64,000 bases of DNA from Nocardia goodfellowii (GTDB taxonomy: Bacteria; Actinomycetota; Actinomycetes; Mycobacteriales; Mycobacteriaceae): positions 2,914,001 to 2,978,000 of the forward strand of contig NZ_JAGGMR010000001.1 in the NCBI RefSeq assembly GCF_017875645.1, written 5' to 3'. A model generated the notes under the pieces. The model searched no databases, was not told where the DNA came from, and was given only the letters and a program-made list of their open reading frames with translations. Both the position numbers and the translations under genes were made by a program. How positions within the stretch are numbered: the first letter of the stretch is position 1; every line of letters begins with the position of its first letter. Below, in pieces: positions 1 to 64,000 of this stretch.

Positions 1-1067
1 CCGGCCAGGGATGCGGGCAGCCCGGCCGCGTTCGCCGCCTGCAGGCCCTGCTGTGCCGCCTGTTGCGCGGCTTGCAGACCCTGCTGTGCGGCCTGCTGCG
101 CCGCTTCGAGGCCTTTCTGCAAGCCCTGTTGGGCCGCCTGTTGCGCTTGTTGCGCCTGCTGCTGGGCAGTGCGCAGCGCCGCCTGCCGCTCGGCATTGGC
201 GGTCTGCTTGGCGATCTCGGCCGCGCGTTGTTTGGCGTCCGCTTCGGCCTTCTTCTGCGCGTCCTCCATCGCTTTGCGCTGGTCGGCCAGCGTATTCTGC
301 TGCTGTTTGAGCGCGGCCAATTGGGGGCTGGTGGCCGGGCCGGGTCCGGGCCCGCCGATCTTCGGTGACGGTCCACCGGAAGGGCCACCCGGGTTCGTCT
401 TTCCCGTGGGGTCCGGGAGGCCCTGCGTCACCGGTTTCGGGAGCGGGAATATCGGCATGGCCGCGTCCGCGGACTTTCCGCCCGGCAGGAAGACCTGGTT
501 CATGACCTCGTTGGCGCGTTGTTCGAGCAAGCTCTTCAACTGCGCGCGCGTCTGGTCGGTCTCGTAGTCGCCGGAGGTCTCCACGATCGACTTCCCGTCG
601 ATCAGCTTGCCCTGCTCGTCAGGAATGTTCTTGCGCGTGGTGTCGAGGAAATCGGCCGCGAAATCCAGGCTGCTCGCGACCGCGTTGAGGACCGAGGTGA
701 GACTCGTCAGTTGTTCGGCGTAGCGCTGTACCGCCGGCGCCGCGGCGGAGCGACCGGCGTCCGAATCCCAGGAATCGATGATCTTCGAATTCACTTGGTT
801 GGAGAATTGGGCGGCGAGCGACTTCAGCGCGTTGCCGTGCGTACGCCAGTCCTTCGCCATGTCGCGCACCGATTCGGGATTGATCGAATTGCGGTATTGC
901 ACAAGGGTTTCCAAGGACTTACCGTAGGTGTTCCAAGGAATCTGGCCTTGTTCGGTCGTGACTGTGCCGTCGCCGAGGACCGTGCTCTTGTCGACGCTCG
1001 CGTCCTTCGGCTTGAATTCATCCAGGTCGTATTTCTTCGGATCCTGCTGGACTGAGTCACTTGACAT
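1..1067 (-). CDS. ESX-type (type VII secretion) substrate-like helical protein, 3' end outside window
   Basis: About 355 codons are visible from ATG 1067, which has GGAGG six bases upstream; the C-terminus is cut by the left window edge. Residues 45-150 are predicted helical, with a WxxxxG-like turn (SWDSDAG, W100) reminiscent of WXG100/EspB-type helix-turn-helix proteins. Residues 205-248 form a Pro/Gly-rich linker. Residues 249-348 are an Ala/Gln-rich coiled coil containing an 11-residue repeat (GLQAAQQAAQQ). No signal peptide is present, as expected for type VII substrates. It follows the 127-residue gene at 1100-1483 and the 59-residue ORF at 1494-1673 in an apparent operon. Assignment to the ESX world is by architecture and the neighbour's secretion motif; which ESX system exports it is unknown. 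Confidence 0.7.
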   Translation of the reverse strand, partial: MSSDSVQQDPKKYDLDEFKPKDASVDKSTVLGDGTVTTEQGQIPWNTYGKSLETLVQYRNSINPESVRDMAKDWRTHGNALKSLAAQFSNQVNSKIIDSWDSDAGRSAAAPAVQRYAEQLTSLTSVLNAVASSLDFAADFLDTTRKNIPDEQGKLIDGKSIVETSGDYETDQTRAQLKSLLEQRANEVMNQVFLPGGKSADAAMPIFPLPKPVTQGLPDPTGKTNPGGPSGGPSPKIGGPGPGPATSPQLAALKQQQNTLADQRKAMEDAQKKAEADAKQRAAEIAKQTANAERQAALRTAQQQAQQAQQAAQQGLQKGLEAAQQAAQQGLQAAQQAAQQGLQAANAAGLPASLA

Positions 1068-1099
1068 TGATCGCCTCCACGGGCCGGGGCGGCCGGAAC

Positions 1100-1483
1100 C
1101 TACTTCCGGTACCCCTTCGTCGTCGTGTCGTACTTGGCAAGCTCGTCGGCGGAAGCCTTCTCGTGCTCCAGGTAGGCACGGCCGGCCGCGATGAAGGTGT
1201 CCATCATGTCGTTGACCACCTCGACGTGCTTCTTCAGCGCGTACTCCAGTGAGGAGTCGCCGTTGGTCGCACGGTCGCTATAGCGTTGCGCGAGCGCGGT
1301 CGCGTCCGGGAGGTCGCCGAAGCCCTTGACATTGCCGAGCGTTTTGGCGTTGTTGATCGCGCTGTTGAGTTGGGTGACCATGTCGCTGCACAGCTTTGCG
1401 CAATCCTGAGCGGCGTTCGGCTCCAGCCGGATGTGCTTTCCCTCGGCGGCCTTGGTGAGGCGGTCGAATTCACTGTCTGCCAT
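1100..1483 (-). CDS. small helical type VII secretion-associated protein with YxxxE signal
   Basis: 127 residues, nearly all helical, no signal peptide and no membrane segment. Residues 104-108 read YLEHE, matching the YxxxD/E general ESX secretion signal that sits near the end of helix-hairpin substrates. Size and composition resemble EspC/DUF2580-type ESX proteins, which pair with a PPE or EspB-like partner; the adjacent downstream gene (1-1067) is the obvious candidate partner. The gene lies 32 bases upstream of that partner and 10 bases downstream of a 59-residue ORF, so the three are probably co-transcribed. Family membership is inferred from architecture only. Confidence 0.7.
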   Translation of the reverse strand: MADSEFDRLTKAAEGKHIRLEPNAAQDCAKLCSDMVTQLNSAINNAKTLGNVKGFGDLPDATALAQRYSDRATNGDSSLEYALKKHVEVVNDMMDTFIAAGRAYLEHEKASADELAKYDTTTKGYRK

Positions 1484-1493
1484 CGGTCGATCC

Positions 1494-1673
1494 TTACGAC
1501 GGGATAGTCGAAAACATGGCGTCGGCCCAACGCTGCGGGTCGCTGCCGGAATGCTGAGTCGGCACTCGATCGGTGCGGGTGAGCGTTGCTCCGGTGGTCA
1601 TCCCCCAGCCGACCTCGCACGTGCGGGTGCGGTGGTAGGGCTGCACCAGCACGATCGCGCTCACGCCGTTCAT
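1494..1673 (-). CDS. 59-residue hypothetical protein at head of the ESX-type operon
   Basis: Open frame from ATG 1673 to TAA 1494 with an in-frame TGA 21 bases upstream of the ATG, so this is the first ATG of the frame. It ends with RWADAMFSTIPS and stops 10 bases before the ATG of the YxxxE-bearing protein. No signal peptide, no membrane span and no recognised family. Its position at the head of the operon and spacing suggest a small accessory protein or a translated leader; sequence similarity was not tested. It is easily missed because of its length. Confidence 0.5.
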   Translation of the reverse strand: MNGVSAIVLVQPYHRTRTCEVGWGMTTGATLTRTDRVPTQHSGSDPQRWADAMFSTIPS

Positions 1674-1733
1674 CGTATCGGATTGTGCGTTTCACGCAGC
1701 GGCAAGTAGGTGGCCAGGGCCACGGCAACGACT

Positions 1734-1755
1734 TGCATACATGGCTATGTATGCA
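1734..1755. promoter_or_regulatory. palindromic operator candidate upstream of the alpha/beta hydrolase gene
   Basis: TGCATACAT and ATGTATGCA form perfect 9-base arms around a 4-base spacer. The site lies 47 bases before the hydrolase ATG (1803) and about 60 bases from the divergent ESX-type operon start. The ACAT-N4-ATGT core is a plausible dimeric repressor site (TetR, MarR or PadR type), but no regulator gene is adjacent. Confidence 0.5.
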
Positions 1756-1802
1756 TAGATTCGGCGGCGTATCCGAACCTCTTGTCTGCCAGGGAGATAG
1801 AC

Positions 1803-2630
1803 ATGACCTCTGTTCTCGACCGCGCGGCGGCCTTCGATCGCGACCACGAAACGGTGAGTTTGCGCGCCGGTGGTCATGAATGGACTTACTACCGTGGCGG
1901 CGAGGGCACACCAGTTCTGCTGCTGCCGGGTGGGGCGGGCATTGCCATCAGCTGGCTCGACCTGACCCCTGCTCTGCGGCCGGGCTACCGCACGCTCACC
2001 GTCGACTATCCGCCCGGCCCAACGACTCTCGAAGAACTGGCCGACGGAGTGCTCGGCATCCTCGATGCCGAGCACATCGACAGCATTCACGTCATCGGAC
2101 AATCCGCCGGTGGGATGCTCGCCGAGGTGCTGTCGCAGCGTGCCCCTGCGCGTGTGCGATCGCTGGTACTCACCAGCACCGGTCTCTATGGTCCCGAAGA
2201 TCTTGCCCGGCTGCGGACGTCCCTTGCTCGCACCCGCGACACCCCTTGGGATGACACTCTGGCCGCGATCGGTCACTCGCTGCGCAAGACTTGGAAAGAC
2301 GCCGCCGAAGCCGACTTCTGGGTCGAACGCGTCGGGCACGCGACCCGCACGGCGGGGCAGCAGGGGGCGGTCACTTCCTATCGGCGGCTGCTCGACGCCG
2401 CGCAACGGTTGACCGACCTGCACCCCGAAACTCCTTGGCACGGGCCCGCGCTCATCATTCGAGCCGCCGATGATCCCTTGATCACCGCGGCGCATACCCA
2501 GCGGCTGCAAGATTTGCACCCGGATGCCGAGCTACTCGTGTTTCCCGACGGCGGGCACTCCTTGCTGCTGAGCCGCCCTGCCGACTACGTCGACGCAGTC
2601 ACCGATTTCTGGAAACGCCACTGCGAGTGA
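1803..2630 (+). CDS. alpha/beta-fold hydrolase
   Basis: 275 residues from ATG 1803, preceded by GGGAGA. Classic soluble alpha/beta hydrolase: oxyanion-region LLLPGG near 40-44, nucleophile elbow GQSAG with Ser101, acid Asp223/224 in RAADDP, and His252 in DGGHS. No signal peptide, so probably cytoplasmic. Substrate cannot be told from sequence; the family covers esterases, lactonases and C-C hydrolases. It is monocistronic: a hairpin follows at 2684-2717, and the next gene converges. The palindrome at 1734-1755 suggests regulation by a ligand-responsive repressor. An in-frame upstream start at 1710 is possible but lacks a ribosome binding site and would overlap the palindrome. Confidence 0.9.
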   Translation: MTSVLDRAAAFDRDHETVSLRAGGHEWTYYRGGEGTPVLLLPGGAGIAISWLDLTPALRPGYRTLTVDYPPGPTTLEELADGVLGILDAEHIDSIHVIGQSAGGMLAEVLSQRAPARVRSLVLTSTGLYGPEDLARLRTSLARTRDTPWDDTLAAIGHSLRKTWKDAAEADFWVERVGHATRTAGQQGAVTSYRRLLDAAQRLTDLHPETPWHGPALIIRAADDPLITAAHTQRLQDLHPDAELLVFPDGGHSLLLSRPADYVDAVTDFWKRHCE

Positions 2631-2683
2631 CGAACGCGGTCGATATGAGCGGCATCGCAATTCGAAGAGTCCCTCGGGTGCAC

Positions 2684-2717
2684 CGGAGGGTTCGGCGGCG
2701 GATCGGCGAACCCTCCG
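2684..2717. terminator. hairpin between convergent genes
   Basis: GGAGGGTTCG (2685-2694) pairs perfectly with CGAACCCTCC (2707-2716) around a 12-base loop, with one further C-G pair outside. It lies between two converging genes, 54 bases past the hydrolase stop and 14 bases from the stop of the secreted protein on the other strand. No U-tract, as is common for actinobacterial intrinsic terminators. Confidence 0.6.
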
Positions 2718-2730
2718 ACATCCCGGGTTG

Positions 2731-3381
2731 TTACCGCGGGGGATTGGTGCTGAACGCGGCCGTGACCGCACCTGTCGAAGCGCCGTCGACCGCGCCGGCC
2801 AGTGCGCCTTCCGCGCCGACCAGTGCGCTACCGAGTGCGCAGCCGGCGGCGGCCGCACCGACCGGGGCCGGCGACGGCACCGCGGCCGGTTCGTCCAGCA
2901 CGATGAAGGGTGCGAGGACGGCCGCCGTCAGGCCGCCGGTGATCGCCGCGACGCCGTTGCCGATCTCGCAGTCGACCGTGGTGCCGGGGATGCTGCCGGC
3001 GATCGCGCCGATCGCCGCGCCTTCGGGGATCCGGTGCGGCGGCGGGGGCGGCATGGACGGGTTGGCAGCCCTGGGGGCGTTGAGGTTCGGCCGCAGGGTC
3101 ACGGTCCTGCCGGCGACCGCGGCCTCGATCGGATACGACACGTCGTCGAGCTCGAAGGTCCGGCTGAGGTTGCGCAGCACCGTGCCCTCGCTGTCCATGA
3201 TCAGGATGCTGTCCGCGTTGATGGCGACGCTGCCGTTCTCGACGGTGATGGCGCCTTGATCGCCGTCCAAGCTGGCCTCGATTTCGACCCGGTCGTCCTC
3301 GGCGTTAGCGGGAATAATCGAAAAACCGACAGTGGAGAGGAAAGCGGTCGCCACTACGGCTGTTGCCTGTTTGAGCTTCAT
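2731..3381 (-). CDS. secreted glycine/alanine-rich protein (paralogue of 28284-28994)
   Basis: 216 residues with a clear Sec signal peptide (MKLKQ then a hydrophobic stretch, cleavage after PANA near residue 27). The mature part begins with a beta-rich region ending in DDVSYPIEA and continues into a proline-rich linker and a Gly/Ala-rich C-terminal half of glycine-zipper type, with two cysteines that could form a disulphide. The same plan, including the equivalent NDLEYPIDA motif and the MKL start, is found in the protein at 28284-28994, so the two are paralogues. No enzyme motif is visible. Likely an exported cell-envelope protein of unknown function, transcribed alone after the DUF4822 lipoprotein gene. 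Confidence 0.8.
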   Translation of the reverse strand: MKLKQATAVVATAFLSTVGFSIIPANAEDDRVEIEASLDGDQGAITVENGSVAINADSILIMDSEGTVLRNLSRTFELDDVSYPIEAAVAGRTVTLRPNLNAPRAANPSMPPPPPHRIPEGAAIGAIAGSIPGTTVDCEIGNGVAAITGGLTAAVLAPFIVLDEPAAVPSPAPVGAAAAGCALGSALVGAEGALAGAVDGASTGAVTAAFSTNPPR

Positions 3382-3507
3382 CGCGTTCTCCCTTTATTGG
3401 CGAACCGGACAGACCGGGCTTAACCCGGGACGGCGTGGTCACGCCGAAAACTGGCGACCGATGAACGACGGAGACTGAACTGATGCCGACTGTTTACTGG
3501 TGATTAG

Positions 3508-4056
3508 TTATTTGGCTGGTTCGGGGTGCGTTGTAGGGGTGTGGACGATGTCGTAGTAGCGGGCCTTGTCGGCGGGGTCGAGGTATATGCGGTAGGTGAA
3601 TTCCTGGTCGTTCAGGGTGACGATGTCGACCACGCGGCGCGATTGTTCTCGGCCCGCATCATCTTTCGCGATGATGGTGCGGGTTTTGCCGTCGGGGGAC
3701 ACCGACCAGTCGCCGTGCATCTTGGGGGCGTCGTCGAGCCCGAACATGGTGAACGTGCCGTCCGGATCGAAATAGGCGAAGCCGACATAGTTTTCGACGT
3801 TGTCGTCGGTCAGTGGCACCTCCGACCCGTGGGAATCCCGCGCGGAGGTGGTTTCCCACGGCGTGGCCGCGAGGGCGGCCGCGGGGGAACCCGGGGTGAC
3901 TGTCGGTGCCGCCGGGTGCGAGGTCGCGGTGGCCAGCTCGGTGGGCGTCGTCGAGTCGGATGTCGTGTCCGCACTGTCGTCGCTGCCGCACGCCCCGAGC
4001 AGGCCGACCGCGGCGATGGCGGCGGTCACGATCGTGAACCTTTTCCAATCGGTCAT
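3508..4056 (-). CDS. DUF4822 family lipoprotein
   Basis: 182 residues. N-terminal lipoprotein signal with lipobox LLGAC (Cys23), then a Thr/Ser/Ala-rich linker of about 40 residues and a compact domain with the motifs TPWETTSARD, NYVGFAYFD, PKMHGDWSVS and VVDIVTLNDQEFTYR that are characteristic of DUF4822. The function of the family is not known. It should be anchored on the outer face of the cytoplasmic membrane after lipidation. A CGGCGTG/CACGCCG hairpin lies downstream at 3431-3446 before the next gene on the same strand. Confidence 0.88.
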   Translation of the reverse strand: MTDWKRFTIVTAAIAAVGLLGACGSDDSADTTSDSTTPTELATATSHPAAPTVTPGSPAAALAATPWETTSARDSHGSEVPLTDDNVENYVGFAYFDPDGTFTMFGLDDAPKMHGDWSVSPDGKTRTIIAKDDAGREQSRRVVDIVTLNDQEFTYRIYLDPADKARYYDIVHTPTTHPEPAK

Positions 4057-4104
4057 TCAACCGATGCTAGCTATTGGACAGCGAACTGGATTCCGGATCA
4101 GTTG

Positions 4105-4743
4105 CTATGCGGTCGCGATTTGGCCGGATGCGGCCGCGCGCGAAAGCACCGCGACCATAAAGTCTGATTCGTCCGAAAAGGGACGCAGGTCCCAGGTCGA
4201 AAATCGCGAATCGACCGTGAGTCCGGCGGTTTCGGCGTCGGCCAGGAATTCGGCGAACTCGTAACCGCGGTCCGCGCCGAAACCCACCACCGCTCGGCCG
4301 GCGGGGGCGAGATGGCGGGCGAAACCGGTCAGCGTCGCGACCCGGGTGGGCGGCGCCAGGAATGTCATCACGTTGCCCGCGCACACGATCGCGTCGAAGT
4401 CGGCGGCGATGCCGCGACCGGGAAGATCCACTTCGGCGAGATCGCCGACCAGCCAGCTGGGTCCGGGATAGTCCTGTTCCGCCGCGGCGATCAGCACCGG
4501 GTCGACGTCGACGCCGACCACCACGTGCCCGGCGCGGTGCAGATAGCCACCCACGCGTCCCGGGCCGCATCCGGCGTCCAGAACCCGGCTGCCGCGCTCC
4601 AGCATCGCGTCGATCAACCGCGCCTCGCCGAAGATGTCCGCGCCCTCGGCGGCCAATGTGCGGAACCGCTCCACGTACCACGTCGAATGCGCGGGGTTGG
4701 CGGCGGTGAGGTCCTCCCACTGACTACGGGTGCGTCCGCTCAT
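4105..4743 (-). CDS. class I SAM-dependent methyltransferase
   Basis: 212 residues from ATG 4743, chosen because AGGAGG precedes it; a longer frame from 4770 would begin before that ribosome site. SAM-binding motif I is VLDAGCGPG (54-62) and the acidic strand-2 end is VGVDVDP (77-82). The protein is a single Rossmann domain of the Methyltransf_25 type, cytoplasmic, acting on an unidentified small molecule or protein. It lies 48 bases upstream of the DUF4822 lipoprotein on the same strand, possibly co-transcribed with it. Confidence 0.88.
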   Translation of the reverse strand: MSGRTRSQWEDLTAANPAHSTWYVERFRTLAAEGADIFGEARLIDAMLERGSRVLDAGCGPGRVGGYLHRAGHVVVGVDVDPVLIAAAEQDYPGPSWLVGDLAEVDLPGRGIAADFDAIVCAGNVMTFLAPPTRVATLTGFARHLAPAGRAVVGFGADRGYEFAEFLADAETAGLTVDSRFSTWDLRPFSDESDFMVAVLSRAAASGQIATA

Positions 4744-4891
4744 CGTCTGTTCCTCCTGGCTCGGGCCCACGTCCGGTTCACTGTGCCAGTACCTGCCGCG
4801 CGCCGCATCGGCGGTCGTCGGCGTGCAGCGGCTGCCGTCGGGTGATCAGGAGTCGGTTTCGCTCACCGTGTGCCGCGCTCGGTCAGGCGCA

Positions 4892-5725
4892 CTACGCTGC
4901 GGAACCCAGGCCGAGAGCTCGCTCCCGCAGGCTGGTCAGCATGCGCATCAGGATTCGCGACACCTGCATTTGGGAGACGCCCAGGCGGTCGGCGATCTGG
5001 GCTTGGGTCAGCGATTCCCGGTAGCGCCAGATGAGGAGTTGTCGTTGCGCCGGGGTGAGTTCGGCGATCAGCGGGCCTACGGTCATCGCCTCCTCCAGGA
5101 GGCCGTAACAGCGCTCGTCGTCGCCGAGCCGTTCGGCCAGGGGCAGCTGTGCACCGGAGTCGTCGGCGGCGGTCTGGTCGAGGGAATCCGCGACATAGCA
5201 GTTGGCGGCCAGTGTCGCCTGGGTGATCTCGGTGATATCCGTGGCGAGTTCGGTCGCGAGTTCGCTGGTGGTGGGCATGCGGCCGTGTCGTTGGGCGAAG
5301 GCTTCGGTGGCCGGGCCGAGCATGGCCCGGGTTTCCTTGGCTCGGCGTCCCACGCGCAGCGCCCAGGTGTGATCGCGGAAGTACCGGCGCACCTCGCCCA
5401 TGATGGTCGGGATGGCATAGCCCAGGAATGACGAGCCCAACGTTGGATCGAAGCGGTCGATGGCTTGCAGTAAGCCGACGCGCGCGACCTGGACCAAGTC
5501 TTCGGAATCGGCGCCCCGTCCGGCGTAGCGCTGTGCGATGTGATCGGCCAGCGGCAGTGCCTGGCACGCGATGCGGGCGCGCAGCGCGCGGTGGCGCGGG
5601 TCGGTGGGGTCGAGCGCGGCGAGTTCGGCCAAGGCGGGCTCGAGGTGCTCGTAGTCGTCACATTCGACGGCGACCGGAGGGTTAGCGGCGTCGGATGGTC
5701 GATGTAGAGCGGTCGAGACCGTCAT
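4892..5725 (-). CDS. SigB/SigF/SigG-type RNA polymerase sigma factor, orphan
   Basis: 277 residues from ATG 5725, with GGAG five bases upstream. All sigma-70 regions are recognisable: region 2 with EDLVQVARVGLLQAIDRFDP and the IPTIMGEVRRYFRD core, region 3 (RHGRMPTTSELA), and region 4 with the helix-turn-helix QAQIADRLGVSQMQVSRIL. It closely resembles the SigF at 46063-46878 and belongs to the stress/sporulation class normally held by an RsbW-type anti-sigma factor, yet no anti-sigma gene lies beside it. It may be controlled by a distant anti-sigma factor or at transcription; a perfect 16-base palindrome lies 137 bases upstream (5862-5877). Confidence 0.92.
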   Translation of the reverse strand: MTVSTALHRPSDAANPPVAVECDDYEHLEPALAELAALDPTDPRHRALRARIACQALPLADHIAQRYAGRGADSEDLVQVARVGLLQAIDRFDPTLGSSFLGYAIPTIMGEVRRYFRDHTWALRVGRRAKETRAMLGPATEAFAQRHGRMPTTSELATELATDITEITQATLAANCYVADSLDQTAADDSGAQLPLAERLGDDERCYGLLEEAMTVGPLIAELTPAQRQLLIWRYRESLTQAQIADRLGVSQMQVSRILMRMLTSLRERALGLGSAA

Positions 5726-5861
5726 ATGAACTCCTATCCTCCGAGTTTCGCTGCACGGCAGCGGATTTCGTTCGACCGGAGCCACGGTGGAAGTGCCGGT
5801 TCTGCTCGCTGCCCGCAATCCAGGCTAAGCGCGGTGGCGGGATTTTCGACAACAAATCGGT

Positions 5862-5877
5862 CACGATAGCTATCGTG
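5862..5877. promoter_or_regulatory. perfect 16-base palindrome in the sigma factor / arabinosyltransferase divergent region
   Basis: CACGATAGCTATCGTG is a perfect palindrome in the 449-base gap (5726-6174) between two divergent genes. It stands in a locally AT-richer stretch, as expected of a promoter/operator. The regulator is unknown; symmetry suggests a dimeric HTH protein. Apart from this and the hairpin at 6114-6132, I see no gene in the gap. Confidence 0.5.
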
Positions 5878-6113
5878 CAGCAAATCACATTTGAGCAGCT
5901 AATGTGGGTGGGCGCTGACGGTCTGAACGGGGACCGGAAGCGTGGCGTGTGCCAGGACCGGCCGGAGCCGAGCGTCCGCACGGATAAGCGGCACAACTAC
6001 GGCTATGCGACGCGGCTGATATGGCCTTCGATGCAGAGCGAAACGCGGACGGCCGGGGCGTTGTGCGTGCACTGACCCCAAGACTGTGGTTTTGAGCTCT
6101 CGTCGGCAGGCGC

Positions 6114-6132
6114 GGTACGGTTCGCCCGTACC
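6114..6132 (+). promoter_or_regulatory. hairpin in the leader of the AftB-like gene
   Basis: GGTACGG and CCGTACC form a 7-base-pair stem with loop TTCGC, followed by AAATTT and then a run of G (6139-6144) that could serve as a ribosome binding site. It may be a leader attenuator or a start-of-transcript stem. Confidence 0.35.
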
Positions 6133-6174
6133 AAATTTGGGGGGATTCCGCTGACTCTGATCATTACGCGCGAT

Positions 6175-8010
6175 GTGGTGGAGCCCGAAGGGGTCGCGGG
6201 TGTGCCCGTGGCGCAGCGGGCCGGTCGTCTGGCTTTCGCCGGCGGAATCGTGGTCACAGCAGTGCTTTTCGCCGTGGGAGGTTGGAACCGGCGCTGGATC
6301 GCCGACGACGGTCTGACCGTGCTGCGTACGGTGCGGAATCTGCTGGCAGGCAATGGGCCGGTCTTCAACGTGGGCGAGCGGGTGGAAGTCAATACGAGTG
6401 CCGCGTGGACCTATCTCATCTGGTTCTTCGGCTGGCTGACGCACGCGCGGCTCGAATACGTGGTGCTGGGGATCGCGCTGGCGCTATCGGTGTCGGCCAT
6501 CGTCTTCGCGATGCTGGGTGCGGCCCGGTTGTGGGGTGTCGGGGGCCGATTGCTGTGTCCGGTCGGCGCTTTGGTCTATATCGCGCTGCCACCGGCGCGC
6601 GACTACGCCACCTCGGGGCTGGAGTCGAGCCTGGTCATCTGCTGGCTGGCTGTGCTGTGGTGGTGGTTGATTCGCTGGAGCCGGACCGAGAGGGTCGGCC
6701 TGGCAGGGTTTTTCGGCGTCGCGTTCTGGGCTGGGCTGGCTCCGCTGATCCGACCGGAGTTGACGTTGGTCGGTGCGTCGGCGCTGCTGATTCTCCTGTG
6801 TGCCCCGTTGCCCGGAAACAGGCTGCGCCCCTGGCTGGTTCGTGGGATCGCGGTACTGGTGTCCGGCCTGTTACCGGTGGCCTATCAGATTTGGCGTATG
6901 GGCTATTACGGGCTGCCGTACCCGAATACGGCGGTTGCCAAAGACGCGAGCGCGGCGAAGTGGCGGCAGGGGTTCGGCTACCTGTGGAATTTCGTTGAGC
7001 CGTATCGGCTTTGGATGCCGCTGCTGGCGCTGGGTGTGGCGGCAGTGCTGACGGTGTGGTCCCGGCGGAACGACGGCTCCGCCCGGATTTCCGGAGGCGC
7101 GAAACCGGCGCTGCGAGAGCGCGTGCGCCGGTTCCGCCTGAGATCGCGGTCCCCGGCCGCGGTCGTCGTCCTCATGCTCGGCAGCGGTGCCATGCTGATC
7201 GGGTACGAGATCCGCGTCGGTGGTGATTTCATGCACGGCCGCATGCTGCTGCCGCAGCTGTTCTGCTTGCTGTTGCCCGTCATGGTGTTGCCACTGAGTG
7301 CACCGGGTACGCGCCGTCTGGTGCTCAGGGCGTTGGTCGCCGGAACCGTGGGCTGGGCGCTGCTCGCGGCCGATGCCACCGCCATCACGTCCGGCAGCAG
7401 GATCAGTGCCGCCGGCATCGCGGACGAGCGGCTCTACTACATCCAGACCACCGGTCGTGCGCATCCGATTCGGGCCGAGGACTATCTGGGCTATCCGCGG
7501 CTTCGCCCCATGCTCCGTGCGGTGGCCGACAGTCCGAACGGCGGTCTGCTCATCAATTCGCCGTCCTTCACCGCTTGGCACCTCGTCCCGCCGCCGCAGC
7601 CCGCCGGGCACACGGTGTTCTATGTCAACCTCGGCATGATCAGCATGAATACGCCGTTGGATGTCCGGGTCCTCGATCCGATGGGTCTGGCGTATCCCCT
7701 TGCCGCCCATACCTTCCGGTTCCCGGAGGCCCGCATCGGACACGACAAGAACCTCGACGCGGATTGGGCGCTGGTGGACGCGGGCATGGTGGACCGGCAT
7801 CCCCGGATGCCCTGGTTCCTCGGCGAGGACTGGGTAACCCGGATCCGAACCGCCATCCGCTGTCCCGAAACCCAGGAACTACTGGCCTCCGCCCGCGCAC
7901 CGCTCACCGCCGAACGCTTCCGGCGCAATGTCTTCCGGTCGTGGGACTACGCCCGGTATCGCATCGACCGGGTGCCGGAATTGGAGCTCGAGCGCTGCCG
8001 GCTCGGCTAA
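6175..8010 (+). CDS. AftB-like membrane arabinofuranosyltransferase (GT-C fold)
   Basis: 611 residues from GTG 6175. N-terminal half has about ten hydrophobic membrane segments, with the acidic pair ADDGL (D44-D45) and the motif TVRNLLAGNGPVFN in the first extracytoplasmic loop. This is the signature of AftB and related enzymes, which transfer terminal beta-1,2-arabinofuranose from decaprenyl-phosphoarabinose in cell-wall arabinan. The C-terminal third is a soluble extracytoplasmic domain. It is not beside glfT or ubiA genes here, so it is likely an additional paralogue. The start is uncertain: no ribosome site precedes 6175, whereas the G-run at 6139-6144 is correctly spaced for an in-frame CTG at 6151. 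Confidence 0.8.
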   Translation: MVEPEGVAGVPVAQRAGRLAFAGGIVVTAVLFAVGGWNRRWIADDGLTVLRTVRNLLAGNGPVFNVGERVEVNTSAAWTYLIWFFGWLTHARLEYVVLGIALALSVSAIVFAMLGAARLWGVGGRLLCPVGALVYIALPPARDYATSGLESSLVICWLAVLWWWLIRWSRTERVGLAGFFGVAFWAGLAPLIRPELTLVGASALLILLCAPLPGNRLRPWLVRGIAVLVSGLLPVAYQIWRMGYYGLPYPNTAVAKDASAAKWRQGFGYLWNFVEPYRLWMPLLALGVAAVLTVWSRRNDGSARISGGAKPALRERVRRFRLRSRSPAAVVVLMLGSGAMLIGYEIRVGGDFMHGRMLLPQLFCLLLPVMVLPLSAPGTRRLVLRALVAGTVGWALLAADATAITSGSRISAAGIADERLYYIQTTGRAHPIRAEDYLGYPRLRPMLRAVADSPNGGLLINSPSFTAWHLVPPPQPAGHTVFYVNLGMISMNTPLDVRVLDPMGLAYPLAAHTFRFPEARIGHDKNLDADWALVDAGMVDRHPRMPWFLGEDWVTRIRTAIRCPETQELLASARAPLTAERFRRNVFRSWDYARYRIDRVPELELERCRLG

Positions 8011-8067
8011 CCAGAGGCCCGGCACCACCTGTGGGGGTCGACCCGGTCGGCAGTGCCGGTCCGCGGC

Positions 8068-8232
8068 GCGGGTCACTGTAGGGTCGGTACCCGGCGTAGG
8101 GAACACCGGTGCGAATCCGGGGCTGTCCCGCAACTGTCACCGGGGAGCAATCCGCCGATTCATGGTCACGACCTGCCCAGGTTGGAAGGCCGGCGGAGGT
8201 GTGTCGATCCGGGAGCCAGGATACCTGCGCCC
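8068..8232 (+). promoter_or_regulatory. cobalamin (B12, adenosylcobalamin-type) riboswitch
   Basis: The conserved core is present: GGGAACACCGGTGCGAATCC from about 8098, followed by GGGGCTGTCCCGCAACTGT to 8137, and the 3' B12 box GAGCCAGGATACCTGC at 8213-8228. Edges are approximate. It lies 30-40 bases before the ABC-transporter substrate-binding gene (ATG 8265), which places that operon under B12-dependent repression, probably by blocking translation since the ribosome site is close. Confidence 0.93.
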
Positions 8233-8264
8233 GAGGTATCGGGATCACACCCACGAGGATGGCG

Positions 8265-9857
8265 ATGAACAACTACACAACGGATCGGCCCGGACTCGGC
8301 CGCCGGAAGTTCCTGCTGGGCAGTGCGGGAGCCGTCGGTGCTGTCGTGCTGGGCACGATGACGACGAGCTGCGGTTCCGAAACCGGTTCGGCCGGTGCGC
8401 CGCTGGGACCACCGCGTCCGGGTGGACGCCTGCGTTCGGTGATCGCCGGACGGTCGGCGAGCGCGGATGTCCTGGACCCGCACCAGGCCGGGAGTTCGGC
8501 GGGCGGTGCGGTGTCCAAGAACGTCTGGGACAAGCTGGTCGCCTACAACAACGACCTGACCTTGCGCTACCGCCTGGCGCAGTCGCTGGAACCCAATGCC
8601 GACGGCAGTCTATGGCGCATCAATCTGCGCCCGGGTGTGGTGTTCAGTGACGGCAGCCCGCTCACCGCACGGGATGTGCTGTGGAGCTTCGAGCGGATGC
8701 TCGATCCGGCCAAGAACTCCTCCGGCGATCTCTCCGTCGTCGACATGTCCCGCACGCGCGCAGACGGTGAACTGGGCGTCGTGGTGGCGATGAAATCGCC
8801 GCTGGCGGACTTCGGTTCGGTGCTGGCGGGGTGGTACTGCTACATCGTCAAGGAGGGGACCGGGGTCATCGACGGGTCGGCGCTGCCTGTCGGCACCGGT
8901 CCCTTCGCGCTGGCCCGCTGGTCGCCGGGCGACCGAACGCTGTTGCGGCGCAACGAGCGATACTGGGACGGACCGGTGTTGCTCGACGAGGTCGAGATCA
9001 TCCAGATCGCCGAGACCGAAGCGCGGATGAACGCCTTCCTGTCCGGGGAAGCGGATGTGGCGCACGAGATTTCGTACCTGCAGGCGCGGACGTTGTCGAG
9101 TGATCCGGACACCACGGTGGTGGTACCGCCGGCCGGTCTGATGGGCGCGTTCCAGATGCGGGTGGACACAGCGCCTTTCGACGATCCGCGGGTGCGTCAG
9201 GCGATGCGGCTGGCGGTGGACCGCCAGGCCATGGTGGATTCGGTGTACTACGGCTACGCCGAGCTCGGCAACGACGTCTACGGCAAGGGCGCGCCGTTCT
9301 ATCACGACAGCCTGCCGCAGCGGTCCTACGATCCGCGCCGCGCCCGCGAATTGCTGCGGGAGGCGGGGCGGGAGAACCTGACGGTGACGCTGCCCACCGC
9401 CGACGGTATGCCGGGCATGCTCGAGGCGGCGACGCTGTTCGCGGAGCACGCCAAGCCCGCGGGGATCACGATCGAGCTGGAATCGGTGCCCGCCGACACC
9501 TATTTCTCCCAGGTCAGCGGCAAGGCGCCGCTGACCCATATCGGCTGGTGGAATTACAGCCTCGACTACTTCTACGGCCAGACCATGACCAGCGCCTCGC
9601 CCAGCAACGGCACCGGCTGGCGGCGGCCGGGTTGGGACGCCACCTTCGCCCAGGCTCGCGCCGCCATGGATCCGCGCCGCCGCGCCGAGCTATATCGGCA
9701 ACTCCAGGAAGAACTTTGGCAGGAGGGCGGATACATCCTGCACAGCTTCGCCAAACGACCGGATGCGGCGAAGAATCGCGTGGGCGGGGTACGCAACGGC
9801 GTGCCCGGCACCGACGACTGGGCGAACTACGCGACCACCTGGCTGGCCGAGCAGTGA
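8265..9857 (+). CDS. B12-riboswitch-controlled Opp/Nik-type ABC transporter substrate-binding lipoprotein
   Basis: 530 residues from ATG 8265, chosen because GAGG lies six bases upstream; ATG 8259 is an alternative. The N-terminus carries a twin-arginine motif (RRKFLLG, 13-19) and a lipobox-like TTSC (Cys36), so it is probably Tat-exported and lipidated. The rest is an SBP_bac_5 fold: DPHQAG near the start, the SLEPNADGSLWRINLRPGVVFSDG strand-turn region, and GTGPFALARW typical of peptide, nickel and cobalt binders. The riboswitch argues for a cobalt, B12 precursor or B12-related ligand rather than peptides. First gene of a four-gene operon to 13933. Confidence 0.9.
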   Translation: MNNYTTDRPGLGRRKFLLGSAGAVGAVVLGTMTTSCGSETGSAGAPLGPPRPGGRLRSVIAGRSASADVLDPHQAGSSAGGAVSKNVWDKLVAYNNDLTLRYRLAQSLEPNADGSLWRINLRPGVVFSDGSPLTARDVLWSFERMLDPAKNSSGDLSVVDMSRTRADGELGVVVAMKSPLADFGSVLAGWYCYIVKEGTGVIDGSALPVGTGPFALARWSPGDRTLLRRNERYWDGPVLLDEVEIIQIAETEARMNAFLSGEADVAHEISYLQARTLSSDPDTTVVVPPAGLMGAFQMRVDTAPFDDPRVRQAMRLAVDRQAMVDSVYYGYAELGNDVYGKGAPFYHDSLPQRSYDPRRARELLREAGRENLTVTLPTADGMPGMLEAATLFAEHAKPAGITIELESVPADTYFSQVSGKAPLTHIGWWNYSLDYFYGQTMTSASPSNGTGWRRPGWDATFAQARAAMDPRRRAELYRQLQEELWQEGGYILHSFAKRPDAAKNRVGGVRNGVPGTDDWANYATTWLAEQ

Positions 9858-9867
9858 CCCGCCGGTC

Positions 9868-10842
9868 GTGATCATCTACGTCATACGGCGCGCCGGGGCC
9901 GGGGCCGGCGTGCTGTTCGCCGTCGCGCTGATTGTCTTCCTGCTGTTCGAGACGTTGGATTCGGACGCGGCGACCGTGCTGCTGTCGCGGTCCGGTGCGG
10001 GTGACCCCACGCCGGAGCAGCTGGCCGCGCTGCGCGCTCAGCTCGGGCTGGACCGGCCCGCACCGGTGCGGTTCGCGGACTGGCTGATCGGCTTCGCGCA
10101 CGGCGATTTCGGGAATTCGCTGATCTCGGGCCGCCCGGTCAGCGAGGTGTTGCTCGGGCGCGCCGCGAATAGCGCTGTGCTCGCCGTGAGCACGGCCGCG
10201 TTGCTCATTCCGGCGGCGCTCGCGCTGGGACTGGTGGCCGGCGCTCGGACGGGGTCACGCACGGACCGGCTGATCAGCGTGGGTGCGCTCGCGGCGGAAT
10301 CGGTGCCGCCCTTCGTCATCGGTGTCCTGCTGGTGGCGACGGTCTCGCTGTCGCTGGGTCTGCTGCCCGCCGTCTCCTTGCTGCCGACGGGTGCGAGCGT
10401 GTGGAGTCGCCCGGAAATCCTGGTCCTGCCGGTGACCTGTCTGCTGATCGGGTTGCTGCCGCACCCGGTCCGGATGGTGCGGGCGCAGACGGCCGAGGTG
10501 CTGGCGAGTCCGTACATAAAAACGCTGCGGCTCAACGGGATCGGTGGTCTGCGCCTGATGCTGCGGCATGTCGCGCCCAATGCCGTGTCGGCGTCCATCC
10601 ATCCGCTGGCGGGATCGGTCGTCGGGTTGATCGGCGGCGTGGCCGTGGTGGAGACGCTGTTCTCCTATCCGGGTCTGTCCCAGGAATTGCTGCGCGCCAT
10701 CGAAGCTCGTGATTTTCCCTTCGTCCAATCGGCCGCGATCCTGCTGGCGGCGGTGGGGATCGGGGTCTACCTGCTCGCGGACCTGCTCACCCTGCTGGTG
10801 AGTCCGCGCGCCCGGCAGGTCGCGGTGGGGGACCGGCGGTGA
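9868..10842 (+). CDS. ABC transporter permease, DppB/NikB type
   Basis: 324 residues from GTG 9868, ten bases after the binding-protein stop. N-terminal membrane helix, periplasmic-side segment, then five more helices and the EAA-like cytoplasmic loop (RAQTAEVLASPYIKTLRLNG) that contacts the ATPases. Pattern LGLDRPAPVRFADWL near residue 60 is typical of the first permease of Opp/Nik systems. Its TGA overlaps the GTG of the next gene (GTGA), so the transporter subunits are translationally coupled. Confidence 0.9.
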   Translation: MIIYVIRRAGAGAGVLFAVALIVFLLFETLDSDAATVLLSRSGAGDPTPEQLAALRAQLGLDRPAPVRFADWLIGFAHGDFGNSLISGRPVSEVLLGRAANSAVLAVSTAALLIPAALALGLVAGARTGSRTDRLISVGALAAESVPPFVIGVLLVATVSLSLGLLPAVSLLPTGASVWSRPEILVLPVTCLLIGLLPHPVRMVRAQTAEVLASPYIKTLRLNGIGGLRLMLRHVAPNAVSASIHPLAGSVVGLIGGVAVVETLFSYPGLSQELLRAIEARDFPFVQSAAILLAAVGIGVYLLADLLTLLVSPRARQVAVGDRR

Positions 10843-13109
10843 AGGGCCGCAGCGGGATTCGTTCGGGATGGCTGCTGGTCACGCTGGCGGTGCTGTTGCT
10901 CATCATCATCGGGCCGGTCCTCGCGTCCTATGCGCCGACCGCCGTGACGGGACCGCCGTTCCAGCCGCCGTCGGCGCAGCACCCGCTGGGCACCGATGTG
11001 GTCGGACGGGATGTGGCCGCGCGCGTGCTGCACGGTGGTTTGCCGCTGCTGTCGATCGCCGGACCGGCGCTGATCGTCGCTTATGTGCTCGGTTCGATGC
11101 TCGGCCTGGTCGCCGGACTGCGCCGGGACTGGGACCACTGGATCATGCGGCCGGTCGACGCGATCACCGTCGTCCCGTGGTTTCTGTTGCTCGCGGTGAT
11201 CGCCACCGCCATGGGTGCGGGGCCGGCCGCGATCATCGTGACCGTGGCACTGGCCTCGGTGCCGTGGATCATCCGCATCGTCCGCACCTGCGTGCTCGAA
11301 CTCGCCTCGACCGGCTATGTCGAATCCGCCCGTGCCAGAGGCGAACCGCTGTGGCGGCTGGCGCTGGTCGAGGTGCTGCCGAACCTGCGGGCCGTGCTGC
11401 TCGCCGACGCGGGCGTGCGGATGTCGGCGACCGTTTCGCTGGTCGCGATGAGCGGATTCCTCGGGTTGGGGTTGCGTCCGCCCGCGCCCGATTGGTCTTT
11501 GATGATCACCGAGAACCGGCCCGGGTTCGCTGTGCAACCGTGGGCGGTGCTGGCTCCGGCGCTGTTGATCATGGTGCTGGTGGTCTCGGTGAACATGGTC
11601 ACCGATCGGGCATCCGGCACCGGTCAGCGGAGCGCGGCACCTCGGCCGATGGAGGTTTCCGCACCCGGATCGGGGCTCGCGGTCGACGGTCTCACGGTTC
11701 GCGACGCGATCGGAACCGTTGTGCTGGAAGGTATTTCGCTGCGTCTGCCGCAGGGCGGCGGCATGGCCGTGGTCGGTCCGTCCGGTGCCGGGAAGACGAC
11801 CCTCGCGCTGGCGGTGCTCGGGGCGCTGCCGCCCGGACTGACCGCGACGGGCTCGGTCAGCCTCGGCGGATCGGCCGACCGCCGCGCGGTCGGCTACGTC
11901 CCGCAGGATCCGGCGACCGGGCTCAACCCCGCGCTGCGCATCGGCACCGTGCTGCGCGAAATCGCCAGGCGCTACGGCACATTCGGCGACGGTGATTGCG
12001 TGGCGGCGGCCTTGCGCCGGGTCGACCTGCCCGATGACCGCCGGTTCCAGCGCCGATTCCCGCACGAACTCTCCGGCGGCCAGCAGCAACGGGTGCTGCT
12101 GGCCATGGCGCTGCTCGGCGATCCGGCGCTGCTGGTTCTCGACGAACCGACCACCGGACTGGATGCGCGTACCCGGGACCGGCTGATCGAGACACTGCGC
12201 CGGATCCGGCGCGAGAGCGCCACCACGCTGCTCGTGATCACCCACGACTCGGCGGCGGTGCGATCGCTGGTCGATGACGTGCTGACCTTGGCGGCGGGCC
12301 GGGTGGTATCGGCTCCGCGTGGAAGTTCCAGTGCCACAACGGTTGTCCGCGTGCCGCGCGCCGAGATCGCGACCCCGCCGATCTTGCGGGTAGCGGGTCT
12401 CACGGTGGCGCACGGGCGCGGCCGCAAGGCGCACCCGGTCGTAGCCGAGCTGTCGTTCACGCTGCGGGCGGGCGAATGCCTCGCCGTCACCGGCAGATCC
12501 GGCGCGGGCAAGACGACGGTGGCACGGGCCCTGTCCGGTCTGCACGTGCCACTGCGCGGCTCGATCGAATTGGACGGCGTGCCACTGCATCCACGTGTGG
12601 ACCGGCGTTCGGAGCAGCAGCGCCGCGCCATCCAGCTGGTCTTCCAAAATCCCGCGACCTCGCTCAACCCGGGCTATCGCATCGGCGGCCAGATCGCCCG
12701 GCCATTGCGCCTGCTACGGGGCATGGACGGTAGCGCCGCCCGCGCGCGAAGCGGTGTATTACTCGACGAGGTGGGGCTGGACGCCGTCCTGGCCCTGCGC
12801 CGTCCCGGGCGGTTGTCCGGCGGCCAGCAACAACGTGCCGCCATCGCCCGCGCCCTCGCCGCCGAACCGCGCATTCTGATCTGCGACGAGATCACCTCGG
12901 CGCTCGACCCGGTCAGCCGGCACCGAGTGCTCGACCTGCTCGACGAACTGCGCCGAACCGGACTGGCACTCATCGTGATCAGTCATCAGGAGACGGTGAT
13001 CGACCGTCTGGCGGACCGGGTGCTCAGTCTCCCCGACGGGCGAACCACCCCGATCCAGGGCTCGACCGCCGGTTTGCCGGGCGGTGTGCGAGGTAGTCGG
13101 CCGGTATGA
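10839..13109 (+). CDS. fused ABC transporter: DppC/NikC-type permease plus two ATPase domains
   Basis: 756 residues from GTG 10839 with a 4-base overlap to the upstream permease. Residues 1-260 are the second permease (LGTDVVGRDV motif near 51; EAA-type loop 155-185). Residues 280-495 are ATPase one: Walker A GPSGAGKTT (313-321), signature LSGGQQQR (411-418), Walker B LLVLDE (431-436). Residues 515-740 are ATPase two: Walker A GRSGAGKTT (552-560), LSGGQQQR (659-666), Walker B ILICDE (679-684). In most Opp/Nik systems these are three separate proteins. Both ATP sites look intact. Its TGA overlaps the ATG of the SDR gene. Confidence 0.93.
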   Translation: MKGRSGIRSGWLLVTLAVLLLIIIGPVLASYAPTAVTGPPFQPPSAQHPLGTDVVGRDVAARVLHGGLPLLSIAGPALIVAYVLGSMLGLVAGLRRDWDHWIMRPVDAITVVPWFLLLAVIATAMGAGPAAIIVTVALASVPWIIRIVRTCVLELASTGYVESARARGEPLWRLALVEVLPNLRAVLLADAGVRMSATVSLVAMSGFLGLGLRPPAPDWSLMITENRPGFAVQPWAVLAPALLIMVLVVSVNMVTDRASGTGQRSAAPRPMEVSAPGSGLAVDGLTVRDAIGTVVLEGISLRLPQGGGMAVVGPSGAGKTTLALAVLGALPPGLTATGSVSLGGSADRRAVGYVPQDPATGLNPALRIGTVLREIARRYGTFGDGDCVAAALRRVDLPDDRRFQRRFPHELSGGQQQRVLLAMALLGDPALLVLDEPTTGLDARTRDRLIETLRRIRRESATTLLVITHDSAAVRSLVDDVLTLAAGRVVSAPRGSSSATTVVRVPRAEIATPPILRVAGLTVAHGRGRKAHPVVAELSFTLRAGECLAVTGRSGAGKTTVARALSGLHVPLRGSIELDGVPLHPRVDRRSEQQRRAIQLVFQNPATSLNPGYRIGGQIARPLRLLRGMDGSAARARSGVLLDEVGLDAVLALRRPGRLSGGQQQRAAIARALAAEPRILICDEITSALDPVSRHRVLDLLDELRRTGLALIVISHQETVIDRLADRVLSLPDGRTTPIQGSTAGLPGGVRGSRPV

Positions 13110-13933
13110 CTACGACTGCTCCCCTTCCCGAGGAACGCACCGGCGCACCGCTGCGGGCGGTGGTGACCGGATCCGATTCCGGTATCGGCGCGGCGATCGC
13201 CGTCGCGCTGGCCGGTGGCGGCGTCGATGTCGGCGTCACCTTCCATACCGATGCCGAGGGCGCGGAAAATACCGCGCGACAGGTCCGCGAACGCGGGGCC
13301 ACGGCCGCGGTGCGCCGGCTGGACCTGAACGACCTGCCGACCGCGGCCGCGGTGATCGACGAACTGGCCGAGGAACTCGGTGGCCTGGATGTGCTGGTGA
13401 ACTGCGCGGGGACCGGAACCGCGCAGAAGGCGATGGACATGGATTTCGACACCTGGCGGCAGGTGCTGTCGGTCGATCTGGACGGCGCTTTCCTGTGCGC
13501 GCAGCGGGCCGCGAAGCACATGATCGAGGGCGGGCGCGGTGGCCGGATCATCAATATCACCAGCGTGCACGAGCATGCGCCGAGAGTCGGGGCGGCGCCC
13601 TACTGCGCGGCGAAAGCCGGCCTCGGTGCGCTGACGAAGGTGCTGGCGCTGGAGCTTGCCGAGTACGACATCACCGTGAATTCGGTTGCGCCAGGCGAGA
13701 TCTCGACACCGATGACCGGTCAGCACGAGGTGGATCCGCGCGAGCAGGCGCGACCGGGTGTGCCGCTGGGCCGACCCGGCCACGCGAAAGAGGTGGCGTC
13801 GGTGGTGGCCTTTCTGGCGACACCCGCGGCCGGCTATGTGACCGGGGCGTCGTTCGTGGTCGACGGCGGCATGTTGCTGATGGGACCGCAGGCCAGCAGC
13901 GCGCTCACCGATGAGAAGTGGCGCGCGGGGTAA
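13106..13933 (+). CDS. short-chain dehydrogenase/reductase coupled to the riboswitch operon
   Basis: 275 residues; ATG 13106 overlaps the transporter stop (ATGA), making it the fourth gene of the B12-riboswitch operon. Classical SDR: nucleotide motif TGSDSGIG (21-28), NCAG (99-102), and catalytic Ser153, Tyr166 and Lys170 (YCAAK). C-terminal DGG motif present. Cytoplasmic NAD(P)H-dependent oxidoreductase; substrate unknown. Coupling to a B12-regulated importer hints that it acts on the imported compound or on a corrinoid-related metabolite, but this is inference. Its 3' end overlaps the convergent F420-type gene by 29 bases. Confidence 0.9.
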
Positions 13934-14573
13934 AGCGTTCGAGCAGTGCGCGTAGCTCGTCGGCGCTGACGTTGGCGCCGAACGCCGCGGTGCCGGGCTG
14001 CAGCCGCACCCCCTCGGCGAGCGGGCCCGCGCTCACGGCGTCGAAGCCGAGCTTTTCGACGAAGCCGGTGACGGTGGCGACAGCCTCGGCATCGTCGCCC
14101 GCGACGGCGATCGCCTTGCGTCCCGGGGCTTGCGGCGGACGCCCCTCCTCGTCCAGATCGTGATAGCCCATGTGGTTGAACGCTTTGACCACCCGCGCTC
14201 CGGGCAGGAAGGCCTGCACGATCTCGCTGGAGGAGGTGCGTGGATCGGTGAGGTCGTCGCGGACTCCGTCCACCTCCCACCAGTAGTTCATCGCGTCGAT
14301 CACCAGTTTCCCGCTCAGCTCCGCGGCCGGAATGCTGCGGTATTTGCCGAGCGGCAGGGCCAGGATGACGAGGTCGGCGGCGGTCGCGGCCTCGGCGGCG
14401 GTGACGGCCACCGCGCCGGGCGTGAGAACTTCGGTGGTGAGAGCGATCTTGGCGGGGTCGCCCGACCCGGCGAGTAGGACGCGATAGCCCGCGGCCACCG
14501 CGAGCCGGGCGAGTACGGTACCGACTTTCCCCGCACCCAGAATGCCGACGGTGCGCACGTCCATGGTGGTCAT
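13905..14573 (-). CDS. F420-dependent NADP oxidoreductase family protein (NADB Rossmann)
   Basis: 222 residues, ATG 14573. N-terminal dinucleotide fold [11 protein letters not shown] (9-19), then the [12 protein letters not shown] and VIDAMNYWW motifs typical of the NADP oxidoreductase, coenzyme F420-dependent family; [10 protein letters not shown] is the family's substrate-side motif. Members range from true F420:NADPH oxidoreductases to NADP-only reductases, and the sequence alone does not decide. Convergent with the SDR gene, overlapping by 29 bases. Confidence 0.85.
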
Positions 14574-14626
14574 ATGCGCCTCAACGGGTAACGGGCGCGG
14601 GGCATTCCCGTGGCCGAGCGCGTCGG

Positions 14627-15019
14627 CTACAGGTTGGCCACCTTGGCCTGGCCGGTGATCACATTGTCGGCATTGTCGACCAACGCGATCCGTACCTGTA
14701 CGGTCTGCCCGCGCGAGAGCGGCGCCCCGTCCAGCACGACCACGGTGTTGTGCGGATTGCCATCACAGGTGAGACCGCCTTGGACGCCCACGGCCGAGGG
14801 CGCTTCGGCGTCCGGCGCGCCCACCATCGCCTTGATGGCGGTCGCGCCGGCCGTGGCGTCACAGCTGTAGTCGACCGCGATATTGGCCGGGCCGAGGGCC
14901 GTGGCGTCGATGCTGTTGGCGGCGAGAGCGGGGGCGGCGGTCGCGACGACGGCCGCCCCGGCCATCCCGAACAGGGCGATGCCCAGGGCCGGGCGGTGGA
15001 AGTTCTGGAATGTTGCCAT
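14627..15019 (-). CDS. small secreted protein of unknown function
   Basis: 130 residues from ATG 15019, preceded by AGGAAGG. Sec signal peptide with hydrophobic core [15 protein letters not shown] and cleavage near APALA (about 34). The mature part is about 95 residues with two cysteines (in DYSCDA and LTCDG) that could form a disulphide, and an Ig-like beta pattern ending [24 protein letters not shown]. No known family recognised. It lies downstream of the siderophore-binding lipoprotein on the same strand, 59 bases away. Confidence 0.75.
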
Positions 15020-15078
15020 GGATCTTGGTCCTTCCTGGTTCAGCGGAAGTAGATCGGCACCATCCATCCTGCCACTTC

Positions 15079-16050
15079 TTATTTGAACCGCTGCGCGAGG
15101 AGGTCCAGGGTGGCCATGGCATTGCGGTAGTCGGGGCGCTGACTGGTGGCGGGCAGGTCGTAGACCTGGCCGGAGCGGAAGGCCGGGAGCGTGGCGAGCA
15201 TCGCGTCGTCCTTCAGCTGCGCGAGGTCGCGGCCGCCCTCGAGCCGCACGACGAACAGGGCGGGGGCGTCGACCACGACGGTCAGCAGTTCCGGGCTGAA
15301 CGACACCCAGTCCGCGGCCGTGGCGCGGGTCGGGTTGCCCGCCTTGGCTTCCACCTTGTTGTCGACGGTGAAGCCGACCTCGGTCAGCAGCGCGGCCAGC
15401 GGGGTGCCGGGAGCGATGACCGACGGCTTGTTGTCCTTGCGTGACTGGAAGACCGAGACCGTGCCCGCCGGCACCTTGATGGCGGCTTTGACCTCGGCGA
15501 CCTTGGCGGTATAGGCGTTGATCATGGTGTCGACCTTGTCGGCCTTGTTCACGATGTTCGCGACGGCCCGTAACTGGTCCTGCCAGTTGGTGAGGTTGGA
15601 CGGCACCAGGACGGTCGGCGCGATCGCGCTCAACTTGTCGTAGGCGTCGATGGACTGCTGGCCGGGGAAGCCCTGGCCGCCGCCGATGATCAGGTCCGGC
15701 TGCTGGGCCGCGATGAACTCCAGATTGATGTTGTCCCCGGACGGCAGCACCGTGGTGCCCTGCTGCTTGGCGTCCGCGGCCCAGGCGGCGGGGAACTCGC
15801 CGGGCGCCAACGGAACGCCGAGAATGCGCGGGTCGGCGGCTTTCACCTTCGCGCCGAGGTCGAAGAGGTATCCGGCGAGCGAGCCGTTGACCACGGCGAT
15901 GCGCTGCGGTTCGGCGGGCACCGCGATAGCGCCGCGGTCGGTCTGTACCTCGCGGGTGCCGGAGGTCTCGGCGGCGTCCGTACCGGAATTGCCGCATCCC
16001 GCGACGACCGCGACCAGTGCGAGGACGAACAGGGCGAGCGCAGCGCGCAT
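15079..16050 (-). CDS. iron-siderophore ABC transporter substrate-binding lipoprotein (FecB/FepB-like)
   Basis: 323 residues from ATG 16050. This start gives a textbook lipoprotein signal (MRAALAL, hydrophobic core, lipobox VAGC with Cys19); the longer frame from GTG 16083 would put an IdeR-like box inside the coding region. The remainder is a class III periplasmic-binding fold: RIAVVNGSLAGYLFDLG, PDLIIGGGQG and the long central helix. It delivers ferric siderophore to a permease that is not in the window. Two IdeR/DtxR-like sites directly upstream (16066-16104) indicate iron repression. Confidence 0.9.
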   Translation of the reverse strand: MRAALALFVLALVAVVAGCGNSGTDAAETSGTREVQTDRGAIAVPAEPQRIAVVNGSLAGYLFDLGAKVKAADPRILGVPLAPGEFPAAWAADAKQQGTTVLPSGDNINLEFIAAQQPDLIIGGGQGFPGQQSIDAYDKLSAIAPTVLVPSNLTNWQDQLRAVANIVNKADKVDTMINAYTAKVAEVKAAIKVPAGTVSVFQSRKDNKPSVIAPGTPLAALLTEVGFTVDNKVEAKAGNPTRATAADWVSFSPELLTVVVDAPALFVVRLEGGRDLAQLKDDAMLATLPAFRSGQVYDLPATSQRPDYRNAMATLDLLAQRFK

Positions 16051-16065
16051 GCGGGCTGCTGTTTG

Positions 16066-16104
16066 GTTTAGGCTAACTCTCACGAGCGAAGGCTAGCCTA
16101 ACTT
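16066..16104 (-). promoter_or_regulatory. tandem IdeR/DtxR-like iron boxes
   Basis: Site one is centred on the perfect palindrome AGGCTAGCCT (16090-16099), in context AGTTAGGCTAGCCTTCG on the minus strand. Site two contains TTAGGCTAAC (16068-16077). Both resemble the IdeR consensus TTAGGTTAGGCTAACCTAA. They flank the promoter of the siderophore-binding lipoprotein and reach the stop codon of the nitroreductase gene. Confidence 0.75.
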
Positions 16105-17060
16105 TATTTCGGCGCGAAACCCCCGGTTCTGCGGAACGAAGGGGCCGGAAGCGTCGCGGGTCTGCCGCAACGAGCGACGTGCAGGAGACTCGCGGGTTCG
16201 CCGATTCCGAGCAGGTCGGCCAGGGTGGCACGGGTCGCGGAGCAGTCGAGGAGTTGGCTCAGCGGGTGCGTCGTATGACCGTGGCGGGAGAGCTCGAGCC
16301 AGATCCGCAGCAGGGCCCGGCCCGCTCCGATCGGATCGAGCGGGTCGGCCACGAGAACGAAAAGATCACCGTCGCAGTCGAATCGACCTTGTGCGGCCAG
16401 CAGCCGTGGCAGGCCGAGCCGGCGCAGGACCGGATATCCGGCGAGTGCGACACGCAGCCCGCGAGCTTCGAACCGGGTAAGGCCCAGGGCCGCGGCGGTA
16501 AGTCCGTCTTCTCGGTATCGCGGATGATGCGAGGTGAGGCGCAGCCAGTCGCGCAGTTCGGCTACCACCGCGGGCGTACCGAACAGATGCCGATCAGCTT
16601 GGCGCACCAGCGGATTCACGCTGTCGCCGGAGAGGAGGCGGAGTTCGGCCCCGGAGGCGTTCGCGATGCCGGTGACCCGGGCCCGCAGCTTTTCGTTCAG
16701 CGGGCCGGGCTGATACGCGCCCCGGTGCGTGGTTCGGCGCTGCAAGTCCGCGATGGTGTACGGGGTTTCGTAGCGGAGTGCGGCCGGGACCAATCGCCCG
16801 ATCCGACGGTCGCCGCGCTCCGGCTCGAAGGCGATCGCGAGACCCGAGTCCGCGCAGGCGATGAGGCAGCCTTCGACGAACGCGCCCAGGGATAGCAGGA
16901 GATCTCTTGCGTCGGAGTCGCTTCGGGGAAGCGTGCGGCCGACATCCCAGCCGATGGTGACGTGGTCGTCACAGTAGGTCAGGGTCCACGGCTGGGTGTT
17001 GTGCGCGCTGGGTGCTCGACCGAACACCGGTTCGAGGGCGCGCACGGCGTCGATGGTCAT
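16104..17060 (-). CDS. Acg-type nitroreductase family protein
   Basis: 318 residues. The N-terminal motif PSAHNTQPW (17-25) is the hallmark of the Acg/Rv2032-type subgroup of FMN-binding nitroreductases, usually 310-340 residues and duplicated internally. These proteins bind FMN; several mycobacterial members lack classical nitroreductase activity and are proposed to store flavin. Last gene of a four-gene operon: its ATG overlaps the TGA of the upstream acyltransferase gene (4 bases). Within the operon it could supply or store FMN or reduce a pathway intermediate. Stop codon lies at the edge of the IdeR-like box of the next gene. Confidence 0.85.
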   Translation of the reverse strand: MTIDAVRALEPVFGRAPSAHNTQPWTLTYCDDHVTIGWDVGRTLPRSDSDARDLLLSLGAFVEGCLIACADSGLAIAFEPERGDRRIGRLVPAALRYETPYTIADLQRRTTHRGAYQPGPLNEKLRARVTGIANASGAELRLLSGDSVNPLVRQADRHLFGTPAVVAELRDWLRLTSHHPRYREDGLTAAALGLTRFEARGLRVALAGYPVLRRLGLPRLLAAQGRFDCDGDLFVLVADPLDPIGAGRALLRIWLELSRHGHTTHPLSQLLDCSATRATLADLLGIGEPASLLHVARCGRPATLPAPSFRRTGGFAPK

Positions 17061-18133
17061 CGAAGGTCCTTGTCGTAGAAGGTATAGCCGTGCAGCGGGC
17101 GGCCGCCCATCGCGCGGTAGTGCGCCGCCGAGGCGGGATTCGCGCGTTCGACGAAGGTGCTGCGCAACTGCTCGTAGCCGCCCGCCCGCAGGTTGCGCAG
17201 CAGTTCGCGGGACAGATAGCGCATGTAGCCGCAGCCCTGGCGACCGGGGACGGTGCCCTTGATGACCAGCACCGCCTCGCGCCGGTAGCGCGACCTACCG
17301 GCGAGCAGTCGGAGCTGATTGCGGAGGCCGAGGTCGCCGTCGATCTTGCCGAGAAACTCGGAGATGTCGGGAACGCACAGCACGAACGCCACCGGGCGGT
17401 CCGCTTCGGTGAGGTAGAGCAACAGTGATTCGTCGAGCAGATAGGCCAGGCCGTCGGTCTGTGCTGCCAGCTGTTCGGCCGAGATACCGGTGTAATAGCC
17501 CAGTTGAGCGAAGGATTCGTTCAGCATCTCGCGCAGGATCGGCAATTGCGTGGCGATGCGTCTCCGGTCGCCTCGATGCAGGCGCAATCGCTCGGCGGAC
17601 AGCCGGGCGTCGTCGAAGCTGAACGCGGTGTCGGGATCGGCGTCCGTCGGGCAGATCCAGGTGTCGGACTCGAAACGCCTTGTAAAGCCGAAGGATTCGT
17701 ACTCCTTCGGGTAGTACTCAGGATTCCAGGCGCTGTCGATGAATCCGCGGTCCGCGAACCCGGAGGTGATGACGCCACCGGCCTGATTCGGCAGCAGAGA
17801 TACCGGTCCGAAGACTCCGTCCCGCCCGTTTCTCCTTGCCGCACGGCCGATTTCGGCGAACAGCGCCGCTCCCGCGCCGGGCCGGAATTCGGTGAGTCCG
17901 AACAACTGCGGCCGTCGGCTGAGCTTCGTGTCGAAGGCGGCGTCGGTGTGCAGCGTGGTGCGCGCGATCACCCGCCCGCTGCTGTCCCGCAGCAGGTGGA
18001 GTGCGACGCCGTCGCGGTACCACCGATTGATGGTCTGGTGCGGTATCGGCACATAACGGTGATCGTGCAATTGCCGCGGCAACGCCAGGAACTCGCGCAG
18101 CGCAGGGGCATTCGTCACCTGCTCGAACCTCAT
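17057..18133 (-). CDS. YghO-like GNAT-fold acyltransferase
   Basis: 358 residues from ATG 18133, which overlaps the upstream TGA. Features of the YghO/long GNAT-like family: an N-terminal segment with LPRQLHDHRYVPIP, the central FGPVSLLPNQAGGV and the WNPEYYPKEYESFGF block, and a second GNAT half near the C-terminus with IKGTVPGRQGCGYMRYLSREL resembling an acetyl-CoA-binding loop. Probably transfers an acyl group to an amine or alcohol; acyl donor and acceptor unknown. Its own TGA overlaps the nitroreductase ATG. Third gene of the PaaK-like operon. Confidence 0.75.
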   Translation of the reverse strand: MRFEQVTNAPALREFLALPRQLHDHRYVPIPHQTINRWYRDGVALHLLRDSSGRVIARTTLHTDAAFDTKLSRRPQLFGLTEFRPGAGAALFAEIGRAARRNGRDGVFGPVSLLPNQAGGVITSGFADRGFIDSAWNPEYYPKEYESFGFTRRFESDTWICPTDADPDTAFSFDDARLSAERLRLHRGDRRRIATQLPILREMLNESFAQLGYYTGISAEQLAAQTDGLAYLLDESLLLYLTEADRPVAFVLCVPDISEFLGKIDGDLGLRNQLRLLAGRSRYRREAVLVIKGTVPGRQGCGYMRYLSRELLRNLRAGGYEQLRSTFVERANPASAAHYRAMGGRPLHGYTFYDKDLR

Positions 18134-18573
18134 CGCCGCACCACCGGCGGGCCCGCCTGCTCCGTGGACAGCGGCGTGAAGGTCGGAATATGCCCCATCC
18201 GATTGCCTTCGGCCCGCCAGATGCCATTGCTGTACCCCGCCGGATCCGCGTAATACAGCCGGATGAAGCCGCCGGTGGCGTTGTTGGTGTCGTCGGTTAC
18301 CCAGACCATCAGTTCGCGATGGCGCTTGCTGCGGGCGAAACTCAGCAGCGCGTCGCGATCCTCGAAGAACGCGATCGTGCCGAGTGTGAGTGGAAACTCG
18401 TAATAGACCTTGTGCCAACGATATCCGCGCATGCGCCGCATGTCGCGCACCATCCGGACCCAGGTGCGGGTCAGGGTGAGAATCGAGCGCGGGCCGCGGT
18501 ATCTCGTCGCGCCGATGAACATGGCGGAGGCCTGTCCCTGTGGCGGGGTCTTGCTGAAGTCGGTGGTTCTCAC
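18130..18573 (-). CDS. dimeric alpha-beta barrel (monooxygenase-like) protein
   Basis: 147 residues; ATG 18573 overlaps the stop of the PaaK-like gene and its own stop overlaps the next start. Pattern MFIGATRYRG, WHKVYYEFPLTLGTIAFFED and LLSFARSKRHRELMVW resembles the ferredoxin-like antibiotic biosynthesis monooxygenase/DUF4188 superfamily, in which a His near the end of the helix (KRHRELM) is part of the active pocket. Whether it is an oxygenase or an isomerase-type enzyme cannot be said. Second gene of the operon. Confidence 0.65.
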   Translation of the reverse strand: MRTTDFSKTPPQGQASAMFIGATRYRGPRSILTLTRTWVRMVRDMRRMRGYRWHKVYYEFPLTLGTIAFFEDRDALLSFARSKRHRELMVWVTDDTNNATGGFIRLYYADPAGYSNGIWRAEGNRMGHIPTFTPLSTEQAGPPVVRR

Positions 18574-20138
18574 GACGCCTCCACCAGATACGAGTTCTTG
18601 AGCTTGGTCCGCGCGGCGAAGGGGCCGGTACCCGGCTCGAACAGTCGTACCCGCAGGTCGGCGGCGCTCGGATCCTCGCGCACGGAAGCGGCGAAGTCAC
18701 GCGAGACATGCGCCAGGTGGTTCAGCACACCGCGGCGGCAGGATTCGGCGAGCAGCACCCGCTCGCGGGCGTCCAGGCCGGTGTCCCGCAGTTCCAGGTT
18801 GACCACCGGGCGCGCTTCCAGGCTGGGCAGCTCCGCCAGCGACAGGCAGAACCCGGCGATTCGGTCGGCATACGGGTTGTCCTGGTATAGGCCGTATTCG
18901 ACATCCTGGGGATAGAGGTTAGCGCCCATGTAGGAGACGGTGCTGTCGGTGCGGCCGAACAGGAACAGCAGCGGCAGGTTCATCCGGTCGGCGCCGCGAT
19001 GACGTTGGAACTCGGCCCAGCGCACCGGGTCTCGGCGCAACGCGCGCAGCACCGTGGGCAGAGTGTGCAGCACCGCTTCGTCACCGACGTTGTAGCGCAG
19101 CTTGGGTTGCAGGCAGTGCCGGGAAGTGATGGTGCACAACAGCTCCGAGCGCGCGTTGGTCTCCAGGTACGTCTCCAGCGGGTTGTAGTGGAAGATCATC
19201 GGCAGTCGCTGTTCGCCGGCGCCCAGCAGCTCGCGCCGCAGCTCGGCGTCCTGGGCCAGCAGCTTGCGCAACCAGACGGTGCAGCCGGTCTCCGCGCCGA
19301 TGCCGATCGACAGATCGCTCGCGCCGTATCCCGACCGCACCCGGACGAACCGCTGCTCCAGGTAGTCGCGCAGCGCCTCGGTCAGCGCCTCGCCGCCCAC
19401 CATGCCTTGCAATCGGTATGCGTCCCAGTCGAATCCGAGCTCGTCGAGGCGGTCGCGCAGGTGCTTCAGGAATGGCGGGTACGCGGCGACGACATAGTCG
19501 TAGTCCGGCCCGAACTGCCGCAGCGTGTCGACGATCTTGTCCAGATCCGGGCCGGTGTTCTTCACCATCGCGATCCGCGCCAGCGCGGCCCCGGTGGTGG
19601 TGCCGGTCGCCCACGCACCCATCGAGTAGGCGTTGATCACGAACAGTCGATCGCCGGGAAACGCCATCTGCACATAGCCCGCCGCATTGCGGTAGATGGT
19701 GCGCAACTCCTTGGGCCCGCGCGCCCAGTTGAACGGTGTGCCGGTCGAACCCGAGGACTCGTCGACGATGACGCCCGCGCGATGCAACCGGCCCTCGCGG
19801 CAGCGGCTCTCCTGGTCGTACCGGCTCGCGTAGCCGGACTTGTCGGTTTCGGGAAAATCATTGAGCCGCTTCGCCTTTCCGGCACCCGATCGGCGCAGGA
19901 AGTCCCGGTAGGCGGGAACTTCCAGGGCCGCGAGGCGGCAGGTCGCTTCGGCGTGCCCGGCCGCCACCCGGGCGAGACTCGGATGGTAGGTCCGAGCCAT
20001 CCGCCGCCAAAGCGCCGGATGTGCCGACGCGGTGTGATAAACCCCCGTCAGGAACCCCGAAACAGCTTGCAGTCGAACGCGTCTCGCCCGCTCCCGCGCG
20101 GTCGCCCGGCGCGTTCCCCCGGTGAAAGTTCTGTTCAT
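18570..20138 (-). CDS. PaaK-like (phenylacetate-CoA ligase family) adenylate-forming enzyme
   Basis: 522 residues from ATG 20138. ATP-binding motif SSGSTGTP (128-135) and the downstream SGYGASDLSIGIGAE, a PaaK-style A5-like region, followed by a FLFGRTDSTVSYMGANLYP stretch that matches the A7-A8 hinge. These enzymes activate aryl or short acyl carboxylates as AMP esters and pass them to CoA, an amine or a carrier. No carrier protein gene is nearby, so direct transfer or CoA ligation is likely. It leads a four-gene operon with 4-base overlaps (20138 down to 16104). Confidence 0.8.
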   Translation of the reverse strand: MNRTFTGGTRRATARERARRVRLQAVSGFLTGVYHTASAHPALWRRMARTYHPSLARVAAGHAEATCRLAALEVPAYRDFLRRSGAGKAKRLNDFPETDKSGYASRYDQESRCREGRLHRAGVIVDESSGSTGTPFNWARGPKELRTIYRNAAGYVQMAFPGDRLFVINAYSMGAWATGTTTGAALARIAMVKNTGPDLDKIVDTLRQFGPDYDYVVAAYPPFLKHLRDRLDELGFDWDAYRLQGMVGGEALTEALRDYLEQRFVRVRSGYGASDLSIGIGAETGCTVWLRKLLAQDAELRRELLGAGEQRLPMIFHYNPLETYLETNARSELLCTITSRHCLQPKLRYNVGDEAVLHTLPTVLRALRRDPVRWAEFQRHRGADRMNLPLLFLFGRTDSTVSYMGANLYPQDVEYGLYQDNPYADRIAGFCLSLAELPSLEARPVVNLELRDTGLDARERVLLAESCRRGVLNHLAHVSRDFAASVREDPSAADLRVRLFEPGTGPFAARTKLKNSYLVEAS

Positions 20139-20208
20139 ACGTCCAGCCTGCTCGCGCGCGGGCCGCCGGGAATCTGTGCGCCTACCCGGATGGATTAGGT
20201 GGCACTAC

Positions 20209-21060
20209 TCATTCCGCTCGGCTACGGCGGCAACAGTCCCGCAGAAACGGCACCAGGTGCGCGGCAACGGCGTCGGGGTCGTCGGCGAAGGGCCAGTGGC
20301 CGAGCCCGGGCAAGATCTGGATGTCGGCCGCCGGCCAGACCTCGGACTGGGTGTGGGCGAAGTGGGCGGGCACCCACGGATCCTCGGCGCCCCAGAGAAC
20401 CAGGGCCGGAACCTCGCGCGGAATGGCCAGCATCGATGCGGCCAGCATGGCGGCGGGGTCCCGGGCGGCGCGGTAGAGCTCGAGCACGGTGCGGCGGGTG
20501 TGCCGGTCGTAGCCGTCGTACATGTGGTCGATGAAATCGCGGGGCAGCCGCGGATTGGCGCGTCGCAGCAACCAGCGCATGCCGGGGCGGTTGGTCACCG
20601 CCTGGGTGAACTCGCCGAGGATCGGTGTCTGCCAGATCCGGGCGTAGGCGTGCCAGCGGTAACCGGGCAGCGCTCCGGCGTTGATCAGCGTGATCGAGGC
20701 GACCCGCTCGGGCCGGGCCGCGGCCCAGGCCAATCCCCACGGAACGCCGAAGTCGTGCCCGACGAGGTGGACACGGCGCAGGCCGAGCGTCTCGATGGCG
20801 GCGATGAGGAAGGCGCGGTAGTCGCCTTCGACGCGGTGGTCGAAACCGGGGAAGGTGCGGGCAGCGCCGTAACCGGGCAGGTCGAACGCGATCGCACGGG
20901 CGAACTCGCCGACCCGGGGCAGTAATGAGAGCCAGTCGGCCGCGTTGCCCGGGGTGCCGTGCAGAAAAACCACCGCCTCGTCGGCGGTGGGGTCACCGGA
21001 TTGCAGCAGCGTGGACGTGACCTGGGCGACGCGGAGTTCTTCTGCGGAAATATTGTGCAT
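20209..21060 (-). CDS. epoxide hydrolase/haloalkane dehalogenase-type alpha/beta hydrolase
   Basis: 283 residues from ATG 21060 (a longer frame from GTG 21144 adds an unlikely N-terminus). HGTPG (34-38) is the oxyanion-hole motif of epoxide hydrolases, and the nucleophile elbow reads GHDFG with Asp103, not Ser. The acid lies in WGAEDPW and the base in GLGHWPF. Asp nucleophiles define the epoxide hydrolase and dehalogenase branch, so C-O or C-X hydrolysis via an alkyl-enzyme ester is expected. No signal peptide. Same strand as the PaaK-like operon but 70 bases downstream-to-upstream apart, so it might be its first transcribed neighbour; the link is weak. Confidence 0.85.
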   Translation of the reverse strand: MHNISAEELRVAQVTSTLLQSGDPTADEAVVFLHGTPGNAADWLSLLPRVGEFARAIAFDLPGYGAARTFPGFDHRVEGDYRAFLIAAIETLGLRRVHLVGHDFGVPWGLAWAAARPERVASITLINAGALPGYRWHAYARIWQTPILGEFTQAVTNRPGMRWLLRRANPRLPRDFIDHMYDGYDRHTRRTVLELYRAARDPAAMLAASMLAIPREVPALVLWGAEDPWVPAHFAHTQSEVWPAADIQILPGLGHWPFADDPDAVAAHLVPFLRDCCRRSRAE

Positions 21061-21225
21061 GCCTTCGGCTTTCGATCGGTGGTTGCCACCAATCTGCCCG
21101 GTTGCCGTGGCGCTCGATACCGTCCAGGGGACGATGTTCGCCACCTACCACGGCAGGAGACGGCGCGACACGCGGCCTACGCGGGCGGTGGGCCGGGGCG
21201 CCGGTGCAGGCGGAGAAAATGCACG

Positions 21226-21912
21226 GTGACCATTGACTGCTCGTCCTCCCGGCTCCGGTCGGTGTGGTTTCTCGTGGCGGCGGCGCTAGCGCTGTCCAGC
21301 ACCCCGGCGCACGCCGCGCCGCTGCCCGTGCCCTACGACGGCCCGGCCGGACAGGTCGTCACCGTTGTCGCTCCGGCGGAGTCGTCGACGACGGCCGTGC
21401 TCGAGGCGTGGAACCGCCAGGGCGCCGGCTGGATTCGCGTGCTGGGACCGTTTCCGGCGTTCGTCGGGACGGAAGGCGTCGGCGAGGCCCGGGAAGGGGT
21501 CGCGCGCACCCCGGCGGGAGTGTGGGGGCTGACCCACGCGTTCGGCAATCGGCCCGACAACGGCACTCGGCTGCCGTATCGCCAAGTGACGCCGTGGGAT
21601 TGGTGGGTCGGGGACTCCCGGTCGCCGCTCTACAACATGCCGTTCCTCTGCCCGCCGGGCCTGTGTCCCTTCGATCAGGGAGCCAGCGAACGGCTCGGCG
21701 CGGTCGGTACGGCCTACGACTACGCCGTGGTCATGGACTACAACCGCCGCCCGGCGGTACCGGGCAAGGGGTCGGCGTTCTTCTTGCACGTATCCACCGG
21801 TTCGCCCACCGCGGGGTGTGTCGCCATCGCCGCCGCCGACCTCGACGCCGTCATGCGCTGGCTGGACCCGGCCGAACACCCGGTGATCGCCATCGCCGCG
21901 CAGCCGGGCTAG
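21226..21912 (+). CDS. secreted L,D-transpeptidase (YkuD)-like protein
   Basis: 228 residues from GTG 21226. Signal peptide with cleavage near AHA|A (about 30). C-terminal motif FFLHVSTGSPTAGCVAI carries the His (188) and Cys (198) of the YkuD catalytic signature, as in Rv0309-type proteins of mycobacteria. Such enzymes form or edit 3-3 peptidoglycan cross-links, though this short subgroup has not been shown to be a main cross-linking enzyme. Two further cysteines (LCPPGLC) might form a disulphide. Its end overlaps the convergent membrane-protein gene by 4 bases. Confidence 0.85.
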   Translation: MTIDCSSSRLRSVWFLVAAALALSSTPAHAAPLPVPYDGPAGQVVTVVAPAESSTTAVLEAWNRQGAGWIRVLGPFPAFVGTEGVGEAREGVARTPAGVWGLTHAFGNRPDNGTRLPYRQVTPWDWWVGDSRSPLYNMPFLCPPGLCPFDQGASERLGAVGTAYDYAVVMDYNRRPAVPGKGSAFFLHVSTGSPTAGCVAIAAADLDAVMRWLDPAEHPVIAIAAQPG

Positions 21913-23252
21913 CGGAAACCGAACAGCGGCGGGAAGGCCAGCACCACGATCCACGCCCACCCGGCGTAGACGACGAGGTAGCCGGTCTGCCAGCCTTCCA
22001 AGCGCTCGAACGGCATACGGCCACGCAGGAACCCGAGCAGCAGCCAGGCGGACCAGGCGAGATTGGCCAGCAGGATGAGGTTCTCACCGAGGGCGGCGAT
22101 CTTGTTCGGTGTGGAGCCGTATTCGGTGATCCGGCCGGTGAGGGCGGAGAGCACCAGCAGATCCACCAGCAGCGCGCTGACCACCAGCGCCAATTGCAGT
22201 TTGTCGAACAGTGTCGGCTCGGCCGGGCGGTCGAGGGCGGAGACGGCGTAGAGCAGCAGGCCCAAGATCACCACCAGCAGCAGATCGAAGAGGATCAGCA
22301 CATCGCGGTCGACCTCGAGACCGGTCCGGCTCAGACCGAAACCGATCAGCAAGGCCAGCAGAACGACGGTGAACAGCGGGGTGAAGATCTTCGTCAGCAC
22401 CGGCGCGATGGTCTCCAGCACACCCTGTTTGGTCTCCACCAGCCAGGCCGCGACCACGATCGCCGCGACCGCACCGCACGGCGCGAGCCATTCGCCGACG
22501 AAGGTCTCCGCGTCGATGCCGATGGCGTCGAAGGTGCCGACCGTGATGGCGGTGAGCACACCGCCGCCCAGCCCGATCAGGACGAGGTACACCAGCCATT
22601 CGCCGCTGAAGCGGATGAAGTCCATGCGCCGGTGGTGGGCGCGCCAGTCACGGCCCGCGTAGGCGACGCCGGTCGCCAGCCAGAGCGCCAGCGGCAGATG
22701 GATGGCGGACAGCGCCACCGACTGCGAATCACTCTCCAGCCCATAGGCATTGGCGGCGACCGCGCCGAGTACGAACAGGCCGGCCACGACCACGGTGGCG
22801 GCCGGGCTCAGCTTGCGGCGCAGCCCGAAGTAGAGCGCGAGCGGCGCGAGCGCGAACAGCGCGAGGTTGCGCAGATAGAACTCGCCGCTGTCGTCGAAGT
22901 CGACGCCGAACAGTGCCGGGGTCTTGATGGCGATCGCCGCCGTCGCCGCGCACCCGAGCATGGTGCGCAAAGCGGAACGGTCGGCGGGTTGCTCGGGCCC
23001 GTCGCTCAGCACCAGATCGCGCCACAACCGGTTGGACTGGGTACGCGCGAACTCGCGCGCCTGGCCGTCCTCCGCGGCCAGCCGCTTCAGTGCGACGAGG
23101 AAACTCTCACCGGGTCGCAGCCCGGTCGCGGTCAATTCCGCGATGCTGCCCCGCAGTCGCCCGTCCAGCGCGTCGACCTCGGCCTCGGAGCGGTGTTTAC
23201 GCAGGTAGGTTTGCCATTGGTCGAGTTGTGTGTCGATCCCGTCCGCGCTCAT
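21909..23252 (-). CDS. multi-pass membrane protein of unknown function
   Basis: 447 residues from ATG 23252, overlapping the TGA of the upstream GNAT gene. A soluble N-terminal region of about 90 residues (DTQLDQWQTYLRKHRSEAEVD) resembles the permease-prefix domains placed before some integral membrane proteins; it is followed by about 12 hydrophobic segments in pairs. No transporter signature or catalytic motif recognised. The pairing with a GNAT gene by ATGA overlap suggests a shared function. Confidence 0.8.
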   Translation of the reverse strand: MSADGIDTQLDQWQTYLRKHRSEAEVDALDGRLRGSIAELTATGLRPGESFLVALKRLAAEDGQAREFARTQSNRLWRDLVLSDGPEQPADRSALRTMLGCAATAAIAIKTPALFGVDFDDSGEFYLRNLALFALAPLALYFGLRRKLSPAATVVVAGLFVLGAVAANAYGLESDSQSVALSAIHLPLALWLATGVAYAGRDWRAHHRRMDFIRFSGEWLVYLVLIGLGGGVLTAITVGTFDAIGIDAETFVGEWLAPCGAVAAIVVAAWLVETKQGVLETIAPVLTKIFTPLFTVVLLALLIGFGLSRTGLEVDRDVLILFDLLLVVILGLLLYAVSALDRPAEPTLFDKLQLALVVSALLVDLLVLSALTGRITEYGSTPNKIAALGENLILLANLAWSAWLLLGFLRGRMPFERLEGWQTGYLVVYAGWAWIVVLAFPPLFGFR

Positions 23253-23791
23253 TTCGTCATCACAGGCTGATCGAAACACAGGATGTTGTAGTTCCTGTGG
23301 TCATCGTGGGCGGGAGCGGTGTAACCCGCCGCGCGCCAGCCCCAAGCCCGGTACATCGCGTCGGCGGGGGCCGCCGGATCGACGGTGAGGACCGCGAGCG
23401 GCTCGGCCCGGCCGCGCAGCAGGGTCTCCAGCAGGCCGCGGCCGAGCCCGTGCCCCCGATTCGACTCGCGCACAGCCAGTTCCATCACCGCGAACTTCGG
23501 CACTTCCAGCGCCCCGGGCGGTGGCGGCGTGGCGGCTTCGGGCAACCAGGTACCGGCGGCGAGGGTGTACCCGTATGCCATGCCGACCAGCACACCCGAG
23601 TCGAGGGCGCAGACCAGTTCGAATCCCGGTTCCGCCATTTCGGCGGTCAGCAACTCCCGGAACCGGGCCACCTCCGCCGGTCCCTCGAGGTACGGCGGCT
23701 CGGCGAAAACCTCGCCGTACAACTCGATCAGCGCCTCGACCCGCGCTGCCGCCGAGGTCGCGTCCGCGCGGACGAACAGTGCAGTCATCAT
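23249..23791 (-). CDS. GNAT family N-acetyltransferase
   Basis: 180 residues from ATG 23791 (23788 is equally possible). GNAT fold: beta-4 KFAVMELAVRESNRGHGLGRGLLETLL with the acetyl-CoA loop RGHGLGRG, and a C-terminal MYRAWGWRAAGY. The acceptor is unknown; the presence of FAEPPYLEGP near the start is typical of aminoglycoside-like or small-molecule GNATs. It is translationally coupled to the membrane protein at 21909-23252 through a 4-base overlap. Confidence 0.85.
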   Translation of the reverse strand: MMTALFVRADATSAAARVEALIELYGEVFAEPPYLEGPAEVARFRELLTAEMAEPGFELVCALDSGVLVGMAYGYTLAAGTWLPEAATPPPPGALEVPKFAVMELAVRESNRGHGLGRGLLETLLRGRAEPLAVLTVDPAAPADAMYRAWGWRAAGYTAPAHDDHRNYNILCFDQPVMTK

Positions 23792-23892
23792 GCATATTCT
23801 GCCGGTGCCGGCACCCCGGGCCAAGGCCTCTTGGTGTCGGGATCGGCCTGAGCAGGTGACGAAGACGCACTGCGACCTTGCCGCGCCATGAC

Positions 23893-23981
23893 GATCTGGC
23901 AGACGGCAATGAAGTTGACGTAGTTCCGCGCCGCGCCCAGTGCCGATCCGGCAGACGGCGCTGAGGTCGACGTAGCTCCGC
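23893..23981. repeat. imperfect direct repeat, two 37-base copies, period 52
   Basis: Copy one 23893-23929 and copy two 23945-23981 agree at 31 of 37 positions; both contain GGCAGACGGC and GACGTAG. The pair lies in the 234-base gap between the GNAT gene start and the DUF1444-like gene. On the minus strand the copies could encode similar short peptides (YVDLSAVC and YVNFIAVC). Confidence 0.6.
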
Positions 23982-24025
23982 TCGTCAGACGACAGTCGAT
24001 CGGATCGGATGCGGGGCACCGATTC

Positions 24026-25234
24026 TCAGGCGAGGGGCTGCAGGGTAACCGCGGATCGCGCCAGCTGAGTGAGGACTTCCGGGGCGGGCCAGGTACGGAT
24101 TTCGTAGCGCGGTGGGTCCATGCCGGGGATCGGAGTGAGCCCGGTGTGTTCGGCCGCGGCGTGGAAGGGGACGTCGAACAGTCGCTCGATGGCGCCGGAT
24201 TCGGTGTTCTGGCAGAAGGCGATGTAATCCGCGTGCGGGAGCAGGTAGTCGACGCCCTCGCCCCAGACCGTGATCGTGCAGGGACCGTCGGTGGTTTCCA
24301 TGAACGTCACCGCGGCCACATAGGCTGGTTCCAAGTCGTGGCCGGGTATTTCGTAATGCTCTTCGAAAGTTTCGTTGAGCCACTGGGTTTGGGTGCCGTA
24401 CTCGGCGGTGGCGAGCCCGGCGCGGGCGCGGTGCGCGGCGGGGAGCATATCGTGCGGCCCGGCCTGGTCGAAGGGCACGACGTTGTCGTCGCCGTCGAGC
24501 GTGTAGCCCTGCGGGGAGAGTGGGCGCGCGGCCGCGCGGTACTGCTCCTCGGCCATCTTGTACATCCGGCCGAGCAACTCGGGGACGTCGGGAACCACGA
24601 TCAGGGTGTCGGTGTCGGGCATGAAGGCGACCGGGCGGCGGTGGCCGTAGCGGGCGCGGAAGGAGGCGAGCCAGCCGGGGACCAGCGGCCAGGACGCGAA
24701 GTAGGCGCTGCCGTCGTCGACGTAGCGGACGATCGCGTTGCCGCCGCTGTCGTGCGGGTCGACCATCGTGGCCAGGTTCTCGTGGGCCGCGGCGAAGACC
24801 TCGTCCGCCGAAACACCCCAGGTGGCGAGGAAGGCGCGCGAGACGATGGCGCGCGATTCCGGCTTGTCCACCGCGACGAACTCATTGATGAACGGGAACG
24901 CCGGACGGGACAGTGGGCGGGCCTCCGCGAGATGCTCGATCCCATAGGTGACCGGCCGCAGGACCGGGCGCAACTGCGCGCGCACGGAGGGCCAGTCCTG
25001 CGGTGTCGCCGGATCGCGCAACGCCGACAAGAAGCGGGTGATGCGCGCGGTGCGTTCGACCGCGGGTAGTTCCCGCGTCTCGCGATAGATGTTGCCCAGA
25101 TAGATTTCCAGGTCGTCGACGTGCAGGGTGAATTCGTCCGCGTCGTAGCGCACCTCCGGGGTGCCGAGCGCCTTCAGTTGCGTCATGACCAGTGCCGCAA
25201 AGTGATTCGGAGACTCGTCCGCGAAATCCGCCAC
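24026..25234 (-). CDS. conserved hypothetical protein, DUF1444/YtpQ-like
   Basis: 402 residues, ATG 25234. Cytoplasmic, no membrane segments. Short motifs VRYDADEFTLHVDDLEIYLGNIYRE at the start and RPAFPFINEFVAVD in the middle are reminiscent of the YtpQ/DUF1444 group, whose function is unknown, but I am not certain of the assignment. Two apparent related halves: each has a strand-rich region around FVAVD and TITVWGEGVDYLLP. No enzyme motif seen. Single gene, upstream of which the LysR gene is transcribed in the same direction. Confidence 0.7.
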   Translation of the reverse strand: MADFADESPNHFAALVMTQLKALGTPEVRYDADEFTLHVDDLEIYLGNIYRETRELPAVERTARITRFLSALRDPATPQDWPSVRAQLRPVLRPVTYGIEHLAEARPLSRPAFPFINEFVAVDKPESRAIVSRAFLATWGVSADEVFAAAHENLATMVDPHDSGGNAIVRYVDDGSAYFASWPLVPGWLASFRARYGHRRPVAFMPDTDTLIVVPDVPELLGRMYKMAEEQYRAAARPLSPQGYTLDGDDNVVPFDQAGPHDMLPAAHRARAGLATAEYGTQTQWLNETFEEHYEIPGHDLEPAYVAAVTFMETTDGPCTITVWGEGVDYLLPHADYIAFCQNTESGAIERLFDVPFHAAAEHTGLTPIPGMDPPRYEIRTWPAPEVLTQLARSAVTLQPLA

Positions 25235-25276
25235 CCGGTCACCGTAGTCCGGACGGTGCCGGCGTGCACGGCCGAG

Positions 25277-26218
25277 TTACCGCGGCCCTGGGTTCTGTTC
25301 GAATTTTTCGGCGTAGCGAATGAGAAGGTCCCCGGGGTCGGCGGGTGGCGATCGGCGGCGCCACACGGCCCGGAATTTGCGGGTCAGCACGGCGTCGGCG
25401 AGCGGGATCTCGATCAGTTCGCCGGACGCCAGGGCGGCCCCGGCGACCAGCCGGCTCAGGACGGCGGGCGCGGCGCCGGTCCGCGCGGTGGTCAATATCG
25501 CTGCCGTGGAGCCCAATTCGGCTGCGGGAGAGCAGGGTTCGGCATCGGCGGCCAGGAGTTCCCAGATGGTATCGCGGGTGCCCGAGCCGGGCTCGCGCCA
25601 TAGCAGGGCGGTGGCGGCCAGTTCGCGCACCGTCAAGGGTTTGCGGCGCCGGGCCCAGGCGTGACCGCGCCCGACCACGACCACCAGGTCGTCCGCGCCC
25701 AGCACCCGGCTGGCCAGTTCGGCCGGCGGATGCGGGCCTTCGACGAATCCCACGTCGGCGTGCGCCTGCTGCACCCACGCCTCGACCTGACGCGAATTGC
25801 CCACCTCCAGTGCCACGGTCACCTCGGGCCGGGCGGCGCGCAGAGCCGCGAGCCAGTGCGGGATACGGTGGTCGGCAATGGTTTTTGACGCCGCGATGCG
25901 CAATTTGGGCAGGTCGACGGACCGCAGCGCCGCGACGGCGGAGGTGAACGCCCGCGCCGCGGCCAGCACCGGCCGGGCCTGGTCCACGACCACCCGTCCG
26001 GGGTCGGTCAGCGCGGAACCGGTGGGACCACGGTCCAGCAACCGCAGCCGCAATCGGCGCTCCAGCGCGGCGATGCGCATGCTCGCGGCCGGTTGCGTGA
26101 TGCCGTGCCGGCGGGCGGCGGCGCCGAGACTGCCCAGCTCGGCAACCGAGACGAGAAGATCGAGCACCTCCAGGTCGGGTGTTCCCGGTGGGAGGGTCAT
26201 GCGGGGATTATGCGGCAT
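25277..26218 (-). CDS. LysR family transcriptional regulator
   Basis: 313 residues from ATG 26218; ATG 26200 is an alternative. N-terminal winged HTH: SVAELGSLGAAARRHGITQPAASMRI and LERRLRLRLLDRGP, followed by the LysR effector domain with two alpha/beta lobes (LRIAASKTIADH, DVGFVEGP, DDLVVVVGRGH). The effector is unknown; the pattern resembles CysB/CbbR-like members that sit beside TDT or sulphur-related genes. It is divergent from fdxA with 112 bases between the genes, a common arrangement for a LysR target, but no T-N11-A box is obvious. Confidence 0.9.
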   Translation of the reverse strand: MPHNPRMTLPPGTPDLEVLDLLVSVAELGSLGAAARRHGITQPAASMRIAALERRLRLRLLDRGPTGSALTDPGRVVVDQARPVLAAARAFTSAVAALRSVDLPKLRIAASKTIADHRIPHWLAALRAARPEVTVALEVGNSRQVEAWVQQAHADVGFVEGPHPPAELASRVLGADDLVVVVGRGHAWARRRKPLTVRELAATALLWREPGSGTRDTIWELLAADAEPCSPAAELGSTAAILTTARTGAAPAVLSRLVAGAALASGELIEIPLADAVLTRKFRAVWRRRSPPADPGDLLIRYAEKFEQNPGPR

Positions 26219-26330
26219 CCACCCATAAGCCCGCCTGATGAGGTGGTCGGCAGTTGGCGTCTACCGGCCGGCGACACCGACGGCGATGGTTGAGCTCTGC
26301 CCTGCGGGTAGCGAATACCGAGGAGAGATC

Positions 26331-26672
26331 ATGACTTTCGTCATCGGAGCGGCTTGCGTCGACGTGCTGGACCGCGCCTGCATCGAGGAATGCCCGCTGG
26401 ACTGCATCTATGTCGGCGATCGCATGGCCTACATCAATCCGGCGGAATGCACGGACTGCTCGGCGTGCGAGCCCGCCTGCCCGGTCGAGGCCATCTACTA
26501 CGAGGACGATATGCCCGCCGGTGAAGAGGTATTCGTCGTCGAGAACGCACGCTTCTTCGAGGCGGTGTTGCCGGGCCGCACGTCGGCGCTCGGCGACCCC
26601 GGTGGGGCGACGAATCTCGGCGCGGTGGGTGTGGACACGGCCTACGTCGCGAGCTATCGGCCGGAGTGCTGA
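26331..26672 (+). CDS. fdxA: 7Fe ferredoxin FdxA
   Basis: 113 residues from ATG 26331 with AGGAGA upstream. Cysteines at 9, 17 and 50 fit the [3Fe-4S] site and 21, 40, 43, 46 the [4Fe-4S] site (CTDCSACEPACP); Cys25 is extra, as in mycobacterial FdxA. Carries electrons to P450s, hydrogenases or other redox enzymes in low-oxygen conditions in relatives. Expression in mycobacteria is DosR-dependent; no DosR box was sought in detail here. Its stop is directly next to that of the convergent GNAT gene. Confidence 0.95.
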   Translation: MTFVIGAACVDVLDRACIEECPLDCIYVGDRMAYINPAECTDCSACEPACPVEAIYYEDDMPAGEEVFVVENARFFEAVLPGRTSALGDPGGATNLGAVGVDTAYVASYRPEC

Positions 26673-27272
26673 CTACTTCGCGGCGCTCGCCCATTCCGTC
26701 CTGAGCATGGCGAAATCGAGTTCGGTGGTCCACTCGCCCTTGAAGAACTCGTTGTGCACCAGCCGCGCTTCCTGCCGCATGCCCAGTCGCCGCGCGACGG
26801 CGGCGGAGGCCGTATTGCGTTCGTCGAGCCGGGCGACGATGCGGTGCAGGCCCAGTTCCTCGAAACCGAGACGCAGCATGGCCTGCGCCGCCTCGGTGGC
26901 GTACCCGTGCCCGGCCGCCGCTGGATCGAAGACATAGCCGATCTCGCCTCCGGCATGGATTCGACTGTGCCAGAACAGGACCGCGTCCCCGATCAGGATG
27001 CCGGTCTCGGCCACCTCGACTCCGAGGGTAAGTGCCTGACCTTCGTCGGTGAGTCCGCTGTTCGCCCACTGCGTCGCGATCCGCTCCCGAATCAGTTCGC
27101 GCGTCATCGGCTCGAACGGTACGTAGCGGCACACGTCGGGGCGGCTGCGGTAGGCGAACAGCGCGTCGACGTCGTCCGTCGTGAAAGGGCGCAACAACAG
27201 GCGCTTGGTCCGGACCGGGTAGCTGGGCTGCAACGTGGAGAGCACGGCGTCCATCGTGCCAGTGCGAGTCAC
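26673..27272 (-). CDS. RimJ/RimL-like GNAT N-acetyltransferase
   Basis: 199 residues from ATG 27272 (ATG 27254 also possible). RimJ-type start TKRLLLRPFTTDDVDALF, then IGYVFDPAAAGHGYATEAAQAML, the acetyl-CoA binding motif, and NTASAAVARRLGMRQEAR typical of ribosomal-protein or small-molecule acetyltransferases. Single gene, convergent with fdxA. Target unknown. Confidence 0.9.
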   Translation of the reverse strand: MTRTGTMDAVLSTLQPSYPVRTKRLLLRPFTTDDVDALFAYRSRPDVCRYVPFEPMTRELIRERIATQWANSGLTDEGQALTLGVEVAETGILIGDAVLFWHSRIHAGGEIGYVFDPAAAGHGYATEAAQAMLRLGFEELGLHRIVARLDERNTASAAVARRLGMRQEARLVHNEFFKGEWTTELDFAMLRTEWASAAK

Positions 27273-27331
27273 ATCGCCGTCGCCGCCGACGATAATCGGA
27301 GAAGGGACCCACCTATTCCTGGAGCGATGTC

Positions 27332-28189
27332 ATGGTCGAGCTCGGTTTCGTCGGCGTCAGCCGTCCCGCGAACGATCATCGGTTCGTCAGTACGACCGAT
27401 GGTGACACCCCGAATATCGAGATGGCCGTGCGCATGGTCTCGATCGATACTCCCGAATCGCTGTTCGGTGGGAGCCCGCCGACCGCGCAGGCCACCCTCG
27501 ACCGGGCGAAAACCCGTCTGCTGGACGGCACCTTCGACGCACTGCCCGAAGCCCTGCGCGACTATCTGGTCGCCCGCATCACGCCGGACGCCGCGCAGCG
27601 GCACTTGGCGGCGGGAAAGGCCGCGGCCGCGGTGCACAAGCAGATGGTGGACACCCGGCTCACCCGCCCGGACGGCAGCCAGCGCAAGATGGCGGTGATC
27701 GCGACCGGCGAGCTGATCGAGAACAAGGGCCGGATGCTCGCCTACACCGCGCCTTGGTTCAGCGGATCGGCGAGTGATCCGCTGCCGCCGCGCGACGACC
27801 CGCGCCGCCGCACGTTCAACCTCGACCTCGTCGCCGCGGGCTGGGCCGCCACGTTCGTCATCTATCCGTCGATTCCGTCCGCCGCGGATCTCACCATGCT
27901 GCTGGAAGCGGCGAAGTCGGCCTGGGACAACAAAACCGGCGCATGGACGCACGGTGGTGCGGACCTGCTGCTCGCCTATGAATACCGGGCGCTGATCAAA
28001 CTCGGCACCGCGAACCTCGAAGATCCCGCCGCGACCATGGACGAGGCGTTCCAGCGGGTCTGCGTGGATCTGCGCGATCTCACCGAGGTGGGCCGGCACG
28101 GCTACCACGAGGTGCCGCCACCGGACCGATTGTGGTTCTGGGCCAAGGACATCGAACAGGCGCGGCGGGATCTGCCGATCAGCCACTGA
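27332..28189 (+). CDS. staphylococcal nuclease (SNase)-like protein
   Basis: 285 residues from ATG 27332. The stretch AVRMVSIDTPES matches the SNase beta-strand that carries an acidic metal ligand; LDRAKTRLLDG follows; GRMLAYTAPW and FNLDLVAAGWAATFVIYP match the later core strands. The middle is extended, with insertions, so it is a divergent member and catalytic arginines are not clearly placed. No signal peptide: probably cytoplasmic. Function as a nuclease is therefore not assured. Confidence 0.6.
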   Translation: MVELGFVGVSRPANDHRFVSTTDGDTPNIEMAVRMVSIDTPESLFGGSPPTAQATLDRAKTRLLDGTFDALPEALRDYLVARITPDAAQRHLAAGKAAAAVHKQMVDTRLTRPDGSQRKMAVIATGELIENKGRMLAYTAPWFSGSASDPLPPRDDPRRRTFNLDLVAAGWAATFVIYPSIPSAADLTMLLEAAKSAWDNKTGAWTHGGADLLLAYEYRALIKLGTANLEDPAATMDEAFQRVCVDLRDLTEVGRHGYHEVPPPDRLWFWAKDIEQARRDLPISH

Positions 28190-28234
28190 GCCCCGTCCGG
28201 CGAGCGCATCGGCAGGACCGCGGGCTGGAGACGG

Positions 28235-28273
28235 CTCAGGGCCCGGCCCGCCGACGGCGAACCAGGCCCTGAG
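28235..28273. terminator. hairpin between convergent genes
   Basis: CTCAGGGCC (28235-28243) pairs perfectly with GGCCCTGAG (28265-28273) around a 21-base GC-rich loop. It sits between the SNase-like gene stop (28189) and the stop of the converging secreted-protein gene (28284), and could serve both directions. Confidence 0.6.
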
Positions 28274-28283
28274 TCGCAGTTAC

Positions 28284-28994
28284 TTACTGGTTCTCGGGGG
28301 CGTTGATGCGGTTGTAGAAACCGATGCCGACCACGATGGCGGCGGGCACACCGGTGATGACCAGACCGGCGGCCGTGCCCAGCGGGATGCCGACCGCGGC
28401 ACCGGCGAGGCAACCGGCGATGCCGGTCGCGCCGCCCAGATCCAGCACGGGCAGACCCAGGATGAGGCCGCCCGCGCCGCCGATGGCGCAGCCCGCGCCG
28501 CCGCCGACGATGGTGCCGACGAGGGTGCCGATGGCGGTGATGATGCCGAACTGGGTGGCCGCCGCGGACACGGCGTCATCGAAGGCGTCCTGCTTGACCA
28601 CGTCGTGGCGCAGGCTGGACGGGTGCGCCGCGGACACGTCCTTGACCGGGGTCAGGACGGCACGCAGGCCGTCGACACCGGCGTCGATCGGGTATTCGAG
28701 ATCGTTCAGGGTGTAGGAGAGCGGCAGGCCGACGACGACGTTGCCCTGCTCGTCCCGGACCTGGAACTGGCCGTTGTCGGTGGTGAGCGAGCCCTTGTCG
28801 GTCTCGACGACGACGGAGTCGCCCTCGATGGAGGTCTTCCAGCCGATACCGGGCAGCACCTGCTGGACGCCCTGGTCCACGCCGTCGAGGAACGACGGGA
28901 TGACCGGAGCGGGCGCGGCGTGCGAAGTGCCGGTGGCGATGCCGAGAGCCGCGATAACCAGAGCCGAGGTTGCGGCGATCTTGCTGAGCTTCAT
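28284..28994 (-). CDS. secreted glycine-zipper protein (paralogue of 2731-3381)
   Basis: 236 residues. Sec signal peptide MKLSKIAATSALVIAALGIA with cleavage near TSHA (26). Mature part: a beta-rich region with SVVVETDKGSLTTDNGQFQVRD and NDLEYPIDA, then a long glycine-zipper region (GTLVGTIVGGGAGCAIGGAGG, with repeats of GxxxG) that includes two short hydrophobic stretches and two cysteines. Shares its plan and the YPI(D/E)A motif with the protein at 2731-3381. The glycine-zipper type suggests membrane association or oligomerisation in the envelope; function unknown. Confidence 0.8.
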   Translation of the reverse strand: MKLSKIAATSALVIAALGIATGTSHAAPAPVIPSFLDGVDQGVQQVLPGIGWKTSIEGDSVVVETDKGSLTTDNGQFQVRDEQGNVVVGLPLSYTLNDLEYPIDAGVDGLRAVLTPVKDVSAAHPSSLRHDVVKQDAFDDAVSAAATQFGIITAIGTLVGTIVGGGAGCAIGGAGGLILGLPVLDLGGATGIAGCLAGAAVGIPLGTAAGLVITGVPAAIVVGIGFYNRINAPENQ

Positions 28995-29227
28995 TACTTT
29001 GCTTTCCCTCAGTGGCGCGGTCCCTCATCGAGCCCGCAGGTCCTCGACCGAGCACCCATGGTCAAGTGTCCAAGAGAATGTTGCTGAAAAGTAACTTAAA
29101 GTTTCATAAGCGCCCGAATCGGACTGTGATGTAGATCAAACGCGCTAGCCCCGGCCGCTCAGGGGCCAGTTTTGCACTGTGGAAGAGCTTTGTGACTCGC
29201 GCCACTAACCGGGGGGGGGAGGGTCAC

Positions 29228-29659
29228 TCAGCCGCGAGCGTCGGGCAGATCCGGCGGGTCGGCCGGGAGGCCCTCCTGGACGCGCAAGAACTTGAGGTAG
29301 TCGATCAGCGAGGCCAGTGACTGCTGGGACAGATCGATGGCCCGGAAGGCGATGGCCTCGAGCCCGGGGGCGGTACTCAGCCGCAGGTATTCGATCTCCT
29401 GACGGCCGCGCTGCCAGGCGTCGTCGTCGGTGAAGAAGCGGATGTCGACACCGAAGGCGGCGGCCAGCCCGGCGGCGTGCTTGAGCGAGGGATTCTGCTT
29501 CAGCCCCGAACGCAGTTGCGCCACGTAGACAGCCGAAATCGGATGACCCTGCTCGGTGGCGCGGCGCGCGATCTCGTCGGCGGTGTACCGCCGGCCGTCC
29601 GGATTGGGCATCGTGCGGAACAGGTATTCGAGACGGTCCGAGAAGGCCGCTCCCGCCAT
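29228..29659 (-). CDS. EspR-like XRE-family DNA-binding protein
   Basis: 143 residues from ATG 29659 with GAGGAG upstream. The N-terminal HTH (FSDRLEYLF, YTADEIARRA, YVAQLRSGLKQNPSLKH, FGVDIRFFTDDDAW) closely matches the layout of mycobacterial EspR, including the YLxQLRSG-type recognition helix, and a C-terminal helical dimerisation part follows. EspR is a nucleoid-like regulator of ESX-1 and other cell-wall genes. Here it lies next to an ImmA/IrrE peptidase and its membrane partner, 99 bases away and on the same strand, so it may be that peptidase's substrate or simply a neighbour. Confidence 0.85.
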   Translation of the reverse strand: MAGAAFSDRLEYLFRTMPNPDGRRYTADEIARRATEQGHPISAVYVAQLRSGLKQNPSLKHAAGLAAAFGVDIRFFTDDDAWQRGRQEIEYLRLSTAPGLEAIAFRAIDLSQQSLASLIDYLKFLRVQEGLPADPPDLPDARG

Positions 29660-29693
29660 GCCGCGCTCCTCACTGACTAGGGCTCTGCGTTGA

Positions 29694-29742
29694 GACAGCA
29701 GTCATGCTACAGCATATGCCGATTACGGCTCGGGCTGCTGTC
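29694..29742 (-). promoter_or_regulatory. nested inverted repeats upstream of the EspR-like gene
   Basis: Outer arms GACAGCAG (29694-29701) and CTGCTGTC (29735-29742) enclose an inner dyad ATGCT-AC-AGCAT (29704-29715). The region is 35-83 bases upstream of the EspR-like ATG, where a promoter or an autoregulatory site would be expected. Confidence 0.45.
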
Positions 29743-29758
29743 CGGTGCCCGGCAACGC

Positions 29759-30787
29759 TTATGCTGCAGAACTTTTCGACGGCTCCGGCAGGACACGGCC
29801 GCGGAACAGCCTGGCGGCCGCGAGTTCGTAGGCGGCGCAGTGCGTACTGCCGCCCGCGGCGGCGCGGATCGTGTGGTCGTCCAGTCGATGGGCTGTGGTC
29901 AGCGCCGGTTCGTCGCGTTGCAGCAGTCGCAGGGCGTCGCTGATCTCGATCAGCATGTCGGTCACCCGGGTTTCGCCGCGCCTGCTCGCCTGCGCGCGGA
30001 ACCGGACCTGCGGATAGCGCCGCGTCAGCCACTCGTGCAGCGGCGCCAGCTCTTCGATGTAGGACCGGGCCAGGCGGGTGCTCCGGAACGCGCCGAGGAC
30101 GGCCGGGCCCACGCTCCCGGCCACCAGCAGCAGACTCGCGACGATCTGGATGGTGGCGGTGAGCAGTTGGGCCCACTGCGGCGGCATCGCGGGCCACAGC
30201 AGGACCACCAGGATCACCCAGGCCTCATAGACGGCGTACACGGCCACTACGCCGACCAGGACGTTGAGCAGGGCGCGCCGCCAGTGCCGTTCGCGCGCGC
30301 CGGCGCGGGCGGCGACGACGCCCAGTGTGCACATCGCGTGCATGGTCACCATCGCCTGCAAGACCCAATAGAGCTGCATGCGCGGATGGCCGTCGAATTC
30401 GCGCCCGAAGCCCGCACCGTGTGGTTGCTGTGGAGAAGTCAGGAACAGGCAGACCAGCGCCAGCGCGACCATGCCGTAGACCGCCCGCGTCACCAGTAGC
30501 CGGCGCCGGTTCGGCGGCGTGGCCGACAGGGCATGGCCCCAATAGAAAGTGGTCAGCGCGATGGCGGACAGACCGCACAGGTGGCTGAACAGGTACGCGG
30601 CGTTGACCCGGAGCGCGTCGAACAGCGCCTCGACAGTGGGGGTGAGCGTGAGGAAACTGAGCGAGAGCAGCACCAGGATGACGATGGGAGCGCGCTGTCC
30701 GCGCGCGCCTTGCGGTGTGAGTTGCCAGAGCATGACGCAGGCCCCGAGCAGGATCAGCACGGCGACCACCGTGATGAACTGTGTCAC
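29759..30787 (-). CDS. multi-pass membrane protein of the MAB_1171c-like (DUF6545) family
   Basis: 342 residues from GTG 30787, two bases after the stop of the ImmA/IrrE gene. About seven hydrophobic segments occupy residues 1-240, and the C-terminal 100 residues are soluble and helical (ELAPLHEWLTRRYPQVRFR, SDALRLLQRD). This plan, next to an ImmA/IrrE peptidase, is typical of MAB_1171c-family proteins in actinobacteria, annotated as putative transporters although evidence is thin. A role as membrane sensor that controls the peptidase is an equally good guess. Confidence 0.75.
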   Translation of the reverse strand: MTQFITVVAVLILLGACVMLWQLTPQGARGQRAPIVILVLLSLSFLTLTPTVEALFDALRVNAAYLFSHLCGLSAIALTTFYWGHALSATPPNRRRLLVTRAVYGMVALALVCLFLTSPQQPHGAGFGREFDGHPRMQLYWVLQAMVTMHAMCTLGVVAARAGARERHWRRALLNVLVGVVAVYAVYEAWVILVVLLWPAMPPQWAQLLTATIQIVASLLLVAGSVGPAVLGAFRSTRLARSYIEELAPLHEWLTRRYPQVRFRAQASRRGETRVTDMLIEISDALRLLQRDEPALTTAHRLDDHTIRAAAGGSTHCAAYELAAARLFRGRVLPEPSKSSAA

Positions 30788-30789
30788 CG

Positions 30790-31299
30790 CTACTCGATCC
30801 GGCTGCGGGGAAAGCCCAGCGCGCCGCGGATCTGCGCGGATTCGCCGGTGTCGGCATCGCTCCACAGGATGGTGCGCAGGGTCTGCCGGGCGAAGGCCTC
30901 GGCTTCGCGCTCGCAGCGCGAGTCGTACGCCGATCGGTACCGAACCCGCGCGAAGTTCCCGATGGCGGCGGGACTGACGATGGAACACAGGGCCTGACCC
31001 GCGTCGATCCGGAGTTCGACGCTGGTGTGGCCGTGCAGGATATGGCCGGCCTCGTGCAGCACGGTATTGATGCGGGCGATCTCCGGGAGATCGGCGTCGT
31101 ATTCGATGAGATCACCGGAACCGGTGCGCAGCCAGCGCCCGGCGACGGCGGGCGGCAGGGCGGTGCTGGCCGCGATGTGCACCGGAATCCCGCTGGCGGC
31201 GGCCAGGATTCGGCCGAACTCGGGCAGGCTGAACGGCTGCAACTGGGCGGCCTTGCGCTGGACCGCGGTCAGAGTTCGGCGTCGGTTGCGATGGCTCAT
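30790..31299 (-). CDS. ImmA/IrrE family metallo-endopeptidase
   Basis: 169 residues from ATG 31299. Zinc site HEAGH (82-86) in INTVLHEAGHILHGH with a downstream glutamate region CEREAEAFARQTL, characteristic of M78 peptidases. Members cleave a partner XRE-family repressor (ImmR, DdrO) in response to stress signals. Gene order peptidase, membrane protein, EspR-like XRE protein on the minus strand (31299 down to 29228) suggests a proteolytic signal-relay module. The substrate is not proved by sequence. Confidence 0.9.
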   Translation of the reverse strand: MSHRNRRRTLTAVQRKAAQLQPFSLPEFGRILAAASGIPVHIAASTALPPAVAGRWLRTGSGDLIEYDADLPEIARINTVLHEAGHILHGHTSVELRIDAGQALCSIVSPAAIGNFARVRYRSAYDSRCEREAEAFARQTLRTILWSDADTGESAQIRGALGFPRSRIE

Positions 31300-31476
31300 C
31301 TTCACTCGGCTGGGTCCTCGGGCACATCCCCCTCGCACGATAGTGCCACAGGCTACCGGCGGATCGGGCATGCGACCGCACCCGCAGTTCCTGGGTCTTG
31401 TTCGCAATCGCACAGCGCGACAGGTGAATTGGAGATGATCTTGCCGCCCGAGCCACGGTTGCGGGAGGATGGCGAA

Positions 31477-31908
31477 ATGGGCAGACGTGCGCGCGAGCAG
31501 GATGCGCCCAGCGGCGAGCCCGAGGTGGCGGGGATGGCCGGGGTGGTGCTGGCCCTGCATTCGGATCTGGCGGAGTGGATGGGCACCGATGCACCGCCGA
31601 AAGTCTTCGATCGGTTCGCCGAGGCGTTGCACGAACGGTTCAGCGCGGTCACGGTCGTCGCGCAGGTCGTCGACCGCGATACCTTGCTGACCGGAGTGTG
31701 GTCGGTGCGAAACGCACAGCCGGGGTTGCGGATCGAGATTTCCGAGGTGGAGGAGATCGTCGCGGCCGGCACCGTGGCCGTGGTGCGCTTCGTCGCGGAG
31801 TACGCACACCGGGAGATGCGCGCCCGGCGCATGGTCACCGCGGTCCTGCTCGCCACCGACCACGGTTACCGTTGGCGATCCATGCACGAAACAGCGCCGC
31901 AGGCGTGA
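31477..31908 (+). CDS. NTF2-like small protein
   Basis: 143 residues from ATG 31477, with GGGAGGA eight bases upstream (ATG 31435 is an alternative). Pattern of one long helix pair then strands (FAEALHERFSAVTVVAQVVDRDTLLTGVW and TVAVVRFVAEYAHREMRARR) fits the NTF2/SnoaL-like cone fold. No catalytic set is evident. Divergent from the ImmA gene, separated by 177 bases. Function unknown. Confidence 0.6.
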   Translation: MGRRAREQDAPSGEPEVAGMAGVVLALHSDLAEWMGTDAPPKVFDRFAEALHERFSAVTVVAQVVDRDTLLTGVWSVRNAQPGLRIEISEVEEIVAAGTVAVVRFVAEYAHREMRARRMVTAVLLATDHGYRWRSMHETAPQA

Positions 31909-31970
31909 CACGCGCAACGCCTCGCCCAGTCCATTCGTCGCCGGGCGGGGTCAGGCGCTAACTTGTTCGG

Positions 31971-32579
31971 GTGACGAAGAGCGGTGTATCCACGGTGGCG
32001 GCAGCATGGCAAGCGGGCGACGGAACTCCGGTGCCATTGAAGGACGCGACCGTGGCTTGGGCGCTGGCCGCGCACACCGAACTCGCCGAGCTCGCCACCG
32101 GATACGGACACTTCATCACAGTGACGGAATTGGCGGAACGGGTGCAGGAGGTGTCCGGCGTGCACACCGCCGCGCCGACCCGCACCTGGATGGAGGCGAT
32201 CTTGCGCAAGGTCGCGCGCCGCTGTCACAAGGCGGGGGAGCCGCCGCTCACCGCGCTGTGTGTGCGGCAGAACCACACCGTCGGCGAGGCCTACAAGTAC
32301 GTCCTCGAGCTGGCCGCGCTGCCGATCCCGGACGACCTGGAGTTACACGCCGCCTACGCGCGCTGGCAGTGCTACCAGTTCCACGGCGCGGAAATGCCCG
32401 AGGACTTTTCCGTCCCGCCGCTCACGCCCAAGGTCGCGAGCCGTCGGCGCCCGGCCAGCAAGATGACCACGCAGGTGGCGCACGCCGGGGTGGAAATCAC
32501 GCAGCCGGTGCGCCCCGCCGTGTGCTCGCAGTGCTACATGCAGTTGCCCCGCGCGGGGACCTGCATCAACTGCATCTAG
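31971..32579 (+). CDS. hypothetical protein with C-terminal zinc ribbon
   Basis: 202 residues from GTG 31971. N-terminal 150 residues are mainly helical and include RTWMEAILRKVARRCHKAGEPPLTALCV. The C-terminus has Cys185, Cys188, Cys198 and Cys201 (CSQC, CINC), a CX2C-X9-CX2C zinc ribbon, right at the end. Recognition of a family fails; the ribbon suggests nucleic acid or protein binding. Next to a DUF397 gene that converges on it (14 bases between stops). Confidence 0.75.
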   Translation: MTKSGVSTVAAAWQAGDGTPVPLKDATVAWALAAHTELAELATGYGHFITVTELAERVQEVSGVHTAAPTRTWMEAILRKVARRCHKAGEPPLTALCVRQNHTVGEAYKYVLELAALPIPDDLELHAAYARWQCYQFHGAEMPEDFSVPPLTPKVASRRRPASKMTTQVAHAGVEITQPVRPAVCSQCYMQLPRAGTCINCI

Positions 32580-32593
32580 CTCTACGGATCGAG

Positions 32594-32797
32594 CTAACGA
32601 TCGAAGGTGCCGGACGTGATGGACGCGGTGAAGGCCGTCCACTCGCCGGGGCCGAATACCAGTGCCGGGCCGGACGGGTCCTTCGAGTCCCGGACGCCGA
32701 CTCGCCCGGTGTCGAGGAAGGCGACCTCGACGCAATCCCGGGACGCGCCACTGCGCCGGCTCTTGAACCACTTCGCGTCGGACAGTTCTGATTTCAC
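32594..32797 (-). CDS. DUF397 domain protein
   Basis: 67 residues, single DUF397 domain: AKWFKSRRSGASRDCVEVAFLD and VGVRDSKDPSGPALVFGPGEWTAFT. DUF397 proteins are small partners, usually encoded directly after an XRE regulator with a DUF5753 domain. No such regulator gene is next to this one, so it is an orphan in this window. Function unknown; probably a regulatory partner or antitoxin-like protein of an HTH protein encoded elsewhere. Confidence 0.9.
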   Translation of the reverse strand: MKSELSDAKWFKSRRSGASRDCVEVAFLDTGRVGVRDSKDPSGPALVFGPGEWTAFTASITSGTFDR

Positions 32798-33070
32798 GGG
32801 TTTCTCCTTTGCAATCCTGCGAATGAGAGTTGGCGCCTCCCCGCCACATCCAATACGACAGACCCCAGGGTCTGTGCAGAACTACGATACGACCGGATCG
32901 GTCCGAGCACTGTCGATTCCGGTGTAATTCCGATAGCGCCGTAACTTTTCGGGCTTTTCCGCCCGTTCGATCGCACAATTCGATCCGCCGCGATCATGTG
33001 ATTAACAGAGTTAACGAACGGACGATGTTTCTGCCGCACAACCTATTTCATCGGTCCCGCGGCGGTGAGA
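32798..33070. other. 273-base intergenic region, AT-richer than the neighbourhood
   Basis: No convincing gene. An inverted repeat TTAAC-AGA-GTTAA lies at 33002-33014. Several short open frames exist but lack ribosome sites. Probably the promoter region of the DUF397 gene. Confidence 0.4.
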
Positions 33071-33613
33071 CTATCCGATGCGGTGCTCCCGCACCGGTGT
33101 GCTCAGGCTCGCGCCGTTGAGCTCCAGGAACAGCTCCCGTTCGGTGATCGACACGGTGGCGGTGTTGCGCCGGTCGATGGCGGGCACGGCCGCGTCGATG
33201 AACGCCCGGTCGAAGCTGTAGACGGGGATCTCCGCGCTCTGGTGGATACGCTTGCCGGTCAGTTGCGCCAGCACCTTGACCGGATCGCGATGGGTGTATA
33301 CGGCCGCGCGCCCGGCCAGCTTGCTGCCGCGGTGCAGGCGCTCGGCGTCGGGCGCGCCGACCTCGATCCAGGCCGTCACCCGGCCGGTGAGGTCGCGCAC
33401 CAGCACGGCGGGCTGGTCGGTGGACGAGACACCGCCCTCGCTGAAGGTGATCCCGTCGGTGTATTCCAGGCAGTAGGCCAGCAGGCGGGTGAGCATGAAC
33501 TCGGCGGTCTCCGAGGGATGCCGCGCGACCCGCAAGTCCAGTTCCGTGTAGACGCCGCGATCGACATCGGCGAGGTTGACGGTGAAGGTGTGCAGGGTTG
33601 CGCTCAGGGCCAT
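33071..33613 (-). CDS. YaeQ family protein
   Basis: 180 residues, ATG 33613. The start MALSATLHTFTVNLADVDRGVY and ARHPSETAEFMLTRLLAYCLEY are the YaeQ signature; the fold is a degenerate PD-(D/E)XK nuclease, and WIEVGAPDAERLHRGSKLAGRA corresponds to the core strands. Cellular role unsettled. Single cytoplasmic protein; same strand as the PhoD gene behind it, 21 bases away, and possibly co-transcribed. Confidence 0.9.
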   Translation of the reverse strand: MALSATLHTFTVNLADVDRGVYTELDLRVARHPSETAEFMLTRLLAYCLEYTDGITFSEGGVSSTDQPAVLVRDLTGRVTAWIEVGAPDAERLHRGSKLAGRAAVYTHRDPVKVLAQLTGKRIHQSAEIPVYSFDRAFIDAAVPAIDRRNTATVSITERELFLELNGASLSTPVREHRIG

Positions 33614-33634
33614 AGCTGCGGAGCCTACTGGGTG

Positions 33635-35236
33635 CTACACGTTTGCCTGCAGGTCGAGCTCGGCGACCTTGATCAGGCCCTCATCCGGGATCGCGGTCTC
33701 CAGCGTGAACGTGGCCGCCCGGCCCGCGATATCCAGGGACGCGATGGAATTCCCGAAATGCGGTCCGCTCACCTTCTCCCAGCGCACCGGGTCCGGTGAG
33801 ATGCCGCGCTTGTCGGCGAGCCGGCGCAGCGCCGCGGCCAGCGGACGGGCCCAGGACAGGGCGAACAGCAGGTGGTACTGCTTCGGTGGATCGTTGTGCA
33901 CCGGTGAGCACACCAATTGCAGCACTTCGGATTTCGTGGGCTCGGGGTATTCGGCTCGAGCCGCATAGCTGTGGTGCACATCGCCGGACAGGACGCAGAT
34001 GGTGCTCGGCGCGTCCGGCGCGGTGCCCAGCCGCTGGATCAACCCGGATAGTCGTTCGAACGAGACCCGGAACGCCGGCCAATGCTCCAAATCCGCTACC
34101 TGCCTGACTTTCTCACCCAACCGGCCGCGCAGCCCCGGCAAACTCGCGGCGCGTTCGTTCAGTGATTGCAGGTGGCTTACCGCGTGCGGCATCAGCCACG
34201 GCAATGACGACCCGATCAGGAGGTGGTCGAAATCGCCTGCCGCATTGGCCTCGATCCAATCGAATTCCTCGTCACCGACCATAAGCCGTTGCCCGTCGAG
34301 AATGCGGCCGCTGCGAGTATCGATGACCAGCAACCGGATTCGCCCGAAATCGCGGCGATAGGACCAGCGGGTGGGTTTGCGGCCGTCGACTTCCTTGTCC
34401 GCCTGCTCGGCGAAATCCTCCAGCAGTTGCTGAACGTCGGTGCCCGCCTTGGTGATCTCACGGTAGAGATCGTTGCGTTCGAGCTCGTCGCGGCCGAGAT
34501 TGCCGAGATGCTGATACACCCAGTAGGAGGCCAGCCCGGCGCGGATACGACTACGCCACCAAGGCTTTTCGGCCATCTGCGCCCGCCAGGTGCGGGAGGT
34601 GTTCCAGTCGTCGCGGACATCGTGATCGTCGAAGATCATCGAGGTAGGCGTGGTCGACATCAACCAGCGGATCTCCGGGTCGGACCAGGATTCGTGGTAG
34701 AGCTCGGCGTATTCGCGGAACGAGACCACTTCCTTCTCCGGCTCCTCGCCACCGCGGCGCCGCGCGAGCCACTGCTCCACATACGGTGTCGGCTGATCGG
34801 CGTAGACCTGGTCGCCGAGCAGCATCAGCGCGCCCGGCCACTGCTCCTCGGGCAGGTCACGCATCCGCAGCGCGTAGGCGTCCAGCGCGTCGGGGCCGAC
34901 CTTGTCCGCCTCGAGGACGCCGGGCGTCGCCTTCGCGGCGCGGCAGGAACCGAACAGGATCCGCCGCACCGGATGGGTGCGGATGCGGCACGGCGGAAAC
35001 TCCGAACCCGCTTCGGGCCAGACGGTTTCACCATCGAGGGCGACCTGATAGGGGTTCGAGGTGTCGGGCTCGAGGCCGTCTACGCACACCAGCGCGAAAT
35101 GCAGCTCGCCCACCTGGAAGGTGCGCGCGCGGTGCCCCAGCACCTCTACCTCGCACGCCGAATCCGTTTCCACCCAGACCGTCGCCGAATTCGCGTCGAC
35201 GTGTCGCAACACCGGGCCCAAAACCAACTCAGCCAT
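33635..35236 (-). CDS. PhoD-like metallophosphatase (alkaline phosphatase D superfamily)
   Basis: 533 residues, no signal peptide or Tat motif, unlike secreted PhoD, so likely cytoplasmic or a separate subfamily. N-terminal fibronectin-like domain (VDANSATVWVETDS), then the metal-binding core: FGSCRA, LLGDQVYAD, FDDHDVRDDWN, and SGDVHHSY. These supply Fe/Ca ligands in phosphodiesterases of the PhoD family. Length is typical. Substrate unknown. Closely followed by the yaeQ-like gene on the same strand. Confidence 0.9.
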   Translation of the reverse strand: MAELVLGPVLRHVDANSATVWVETDSACEVEVLGHRARTFQVGELHFALVCVDGLEPDTSNPYQVALDGETVWPEAGSEFPPCRIRTHPVRRILFGSCRAAKATPGVLEADKVGPDALDAYALRMRDLPEEQWPGALMLLGDQVYADQPTPYVEQWLARRRGGEEPEKEVVSFREYAELYHESWSDPEIRWLMSTTPTSMIFDDHDVRDDWNTSRTWRAQMAEKPWWRSRIRAGLASYWVYQHLGNLGRDELERNDLYREITKAGTDVQQLLEDFAEQADKEVDGRKPTRWSYRRDFGRIRLLVIDTRSGRILDGQRLMVGDEEFDWIEANAAGDFDHLLIGSSLPWLMPHAVSHLQSLNERAASLPGLRGRLGEKVRQVADLEHWPAFRVSFERLSGLIQRLGTAPDAPSTICVLSGDVHHSYAARAEYPEPTKSEVLQLVCSPVHNDPPKQYHLLFALSWARPLAAALRRLADKRGISPDPVRWEKVSGPHFGNSIASLDIAGRAATFTLETAIPDEGLIKVAELDLQANV

Positions 35237-35299
35237 AGTCTCGACCGTACGTCGTCGCGCGCCGGCGGGCTCGGGAAAGCACGCGGTTCCGGGATCCCA

Positions 35300-36742
35300 C
35301 TACGCCGCCGATCCGGCGGCGCTGAGCGGTCGCGCCAGTTCCTCGAGCGACCGCTGCTCGGCCCGCACGCCGTAGACCACTTCCACCAGCCCGGCGAGCA
35401 GCATCGCCGTCGCGCCGATGGCGAACGCCAACGCGGTGCGGCCGGGGTCACCCTCCTCGGCGAGCTTCGCGAAGACGAGCGGACCGGCCACGCCGCCCGC
35501 CACGGTGCCGATTGCGTAGAAGAACGCGATGGCCATGGCCCTGGTCTCCATCGGGAAGATCTCGCTGACCGTGAGATACGCGGCGCTCGCACCGCAGGAG
35601 GCGACGAACAGCACCGCGGTCCAGCAGGCGGTGAGTGTGACGGCGCTCAGGTGACCGCCTTGGAAAAGCCATGCGGTGCCGAACAACAGGAGCGCCGAGC
35701 CGATATAGCAGCCCGCGATCATGGGTTTGCGCCCGATCGTGTCGAACAGCTTGCCCAGCAGCAGCGGGCCCAGGAAATTGCCGAAGCAGATCACCGCGAA
35801 GTAGTAACCGACCCGACCATTGTCGATGTCGAACGATTTCGTCAGAATCAGCGCGTAATTGAAGGTGATCGCGTTGTACAGAAATGCCTGACCGATGAAC
35901 AACGAGAACCCGAGAGCCGCGCGTTTCGGATACAACCGCACCAGCACCGAAGCGATCTCCCCGAACCCGGTGGCACGGCGCTGGGTGATCTCCAGCCGTT
36001 GATCGGAGACATCCTCGAGCTCGCCACCGGTGTCCGCGCGCACCTGGCGTTCGATCTCGGTGACCGTGCGCTCCGCGTCGTCCTCCCGGCCGTGGATGAA
36101 CTGCCAGCGCGGACTCTCCGGCACCGTCCGGCGCACGATCAGGATGACCACGCCGAAAACCGCGCCGAGCGCGAACGACAACCGCCAGCCGATATCGGTC
36201 GGGAACAGATTCGTGTTCAGCGCCACGATGGACAGCAGCGCGCCCGCCGTCGCGCCCAGCCAGAACGTCCCGTTGATGACGATATCGATGCGCCCGCGGT
36301 ATTTGCGCGGGATCAGTTCGTCGATGGCCGAATTGATCGCCGCGTACTCGCCGCCGATACCGAATCCGGTGAGGAAGCGAAAGAACACGAACCACCACAT
36401 GTTGAACGACAGCGCCGTCATCGCGGTCGCGAACAGATACACCGCGAGGGTGATGAGAAACAGTTTCTTGCGCCCGAACCGGTCGGTCAGCCAACCGAAG
36501 AACAGCGCGCCCGCGCCCGCACCCGCCACATACAGCGCCGCCGCCAGGCCGGAGACCTGTGCGGCGGTGATGGCCAGGCCGCTGCCCGGTTCCGACAGCC
36601 GGCCCGCCACGCTACCGACGACGGTGACCTCGAGCCCGTCCAGAATCCAGACCGAGCCCAGACCGATCACAATCGTCCAGTGCCAGCGGGACCACGGCAG
36701 CCGATCCAAACGCGCCGGAATATCGGTGGATATGGTTCGCAC
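35300..36742 (-). CDS. MFS transporter, metabolite:H+ symporter type
   Basis: 480 residues from GTG 36742. Twelve hydrophobic segments with the MFS loop signature DRFGRKKLF after helix 2 and again as DTIGRKPM after helix 8, and a central cytoplasmic loop with PESPRWQFIHGRE typical of the sugar/aromatic acid symporter subgroups. Early segment WILDGLEVTVVGSV matches the D-embedded motif of benzoate- and sugar-type members. Substrate not deducible. No obvious operon partners. Confidence 0.88.
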   Translation of the reverse strand: MRTISTDIPARLDRLPWSRWHWTIVIGLGSVWILDGLEVTVVGSVAGRLSEPGSGLAITAAQVSGLAAALYVAGAGAGALFFGWLTDRFGRKKLFLITLAVYLFATAMTALSFNMWWFVFFRFLTGFGIGGEYAAINSAIDELIPRKYRGRIDIVINGTFWLGATAGALLSIVALNTNLFPTDIGWRLSFALGAVFGVVILIVRRTVPESPRWQFIHGREDDAERTVTEIERQVRADTGGELEDVSDQRLEITQRRATGFGEIASVLVRLYPKRAALGFSLFIGQAFLYNAITFNYALILTKSFDIDNGRVGYYFAVICFGNFLGPLLLGKLFDTIGRKPMIAGCYIGSALLLFGTAWLFQGGHLSAVTLTACWTAVLFVASCGASAAYLTVSEIFPMETRAMAIAFFYAIGTVAGGVAGPLVFAKLAEEGDPGRTALAFAIGATAMLLAGLVEVVYGVRAEQRSLEELARPLSAAGSAA

Positions 36743-36815
36743 GGGGCACCGCCTTCGATCGCCATCGGTCTGCTCGGGGCGAATACCCGCCGACGGCGCG
36801 CGCAACCGGTGCGGC

Positions 36816-37778
36816 TCAGGACTTTTCGGCGAGCTCCGCGAGGCGGTCCACCGAGGCCTGCAACTTGTCGGGAGTGGTGGAGCGGGCGCGCGGCATCCGC
36901 TGCTCATCCGTCAGCCCGGTCCAGTCGTAGGTGTGCGTGACCAGAGTCCGGTTGGCGTCCAACGGTTCCAGCTCCCAGCGCCACAGATGCCCCGGCGGCT
37001 CCTTGCCGGATTCGGCGGGCAGCCAGGCGATCCGGCGGCCCTCCTCGAACTCCACCACCCGGTTCTCGCGCACCTGCCCCTTGGTGAGGGTCATGGCGAA
37101 AACCGCGCCCTCCGCGCGAACCCGTTGGCCCGCAGGCGCTTCCGAGAGGTTGTCGTTGCCGTCCCAGCGCGGTTGCTGCGCCGGGTCCGCGATCAGCTCG
37201 AAGATCGCCGCGGCGGGCGCGGAGATCTCCCGGCTGGCGAGGACTACCCGGGGCACGTCGATGTCGTCCGTCATGGATCCCATCGAACCACGCGGCGGCG
37301 CGGCCTGCGGGGCGGGTTCGAACCAGGTCGGGCCGTCGGCCAGGGCGTGTTCGAGGCGCAGGTGTTCGTGCGGTGACAGGTCCGGTAGCTCGTCGAGGGC
37401 GAACCAGGCGACCTCGAGCGACTCGTCGTCGTTCACGCGCGCGGTGCCGCCGACGGCCCGGCAGACCAGAGTGATATCCATGAATTGGCAGATGTCACCG
37501 TTGGGATAGGTGTGCGGCGGCAGGGCGCGGACGTGCGCGATGCGAACCGGGACGCAGTGTACGGCGGTCTCCTCGAACACTTCTCGTACGGCGCAGGCGG
37601 CGGGCTGCTCGCCGGGTTCCGGGATGCCCGCGATCACTGTCCAGCGCCCGGAGTCGGCGCGACGGCCCAGCAGCACCCGGCCATCGTCATTGAAAACAAC
37701 CGCCGCTACCCCGGGCATCCAGAGCAACTGCTGTCCCGCCGTCGCGCGCAGCTTTCGGATGAACTCAGGAGTCGCCAT
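36816..37778 (-). CDS. Nudix hydrolase fused in frame to an SRPBCC domain
   Basis: 320 residues from ATG 37778. Residues 20-150 form a Nudix hydrolase with box G51...E57...REVFEET (51-73). Residues 169-320 form a START/SRPBCC-type ligand-binding domain (PAAAIFELIADPAQQPRWDGN, and C-terminal helix QASVDRLAELAEKS). No stop separates them. Residue 169 is itself a Met (codon at 37274) followed by a natural-looking N-terminus, and no ribosome site is evident before it, so the gene may be one fusion or two in-frame genes of which the upstream stop was lost. Divergent from the YjbR gene. Confidence 0.75.
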   Translation of the reverse strand: MATPEFIRKLRATAGQQLLWMPGVAAVVFNDDGRVLLGRRADSGRWTVIAGIPEPGEQPAACAVREVFEETAVHCVPVRIAHVRALPPHTYPNGDICQFMDITLVCRAVGGTARVNDDESLEVAWFALDELPDLSPHEHLRLEHALADGPTWFEPAPQAAPPRGSMGSMTDDIDVPRVVLASREISAPAAAIFELIADPAQQPRWDGNDNLSEAPAGQRVRAEGAVFAMTLTKGQVRENRVVEFEEGRRIAWLPAESGKEPPGHLWRWELEPLDANRTLVTHTYDWTGLTDEQRMPRARSTTPDKLQASVDRLAELAEKS

Positions 37779-37812
37779 GCGACGACAGTAGAGCGGTTGG
37801 CAAGATGCGGTT

Positions 37813-38163
37813 GTGAGTGCCACTGGGGATGATGTTCGTGCTGTCGCGCTGTCGCTGCCGGAAACGGCCGAGGACTTCGCCTGGGGCATGCCGATTTTCA
37901 AAGTCGCCCGGAAACTGTTCCTGACCCTGCCGGAGTCGGAAACCTCGATGGCGGTCCGCTGCCCGATCCTGGAACGCGACGAACTGGTCCGCGCCGAACC
38001 CACCAAATTCTGGATCGCGACCCACGAAGCGAACAACGCCTGGGTCCGCGTCCGCCTGTCCGCCCTGGACGACCGAGCCGAACTGGAGGCCATCGTGCTC
38101 GACTCCTGGAAACAGGCCGCCCCACCCCGCTTGCTGAGCGAGAGCGGTTCAGGGCCGCAATAG
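37813..38163 (+). CDS. MmcQ/YjbR-family DNA-binding-fold protein
   Basis: 116 residues from GTG 37813. The start VRAVALSLPETAEDFAWGMPIFKV and FWIATHEANNAWVRVRLSALDD are typical of the YjbR (CyaY-like fold) family, described as DNA-binding but of uncertain role. Divergent from the Nudix-SRPBCC gene with 34 bases between starts. Its end overlaps a small ORF on the other strand by 15 bases. Confidence 0.88.
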   Translation: MSATGDDVRAVALSLPETAEDFAWGMPIFKVARKLFLTLPESETSMAVRCPILERDELVRAEPTKFWIATHEANNAWVRVRLSALDDRAELEAIVLDSWKQAAPPRLLSESGSGPQ

Positions 38164-38256
38164 GCGGGACCGTAGCCGGTCGATGACGTGCTCGCTGAGC
38201 CCGGCCGCCCCCGTCAGGTGGTCCCGGTACGAGCCGAATTCTATGTGGCGCTTCAT
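38149..38256 (-). CDS. possible 35-residue small ORF or gene remnant
   Basis: Open frame from ATG 38256 to TGA 38149. The peptide begins MKRHIEFGSYRDHLTG and is hydrophilic and helical. It has no ribosome binding site, and its end overlaps the YjbR gene by 15 bases. It could be a relic of a larger gene. Coding nature is doubtful. Confidence 0.2.
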   Translation of the reverse strand: MKRHIEFGSYRDHLTGAAGLSEHVIDRLRSRLLRP

Positions 38257-38295
38257 GTTTCGCAGGGTGTCATAGTCGGCTCGTAGTCTCGGTGG

Positions 38296-38556
38296 ATGAC
38301 TCTGCTGGAGGTGTTGGCCGCGACGCGGCGGTACATGGTGCTGCCGGACAATGATTTCTCCTGGTCCACTTGGGAGGATGCCGAGGGGGCGCTCGCGGAG
38401 TTCGATGGGTTGGTCGCGGAGGTGGAGCGGGGGGCGAGGCCGCGCACGTTGGTCGTGTTGTTCGCGCCGACCGGGCCGCTGCAGGAGCTCGCCATCTCGA
38501 GTGGGTGGGCCGATTCGTATCCGGAGCTGGCGGCCCGTTTCGACGCGCTGTTCTGA
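38296..38556 (+). CDS. 86-residue hypothetical protein
   Basis: 86 residues from ATG 38296. Acidic, helical, cytoplasmic: TLLEVLAATRRYMVLPDNDFSW and WADSYPELAARFDALF. Codon positions follow the local GC3 pattern and the frame is closed by stops. No family recognised. About 97 bases upstream of the membrane-protein operon; could be its first gene but is not overlapping. Confidence 0.6.
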   Translation: MTLLEVLAATRRYMVLPDNDFSWSTWEDAEGALAEFDGLVAEVERGARPRTLVVLFAPTGPLQELAISSGWADSYPELAARFDALF

Positions 38557-38652
38557 CCGTTTCCGCCAGGTCTGGAGTCCGGTGCATATCGACTCGGATA
38601 GAGGGCATACAGTTTTATAAGAGACTCGGGGTTACAGAAAGAGCGGTTCAAG

Positions 38653-40515
38653 ATGGGGCCTGTACTCGCGCGCGGACCGGAGGGTGGCGGCGCCGCGCTG
38701 GATCAAGTGCTGATACTGACCGGGGCGGCGACCCTGATCGCGGCGGGGTTGATGTGGGTGGCCTACCTGCACCGGACCCGGCGGATCACCTGGCTGAAGA
38801 ACGCCGCGGACCGCCTCGGGCGGCTGGGCAACCGGCCGGGCTGGGTGGCCTTGCCGCTCGCGGTGTTCATCACCACGATCTTGACGGCGATGCTCGGCTT
38901 CATCTGGGACGTGAGCCTGCACATCGGGCAGGGCCGCGATGAGGGGCCGCTGGCGAACCCGGCGCACTACTTCATCATGGTGGGGCTGTTCTTCCTGTTC
39001 ATCGCGGGCATGCTGGCGATCATCCTGCCGCTGGACGAGAAACCGGGCCCGGCCGCGATCCGGATCACCCGGAACTGGCACGCGCCGGTCGGCGGAGTGC
39101 TGATGGCGGGCGCGGGTTTGTACGCGCTGATCGGGTTCCCGCTCGACGATATCTGGCACCGGTTGTTCGGTCAGGACGTAACGCTCTGGGGCCCTACGCA
39201 TTTGATGTTGATCGGCGGCGCGGGCCTGTCGCTGATCGGTGTGCTGCTGCTGGAATTCGAAGGGCGACTGGACAAGCCGGACCCGGACCGCGCCGACGGC
39301 ACATTCATGTGGACCTTGCGCAGTTTCGCCTTCGGCGGCCTGGTGATCGGTCTGTCGGTGTTCCAGGTCGAATTCGATTTCGGCGTCCCGCAATTCCGGT
39401 TGGTCCTACAGCCGATGCTGATCGTGGCGGCCGCCACCGTCGCCCTGGTGTCGGCGCGGTACACGCTGGGCCGCGGTTCCACCTTGGTCCTGGTGGTGTT
39501 CGCGTTCCTGGTGCGCGGGATCATCGCGGTGATCGTCGGCCCGGGACTCGGCGCGCCGTACAACGTCTTCCCGCTCTACCTCGGCATCGCGGTGGTGGTG
39601 GAGTTGCTGGCCTTGCTGCCGCTGATCCGCAAACCGGTGTGGTGGGGCGCGGTCACCGGCTTGGTGGCTGCCACCGTGGGGCTCTGGCTCGAATCCTGGT
39701 GGGTCGATTGGATGTTCGTCGATCCGTGGCCGACATCGATGTGGCCCGAACTGCTGGCCATGGCGGTGCCGGTGGGTATCGCCGGTGGTGCGGTGGGCGC
39801 GCTGCTCGGCATGGTCCTGCGCGGCGAACAGCTACCGCGGCCACCGATCCGGCGGGCGCTGGTGATCGGCGCCGTGCTGGTCGCGGCCATCGCGACCGCC
39901 AACGGCCTGCGCCACGAGGTGCCCAGCGACGCCACCGCGACCGTCCGGTTGCAGGACGCCGAACCGGTCAACGGCGGCCGGATGGTGACCGCCGAAATCC
40001 GGCTCTCGCCGAGCGATCTGGTGAGCGATGATCCCGAGTGGCTGCAGTTGCTGGCCTGGCAGGGCGGGACCGGCCGGGTGCTCGGCCGCTGGCTCGAGGA
40101 CGGGACCGAAAGTCCCGGGCGGGGTTTGGTGGTCGATCATCTGCGTCGGGTCGGACCCGGACACTATGTGAGCACGAAACCTGTTCCGGTCTCCGGCACC
40201 TGGAAGACGGTGCTGCGCCTGCAGGACGGCCGCACGCTGACCGCGCTGCCGGTGTTCATGCCGAACGACCCCGGTATCGGCGCCACGGAGGTCGCGGCGG
40301 ACAACGAGTTCACCCGGCCGTTCGTGAGTGAAGTGACCGTGCTGCAGCGGGAACGGACTTTCGACAGTCCGTCCTGGCTGATGCCGACCGCGTCGTTGCT
40401 GGTGCTGGCCTGTTCGCTGATCCTGATCTGGGCGCTGTCCTGGGGCGCGGCCCGGGTCAACCTCGCCTATCGGCGCACCGCGCAGCCGGAGTCGGCGGAT
40501 CTGGTTCGTCGATGA
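38653..40515 (+). CDS. large multi-pass membrane protein heading the cupredoxin operon
   Basis: 620 residues from ATG 38653. About eleven hydrophobic segments in residues 15-430, several with conserved-looking acidic/aromatic residues in TM2-TM4 (FIWDVSLHIGQGRDEG, DDIWHRLFGQDVTLWGPTHLMLIG), then an extracytoplasmic beta-type domain of about 150 residues and a last helix near 590. His residues in TM segments (SLHIGQG, WHRLFG, PTHLML) could be metal ligands, as in copper or heme proteins. Family not recognised. Its stop overlaps the next gene start (ATGA), so the block 38653-42396 is one operon. Confidence 0.8.
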   Translation: MGPVLARGPEGGGAALDQVLILTGAATLIAAGLMWVAYLHRTRRITWLKNAADRLGRLGNRPGWVALPLAVFITTILTAMLGFIWDVSLHIGQGRDEGPLANPAHYFIMVGLFFLFIAGMLAIILPLDEKPGPAAIRITRNWHAPVGGVLMAGAGLYALIGFPLDDIWHRLFGQDVTLWGPTHLMLIGGAGLSLIGVLLLEFEGRLDKPDPDRADGTFMWTLRSFAFGGLVIGLSVFQVEFDFGVPQFRLVLQPMLIVAAATVALVSARYTLGRGSTLVLVVFAFLVRGIIAVIVGPGLGAPYNVFPLYLGIAVVVELLALLPLIRKPVWWGAVTGLVAATVGLWLESWWVDWMFVDPWPTSMWPELLAMAVPVGIAGGAVGALLGMVLRGEQLPRPPIRRALVIGAVLVAAIATANGLRHEVPSDATATVRLQDAEPVNGGRMVTAEIRLSPSDLVSDDPEWLQLLAWQGGTGRVLGRWLEDGTESPGRGLVVDHLRRVGPGHYVSTKPVPVSGTWKTVLRLQDGRTLTALPVFMPNDPGIGATEVAADNEFTRPFVSEVTVLQRERTFDSPSWLMPTASLLVLACSLILIWALSWGAARVNLAYRRTAQPESADLVRR

Positions 40516-40685
40516 GGTACGAGCCTGGAGTTGATGTCCTGGCCGATCATTCGGCGCTGCTGGCCATTCCGGCGTTCGCGCCCGCGTTCGCGATCGTCGG
40601 GGTGGTCGTCTATATCGCCATGCGTGACCGGCGGGCGGAGCGCAGTGAGTCGCCGGAAGCGCGGGCCGAGGAGGAGGAACGATGA
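40512..40685 (+). CDS. 57-residue single-span membrane protein in the cupredoxin operon
   Basis: ATG 40512 overlaps the upstream TGA, and its TGA (40683-40685) overlaps the next ATG (40682). The peptide has a short polar start MRYEPGVD, a hydrophobic span from about 17 to 37 (ALLAIPAFAPAFAIVGVVVYIAM) and a charged, Glu-rich tail (EARAEEEER). It looks like the small helper subunits found in respiratory or transport complexes. The 4-base overlaps on both sides make a real gene very likely, although its length hides it from many gene finders. Confidence 0.7.
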   Translation: MRYEPGVDVLADHSALLAIPAFAPAFAIVGVVVYIAMRDRRAERSESPEARAEEEER

Positions 40686-41077
40686 GCTCGAAAGCCGCGT
40701 TGGGGATGGCGGTGGTCGCCGCGGCGACGCTGGTGTCCAGCTGTACGACGACGTCCGAGGGACCGGCCACGGTGCCTGATCGGCCGTCGGCGACCGGGAC
40801 CGCTGCCGCGGCGACCACCGTCGCCATCCGAATCGCCTCGGGTGCGGTTACTCCCACGAACAGCCGCACCGATGCCACTGTGGGGCAGCCGATTCTGTTG
40901 CTGGTGGACAGCGACGCCGCCGATGAGTTGCACGTGCACGCCGACCCCGCGCACACCTTCACCGTCGAACCGCGGGCGGGCCAGGAGTTCCGGTTCACCA
41001 TCTCCGTCCCCGGACAGGTGGAGGTGGAACTGCACCACGCCGGCAAGACCGTGACCACCCTCCAGGTCCGTCCGTGA
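40682..41077 (+). CDS. cupredoxin-like lipoprotein without canonical copper Cys/Met
   Basis: 131 residues. Lipoprotein signal with lipobox VSSC (Cys21), a Thr-rich linker and a cupredoxin fold: ATVGQPILLLVDSDAADELHVHADP, FTISVPGQVEVELHHAGKTVTTLQV. The His pair HVHAD could bind metal, but the C-terminal Cys-His-Met cluster of copper sites is absent. Likely periplasmic-side membrane-anchored domain. Overlaps upstream and downstream genes by 4 bases, so it is produced together with the two membrane proteins. Confidence 0.8.
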   Translation: MSSKAALGMAVVAAATLVSSCTTTSEGPATVPDRPSATGTAAAATTVAIRIASGAVTPTNSRTDATVGQPILLLVDSDAADELHVHADPAHTFTVEPRAGQEFRFTISVPGQVEVELHHAGKTVTTLQVRP

Positions 41078-42396
41078 CGGTGCTCGCCCACGGTCTCGGC
41101 GGCGCCGACGACCTGCCTATTCCCTTGTCCTATGCGCTGATCGGCGCGGCATGGGCATTGACGTTCTCCTTCGCGATCCTGCTGGTGGCGTGGCGGGAAC
41201 CGCGGCTGGATCCCGAGTCGCCCGGCCGCCGCCTGCCCACGATCCTCGATCGGCCGATGGTCCGGACGGCGATCGCGGTGCCGAGTGTGCTGATCGCGAT
41301 CTTCCTCGGGTTCGTCGCGGTCCTGGGTTCGCCCGACCCGCAACGCAATCCGCTGCCGGGTGTCTTCTACATCTACCTGTGGGTCGGCGTCATGACGGCG
41401 TCGCTGGTGTTCGGTCCGGTCTGGAAGCTCCTCTCACCATTGCGCGCCCTGCACCGCCTCGTTTGCCTGCTGCTGCGTCGTGATCCAGCCGAAGGGGTGC
41501 TCGACTACCCCGAATCATGGGGATATCGCCCGGCGGTCCTCGGCTTGTTCGCCTTCGTCTGGCTGGAACTCGCTGCCCCCGAGCCGGGTTCGGTGACGGC
41601 GGTGAGCATCTGGCTGCTGGCCTACGTGGTGCTCACTTCGGCGGGGCTGGCCCTGTTCGGCACGGTGTGGGCCGAACGCGCCGACCCGTTCGAGGTGTAC
41701 AGCACGCTGCTGTCCCGCCTGAGCCTGTTCGGCCGCGACACCGCCGGTGCGCCCGTTCTACGCGCCCCACTGAACAATCTGGCGGCGAGCCCGGTCCTCC
41801 CCGGCGCGGTGGCCTTGGCCGCGACTCTGCTCGGCTCTACCGCCTTCGACAGTCTCTCCGCTCTTCCCGCGTGGCAGAACTTTCTCGATTCCCGCGGCGG
41901 CGGAGCGGTTTTCACCGAAACCCTGACCCGGACTCTCGGGTTGCTCACGGTCATCGCGATCGTCGGGGTCCTGTTCATCCGCGCCGCCCGCGCCGTCCCC
42001 GGCCGCACCCGCGCCGAGCGAATCCCACTCCCGCGTCTGCTCGCGCACAGCATCACCCCGATCATCGCGGGGTATCTCATCGCCCACTATTTGACCTTCC
42101 TGGTCGAAAAAGGCCAAGCGACACTGTTTTTGCTCGCCGACCCCTTCGACTGCGGCTGGAATCTCGCGGGTCTCGCCGACCACCAGGTCAGCTACTTCCT
42201 CTCCGCCCATCCCGCCGTGCTGGCTACGCTCAAGGTGCTCGCGGTACTCGCCGGGCATATTCTCGGCGTCACCGCCGCCCATGATCGCTGCCTGCGGCTG
42301 CTGCCCCGCGAACACCGCGCCACCGGTCAGCTCGCGCTGATGCTGGTGATGGTCGGGTTCACCTTCACCGGCCTCTACCTACTCTTCGGCGGGTGA
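41074..42396 (+). CDS. multi-pass membrane protein, last gene of the cupredoxin operon
   Basis: 440 residues from GTG 41074 (GTGA overlap). About ten hydrophobic segments. Intramembrane histidines and acidic residues, for example AHYLTFLVEKGQATLFLLADPFDCGWN and the late HILGVTAAHDRCLR, are possible metal or quinone contacts. No family recognised. The last gene of the operon; only 7 bases separate its stop from that of the convergent cupredoxin lipoprotein (42404-42775). Confidence 0.8.
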   Translation: MTVLAHGLGGADDLPIPLSYALIGAAWALTFSFAILLVAWREPRLDPESPGRRLPTILDRPMVRTAIAVPSVLIAIFLGFVAVLGSPDPQRNPLPGVFYIYLWVGVMTASLVFGPVWKLLSPLRALHRLVCLLLRRDPAEGVLDYPESWGYRPAVLGLFAFVWLELAAPEPGSVTAVSIWLLAYVVLTSAGLALFGTVWAERADPFEVYSTLLSRLSLFGRDTAGAPVLRAPLNNLAASPVLPGAVALAATLLGSTAFDSLSALPAWQNFLDSRGGGAVFTETLTRTLGLLTVIAIVGVLFIRAARAVPGRTRAERIPLPRLLAHSITPIIAGYLIAHYLTFLVEKGQATLFLLADPFDCGWNLAGLADHQVSYFLSAHPAVLATLKVLAVLAGHILGVTAAHDRCLRLLPREHRATGQLALMLVMVGFTFTGLYLLFGG

Positions 42397-42403
42397 GACA
42401 GGG

Positions 42404-42775
42404 TCACTGGCGAACGGTGAGCGCGGTTTCCATGCGCGCGTGGTATTTGCAGTAGAAGGGGTGCACCCCGGATTCCGCGGGCGCGGTGAAGGTGAGAGTT
42501 TGCTTCGGCGGGATCTCGTAGTCGAAAAAGCCGGTGCGCCGGCTGGTGATGCTGTGCTTGACGAGGTCGTTGTTGACGACGGTGACCACCGCACCCGGCA
42601 GGATCGGCGGCGCGAGGCTGTAGCCGAGTTTGTCGATGGTGAGAGTCATCGTGGGCACCGGGGCGGGTGCCGGGACCGGTGGCGGGTCGGACGGCTCGGA
42701 TTTGCCGCAGGCCGCCGTCACAGCGAGCGCGAGCGTGGTGGCCGCGAGAGCGGCCCGGTGTCTCGGTGCAGCCAT
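42404..42775 (-). CDS. cupredoxin (plastocyanin/azurin-like) copper-binding lipoprotein
   Basis: 123 residues from ATG 42775. Lipobox TAAC after a short hydrophobic signal, Pro/Ala linker, then a cupredoxin domain with the type 1 copper ligand set: His in VKHSITS near 73 and the FYCKYHARM cluster (Cys, His, Met) at the end. Membrane-anchored electron carrier or copper-binding protein. Convergent with the membrane-protein operon; may transfer electrons or copper to it. Confidence 0.88.
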   Translation of the reverse strand: MAAPRHRAALAATTLALAVTAACGKSEPSDPPPVPAPAPVPTMTLTIDKLGYSLAPPILPGAVVTVVNNDLVKHSITSRRTGFFDYEIPPKQTLTFTAPAESGVHPFYCKYHARMETALTVRQ

Positions 42776-42916
42776 CGCTGCCTCCTGCGCGTTCGGACGA
42801 ACCCTGACCTCGATGGTACGTCTGGAAACCCGGAGGCTTGGCGGGCCGCCGAAGGGGCGGAGCGCCAAGCCCTTTCATGGAGTCCTACCGTGTCGGCCGA
42901 AGGCCGACGGGCCGAC

Positions 42917-43177
42917 TCAGTTGCTGCCGAACTTTCCACCGTCGCCGCCGGCGAGTCGCTGGGCCAGCAGGGCCTTGCCCTGCTCGGCGCCCTTGCGGCT
43001 CTCGCCCTGCGCCTTACGGAAGAACTCCACCAGCTGGCTGTCGCCCTGGCGCTCGGCGTCGCGGGCGTACTGCTCCATTCGCAACGCGTTGCTCAAGCAC
43101 TGCTCGGTGAACCAGATCAGGTTGTAGTCCTTGTCGACGGTGCCCGTGACCTGACCGGTTTCGTGGCCGGTTGTCAT
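42917..43177 (-). CDS. 86-residue helical protein, ferritin-like repeat type
   Basis: 86 residues from ATG 43177 with AGGAGG nine bases upstream. Two amphipathic helices: FTEQCLSNALRMEQYARDAERQGD and LVEFFRKAQGESRKGAEQGKALLAQRL. The E/Q/R pattern resembles half of a ferritin-like four-helix bundle or a stress-type helical protein. Cytoplasmic. No family recognised with certainty. It shares a 107-base divergent promoter region with the LigD-type polymerase gene. Confidence 0.75.
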   Translation of the reverse strand: MTTGHETGQVTGTVDKDYNLIWFTEQCLSNALRMEQYARDAERQGDSQLVEFFRKAQGESRKGAEQGKALLAQRLAGGDGGKFGSN

Positions 43178-43284
43178 TGGTGATACCTCCTGTGAATCGG
43201 TCGTACACCGACGCCGTACCCCCGGTGTGCGCGGCAAAACCAGCAGGGTTGACCCCGCGCCATGCGGCGGGGAAAGGTAGGACG

Positions 43285-44244
43285 ATGGGCACAGAAGAGC
43301 GTGGCGGCGTAGAGCTGACCAACCTCGACAAGCCGCTGTTCGACGGCGCGCGGGCGACCAAGCGAGATCTGATCGACTACCTGGAGGTCGTCGGCGAACG
43401 GCTCGTACGCCAGCTCCGGGACCGCCCGCTCTCGGTCATCCGGATCCGCCCCGGCCAGCAACCTTTCATGCAGAAGAACCTGCCGAAGTACACCCCGGAG
43501 TGGGTGCCGCGGATAAAGGTGTGGGCGGAGAGTTCGCACCGTGAGGTCACCTACGCGCTCTGCGAAGATGTCCGCACCCTGCTGTGGTTCGGCAACCAGC
43601 GCGCCATCGAATACCACCCCACCCTGCTGCTCGCCGACCATGCCAAGGGTCCGACACACCTGATCCTCGATATCGACCCGCCCGAGGGACAGCCGTTCGA
43701 CCGGGCGGTGCTCGCGGCGAAACTCATCCGGCAGGCCCTGGCCGACGACGGGCTCGCCGGGGCGGTGAAAACCAGTGGGGCCAAAGGCCTGCACATCTTC
43801 GTCCCGCTGGTCGAGGGTCTGCCCATCGAAGACGTCGCCGCCGCCACCCGTGCCATCGCCGCCCGCGCCGAACGCTTGGATCCGGCGCTGGCCACCACCG
43901 CCTTCATCGTGGAGGACCGCAAGGGCAAGGTGTTCCTCGATTCCACGCGTGCGGGCGGAGCCACCGTCGTGGCCGCCTACAGCCCCAGAATCCGCCCGGG
44001 CGCTCCCGTCTCCTTCCCGCTGTCCTGGTCCGAGCTCGAGGACGTCACCCCGGCCGATTTCACCATTCACACCGCCCCGGGCCTGCTCGGTGACCGCGAC
44101 CCGTGGGCCGACGAAATGCCCGCGCCGCAAAGCCTTCCCGCGGATCTCCTGGAAGAGGGCCACACCATTCCGATCGCCCGGGTGCAAGCCATGCATGAAG
44201 GCAAACGCCGAGCCCGCGCGGCGCGGAGCAAGGGTGACGCGTAG
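43285..44244 (+). CDS. LigD-type primase-polymerase domain protein (stand-alone)
   Basis: 319 residues from ATG 43285, with AGGACG-type purine stretch upstream. Single archaeo-eukaryotic primase domain as in the POL part of LigD: FMQKNLPKYTPEW, DLDP-like DIDPP with Asp129 and Asp131 (metal ligands), and KTSGAKGLHIFVPL. Lacks ligase and nuclease domains. Such stand-alone enzymes can fill gaps or synthesise RNA/DNA primers in non-homologous end joining. No Ku or ligase gene is in the window. Confidence 0.9.
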   Translation: MGTEERGGVELTNLDKPLFDGARATKRDLIDYLEVVGERLVRQLRDRPLSVIRIRPGQQPFMQKNLPKYTPEWVPRIKVWAESSHREVTYALCEDVRTLLWFGNQRAIEYHPTLLLADHAKGPTHLILDIDPPEGQPFDRAVLAAKLIRQALADDGLAGAVKTSGAKGLHIFVPLVEGLPIEDVAAATRAIAARAERLDPALATTAFIVEDRKGKVFLDSTRAGGATVVAAYSPRIRPGAPVSFPLSWSELEDVTPADFTIHTAPGLLGDRDPWADEMPAPQSLPADLLEEGHTIPIARVQAMHEGKRRARAARSKGDA

Positions 44245-44575
44245 CGGCGGGCACACCGTCCGCGCGGTAGAGGTCCGTTCGCCCGCCCGCCCGTTCGCCC
44301 GCCCGTTCGGTCCACCGTCGTACCCCCGGTGCGGTCGGCTCGAGGTGCTCGGCTCCACCGCTATTTGCCGCCTGGTCGCTGTGCTGGCCGAGGTCTGGCC
44401 TCGAAGGCCTGCCGAACTGAGACCCGTGGAGGTGGCTGATCTGTTGCGGGGCAGCGTTTTTCGTTTTGCGCACCGCCGAGATTCGCCGGCGGTGCGGCTC
44501 TCTGCGCCCATTCGCCTCCCATTTCCCGGCGAGTTATGCAATGTTGGTACTGCGCAACGGCATTGAGGAGATGCC
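44245..44575. other. 331-base gap without a clear gene
   Basis: No supported coding sequence. Contains a stem-loop GCACCGCCG (44470-44478) / CGGCGGTGC (44487-44495) with an 8-base loop. The 3' end holds the ribosome site AGGAG (44566-44570) of the next gene. Confidence 0.4.
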
Positions 44576-45475
44576 GTGGGTCGCCGTGAAGGCGTCGGTC
44601 AAGGGAGTGTGGCGAACATGTCGTCGGCGTACGCATCCGAACCAGGCGGCCGCGCCGGCGCGCGTCAGTTCGCGGGGCGCGCCGGTAATGCCGGTCGAGG
44701 CGTCCCGCTGTGGCCGGGGATGATCCCGCTGCACCAGCAGGCGCAGCAACAGCGGCGGCTACAGCAGCGCGAGGCGGCGGCTCAGCCCCTGGAGCCCACA
44801 GCCAACGAGATCACCCAGCCGCAGCCGGCCGCGCTGCACCGGACGGTGCAGCGGGCGGCCCCCCAGCGGATCGAACCACGGCAGCCGCTGCCGGCCCGCC
44901 GGGTCGAACCGCACCAGCGGCTGTGGCCCGCCCGGGCGACCCGTCCGCACAGCCACCGCAAGCGGACCCGGCACCCGTGGGTGGTCGTCTCGGTGGCCAG
45001 CGGCGCCTCGCTGGCGGCGGTAGCCATCGTCGCCGTCTACACCGCCCAGGCCACCGGCCCCAGCGAATCCTCGCCCACGGTCGCCGGGGCGGCGCTCGGG
45101 GGCGGACCGGGGTGTGAGGCGGCTCGCACCGAACAGTTCGTGCGCGGCAACGGGATCGGTTCCACCGAGACCGGTCCGGACGCGATCCTGGCCTTCCAGC
45201 ACGCCTACTACGTGACGCGCTCGGGTACCGCCGCGCGCGCCCTGACCGCACCGGACGCGGCGGTACCCGCGGCCCCGGTGATCGACAAGGGCATCGCCTC
45301 GGTCCCGGAGGGCACCCGGCACTGCGTGCTCATCACCCCGATGCCTGACGGTCGCTTCGACGTCGTCATCACCGATATGCGGCCCGACGCCTCCGTTCGC
45401 ACCTACCGCCAGTTCGTCACGGTGGGGGTGCGCGACGGTGCGATCGTCATCACGAAGATCGCGCCGCCAACCTGA
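44576..45475 (+). CDS. bitopic membrane protein with Pro/Gln-rich cytoplasmic and Cys-pair extracellular domain
   Basis: 299 residues from GTG 44576, chosen because AGGAG lies six bases upstream; ATG 44618 is the alternative. Residues 45-130 are Gln/Pro/Arg-rich and positively charged, residues 135-157 a single membrane span, and the outside domain (about 160-299) has Cys180 and Cys250 that may bond. The C-terminal domain is compact, beta-rich and similar in plan to mycobacterial exported proteins of unknown function. No family recognised. Confidence 0.75.
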   Translation: MGRREGVGQGSVANMSSAYASEPGGRAGARQFAGRAGNAGRGVPLWPGMIPLHQQAQQQRRLQQREAAAQPLEPTANEITQPQPAALHRTVQRAAPQRIEPRQPLPARRVEPHQRLWPARATRPHSHRKRTRHPWVVVSVASGASLAAVAIVAVYTAQATGPSESSPTVAGAALGGGPGCEAARTEQFVRGNGIGSTETGPDAILAFQHAYYVTRSGTAARALTAPDAAVPAAPVIDKGIASVPEGTRHCVLITPMPDGRFDVVITDMRPDASVRTYRQFVTVGVRDGAIVITKIAPPT

Positions 45476-45561
45476 CCCATCACCTCGAGGTAGGCTGACC
45501 GCCGCGGTCGGCGTGGCCACGGCAGTGCTCGCCGGATGACCACTCAGAGAGCGGTGATGGG

Positions 45562-46002
45562 ATGGACGAGAAGATTTCGGAGTCCTCGACAGGAACGACG
45601 ACGATCGGGGTACGGGTCCCGGCGGAGCTGGAGCAGCTGACGATGCTGCGCGCGCTCGCCGAAACCGTCACCCTCATCGCAGATTTCGGGATCGACGAGG
45701 TCACCGACATCCGGCTCGCCCTGGACGAGATCGCCACGGCCCTGATGCTGGGCGCGGTGCCCGGGTCGGAGATCGAGGCCGGTTTCAGCTATCGCGACGG
45801 CGCCATCACCGTCGAGGTGTCCGGCGTCGCGGCTACCGATACCGCACTGGATCAGGGCAATTTCGGCTGGCACATCATCGAGACGCTCACCGACACCATC
45901 TCGGTGGCCCAAACCCCGTTCGACGCAGCGGTTTCCGGTTATCCGACGGTGGTCGTCTTCACCTGGGTCAGAGGCGGAACCACCGGTGAACAAACGAAGT
46001 GA
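45562..46002 (+). CDS. anti-sigma factor (RsbW/UsfX-like GHKL ATPase fold)
   Basis: 146 residues from ATG 45562. GHKL features: IGVRVPAELEQLTMLRALAETV, DIRLALDEIATALM (N-box region with acidic D-E), and a C-terminal FGWHIIETLTD. Antisigma factors of this type hold SigF until an anti-anti-sigma factor releases it. Directly followed (61 bases) by sigF, the usual order usfX-sigF in mycobacteria. No anti-anti-sigma gene is adjacent. Confidence 0.85.
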   Translation: MDEKISESSTGTTTIGVRVPAELEQLTMLRALAETVTLIADFGIDEVTDIRLALDEIATALMLGAVPGSEIEAGFSYRDGAITVEVSGVAATDTALDQGNFGWHIIETLTDTISVAQTPFDAAVSGYPTVVVFTWVRGGTTGEQTK

Positions 46003-46062
46003 GCGAACCATGTGCCCGCGTGTCTCGCGGATCGCGGGGCCGAGCGTCAGTGAGGCGCAGCG

Positions 46063-46878
46063 ATGAGCGATGAGGCGCATTCGCCTCGCCCCGACCGCGG
46101 ACCCCGCAAACGCGGCAGCGACAGCTATGACAACATCGAGCCCCTCTTCGCCGAGCTGGCAGCGCTCGACGAGGCGGATCCGCGCCGGCACGAGGTCCGG
46201 GAGGAGCTGATCCGGCGGTGCTTGCCGCTGGCTGAGCACATCGCCCGGAAATTCACCGGGCGCGGCGAGAACTTCGAGGACCTGCTACAGATCGCGCGGG
46301 TCGGCATGGTCGCGGCCGTGGACCGGTTCGATCCGTCGCACGGCGCGTCGTTCCTGTCCTTCGCGATTCCAACCATCATGGGCGAAGTCCGGCGGCACTT
46401 CCGCGATTACGCCTGGGCGGTGCGAGTTCCGCGACGGCTCAAGGAGATTCAGCAGCTCATCGGCCCCGCCGTTGAGACGCTGTCGCAGCGGCTGGGCCGG
46501 ATGCCGAAGGCCAGCGAGATCGCCGAGGAGCTCGAGGCCGACCTGGTCGAGGTGACGCAGGCGCTGATCGCGCGCAACGCGTACCAGACCTCGCCGATCG
46601 ACGCCGCCACCGACAAAGACGACGACAACAGTCCGCTCACCCCGATGGACACCCTCGGCACGGACGACCCGGAATACCGCAATGTGGAGGACTACCTCGC
46701 GGTGAAGCCGCTTATCGCGGCACTGCCCGAGCGCGAGCGCAAGGTACTCATCCTGCGGTTCTTCGAGTCCAAGACGCAGACCGAGATCGCCGAGCAACTG
46801 GGCGTCTCCCAGATGCAGGTGTCGCGGATCCTGTCCAAGACGCTGAACTCGCTGCGGGAGCAGGCGCTGAAGGATTAG
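46063..46878 (+). CDS. sigF: SigF-type alternative sigma factor
   Basis: 271 residues from ATG 46063. Regions 2 (ENFEDLLQIARVGMVAAVDRFDP, IPTIMGEVRRHFRDYAWAVRVPRRL), 3 (RLGRMPKASEIAEELE) and 4 (QTEIAEQLGVSQMQVSRILSKTL) all match SigF of Mycobacterium and SigB/SigF of Bacillus, in which region 2 dictates a GGGTAT-like -10. Paired with the anti-sigma gene just upstream. A second closely related sigma factor lies at 4892-5725. The symbol sigF follows the mycobacterial name for this class. Confidence 0.9.
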   Translation: MSDEAHSPRPDRGPRKRGSDSYDNIEPLFAELAALDEADPRRHEVREELIRRCLPLAEHIARKFTGRGENFEDLLQIARVGMVAAVDRFDPSHGASFLSFAIPTIMGEVRRHFRDYAWAVRVPRRLKEIQQLIGPAVETLSQRLGRMPKASEIAEELEADLVEVTQALIARNAYQTSPIDAATDKDDDNSPLTPMDTLGTDDPEYRNVEDYLAVKPLIAALPERERKVLILRFFESKTQTEIAEQLGVSQMQVSRILSKTLNSLREQALKD

Positions 46879-46890
46879 CGCCGGGTGGGC

Positions 46891-47661
46891 TCAGGCACTG
46901 TAGCCGCCGTCCACGTCCAGCTTCTGACCGCTGATATAGCCCGCGCGGTCGGAGGCGAGGAAGCAGACCGCTTCGGCGATGTCCTCGGCGTCACCGAAGC
47001 GGCCCAGCGGGATATTGCCGCGTGCGATCTCCCGGGCGTGCTCGTCGAACTCGCCGGAGGCGAACAGCCGCACCGCCATTCCGTCGGTGGTCATGCCGGG
47101 TCCGACACAGTTGGCGCGGACTCCGAACCGGCCTTCCTCCGCGGCGATAGCGCGCACCAGGGCCTCGACCGCGGCCTTGGGCGCGCTGGACAGGCTGTCG
47201 CGCACCGGGAATCGAGCGGTGGCGGCGGTGGTCACCGCGACGATGGTGCCCTGAACGGCGCGCAGGTGCGGCAGCGCGGCGTGCGCGGCATTGAAGAAGG
47301 CCGCGGTGTCGGCACTGAGCTGGCGCCGGAAGTCGGCCGGGGTGACCTTGCTCAGATGCACCATCGGCACGTGCGGGCCGGCGGCGTAGACGAGGGTGTG
47401 GATGCCGCCGAACGCCGCGGCCGTCTCGGTGACGACTTCGGCGGTCTGCGCGGCATCGGACAGGTCGAGTTGCCAGGCTTTCGCGGTGCGGTCGTGCTCC
47501 TTCGCGACGGCCCGCAGTGGTTCCAGCGGGCCCGCCGAGCGGAAGTAGGTCATCGCCACGTGGCTGCCGCGCTCGAGCAGCATCCGGGTGATCGTCTGAC
47601 CCAGACCACCGCTGGCGCCGAGCACGAGCGCGGCGCCCGGGCGGTGCGCGAAATCATCCAT
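46891..47661 (-). CDS. SDR-fold protein lacking the catalytic tyrosine
   Basis: 256 residues from ATG 47661. NAD(P) motif GASGGLGQ near 16-23 and the C-terminal ISGQKLDVDGG are normal for SDRs. At the active site the YxxxK motif is altered: the lysine in SSAPKAAVEAL is preceded at minus four by Ser instead of Tyr, and at minus seven by Asp, so neither the classical nor the enoyl-reductase (Yx6K) set is present. It may be a non-catalytic or atypical SDR. Convergent with sigF (12 bases between stops). Confidence 0.75.
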   Translation of the reverse strand: MDDFAHRPGAALVLGASGGLGQTITRMLLERGSHVAMTYFRSAGPLEPLRAVAKEHDRTAKAWQLDLSDAAQTAEVVTETAAAFGGIHTLVYAAGPHVPMVHLSKVTPADFRRQLSADTAAFFNAAHAALPHLRAVQGTIVAVTTAATARFPVRDSLSSAPKAAVEALVRAIAAEEGRFGVRANCVGPGMTTDGMAVRLFASGEFDEHAREIARGNIPLGRFGDAEDIAEAVCFLASDRAGYISGQKLDVDGGYSA

Positions 47662-47718
47662 CGGGCCATTGTCGGCCCACAGGCTCCAACCAAGCAAGTG
47701 CTTGGGTGGGTGTGTCGT

Positions 47719-47922
47719 TCAGGACACCGTCCGCTCGCACTGGAACCGGCCCCGATAGATGTCGCGGGCGCGCTGCCGCGCACCGAGTCGATCGTGCGCC
47801 CGCGCGGGCTGTTCCGGGACGAAAACCGCGGGCGGATAGGAGAAGTCGAAATCGATCGGGTCGGTGTCGCTGTTCCGGATCCGGGCGTCATTGGCATCGG
47901 AGTTCCGGCGGGGGATCTGCAT
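47719..47922 (-). CDS. 67-residue hypothetical protein
   Basis: 67 residues from ATG 47922. Hydrophilic, with the acidic centre DPIDFDFSYPPAVFVPEQ and a basic C-terminal half. No signal peptide or membrane span. No ribosome binding site visible. Reading frame is clean, but coding is not assured. Same strand as and upstream of the SDR gene. Confidence 0.4.
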   Translation of the reverse strand: MQIPRRNSDANDARIRNSDTDPIDFDFSYPPAVFVPEQPARAHDRLGARQRARDIYRGRFQCERTVS

Positions 47923-48066
47923 GGGCCCAGATTAGGCGCGAACCGCGCGGCGGGGCACGCGTAGTTATACCCGGCAAGCGAACGTAAAGCTCACCAGGCC
48001 AAGGGGATTGGGAACGGCTCCGTGTTGCGCGGTCCAAAGTCGGGCCCGGGGCCTAGGGTGGGCGGT

Positions 48067-48975
48067 ATGCGGGCAATTGCGTACAGCGAATTCGGTGGGC
48101 CGGAGGTACTGCGGGTTGTCGAGGCGCCGGTGCCGGAACCGACCGGCGCCGAGGTTCGGGTGGCGGTGCGGGCGGCCGGGGTGAATCCGGCGGATTGGAA
48201 GATGCGGTCCGGTGCCCTGGTTTTCGGGGAACCGAAGTTCCCGCAGTTCCCCGGCAGTGAGATCGCCGGCTTCGTCGACGCGCTCGGACCCGACGCACAC
48301 GGACATGCCATCGGTGATCAGGTATTCGGGTGGGCGCGCAGCGGTGGCTACGCGGAATACGCGCTGAGCAGCGCGCTGGCGCGTAAACCCGAGGGGCTGG
48401 ACTGGGCCGACGCGGTCGCGCTGCCGGTCGCGGTGAGTACTGCCGCCAAGGTGCTGGACATGCTGAAGGTGCAGGCGGGGGAGACGCTGCTGGTCAACGG
48501 CGCCTCGGGTGCGGTCGGCTCGATGGCGGTGCAGTTGGCCCGTGCCGAGGGCGTGGTCGTCATCGGTACGGCCTCGGCGCGCAATCAGGAGCTGGTGCGC
48601 GGACTGGGCGCCATACCGACCACCTACGGGGACGGGCTCGCCGATCGAGTCCGGGCGGTCGCGCCGCACGGTGTCGACGCCGTCTTCGATGCCGGACAGG
48701 GCGGGTTGCCCGCGGCTATCGAACTGCGCGGCGGCACCGACCGGATCGTCACCATCGCCGACCCGGCCGCAGGCGAACTGGGCGTCACCTTCGCCAGTGG
48801 CTCGCCCGGTCCGCGTCCCGTCGAATTGGCCGAACAGGTCGCCGAGCGCGTGCTCACCGGTGAGTTCCGGTTGCCCGCGCCCGCGCGCGCGTTCACGTTG
48901 GAGGAAGCCGCGCTCGCCCAGCGCGAGATGGAGCACGGGCACGGATCGGGCAAGGTTGTCCTGCTGATCAATTGA
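48067..48975 (+). CDS. quinone-oxidoreductase-like NADP-dependent MDR enzyme
   Basis: 302 residues from ATG 48067. Zinc-free medium-chain reductase: FGGPEVLRVVEAPVPEP at the start, GVNPADWKMRSG, QVFGWARSGGYAEYAL and the NADPH motif NGASGAVGSMAVQLARAEG. Members reduce quinones, enones or aldehydes. No catalytic Cys/His set for zinc. Single gene. Confidence 0.9.
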   Translation: MRAIAYSEFGGPEVLRVVEAPVPEPTGAEVRVAVRAAGVNPADWKMRSGALVFGEPKFPQFPGSEIAGFVDALGPDAHGHAIGDQVFGWARSGGYAEYALSSALARKPEGLDWADAVALPVAVSTAAKVLDMLKVQAGETLLVNGASGAVGSMAVQLARAEGVVVIGTASARNQELVRGLGAIPTTYGDGLADRVRAVAPHGVDAVFDAGQGGLPAAIELRGGTDRIVTIADPAAGELGVTFASGSPGPRPVELAEQVAERVLTGEFRLPAPARAFTLEEAALAQREMEHGHGSGKVVLLIN

Positions 48976-49008
48976 GCACGGGCGCGCACGCCCTCCTAAG
49001 CTCCCAGG

Positions 49009-49770
49009 ATGAGCGCCGGCGATCTTGTTCTGACCGTACTCGGTAGTGCGACGCCCTATCCGGCCGTCGACAACGCCTGTTCCGGGTACCTCGTGAGCCA
49101 TGCGCGGACCCGCCTGTGGTTGGACGCGGGCACCGGCACGCTGGCTCGGCTCCAGCGCCACACCCGCCTGGACGAGCTGGACGCGATCTGGATCTCGCAT
49201 CTGCACGCCGATCACTGTGCGGACCTGCTGACCGCCTATTACGGCCTGCGCTACGCGGACGTGCGGCTGACCGCGCCCCTCCCGCTCTACGGTCCGCCCG
49301 GTATCGCCGACCGCCTGGCGAGCTTCCTGACCAATGGACCGGTGCGCAGTCCCGTCGAAGCGGCGTTCGAGGTACACGAGCTGCGGGACGGCGATGAAGC
49401 CCACGTCGGCGGCCTGACCGTCCGGGCAGCGGCGGTGGAGCACGGTATGCCCGCATTCGGGGCCCGGATCGAGACGGGTGGTAAGGCGCTCGCCTACTCG
49501 GGGGATACCGGCCCGTGTGCCGCCCTGACCGAGTTGGCCACGGGTTGCGATCTGCTGCTGTGTGAGGCGGACGGCTCTCCGTCGGAGGGCCCCGCGGTGC
49601 ACTGCGCACCCGAGGACGCGGGCCGCACGGCCGCGGCGGCGGGGGTGCGGCAGCTCGTTCTGACGCATGTCAGCCGGTTTCTCACTCCGGAGGACGCGGT
49701 CAGGCGCGCCGGCGGGCATTACCGAGGGCCGATCGCCCACGCCGCGCCTGGCCGTACCTTCGTAATCTAG
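49009..49770 (+). CDS. metallo-beta-lactamase fold hydrolase (ribonuclease Z/arylsulfatase-like)
   Basis: 253 residues from ATG 49009. Zn motif SHLHADHCADL (HxHxDH type) and later LAYSGDTGPC and a terminal His region ALVLTHVSRF-like (LVLTHVSRFL). Resembles the small MBL branch with RNase Z and arylsulfatase-like members of unknown substrate. The linker-free single domain is cytoplasmic. Located 33 bases after the MDR gene on the same strand, perhaps co-transcribed. Confidence 0.88.
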   Translation: MSAGDLVLTVLGSATPYPAVDNACSGYLVSHARTRLWLDAGTGTLARLQRHTRLDELDAIWISHLHADHCADLLTAYYGLRYADVRLTAPLPLYGPPGIADRLASFLTNGPVRSPVEAAFEVHELRDGDEAHVGGLTVRAAAVEHGMPAFGARIETGGKALAYSGDTGPCAALTELATGCDLLLCEADGSPSEGPAVHCAPEDAGRTAAAAGVRQLVLTHVSRFLTPEDAVRRAGGHYRGPIAHAAPGRTFVI

Positions 49771-50432
<662 letters not shown>

Positions 50433-50455
50433 GGTTCGCCGCTCCGGAAAGCTGA

Positions 50456-50493
50456 TCGACGCCCGCCGCATCTCGACTCGCGGCGGGCGTCGA
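50456..50493. terminator. strong bidirectional terminator hairpin
   Basis: CGACGCCCGCCGC (50457-50469) pairs with GCGGCGGGCGTCG (50480-50492) over a 10-base loop, with one more T-A pair outside: 14 perfect base pairs. It lies between the converging rpf and SnoaL-like genes, 24 bases after the rpf stop. Confidence 0.85.
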
Positions 50494-50497
50494 ACTG

Positions 50498-50941
50498 TCA
50501 GAACCCCGGTGTGGCGGGGGTCAGATACATATAGCTCTTCTCCTCGACCCGCGTCGCGATTCGCCACTCGCCTTCGATGCGGGCGAATGTGTCGAGATAC
50601 CAGAGGCCGCAGAACATCAGGGTCTGATTGCCGTCCTTGTCCTTGATGAGCATCGGGTTGTGACAGATGGTGCGGGCGGTCGCGCTGTCGCCGTCGACCT
50701 TTATCGAGGAATTGCTGACGAGGTGTTGGTAGGCCGGGAAATTGGGCAGGGTGGCGGCCAGGAAGGCCTTGGTCGAGGCCAAGTCGCCGACGGCCCCGCC
50801 CATCGCGGAATAGTCGATGTGCGCGTCGGCGGTGAAGATGTCATCCAGCAGATCCCACTGCCCGGTGTCGACGGCGTGGGAGTAGCGGACCATCAGGTCC
50901 TCGATTTCCAGGCGGTCCGAAATCTCCTGCAACGACAACAT
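50498..50941 (-). CDS. SnoaL/NTF2-like protein
   Basis: 147 residues from ATG 50941 with GGAGG upstream. Cone-fold pattern: EIEDLMVRYSHAVDTGQWDLLDDIFTADAHIDYSAMGG and GEWRIATRVEEKSYMY. This SnoaL_4 type covers hydroxysteroid, limonene-epoxide and polyketide-type isomerases/cyclases. The Asp/Tyr set is suitable but the substrate is open. Single gene. Confidence 0.85.
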   Translation of the reverse strand: MLSLQEISDRLEIEDLMVRYSHAVDTGQWDLLDDIFTADAHIDYSAMGGAVGDLASTKAFLAATLPNFPAYQHLVSNSSIKVDGDSATARTICHNPMLIKDKDGNQTLMFCGLWYLDTFARIEGEWRIATRVEEKSYMYLTPATPGF

Positions 50942-51012
50942 TCTGCCTCCGATGTGCGGTGGTGCGTCCGCGTAATCGGAGCAGGGCGAAGCCGCGGACG
51001 CAAGGGCTGGGT

Positions 51013-53742
51013 TCACCGCGGGGCGGTGACGTCGAGTTCGCGAACACCGGGGTGCCCGGCATCCGAGCCGGTCACGTCGAGACGGACATAGCGTCCGGTC
51101 GCGGCGGTACTGAGCTGCCCCGTCGCCGGGTCGACATCGACCGGTGCCCAGATCTTCTCGTCGACGGACACGGCGAGGGTGAACGCCGTGGGCGCGGGAT
51201 CGGTCCAGTGCGGGACCACGGCGCCGATCGTGGTTTCGCGGCCGAGGTCGACGGTGAGGGTCCCCTGCGCGCCGTCGGGTGACCAGGCCGTCGCCAGGGT
51301 GCCGTCCACGGCGGCGTCTCCGTAGCGGCCTGATTCGGCGGAACTGGCGCGCACCGCCTTGCACTGCGAAAGATCCTGGCCAGGCGCGATATCCGGCCGC
51401 CGAGTCGGCAGCACCAGCGGTGTTCCGGCACTGGCCAGTTGCGTGCCGGAGGTCGTGCGCACCGGCATCGGCGCGCCCTGGGTGACGGTGATCCGGGTTT
51501 CGCCGGCGCCGATCTCGGCATCGAAAACGCGCCCCTGCCAGTGGATTCCGCGAATCCGCAATTCCGAGCCGAGTTTCGCGGGCAGCAGCGGGGCGATCTC
51601 GATCTCGCTGTCGTGCAAGCGAAGTCCGAGCAGGCCGTTGGTGAAGGTCTGCAGGAAGCCGCCGGCGGCCGTGGTGAAGGTGAACGCCGGTGCGCCCGCG
51701 AGCGGGTCCAGCGCGCCCGCCTTCGCACCCCTGGCTTCGGCGAACTGCGCGAACGGCCCCCGGATGAACGGGCGCACCGAACGTTCCAGGTAGGTGTCGG
51801 TGGCGCAGCCCGGTGCGCCGATCCGCGCGGCGTCGATGGCGTTGACCGAATCGGTCATCGCCGGGCCGTCGGGATCCGTGCGCTCCGAATAGTATTCGAG
51901 CACGTTGGCCGCCGCCTGCGGCGACATCGGCCAGTCCAGCGGATAGACGAGCAACACGGTGTCGGCCTGTTTGGTCGGCGTGCCGCCGTAGCCGTCGTAT
52001 TGCAGGAAGATTTGCCGCGCCGGATCGAACGGCATGCGCAAACCGTTCGCGATCGTGGACCATTCCGCGGGCGCGGGCACGCCCAGTATTTCCGCGGCTC
52101 GCACCGCGTGGCGCAGTGCGAGCGCCGCGCCGCCGTTGGTGTAGACGGCGTCGTTCACGCCGTTGCTGTACTCATCCGGTCCGGCGACATCGAGGATGGA
52201 GTAGCTGCCGTCGGCGTTGGGCCGCACCCTCGAGGCCCAGAACTCGGCGATATTGCGCATGATCGGCCAGATCCGTTCGCGCAGATAGCCTTTGTCTCCC
52301 GTGCCGAGGTAGTACTGCCAGGCGGCCAGCGAGATGTCACCCTGCAGGTGAATCTGAGTGAGGCAGTGCGGAGGATCCCAACTGTGACATTCCTCGAGGT
52401 CGCCGTCGGTGGCGCTGGTCCAGGGATAGAACGAGCCGCGATAGCCGAGCCGAGCCGCGTTGGCCTGTGCGGCGGGCAAGGTTTTGAATCGGTATTCGAC
52501 AACGGATTTCGCCAGTGCCGGGGCGAGATGCAGCAAGCCGGGATACATCCAGATGTCGGCATCCCAGAACACCAGGCCGCCGTAGTTGTCGCTGCTCAAC
52601 CCGACCGGCGAAATGCTGTTGTCCTGAGTGGCATTCGTGGCCGAATACAGGGAGTACAGCGCACCGCGAGTCCAGGATTGGATGTCCCGATCGCCCGGTA
52701 CCTCGATGTCGCCACGCCACAGCTCGCGCCATGCGCCCGCGCTGCGGGCGAGCAGTTCGGGCCAGCCGATGCGCGCGGCGCGTTGCGCGGCGGCAAACGC
52801 CGCGGCGGCGGGAACCGTCGCGGTGCGGGCGGTGTCGACGCCCACATACTTGGTGATCGTGTAGGACGTGTCCGCCCGCACGGGAATTCGCGTCTCCTGG
52901 CTCACCGACAAATTCTCGGCTTCCGGCTCGTGCCCGCGATCGGGTTTCGCCGTACCCGAATCCAGCACGGAGACAACGCTGCCCGCGACGCCGGTGCCTG
53001 CGGTGCGGAAATCGACGCCGATGGATCGATCGTCGCGCGCCCCGCCGCCGGTCTGGGTGATCCGCCGAGCGCCCGCGCCATCGAGTTTGTCGGTGACCAC
53101 GAGCTCACCCGACCAGCGGGGAACAGCGGTGAGCCGCACCGCACCGACGTGCTGATCGGTGCGGTCGGTCAGCACCTCATAGGTCAGATCGGTGGCTTTG
53201 CCGTCGGGGGTGGTCCAGGTCAGTTCGGTGTGCACCAAACCGCAACGCTGGTAAAGGGTTTGCGTGAAATTCGAGATCTGCGCCGCGGGGGTCGCGGGCG
53301 AAAACTGTTCGGCACCCACGCTCACCAGCAACGTGGACCAGTTCGGGATCGCCGCCGCGACCTCACGGTCCTCGGCCACGCCGGGTTGATTGCCGTACAA
53401 CCCCGCCACGAAGGCCCCGTCGTAGGCGGGGGTGTAGAGCGGCCATCCGGTCGCCTCCCGCGAGGCGTAGTAGCCCATTCCGCGCGTCGGTACCCGCAGA
53501 CCGAGATAGCCGTTGCCGACGAACGGATGCCGATCGATGCCGGTGTCCACCTCGGTATTCGACGGTGACCAACCGGTCGCGGGCGCGGAGTCGCCCGGGC
53601 AGCCGGCCGCCGCTGTCGCGGTCTGCTCCGGCGATCCGCACGCGGCGACCAGGGCGGAGCCGGTCAGCAGCAATGCCGCCAGTGCGGATTCGAGTTTGCG
53701 CGGCCGGGAACGCCGGCCGGCTGACTGGGCTTGTGAACGCAC
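51013..53742 (-). CDS. GH65 family glycosidase-type lipoprotein with C-terminal discoidin-like domain
   Basis: 909 residues from GTG 53742, chosen because GGGAGGT precedes it by five bases. Basic N-terminus, hydrophobic core and lipobox VAAC (Cys35). A GH65-like N-terminal beta domain (FVGNGYLGLRVPTRGMGYY), the (alpha/alpha)6 catalytic barrel with WDADIWMYPGLL and GPDEYSNGVNDAVYTN (the Glu is the general acid), then a final F5/8-type domain (residues about 775-909). GH65 includes disaccharide phosphorylases and acid trehalases; an exported enzyme without intracellular phosphate is more likely a hydrolase acting on trehalose or a related alpha-glucoside. Confidence 0.85.
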   Translation of the reverse strand: MRSQAQSAGRRSRPRKLESALAALLLTGSALVAACGSPEQTATAAAGCPGDSAPATGWSPSNTEVDTGIDRHPFVGNGYLGLRVPTRGMGYYASREATGWPLYTPAYDGAFVAGLYGNQPGVAEDREVAAAIPNWSTLLVSVGAEQFSPATPAAQISNFTQTLYQRCGLVHTELTWTTPDGKATDLTYEVLTDRTDQHVGAVRLTAVPRWSGELVVTDKLDGAGARRITQTGGGARDDRSIGVDFRTAGTGVAGSVVSVLDSGTAKPDRGHEPEAENLSVSQETRIPVRADTSYTITKYVGVDTARTATVPAAAAFAAAQRAARIGWPELLARSAGAWRELWRGDIEVPGDRDIQSWTRGALYSLYSATNATQDNSISPVGLSSDNYGGLVFWDADIWMYPGLLHLAPALAKSVVEYRFKTLPAAQANAARLGYRGSFYPWTSATDGDLEECHSWDPPHCLTQIHLQGDISLAAWQYYLGTGDKGYLRERIWPIMRNIAEFWASRVRPNADGSYSILDVAGPDEYSNGVNDAVYTNGGAALALRHAVRAAEILGVPAPAEWSTIANGLRMPFDPARQIFLQYDGYGGTPTKQADTVLLVYPLDWPMSPQAAANVLEYYSERTDPDGPAMTDSVNAIDAARIGAPGCATDTYLERSVRPFIRGPFAQFAEARGAKAGALDPLAGAPAFTFTTAAGGFLQTFTNGLLGLRLHDSEIEIAPLLPAKLGSELRIRGIHWQGRVFDAEIGAGETRITVTQGAPMPVRTTSGTQLASAGTPLVLPTRRPDIAPGQDLSQCKAVRASSAESGRYGDAAVDGTLATAWSPDGAQGTLTVDLGRETTIGAVVPHWTDPAPTAFTLAVSVDEKIWAPVDVDPATGQLSTAATGRYVRLDVTGSDAGHPGVRELDVTAPR

Positions 53743-54014
53743 CTGGCACCTCCCGTTGTGAACGAATCGGCTCGGCAATGCACCCCACGGCGAAAATCTC
53801 GACCACAACAACTGATTCAGCACGAGGCGCCGCTACTACCGGCTATACCCATCGGTTTTCCGCGGTACCGCGCGCGCCCGATCGGCACCTGACATTGCCC
53901 GCTCCGGACAAGGCCGACCTCCGGCCCGGCCGACGCCGGAACCGTTCGACCGTCGTTGACCAGGGATGATGGTAGCTCTCCGGCCGACCGGATGATCATC
54001 GCTAGGCTGGGACG

Positions 54015-55526
54015 ATGCGTGTTGAACGGGATCGCCAATCGGCCGGACCACAGGGATTGGCCAGTGCTCTGGATGTGTGGCTGGTCGACCGCAGCGCGCG
54101 CGTCCGGCCGTCGCGGGCCGACCGGATGCTGCGCGGTCTGAGCACCAGCGCGAATCACAGCCGGTTGTGGATCGGTGTGGGCGCGGCCATGATCCTGCTC
54201 GGTAACCCCGCCGCCCGCCGGGCCGGCACGCGCGGCCTGGTCGCGGTCGCGCTCGCCAGCGGCATCGCGAACGGTATTGCCAAACCGCTGTTTCCGCGGC
54301 GGCGGCCGCCGGACGAGTCGGTGCCCTTCGTGCGCCGCCTGGTGAAGCCGCCGGTCTCGTCGTCTTTCCCGTCCGGGCACTCGGCCTCGGCCGCCGCCTT
54401 CGCCACCGGAGTGGCACTCGAATATCCCGCGGCCGCCGTCGCGGTGGTGCCGGTGGCCGCCGCGGTCGGGTACTCGCGGGTGCACATCGGCGTGCACTGG
54501 CCCTCCGATGTGGTGGCGGGCGCGGCGCTCGGTGCGGGGGTCGCGCTGGCCACGCACCGCTGGTGGGCGGTGCGTGAGGACGAGCCCGCCCTGCTGGGGC
54601 CGGCCGCGCGAATCGAACCGCTGGAACAGGGGCGGGGTCTGCTCATGGTGGTCAACCCGCTGGCGGGCGCCGGCAGCGGCGGCGGCCCCTACGACTGGAC
54701 ACTGCTGCGGGAACAGCTGCCGGAGGCCGATTTCGTCGAACTGGATCCCGCCGTCGGCCTCGACGCTCAGCTCGAAGAACGGTTGCGCCACAAAGATGTT
54801 CGCGGGATCGGAGTGCTCGGCGGCGACGGTACGGTGTCGTCGGTAGCGGGTTTCGCGGTGCGGCATCGTCTTCCGCTCGCGGTGCTGTCCGGTGGCACGC
54901 TCAACCATTTCGCCCGGGACGCGGGCGTCGACGACATCGACGACACTTTGGCGGCCGTCCGCACCGGTCAGGTCGCGGCATGTGACGCGGCGCTGGTCCG
55001 GTCCGACGATTCCGCCGCGCGCACCTTCGTCAACACGGCCAGCCTCGGCGGTTATCCGGACTTCGTGCGCCTGCGCGAACGCTGGCAGGAGCACCTCGGA
55101 AAATGGCCCGCGGCCGGCATCTCGATGATCCGCGTTCTGCTCGGGGCCGAACCCCTGCACGTCGTGATCGACGGTCAGCCCATGGCCATCTGGATGCTGT
55201 TCGTCGGCAACGGCCGCTATCACCCCGCCAATCAGATCCCGCGCTCCCGCCCGGAACTGCACCGCGGCACCCTGGACGTGCGGTACCTCCGCGCCGACGT
55301 TCCCTTCTCGCGCACCCGCCTGATCTGGTCCACCCTCACCGGCACCCTGGGTAGTTCACCCACCTACGTGCGCCACGAACGGCACCGCCTCGAAGTGTCG
55401 GTCACCGAGGCCTCGGTATCCCTCGCCACCGACGGCGAAGTCGACTTCAAGGGCCGCGATTTCGTCTTCGAGAGCCAGCCCGACACCCTCATCCTCTTCC
55501 ATCGAGATCCCCGCACCGATCCCTGA
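54015..55526 (+). CDS. PAP2 phosphatase fused to diacylglycerol/lipid kinase domain
   Basis: 503 residues from ATG 54015. The N-terminal 175 residues are a PAP2-type lipid phosphatase: KPLFPRRRPP, SFPSGHSASAAAF and SRVHIGVHWPSDV carry the catalytic His and Arg set. Residues 200-503 are a DAGK catalytic domain with GGDGTVSSVAGFA and SGGTLNHFARDAG. A fused phosphatase and kinase of lipid substrates seem opposed in activity; one may be regulatory, or the two may act on different lipids. Hydrophobic helices in the PAP2 part should anchor it. Confidence 0.9.
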   Translation: MRVERDRQSAGPQGLASALDVWLVDRSARVRPSRADRMLRGLSTSANHSRLWIGVGAAMILLGNPAARRAGTRGLVAVALASGIANGIAKPLFPRRRPPDESVPFVRRLVKPPVSSSFPSGHSASAAAFATGVALEYPAAAVAVVPVAAAVGYSRVHIGVHWPSDVVAGAALGAGVALATHRWWAVREDEPALLGPAARIEPLEQGRGLLMVVNPLAGAGSGGGPYDWTLLREQLPEADFVELDPAVGLDAQLEERLRHKDVRGIGVLGGDGTVSSVAGFAVRHRLPLAVLSGGTLNHFARDAGVDDIDDTLAAVRTGQVAACDAALVRSDDSAARTFVNTASLGGYPDFVRLRERWQEHLGKWPAAGISMIRVLLGAEPLHVVIDGQPMAIWMLFVGNGRYHPANQIPRSRPELHRGTLDVRYLRADVPFSRTRLIWSTLTGTLGSSPTYVRHERHRLEVSVTEASVSLATDGEVDFKGRDFVFESQPDTLILFHRDPRTDP

Positions 55527-55546
55527 TTCCACCGGCGCGGACCGGC

Positions 55547-56596
55547 TCAAGCGGGGTAGGTGTGGGTTTCGGTGGCTTTGACGGCCGCCCAGAGTTCGGC
55601 GCCGGGATGGAGGTGGAGGTCGGCCACCGTGGCCGGGGTGATGTCGGCCAGGACCGGCGGGGTGCCGTCGAGGCGGACGCGGATGGTGTGGGCGTGTTGT
55701 TCGATGCCCGCGATGGTGACCGGCCAGGTGTTGCGCGGGCTGCCGGCGGGTTGTGCCGGGTGCAGGCTCACCGCGCTCGGCGCGAACGCGACGTGCACCG
55801 CGCCGCGGCCCGGTTCGGCGACGGTGAAGCGGCCGCCGCCGTCGAGGGTGACGTGGGCGCCGTCCGCGGTGCCGCGATACAGGTTGAGGCCCACCAGGTT
55901 CGCGACATAGTCGGAGCGTGGGCGACGGGCGACCTCGGCCGGCGCACCCTCCTGGACGATGGCGCCGTTCTCTAGGATGACCAGGCGGTCGGCGAGGACC
56001 ATCGCGTCCAGGGGGTCGTGGGTGACCAGTACCGTGTGGCCCGGGTAGTCGGACAGGTGGTGGGCGAGGTCGGAACGCACGCGTAACCGGGTACTCGCGT
56101 CCAGTGCCGCGAGCGGTTCGTCGAGCAGGAGCAGTCGCGGGTCGGTCGCCAAAGCCCTTGCCAGCGCGACCCGTTGGGCTTGGCCGCCGGACAGGGCGCG
56201 TGGCCTGGCGTCCCGGTGCTCGGCCAGGCCGACGCGGTCGAGCCACCGGGCGGCGCGTTCCCGTGCCGGGGCGCGGCGGTGGCCGCGGGCGCGCAGACCG
56301 AACGCGACATTGTCGAGCGCGCTGAGATGGGCGAACAGCAGGTAGTCCTGGAAGACGACGCCGATCTCGCGCCGCTCGGCGGGCACGAACACCTCCGGCG
56401 GTGCGTCCCAGCGCTTTTCGTCCACCTGGAGGTTGCCCTCGGTCAGCGGCGTCAGGCCCGCCAGTGCGCGCAGCGCGGTCGTCTTCCCGGCACCGTTGGG
56501 ACCCAGCAGGGCCACCACTTCACCGGCCGCTACTTCGAACGCGATATCGAGCCGGAACTGTCCACGCCGGACTCCCAATTCAGCGCGCAATGTCAT
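55547..56596 (-). CDS. modC: molybdate ABC transporter ATPase ModC
   Basis: 349 residues. ATPase domain: Walker A GPNGAGKT (33-40), Q-loop VVFQDYLLFAHLS, signature LSGGQAQR, Walker B LLLLDEPLAALD. C-terminal TOBE/Mop-like domain (residues about 290-349: PVTIAGIEQHAHTIRVRLD). ATG 56596 overlaps the modB stop by 4 bases. Third and last structural gene of the mod operon. Confidence 0.93.
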   Translation of the reverse strand: MTLRAELGVRRGQFRLDIAFEVAAGEVVALLGPNGAGKTTALRALAGLTPLTEGNLQVDEKRWDAPPEVFVPAERREIGVVFQDYLLFAHLSALDNVAFGLRARGHRRAPARERAARWLDRVGLAEHRDARPRALSGGQAQRVALARALATDPRLLLLDEPLAALDASTRLRVRSDLAHHLSDYPGHTVLVTHDPLDAMVLADRLVILENGAIVQEGAPAEVARRPRSDYVANLVGLNLYRGTADGAHVTLDGGGRFTVAEPGRGAVHVAFAPSAVSLHPAQPAGSPRNTWPVTIAGIEQHAHTIRVRLDGTPPVLADITPATVADLHLHPGAELWAAVKATETHTYPA

Positions 56597-57438
56597 GCCG
56601 CGCCTCGAATCCAGCGCTCGCGCAAGGCGACGAGCACGACGACGGACACCGCGAGCAGCACCAGGCTGAGCACGATGGCGGCGTCGGGGTCGGTTTCCAG
56701 CGCGAGATAGACCGCCAGCGGCATGGTGGTCGTCTTGCCGGGGAAGTTGCCCGCGAAGGTGATCGTCGCCCCGAATTCACCGAGTGCCCGCGCCCAGCAC
56801 AGCACCGCACCCGCGATCACGCCGGGCAGCACGGAGGGCAGGGTCACCCGCCGGAAAGTCAGCCAGCGCGAGGCCCCGAGGGTGGCGGCCGCCTCCTCGA
56901 AGCGTGGATCCGCCGCGCGCAGCGCGCCTTCCACCGAAATAACCAGGAAGGGCATCGCCACAAAGGCTTCCGCGATCACGACGCCGGTGGTGGTGAAAGG
57001 CAAAGAGACGCCGAACCATTCGTAGAGGTACTGCCCGATCAGCCCGCGGCGGCCGAGCACCAGCAGCAGCGCGACGCCGCCCACCACCGGCGGCAGCACC
57101 AGTGGAACCGTCACCAGCGCGCGCAATAGGCTGCGCCCCGGTACGTCACCGCGCGCGAGCAGCCAGGCCAGCGGGATGCCCAGGACCAGACAGACAGCCG
57201 TCGCCAGCGTCGCGCACACCAGGGAAAGCCGCAGTGCGGTAAGAACTTCGCCGCTGAACAGTCGATCCGGCATCGTTGTCCACGGCGCTCGCACCAGCAA
57301 CCCGAGCAGCGGCACCACGAGAAACGCCAGACCGGCCAGCGCCGGTACCACCAGCACCAGCGGCCGCCGCGCCCGCACCGAACGCCTTCGCACCGCGCGT
57401 TTCGACGCCGGGCGGATATCCGCACGCAGATCGGTCAC
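56593..57438 (-). CDS. modB: molybdate ABC transporter permease ModB
   Basis: 281 residues from ATG 57438. Six hydrophobic segments and the ATPase-contact loop EEAAATLGASRWLTFRRVTLPSVLPG. Its FAGNFPGKTTTMPLAVYLALE near the end is typical of ModB/CysU permeases. Lies 155 bases after the modA stop, with the tandem repeat 57483-57584 between; followed by modC with a 4-base overlap. Confidence 0.93.
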   Translation of the reverse strand: MTDLRADIRPASKRAVRRRSVRARRPLVLVVPALAGLAFLVVPLLGLLVRAPWTTMPDRLFSGEVLTALRLSLVCATLATAVCLVLGIPLAWLLARGDVPGRSLLRALVTVPLVLPPVVGGVALLLVLGRRGLIGQYLYEWFGVSLPFTTTGVVIAEAFVAMPFLVISVEGALRAADPRFEEAAATLGASRWLTFRRVTLPSVLPGVIAGAVLCWARALGEFGATITFAGNFPGKTTTMPLAVYLALETDPDAAIVLSLVLLAVSVVVLVALRERWIRGAA

Positions 57439-57482
57439 GACTGCACGTCACCAGTGCGAGCGCCTCGACACAAGCAGGCACG

Positions 57483-57584
57483 CCGGAGGCCGTCTCCGTG
57501 TGTCGCGAGCGCCGTGCGGCGCGCGGCTGCCGGCCGGAGGCTGTCTCCGTCCGTCGCGAGCGCCGTGCGGCGCGCGGCTGCCGG
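57483..57584. repeat. tandem 51-base repeat, two copies, between modA and modB
   Basis: Copies 57483-57533 and 57534-57584 match at 48 of 51 positions; the unit contains CTCCGT, GCGAGCGCCG and GCGCGCGGCTGCCGG. It is transcribed within the mod operon (between the modA stop and modB start). The GC-rich units can fold, so they may stabilise the modA mRNA or attenuate modBC. Confidence 0.8.
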
Positions 57585-57592
57585 CCGTGTGC

Positions 57593-58357
57593 TCACGGTG
57601 CCTCGAAGCCCGCTCGGTCGAACACCGCACGTGCCTGCGCGGAGCGGATGAACTCGACGAAGGCCGCGGCGGTGGCGGGGTTGGGAGCCTGGGCCAGGGG
57701 AGCGATGGGGTAGTCGTTGATCGCTCGCGCCGCCTCCGGGAATTCGATGCCCTCGACCTTGTCGCCGGCGGCTCGGACGTCGGTGCGGTAGACCAGCGCG
57801 GCATCCACCTCGCCGAGCGTCACCTTGGTCAGCACCGCTTTCACATCGGTTTCCCGGGTATCCGGTCGCGGGGTAACGCCCGCGGCCTGGAACACCGTCG
57901 CGGCCGCGGCCCCGCACGGCACCTGCTCCGCACACAGCGCGAGTTTCGGTTCGGATTTGCCGAAGTCGGTCAAGCCGCTGATGCGCCCCGGATTACCCTG
58001 GGGCACAACTATTTCCAGCCTGTTGCGGGCGAAGGTGACCGGTCCGGCGGTGATCTCGCCTCCGTCCACCACCTGCTGCATATTCTTGGGCGCGGCCGAG
58101 GCGAAGACGTCGGCGGGCGCGCCCTGCTTCAGCTGCTGAGCCAGTGCCGAACTCGCGCCGAAGCTGTAGACGACCTCGACTCCGGGGTGCGCGGCCTCGA
58201 ATTGCTCGCCGAGTTCGGTGAACGTCTCGGTCAGCGAGGCGGCGGCGAACACCGTCAGCCTGCCGGTTACCCGCCCGTCCGGTGCGGCCGCGTCCTCGGC
58301 CGCACAGCCTGTCACCAATGCGGCGGCCAAAGCCGCCGCCATACCCGCAAGCTTCAT
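57593..58357 (-). CDS. modA: molybdate-binding lipoprotein ModA
   Basis: 254 residues from ATG 58357. Lipobox LVTGC (Cys18) then the ModA motifs: RLTVFAAASLTETFTELGEQFE, YSFGASSALAQQLKQGAPADVFASA and EVDAALVYRTDV. Captures molybdate or tungstate outside the membrane for ModBC. Two bases downstream of the HTH-Mop regulator gene stop, so the regulator and modA are co-transcribed. Confidence 0.93.
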   Translation of the reverse strand: MKLAGMAAALAAALVTGCAAEDAAAPDGRVTGRLTVFAAASLTETFTELGEQFEAAHPGVEVVYSFGASSALAQQLKQGAPADVFASAAPKNMQQVVDGGEITAGPVTFARNRLEIVVPQGNPGRISGLTDFGKSEPKLALCAEQVPCGAAAATVFQAAGVTPRPDTRETDVKAVLTKVTLGEVDAALVYRTDVRAAGDKVEGIEFPEAARAINDYPIAPLAQAPNPATAAAFVEFIRSAQARAVFDRAGFEAP

Positions 58358-58359
58358 AC

Positions 58360-58758
58360 TCAACTCTCCGGAATCTCCACCACGACATGTGTCGACTTCA
58401 CCGATGCGACGGCGACGCTGCCGACCTCCAGCCCGAGCTCTTCTACCGATTCCGCGCTGAGCAGCGACACCAACCGGAACGGTCCGGCCTGCATCTCCAC
58501 CTGCGCCATCACCCGGTCCTTGACGACCCGGGTGACGATGCCGCGCATCCGGTTGCGGGCGGACGCCGCCACCGTCACGCCGGGTTCGGGCGCGTCGGCG
58601 CGGGTGCGCGCGAACTCCGCGAGTTCCCGTCCGCTCAGCCACTTGCGCCCGTTCTCCAACGGGATCGCGGTGAGTTTGCCCTGATCGATCCAGCGCCGCA
58701 CCGTGTCATCGCTGACACCCAGTAGCGCCGCTGCCTCGCTGATCCGCAAATACGACAC
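58360..58758 (-). CDS. HTH (excisionase-type) regulator with Mop/TOBE molybdate-binding domain
   Basis: 132 residues from GTG 58758. N-terminal MerR-like excisionase HTH: LRISEAAALLGVSDDTVRRWIDQGKLTAI; C-terminal single Mop domain RNRMRGIVTRVVKDRVMAQVEM (about 68-130) that binds molybdate in ModE and molbindins. This replaces classical ModE, which has a winged HTH and two Mop domains. First gene of the mod operon; presumably a molybdate-responsive repressor or activator of its own operon. Ribosome site weak. Confidence 0.85.
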   Translation of the reverse strand: MSYLRISEAAALLGVSDDTVRRWIDQGKLTAIPLENGRKWLSGRELAEFARTRADAPEPGVTVAASARNRMRGIVTRVVKDRVMAQVEMQAGPFRLVSLLSAESVEELGLEVGSVAVASVKSTHVVVEIPES

Positions 58759-58793
58759 GAATGGGACTCTACATCCGTATCTGCGTGGATCAA

Positions 58794-58820
58794 TGCGCGA
58801 TATCTCCGAATATGCGCGCA
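58794..58820. promoter_or_regulatory. interrupted inverted repeat in the mod/gln divergent region
   Basis: TGCGCGATAT (58794-58803) and ATATGCGCGCA (58810-58820) are near-complementary arms with one base inserted. The 184-base gap (58759-58942) separates the mod regulator gene and the divergent glutamine synthetase-like gene and must hold both promoters. No gene seen in it. Confidence 0.35.
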
Positions 58821-58942
58821 GCAGCTCGGCTGGCACTTGGGCGATGCGACAGCGGTGCGGCGGGGAATTTCGTGTCCGTCGCACGCGGCGGACGGAATTC
58901 CTTTAGCGTGAGCAGCGGATTGGACGCCGAGAGGGGCCTGGG

Positions 58943-60307
58943 ATGCGATCGGGGATGCTGGGGCTGGCGGAGTTGCGGGTGCGGGTGGAGTCGGGAGACA
59001 TCGACACCGTGCTGGTCGCGATGACCGACATGCAGGGCCGATTGCAGGGAAAGCGGTGTGCGGCACAGTATTTCCTGGACGAGGTGATCGGGCACGCCAC
59101 CGAGGCCTGTAATTACCTGCTGGCGGTGGACGTGGAGATGACCACCGTCGACGGCTACGCCATGTCCTCCTGGGACACCGGCTACGGCGATTTCGTGTTG
59201 CGCCCCGACCTGAGCACTCTGCGGCTGCTGCCGTGGTGGCCCGGCACCGCGCTGGTGCTCTGCGATGTCGAGCAGGTGCACCCGAGCGGGACGCCGGTGT
59301 CGGTCTCTCCGCGCCAGGTACTGCGGGCACAGTTGGATCGGCTGGCCGAGCACGGCCTGAAGGCCTATGTGGGGACCGAACTGGAATTCCTGGTGTTCGA
59401 CGACACCTACGAATCCGCCTGGAACAGCGGCTATCGCGCCCTGACGCCCGCCAATCAGTACAACGTCGACTACTCCATGCTGGGGACCGCCCGGGTCGAA
59501 CCGCTGCTGCGCCGCATCCGCAAGGAGATGGCCGGGGCCGGTTTGTATGTCGAGTCGGCCAAGGGCGAGTGCAATCCCGGCCAGCACGAGATCGCCTTCC
59601 GCTACGACGAAGCCCTGGTCACCTGTGACAATCACAGCATCTACAAGACCGGGGCGAAGGAGATCGCCGCGCAGGAGGGGCGCAGCCTCACTTTCATGGC
59701 GAAATACGATGAGCGCGAAGGTAATTCCTGCCATATCCATCTGAGTCTGCGCACCGCGGGCGGCGATCCGGTGTTCGCCGACGGCACGGACGCGGAAATG
59801 TCCACGCTGATGCGGCACTTCTTGGCCGGGCAACTGGACTGCCTGCGTGAGTTCACCTACTTCCTGGCTCCGAACATCAACTCCTACAAGCGATTCGTCG
59901 CGGGCAGCTTCGCGCCGACCGCACTCGCGTGGGGCCGGGACAATCGCACCTGCGCGCTGCGCGTGGTGGGCGCGGGACAATCGCTGCGCATGGAGAACCG
60001 AATACCCGGCGGGGACGTGAATCCCTATCTGGCGGTGGCCGCGACCATCGCCGCCGGTCTGCACGGCATCGAACGCCGGTTGCCGCTGGAGCCGGAATTC
60101 CACGGCAACGCCTACCGCTCACAGCGGCCCCGGGTGCCGAGCACGCTGCGCGAAGCGGCGCGGTTGTTCGGGGAGAGCAAGCTCGCGCGCACCGCTTTCG
60201 GCGATGATGTGGTGGACCACTACCGAAACGCGGCGCGAGTCGAGCTGGATGCCTACGACGCCGCTGTCACCGACTGGGAGCGCATCCGTGGGTTCGAACG
60301 GCTCTGA
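58943..60307 (+). CDS. glutamine synthetase-like gamma-glutamyl ligase (GlnA3/PuuA-type)
   Basis: 454 residues from ATG 58943. GS catalytic domain: GTELEFLVFDDTYESAWN, ESAKGECNPGQHEIAF, EREGNSCHIHLSL and NINSYKRFVAGSFAPTALAWGRDNR. It lacks the features of true GlnA regulation and belongs to the group that couples glutamate to polyamines, ethanolamine or related amines with ATP. First gene of a catabolic operon with an amidotransferase-type hydrolase, aldehyde dehydrogenase and SDR, so the glutamylated amine route (Puu-like) is the likely pathway. Confidence 0.9.
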   Translation: MRSGMLGLAELRVRVESGDIDTVLVAMTDMQGRLQGKRCAAQYFLDEVIGHATEACNYLLAVDVEMTTVDGYAMSSWDTGYGDFVLRPDLSTLRLLPWWPGTALVLCDVEQVHPSGTPVSVSPRQVLRAQLDRLAEHGLKAYVGTELEFLVFDDTYESAWNSGYRALTPANQYNVDYSMLGTARVEPLLRRIRKEMAGAGLYVESAKGECNPGQHEIAFRYDEALVTCDNHSIYKTGAKEIAAQEGRSLTFMAKYDEREGNSCHIHLSLRTAGGDPVFADGTDAEMSTLMRHFLAGQLDCLREFTYFLAPNINSYKRFVAGSFAPTALAWGRDNRTCALRVVGAGQSLRMENRIPGGDVNPYLAVAATIAAGLHGIERRLPLEPEFHGNAYRSQRPRVPSTLREAARLFGESKLARTAFGDDVVDHYRNAARVELDAYDAAVTDWERIRGFERL

Positions 60308-61040
60308 TCCGGTCGCCGGGCGCGGCTCGGCGCGTCCGCTCATCGGCCTGCCCACCTACCGCGAGCGGGCGCGGTTCGGCACCTGGGACACCGAAAGCGC
60401 CGTTCTGCCCATCGGTTACCCCGCCATGGTGGAGCGCGCGGGCGGCATCCCCGTGCTGTTGCCACCCACCGGAGTGGCCCGGCCGGAGTTGGTGCACCGG
60501 CTCGACGGCCTGGTTCTGACCGGCGGCGCCGACATCGACCCGGCCCGCTACGGGCGGCCACTGGAACAAGCTCTCGGCTACACCCGGCCCGATCGGGACG
60601 CGTCGGAATTCGAGCTGTTCACTCTCGCGCGGGCGGCGGGTCTGCCGGTTCTGGCGGTGTGCCGTGGGCTACAGCTGGTCAATGTGGCGCTGGGTGGCAC
60701 GCTGATTCAGCACCTGCCCGATGTGGTGGGCCACGACGAGCACTCCGGCGGCCCCGGCTCGTTCACCGTGCTGCGCGTGCTGACCACGCCGGGCAGCCGT
60801 CTGGCCGCGCTGATCGGGCCCGAGGTGAAGGCGCACTGCCATCACCACCAGGCGATCGAGCAGCTGGCCCCCGGGCTGTCCGCCACGGCGCACACCGCCG
60901 ACGGCACCATAGAAGCCATCGAGGCTCCCGGTGATCCGTTCTTGCTCGGTGTGCAGTGGCACCCGGAGGCCGACACCGCCGACGACCGGCTGATGCGCGC
61001 GCTGGTCGACGCGGCGGCCGCGAGCCGGAATCGCGACTGA
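60288..61040 (+). CDS. gamma-glutamyl-gamma-aminobutyrate hydrolase-like class I amidotransferase (PuuD-type)
   Basis: 250 residues from GTG 60288, which overlaps the end of the ligase gene by 20 bases and has GGGAG seven bases upstream. Peptidase C26 fold: LTGGADIDPARYG, nucleophile Cys125 in AVCRGLQL and GVQWHPEAD with the catalytic His. Releases the gamma-glutamyl group from the intermediate made by the ligase. Overlap with the ligase indicates coupled translation. Confidence 0.9.
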   Translation: MGSNGSDPVAGRGSARPLIGLPTYRERARFGTWDTESAVLPIGYPAMVERAGGIPVLLPPTGVARPELVHRLDGLVLTGGADIDPARYGRPLEQALGYTRPDRDASEFELFTLARAAGLPVLAVCRGLQLVNVALGGTLIQHLPDVVGHDEHSGGPGSFTVLRVLTTPGSRLAALIGPEVKAHCHHHQAIEQLAPGLSATAHTADGTIEAIEAPGDPFLLGVQWHPEADTADDRLMRALVDAAAASRNRD

Positions 61041-61114
61041 GGAACAAGGAAAGACGGCGTCGGCCCGCCGGCCGCCGAACAAGGTGCGGGTGAGCGTGTG
61101 AAGGGAGCGGTGTC

Positions 61115-62476
61115 GTGACGACTACCGAGGTGATCAATCCGGCGACCGAAAAGGTCGTAGCGACAGTAGAACTCGTGGACGCGGCCGGTGCCGACGCCGC
61201 GATCGAGCGGGCGGCGCGTGCGGCGCGGGACTGGCGCGAGGTCGCGCCCGGGGACCGGGCCCGGCTGCTGCGCCGATTCGCCGAGGCGGTCGACGCGAAT
61301 CTGGAAGAACTCGCGCGGCTGGAGGTCGCCAACGCCGGGCACACCATCGGCAACGCGCGCTGGGAGGCGGGCAATGTGCGTGATGTGCTGCACTTCGCCG
61401 CCGGAATGCCGGAACGGCTGCTGGGCAACCAGATTCCGGTGGCGGGCGGCGTGGACATCACGTTCCACGAACCGCTCGGCGTGGTCGGGGTGATCGTGCC
61501 GTGGAACTTCCCGATGCCGATCGCCGCCTGGGGTTTCGCGCCCGCGCTGGCAGCGGGCAACGCGGTGGTGCTGAAGCCCGCCGAACTGACTCCGTTGACC
61601 GCGATCCGGCTGGGTGAGCTCGCACTGGAAGCTGGTCTGCCGGAGCACGTTTTCCAGGTGCTGCCGGGTAAGGGCTCGGTGGTGGGACAGCGGTTCGTCA
61701 CCCATCCGGGCGTCCGCAAGGTGGTCTTCACCGGTTCCACCGAGGTCGGCAAGCAGATCATGGCGGGGTGCGCCGACCAGGTGAAGCGGGTGACCCTGGA
61801 ATTGGGTGGCAAGAGCGCCAATATCGTCTTCGCCGACGCCGACCTGGAGCGCGCCGCCGCCACCGCGCCCTACGGGGTGTTCGACAACGCGGGGCAGGAT
61901 TGTTGCGCCCGGTCGCGAATCCTGGTGCAGCGCGGCGTTTTCGATCGTTTCCTGGAATTGCTGGAACCCGCCGTGCTCGGCGTGCGCGTGGGCGACCCGG
62001 CCGAGGAGACCACCGAAATGGGTCCGCTCATCTCCGCCGCTCATCGCGAGCGGGTGGCCGGTTTCCTGGAGCCGTCGACCAAGATCGCGTTCACCGGGAC
62101 CAAGCCCGAGGGTCCCGGATTCTGGTACCCGCCCACGGTCGTACTGCCGGACGCGCCCACCGATCGCGTGCTCACCGAGGAGATCTTCGGCCCCGTCGTC
62201 GCGGTGCTCCCGTTCGACGACGAAGCCGACGCCCTGCGACTGGCGAACGACACCGACTACGGTCTGTCCGGCTCGATCTGGACCAACGACGTCGGGCGCG
62301 CGCTGCGGGTGTCCCGGGGTGTGGAAGCCGGCAATCTGTCGGTCAATTCGCACTCGTCGGTGCGGTACTGGACCCCGTTCGGCGGCTACAAACAGTCCGG
62401 CCTCGGCCGGGAACTGGGACCCGACGCCGCGCTCGCCTTCACCGAAACCAAGAACGTCTTCATCGCCACCCAGTAG
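61115..62476 (+). CDS. aldehyde dehydrogenase family protein (PuuC-like)
   Basis: 453 residues from ATG 61115. ALDH motifs: VIVPWNFPMPIAAWGFAPALAAGN, LELGGKSANIVFADADL with the general base Glu, and catalytic Cys within GQDCCARSR. NAD(P)-dependent oxidation of an aldehyde from the amine. 75 bases after the hydrolase, same strand. The C-terminal YGLSGSIWTNDVGRALRVSR is typical. Substrate inferred from context: gamma-glutamyl amino aldehyde. Confidence 0.9.
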   Translation: MTTTEVINPATEKVVATVELVDAAGADAAIERAARAARDWREVAPGDRARLLRRFAEAVDANLEELARLEVANAGHTIGNARWEAGNVRDVLHFAAGMPERLLGNQIPVAGGVDITFHEPLGVVGVIVPWNFPMPIAAWGFAPALAAGNAVVLKPAELTPLTAIRLGELALEAGLPEHVFQVLPGKGSVVGQRFVTHPGVRKVVFTGSTEVGKQIMAGCADQVKRVTLELGGKSANIVFADADLERAAATAPYGVFDNAGQDCCARSRILVQRGVFDRFLELLEPAVLGVRVGDPAEETTEMGPLISAAHRERVAGFLEPSTKIAFTGTKPEGPGFWYPPTVVLPDAPTDRVLTEEIFGPVVAVLPFDDEADALRLANDTDYGLSGSIWTNDVGRALRVSRGVEAGNLSVNSHSSVRYWTPFGGYKQSGLGRELGPDAALAFTETKNVFIATQ

Positions 62477-62486
62477 AGGAGAAGTG

Positions 62487-63284
62487 TTGCTGAGTTCATC
62501 CACCCCGCCGGCCGCCGTCCCCGGGCGCTTACACGATCGAGTCGCCGTGGTCACCGGCGGCGGTAGCGGCATCGGCCTCGCCACCGTCCGCCGTTTTGCC
62601 GCGGAGGGTGCGAAAGTTGTTGTGGCCGACATTGATACGGACAGCGGCGAGGCCGCCGCGACGGCGGCCGGTGGCCTGTTCGTCAAGGTCGACGTCACCG
62701 ACGAGGCCCAGGTGCGGGCGATGTTCCAGACCGCGGTGGACACCTACGGCGGCCTCGACATCGCCTTCAACAACGCGGGAATCTCACCGCCGGAGGATGA
62801 TTCGATTCTCACCACCGGCATCGACGCCTGGCGGCGCGTGCAGGAGGTGAACTTGACTTCGGTCTATCTGTGCAGCAAATACGCCATCGAACACATGCTG
62901 GAGCGCGGTAAGGGTTCGGTGATCAACACCGCCTCCTTCGTCGCCGTAATGGGCGCGGCCACCTCGCAGATCTCCTACACCGCCTCCAAGGGCGGCGTGC
63001 TCGCCATGAGCCGCGAACTCGGAGTTCAGTTCGCGCGTCAGGGCATTCGCGTCAACGCCCTGTGCCCTGGACCGGTGAACACCCCGCTGCTCCAAGAGTT
63101 GTTCGCCAAGGACCCGGAACGCGCCGCTCGTCGCCTCGTGCACATCCCGGTGGGCCGGTTCGCCGAACCCGAGGAAATCGCCGCCGCCGTGGCGTTTCTC
63201 GCCAGCGACGACGCGTCGTTCATCACCGCGTCCCAATTCCTGGTGGACGGCGGGATCGCCGGGGCGTATGTAACACCGCTGTAG
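62487..63284 (+). CDS. SDR oxidoreductase of the gamma-glutamylation operon
   Basis: 265 residues from TTG 62487, five bases after AGGAG; GTG 62484 is an alternative. Standard SDR: TGGGSGIG, NNAG, YTASK with catalytic Tyr and Lys and a C-terminal VDGG. NAD(P)H-dependent; substrate unknown. It starts 8 bases after the ALDH stop, so it is the fourth gene of the operon. Its role beside an ALDH could be to remove an alcohol or aldehyde by-product of amine breakdown. Confidence 0.88.
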   Translation: MLSSSTPPAAVPGRLHDRVAVVTGGGSGIGLATVRRFAAEGAKVVVADIDTDSGEAAATAAGGLFVKVDVTDEAQVRAMFQTAVDTYGGLDIAFNNAGISPPEDDSILTTGIDAWRRVQEVNLTSVYLCSKYAIEHMLERGKGSVINTASFVAVMGAATSQISYTASKGGVLAMSRELGVQFARQGIRVNALCPGPVNTPLLQELFAKDPERAARRLVHIPVGRFAEPEEIAAAVAFLASDDASFITASQFLVDGGIAGAYVTPL

Positions 63285-63336
63285 GACAACCGATTCCACT
63301 GGTAGAACGGTGAACTACTCGGGGAGGGTTGACACC

Positions 63337-63558
63337 ATGGCCGTCCGGTTCTGCGCAGGTGACGGCTGCCGACGCATGCTCTCGATCTCGGTGATCCCCG
63401 GCGGCAATCCGGTCGCGCGGGCCGACCCCGAACACTTCGCCGTCCGCTTCCGCACCTGCACGGTCTGCCGCTCGGGGTTCTGCGATCGGTGCCTGCCCGA
63501 GGATTCCCCGTTCTACCGGCTCCGCGCCTGCCCGAAATGCGGTGCCGATCTGCTCTGA
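63337..63558 (+). CDS. small Cys-rich (double zinc-finger) protein
   Basis: 73 residues from ATG 63337, with GGGGAGGG nine bases upstream. Eight cysteines in four pairs: C6/C11, C41/C44, C49/C52 and C65/C68, which could bind two zinc ions. No signal peptide. Function unknown. Starts 53 bases after the SDR stop on the same strand. Confidence 0.8.
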   Translation: MAVRFCAGDGCRRMLSISVIPGGNPVARADPEHFAVRFRTCTVCRSGFCDRCLPEDSPFYRLRACPKCGADLL

Positions 63559-63653
63559 GCAGTCGGCGCACCGGATCTAGCACTTCAGGGTGATGCGGGG
63601 GTGCGCTGTCTCCCGTGACGATCCCCTCAGCAGGCGATCTGGAGGGACGGACG

Positions 63654-64000
63654 ATGAAGTGGTGGTGGGTGGCCGGTGCGGCCATGGTGTCGGCGCTGTT
63701 GTGGCGCTTCGGTTTCGGGCTGACGCCGACGCCGGGTCTGGCGCTGCTCGCGCCGCTGCCGGTGCTGCTGGTGGCGCCGCGGGTATCGGGAAGGGTGACG
63801 TTCGGAATAGGGCTCGGCTCCTGGTTGGCCGGGGCGCTGATCAGCTTCTGGTCGTACCTGGTCGTCACGCTCGAGCAGCCGGTACCGACTGCCGCCGCGC
63901 TGATCGGTGTCTCCGCGCTGGTGTACGGCGGCGCGGTGACGCTGTGGCGGACGCTGCTGTTGCGCGGACGGGTGGGCCTGGCCGTGCTGGCGCTGCCCGC
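63654..64000 (+). CDS. membrane protein, Lnt-like (apolipoprotein N-acyltransferase family), 3' end outside window
   Basis: 115 codons are visible from ATG 63654 with GGAGGGACGG upstream; the rest is beyond the window. The sequence is a run of hydrophobic segments with MKWWWVAGAAMVSALLW, PLPVLLVAPR and LGSWLAGALISFWSYL. Start and segment order resemble the N-terminal membrane part of Lnt (apolipoprotein N-acyltransferase) proteins; the catalytic nitrilase domain would lie outside. Assignment is tentative. Confidence 0.55.
   Translation, partial: MKWWWVAGAAMVSALLWRFGFGLTPTPGLALLAPLPVLLVAPRVSGRVTFGIGLGSWLAGALISFWSYLVVTLEQPVPTAAALIGVSALVYGGAVTLWRTLLLRGRVGLAVLALP

Follow-up and report, generated by a model that had tools for sequence, protein, structure and literature searches.

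A Compact Four-Gene Locus in Nocardia goodfellowii

What might be made by a tight set of four genes that encodes an acid-activating enzyme, a small barrel protein, an acyltransferase and a flavin protein is the question raised by a locus of Nocardia goodfellowii (NZ_JAGGMR010000001.1). Within the 64,000-nucleotide stretch of this contig that was analysed, hereafter the window, the genes occupy positions 20138-16104, all on the minus strand. Gene 1 (18570..20138; 522 aa, ATG start) encodes a non-canonical PaaK-like adenylate-forming enzyme; gene 2 (18130..18573; 147 aa, GTG start), an alpha/beta barrel of the DUF4188/af470-like ABM oxygenase superfamily; gene 3 (17057..18133; 358 aa, ATG start), a tandem GNAT acyltransferase of the YghO/bacterial ceramide synthase family; and gene 4 (16104..17060; 318 aa, ATG start), an Acg-like flavin (FMN) protein of the nitroreductase superfamily. 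The longest mechanical ORF of gene 3 amounts to 550 aa, and the start at 18133 is backed by relatives.

All three junctions overlap by 4 bases on the minus strand, as an earlier sequence-only reading had stated, with GTGA shared by genes 1 and 2 (18570..18573), ATGA by genes 2 and 3 (18130..18133) and ATGA again by genes 3 and 4 (17057..17060). A spacing of exactly -4 recurs at these junctions in 21/30, 27/30 and 24/30 rows, respectively, although single values may be off, as the script picks the in-frame start nearest to the aligned one. The 30 rows represent 29 genomes, L016 and L081 being the same N. panacis locus, and they leave out L019, L033, L034, L083 and L084, where the operon is cut or split; L059 and L061, like L217 and L218, belong to one genome and have broken frames. 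A gap of 545 bases in L074 is an artefact because the PaaK frame of this locus has one in-frame stop. The recurrence of -4 junctions over the 30 rows is more than chance, and the four genes are probably translationally coupled. A simple promoter and terminator scan, uninformative for actinobacteria, gave no site.

The absence of carrier, terpene or polyketide genes nearby, noted previously, holds for the 16 proteins of the window that were compared with Pfam, none of which belongs to carrier, terpene or polyketide-synthase families. One short-chain dehydrogenase (SDR) of the window also matches the KR model of Pfam. The operon, with four genes in 4 kb and no carrier protein, could thus be expressed whole in one construct. 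Two flanking genes, for an alpha/beta hydrolase upstream (20209-21144) and a siderophore-binding protein downstream (15079-16083), were considered as further members and rejected, as the family of each recurs in only one of 17 other stretches, that of L082.

Conservation and Distribution of the Gene Block

The sequence-only reading regarded the four genes as a unit and named poor conservation of their order in relatives as the outcome that would speak against it. The coordinates hold and the order is kept as a block, and the comparison of genomes supports the four genes as one unit conserved across distant actinobacteria. Three of the protein searches listed no more than the best 120 proteins each. 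With the GNAT protein alone, the remaining three genes lie no more than 1.5 kb away in all 28 of the 28 other genomes with at least 34% identity; at 25-29% identity, the other three genes are missing from 4/4 loci (L069-L072, about 19 kb each). With the barrel alone, 26/298 genomes of the order match, 25 of them with all four genes, and in the 26th (G035) the PaaK gene runs up to the contig end; GNAT orthologs and barrel thus co-occur in the same 25 of these 298 genomes, and one more barrel lies next to a contig end. A pattern scan for PaaK alone, which is not exhaustive, found the four genes contiguous in 16/20 loci, whereas about 5, 13 and 17 kb separate PaaK from the other three genes in L020, L033 and L034, and L019 ends at a contig end.

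Outside Nocardia, the block reaches as far as another class of actinobacteria, in a genome with 35% GC, where the gene order is preserved and the proteins are 28-50% identical. Its spread within the genus is patchy, with 4/150 genomes at 70% identity or more, including that of the window. The divergence of the four proteins is correlated over the 30 rows in all six pairs (Spearman 0.74-0.94), to which species history contributes, and none of 500 permutations reached so high a value for any of the six pairs. Pairwise dN/dS against the nearest relative, L082, is low, at 0.16, 0.11, 0.16 and 0.25 for genes 1-4, respectively. No description of the operon was found in paper listings from the open-licence PMC literature.

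The Acid-Activating Enzyme and the Acyltransferase

Pfam and NCBIfam are nearly blind to genes 1-3, and for this reason relatives and models were used. The adenylating activity ascribed to gene 1 agrees with the conservation of PaaK-type motifs: the regions around SSGxxGxP, YGASD and GRxDSTxSYMGANLYPQDVE are largely invariant in 23 relatives and align to the solved PaaK 2Y4O, placing the protein in the PaaK branch of the ANL superfamily. However, gene 1 scores 32.2 bits against the curated PaaK equivalog TIGR02155, whose cut-off is 646.3, so that it is not a canonical PaaK and the aryl acids formerly suggested for its assay are unsupported as substrates. In the tree, gene 1 and 17 further PaaKs taken from operons group in a single clade (support 99/99); the long branches of L156 and L176 leave some joins unsure, and six rows of other origin are assumed to be canonical PaaK without a TIGR02155 check. 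CoA thioesters are the usual products of PaaK-like enzymes.

The assignment of gene 3 as a YghO-like acyltransferase is borne out: the protein aligns with E. coli YghO over its full length (residues 8-357), with 22% identity at E 3e-18, and hhalign, run against an alignment of nine YghO-like rows, gives a probability of 100 across 367 columns; a search of its sequence against PDB gave nothing useful. In the portion of PMC9386255 considered, E. coli yghO is labelled a homolog of aca (acyl-CoA N-acyltransferase) in the bacterial sphingolipid gene set and might be an N-acyltransferase, and an amine is therefore favoured over an alcohol as acceptor. Two distant relatives of gene 3 adjoin a serine-palmitoyltransferase-like gene, which lies below the curated cut-offs.

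The homology of gene 3 thus links the operon to bacterial ceramide synthase (bcerS/aca/yghO), and the ceramide pathway of Caulobacter, according to the same portion of PMC9386255, also has a dedicated adenylating enzyme. Nevertheless, bcerS is found together with spt and cerR/epi, whereas the operon has an oxygenase and a flavin protein, and the Pfam scan of 16 window proteins shows no serine palmitoyltransferase (spt) or epimerase/reductase family. Moreover, the operon has no amine-supplying gene, which counts against an N-acyl lipid as its product.

Mycothiol synthase and other small-molecule N-acetyltransferases are among the solved neighbours of the GNAT protein, and a short acyl group is therefore possible. 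An alternative close to the earlier proposal is an ester or short-chain acyl product; the GNAT would then use a short acyl-CoA in the manner of mycothiol synthase, with an aryl-CoA built by the PaaK-like enzyme. Since the GNAT homology points to the YghO/ceramide-synthase branch and the PaaK-like enzyme lies far under the PaaK cut-off, such a product seems improbable. FeeM-type synthases do not appear among the 50 entries listed for the GNAT, which excludes nothing.

The Barrel Protein and the Flavin Protein

The small barrel claimed for gene 2 was recovered in its predicted model, which has a moderate confidence (pLDDT 77) and matches members of the ABM superfamily in PDB; heme-degrading and hydroxynitrile-lyase barrels are also among the matches of the model, and the sequence by itself gave nothing useful against PDB. 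Gene 2 scores 22.5 bits against PF13826 (Monooxygenase af470-like), just below the cut-off of 25, and this family is matched at E<=0.01 by 25/31 aligned barrel members. The family, nearest to the operon barrel in Pfam, is named after af470 (Fma-ABM), an oxygenase of fumagillin biosynthesis that cleaves an acyl chain and has a homolog in Lim18 of limocrocin biosynthesis. According to extracts of PMC11727611 and PMC7020470, both belong to polyketide biosynthesis, where they cleave polyenes or have been proposed to do so. In contrast, no polyketide synthase occurs among the 16 window proteins scanned, so that an af470-type oxygenase would gain a context free of polyketide synthases among these neighbours.

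Gene 4 had been described as an Acg-like FMN protein, and its 158.4 bits against NF047509 (Acg/Rv3131, FDO-B type) agree with this at the superfamily level, although they remain below the family cut-off of 199. Its only PDB sequence match at E<=0.1 is Acg (2YMV, E 3.5e-7, residues 12-75), with which it has the FMN-motif region in common, and the motif RAPSAHNTQPW is conserved. The active site of Acg is reportedly covered, which speaks against the putative pathway set out below. Against NF005901, gene 4 reaches 63 bits (cut-off 476), and by profile score (158 vs 63 bits) it is therefore closer to group B, that of Acg/Rv3131, than to group A. In the tree, however, the 32 operon flavin rows form their own clade (100/99), separate from that of the 32 B rows (97/90), and 12 TrzS-type A4 rows group apart, weakly (86/53), with 7/12 of them filled in less than half of the kept columns. 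L073 is likewise filled in less than half of the columns, L016 and L081 are identical, and the TyzC and OxzB types are left out of this tree.

The match to Acg could suggest that the operon makes no new metabolite and instead modifies a lipid or cofactor already present. As part of a stress response, the flavin protein would store FMN or repair damage and the acyl enzymes would tailor a membrane lipid. The scanned window proteins, devoid of any recognisable secondary-metabolite core family, are consistent with such a role. Nevertheless, the patchy distribution in the genus, the separation of the gene 4 clade from Acg/Rv3131-type sequences, and the presence of gene 4 beside acyl-activating and acyl-transferring genes, in loci located through genes 1-3, argue against it, and a stress function is given little probability.

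A Putative Pathway and Its Relation to Acyl-Oxazolone Biosynthesis

The chances are about even that the operon encodes a self-contained, carrier-protein-free pathway to a small N-acylated, oxidised lipid or amide. Judging from the families of the four enzymes, the PaaK-like enzyme would adenylate a carboxylic acid with ATP and hand it on in activated form, most probably as an acyl-CoA thioester, with which the YghO/bCerS-family tandem GNAT would acylate the nitrogen of an amino acid or a long-chain amine. The Acg-like flavin enzyme may dehydrogenate the N-acyl product to a dehydro-amide, using O2 as the acceptor, and the ABM-type barrel may perform an O2-dependent oxidation or cleavage of the acyl chain or of the amide product. 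This pathway would provide a further flavin clade of the nitroreductase superfamily with a defined pathway and would bear on the role of Acg-like proteins. The desaturation of an N-acyl product finds a parallel in the A subgroup, as TyzC, OxzB and TrzS are desaturases of N-acyl amino acids or of the corresponding oxazolones (parts of PMC10404671 and PMC12856293). However, by profile score gene 4 is closer to the B group, which counts against this step; the B enzymes of Mtb, in the part of PMC10404671 considered, have no link to oxazolones, and lipid desaturation is merely suggested for them.

It had been stated that known classes do not fit the operon, which holds in part: the gene set has parallels in the N-acyl dehydro-amino-acid pathways and, closest in logic, in that of the acyl-oxazolones, but their ThiF was not found. 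Acyl-oxazolone pathways are encoded by oxzAB (Pseudoalteromonas rubra), tyzACB and trzAS (mycobacteria, Rhodococcus), and the N-acyl dehydrotyrosine clusters are related to them (parts of PMC10404671, PMC12856293 and PMC12479983). Like the operon, each is a small set of neighbouring genes, which code for an N-acyltransferase, a flavin protein of the nitroreductase superfamily and an adenylating enzyme that depends on ATP. The operon differs in its PaaK-like enzyme, with no tblastn match to ThiF (E<=1e-3, with the ThiF domain of the TrzS of its own genome) in 34 operon loci and the 64-kb window, and also in its YghO-type tandem GNAT and its additional ABM-type barrel. Moreover, its flavin proteins form a clade of their own, so that the likeness is at the superfamily level only.

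These parallels could tentatively be extended to an undescribed, phylum-wide route whose lipids would be N-acyl dehydro-amino acids or resemble oxazolones. In it, a PaaK-type adenylating enzyme would take the place of the ThiF cyclase and a GNAT of the ceramide synthase type that of the usual N-acyl amino acid synthase, and an ABM oxygenase step would be added; no such oxygenase step appears in the portions of the three oxazolone papers considered (PMC10404671, PMC12856293, PMC12479983). Such a route is doubtful. A related form, likewise doubtful, would have the GNAT make an N-acyl amino acid from the acyl-CoA pool of the cell, the PaaK-like enzyme adenylate the carboxylate so that the amide oxygen closes the oxazolone ring, the flavin enzyme desaturate the product and the barrel oxidise it further. 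N-acyl transfer, ATP-dependent activation of a carboxylate and O2-dependent desaturation would then follow the logic of tyz, trz and oxz (parts of PMC10404671 and PMC12856293). An insertion of about ten residues, common to the operon flavin proteins and four TrzS-type rows and missing in four B-type rows, is consistent with this form. In contrast, the CoA thioesters generally formed by PaaK-like enzymes and the closer score of gene 4 to the B group than to the A group speak against it. ThiF tblastn matches were obtained in L151-L153, among 10 further PaaK-like loci, and in these three Nocardia genomes the PaaK-like gene lies beside ThiF. Since both genes adjoin there, PaaK is not a simple stand-in for ThiF in these genomes, and the replacement of ThiF by PaaK was therefore demoted from the main reading to an alternative to the N-acylation pathway. 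The genome of the window also contains a separate TrzS-type fusion, which is a further argument against an oxazolone role of the operon.

Operon organization and distribution

On the minus strand of this 7.98-Mb genome, genes for a PaaK-like enzyme (20138-18570), an ABM-type barrel protein (18573-18130), a YghO-like GNAT acyltransferase (18133-17057) and an Acg-like flavin protein (17060-16104) follow one another with an overlap of exactly 4 bases at each junction, which confirms the four-gene unit delimited by the sequence-only reading. Moreover, the gene order is kept in relatives. With the GNAT alone as query, whole-genome searches gave matches at E≤1e-20 in 26 of 298 genomes of the order, 4 of 296 of the class and 7 of 150 of the genus, and at E≤1e-15 in 17 of 396 genomes of the phylum, these samples overlapping and each counting the window's own genome. 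In the order, class and genus searches, all 28 other genomes with a GNAT at ≥34% identity carry the PaaK-like, barrel and Acg-like genes in order within 1.5 kb, and none of the three was found at the four loci with 25–29% identity. The phylum search added G893, a genome of another class, with all four genes in order (identities of ~47, 50, 42 and 28%), a 4-base GNAT/Acg overlap and 35% GC in the fetched stretch; the remaining 14 matches show 23–27% identity, and the PaaK-like, barrel and Acg-like genes were absent from all seven of the stretches fetched for them. Searched with the barrel alone, 26 of 298 genomes from the order gave a match, and in 25 of these, the same ones that hold GNAT orthologs in the order search, the four genes are adjacent; in G035 (82% complete), the contig runs out after the PaaK-like and barrel genes, and no barrel lacking an adjacent PaaK-like gene was found among the 298.

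A non-exhaustive pattern scan of genome contigs with the PaaK-like protein alone yielded 20 loci in Nocardia, Actinomadura, Microtetraspora, Nonomuraea and a Pseudonocardiales MAG, 16 of them with the four genes contiguous; the stretch of one locus (L019) stops just beyond the barrel gene. Three split loci, L020, L033 and L034, belong to three Nonomuraea species, in which ~5, ~13 and ~17 kb, respectively, filled by other genes, separate the PaaK-like gene from the other three on what is, by coordinates and contig extent, one contig. Within the genus, the operon is patchy, since only 4 of 150 genomes, the window's own included, have it at ≥70% identity. No flanking gene family common to all genera with the operon was found, and the few shared by several genera are, judged by eye, ordinary ones, including TetR, MFS and ABC proteins.

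Protein distances of the four genes over 30 rows correlate pairwise at 0.74–0.94, and none of 500 permutations reached the observed value in any of the six gene pairs; joint inheritance would be expected to give this, although shared species history contributes. Relative to the nearest relative's locus (L082), dN/dS is 0.16, 0.11, 0.16 and 0.25 for genes 1 to 4.

Adenylating, barrel and flavin proteins

The PaaK-like protein scores 32 bits against the PaaK profile, below the 646-bit cut-off; its adenylation motifs are conserved among aligned relatives, and the C-terminal K514, invariant in the alignment, may plausibly be a catalytic lysine. A 34-row tree gathers the 18 operon proteins into a single clade (support 99/99), far from six more distant, presumably canonical PaaK-like rows; among the remaining relatives are three Nocardia proteins with a ThiF gene alongside. 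At the Nocardia loci L151, L152 and L153 (genomes G008, G007 and G009), a PaaK-like gene directly adjoins a TrzS-cyclase-type ThiF gene, possibly as a two-gene adenylation pair, and the called genes there include no match to genes 2, 3 or 4 of the operon.

Among the structural matches of the predicted barrel model (mean pLDDT of 77) are ABM-superfamily proteins such as SnoaB and ActVA-Orf6, at a TM of ~0.5 by query length; because heme-degrading IsdG/IsdI and hydroxynitrile lyase match too, the fold leaves the reaction unfixed. The closest sequence family is PF13826 (af470-like monooxygenases), which 25 of 31 aligned barrel proteins match at E≤0.01. In a Streptomyces, the Fma-ABM homolog Lim18 is proposed (PMC11727611) to cleave a polyene as Fma-ABM does.

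The flavin protein, in whose family the RAPSAHNTQPW motif is conserved, scores 158 bits against the Acg/Rv3131 profile NF047509 (cut-off 199) and 63 bits against the TrzS-type profile NF005901. A tree of 76 rows places the 32 operon proteins in a single clade (support 100/99), separate from 32 Acg/Rv3131-type (B group) and 12 TrzS-type (A group) rows; the clade's position with respect to the A group is uncertain because 7 of the 12 TrzS-type rows are truncated. An insertion of roughly ten residues occurs in the operon proteins and the four TrzS-type rows compared and is absent from the four B-type rows compared. Elsewhere, the window's genome encodes a separate TrzS-type ThiF-flavin oxidase fusion (G000:C1:2231448-2233541; L094, L099) scoring 934 bits (cut-off 476), and three Acg/Rv3131-type genes above cut-off.

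Proposed pathway

In the acyl-oxazolone pathways oxz, tyz and trz (PMC10404671, PMC12856293), an N-acyltransferase attaches an acyl group to an aromatic amino acid, an ATP-using ThiF protein closes the oxazolone and a flavin oxidase desaturates using O2. The same kinds of step are available to the window operon, but a ThiF search gave no match across 34 operon loci or within the 64-kb window, and an oxygenase is additionally present. Because of this combination, we favour a pathway in which the PaaK-like enzyme would activate a carboxylate, the YghO-type enzyme would perform an N-acylation and genes 2 and 4 would carry out oxidation; we infer the order of steps, the substrates and the product. 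In the best reading of this pathway, which as a whole we give an even chance, the PaaK-like enzyme would make the acyl donor; in a rival reading, which seems rather unlikely, it would instead activate the N-acyl product for cyclisation, and sequence alone cannot choose between the two roles. Against the favoured pathway, gene 4 scores closer to the Acg group, for which PMC10404671 gives no proven product, than to the TrzS type. The earlier view of a compact biosynthetic path was right in outline, whereas known chemistry, which it had considered not to fit, is closer than supposed. Being self-contained and 4 kb in total, the operon constitutes a good target.

Acyltransferase relatives and a neighboring iron-box-like site

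YghO-like GNAT genes with 25–29% identity to the window's lie in differing surroundings (L069-L072), with an epimerase-like gene nearby in L070 and diaminobutyrate aminotransferase-like and decarboxylase-like genes in L072, which also encodes a membrane protein taken by eye for a desaturase, with no NCBIfam match; these surroundings may perhaps represent another amine-lipid pathway. In actinobacteria of another class (L177, L178), a YghO-like acyltransferase adjoins a serine-palmitoyltransferase-like gene, joined in L178 by an epimerase-like gene, forming a candidate ceramide cluster. E. coli K-12 YghO (L185:9044-10216), annotated as a putative DNA-binding regulator, aligns along its length with the operon's acyltransferase family.

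Between the operon end and a siderophore-binding protein gene, positions 16060-16110 hold an inverted stretch, gttaggctagcct ... agttagcctaaac (minus-strand reading), resembling, as judged by eye, IdeR/DtxR boxes; it probably controls the siderophore-binding protein gene and not the operon.
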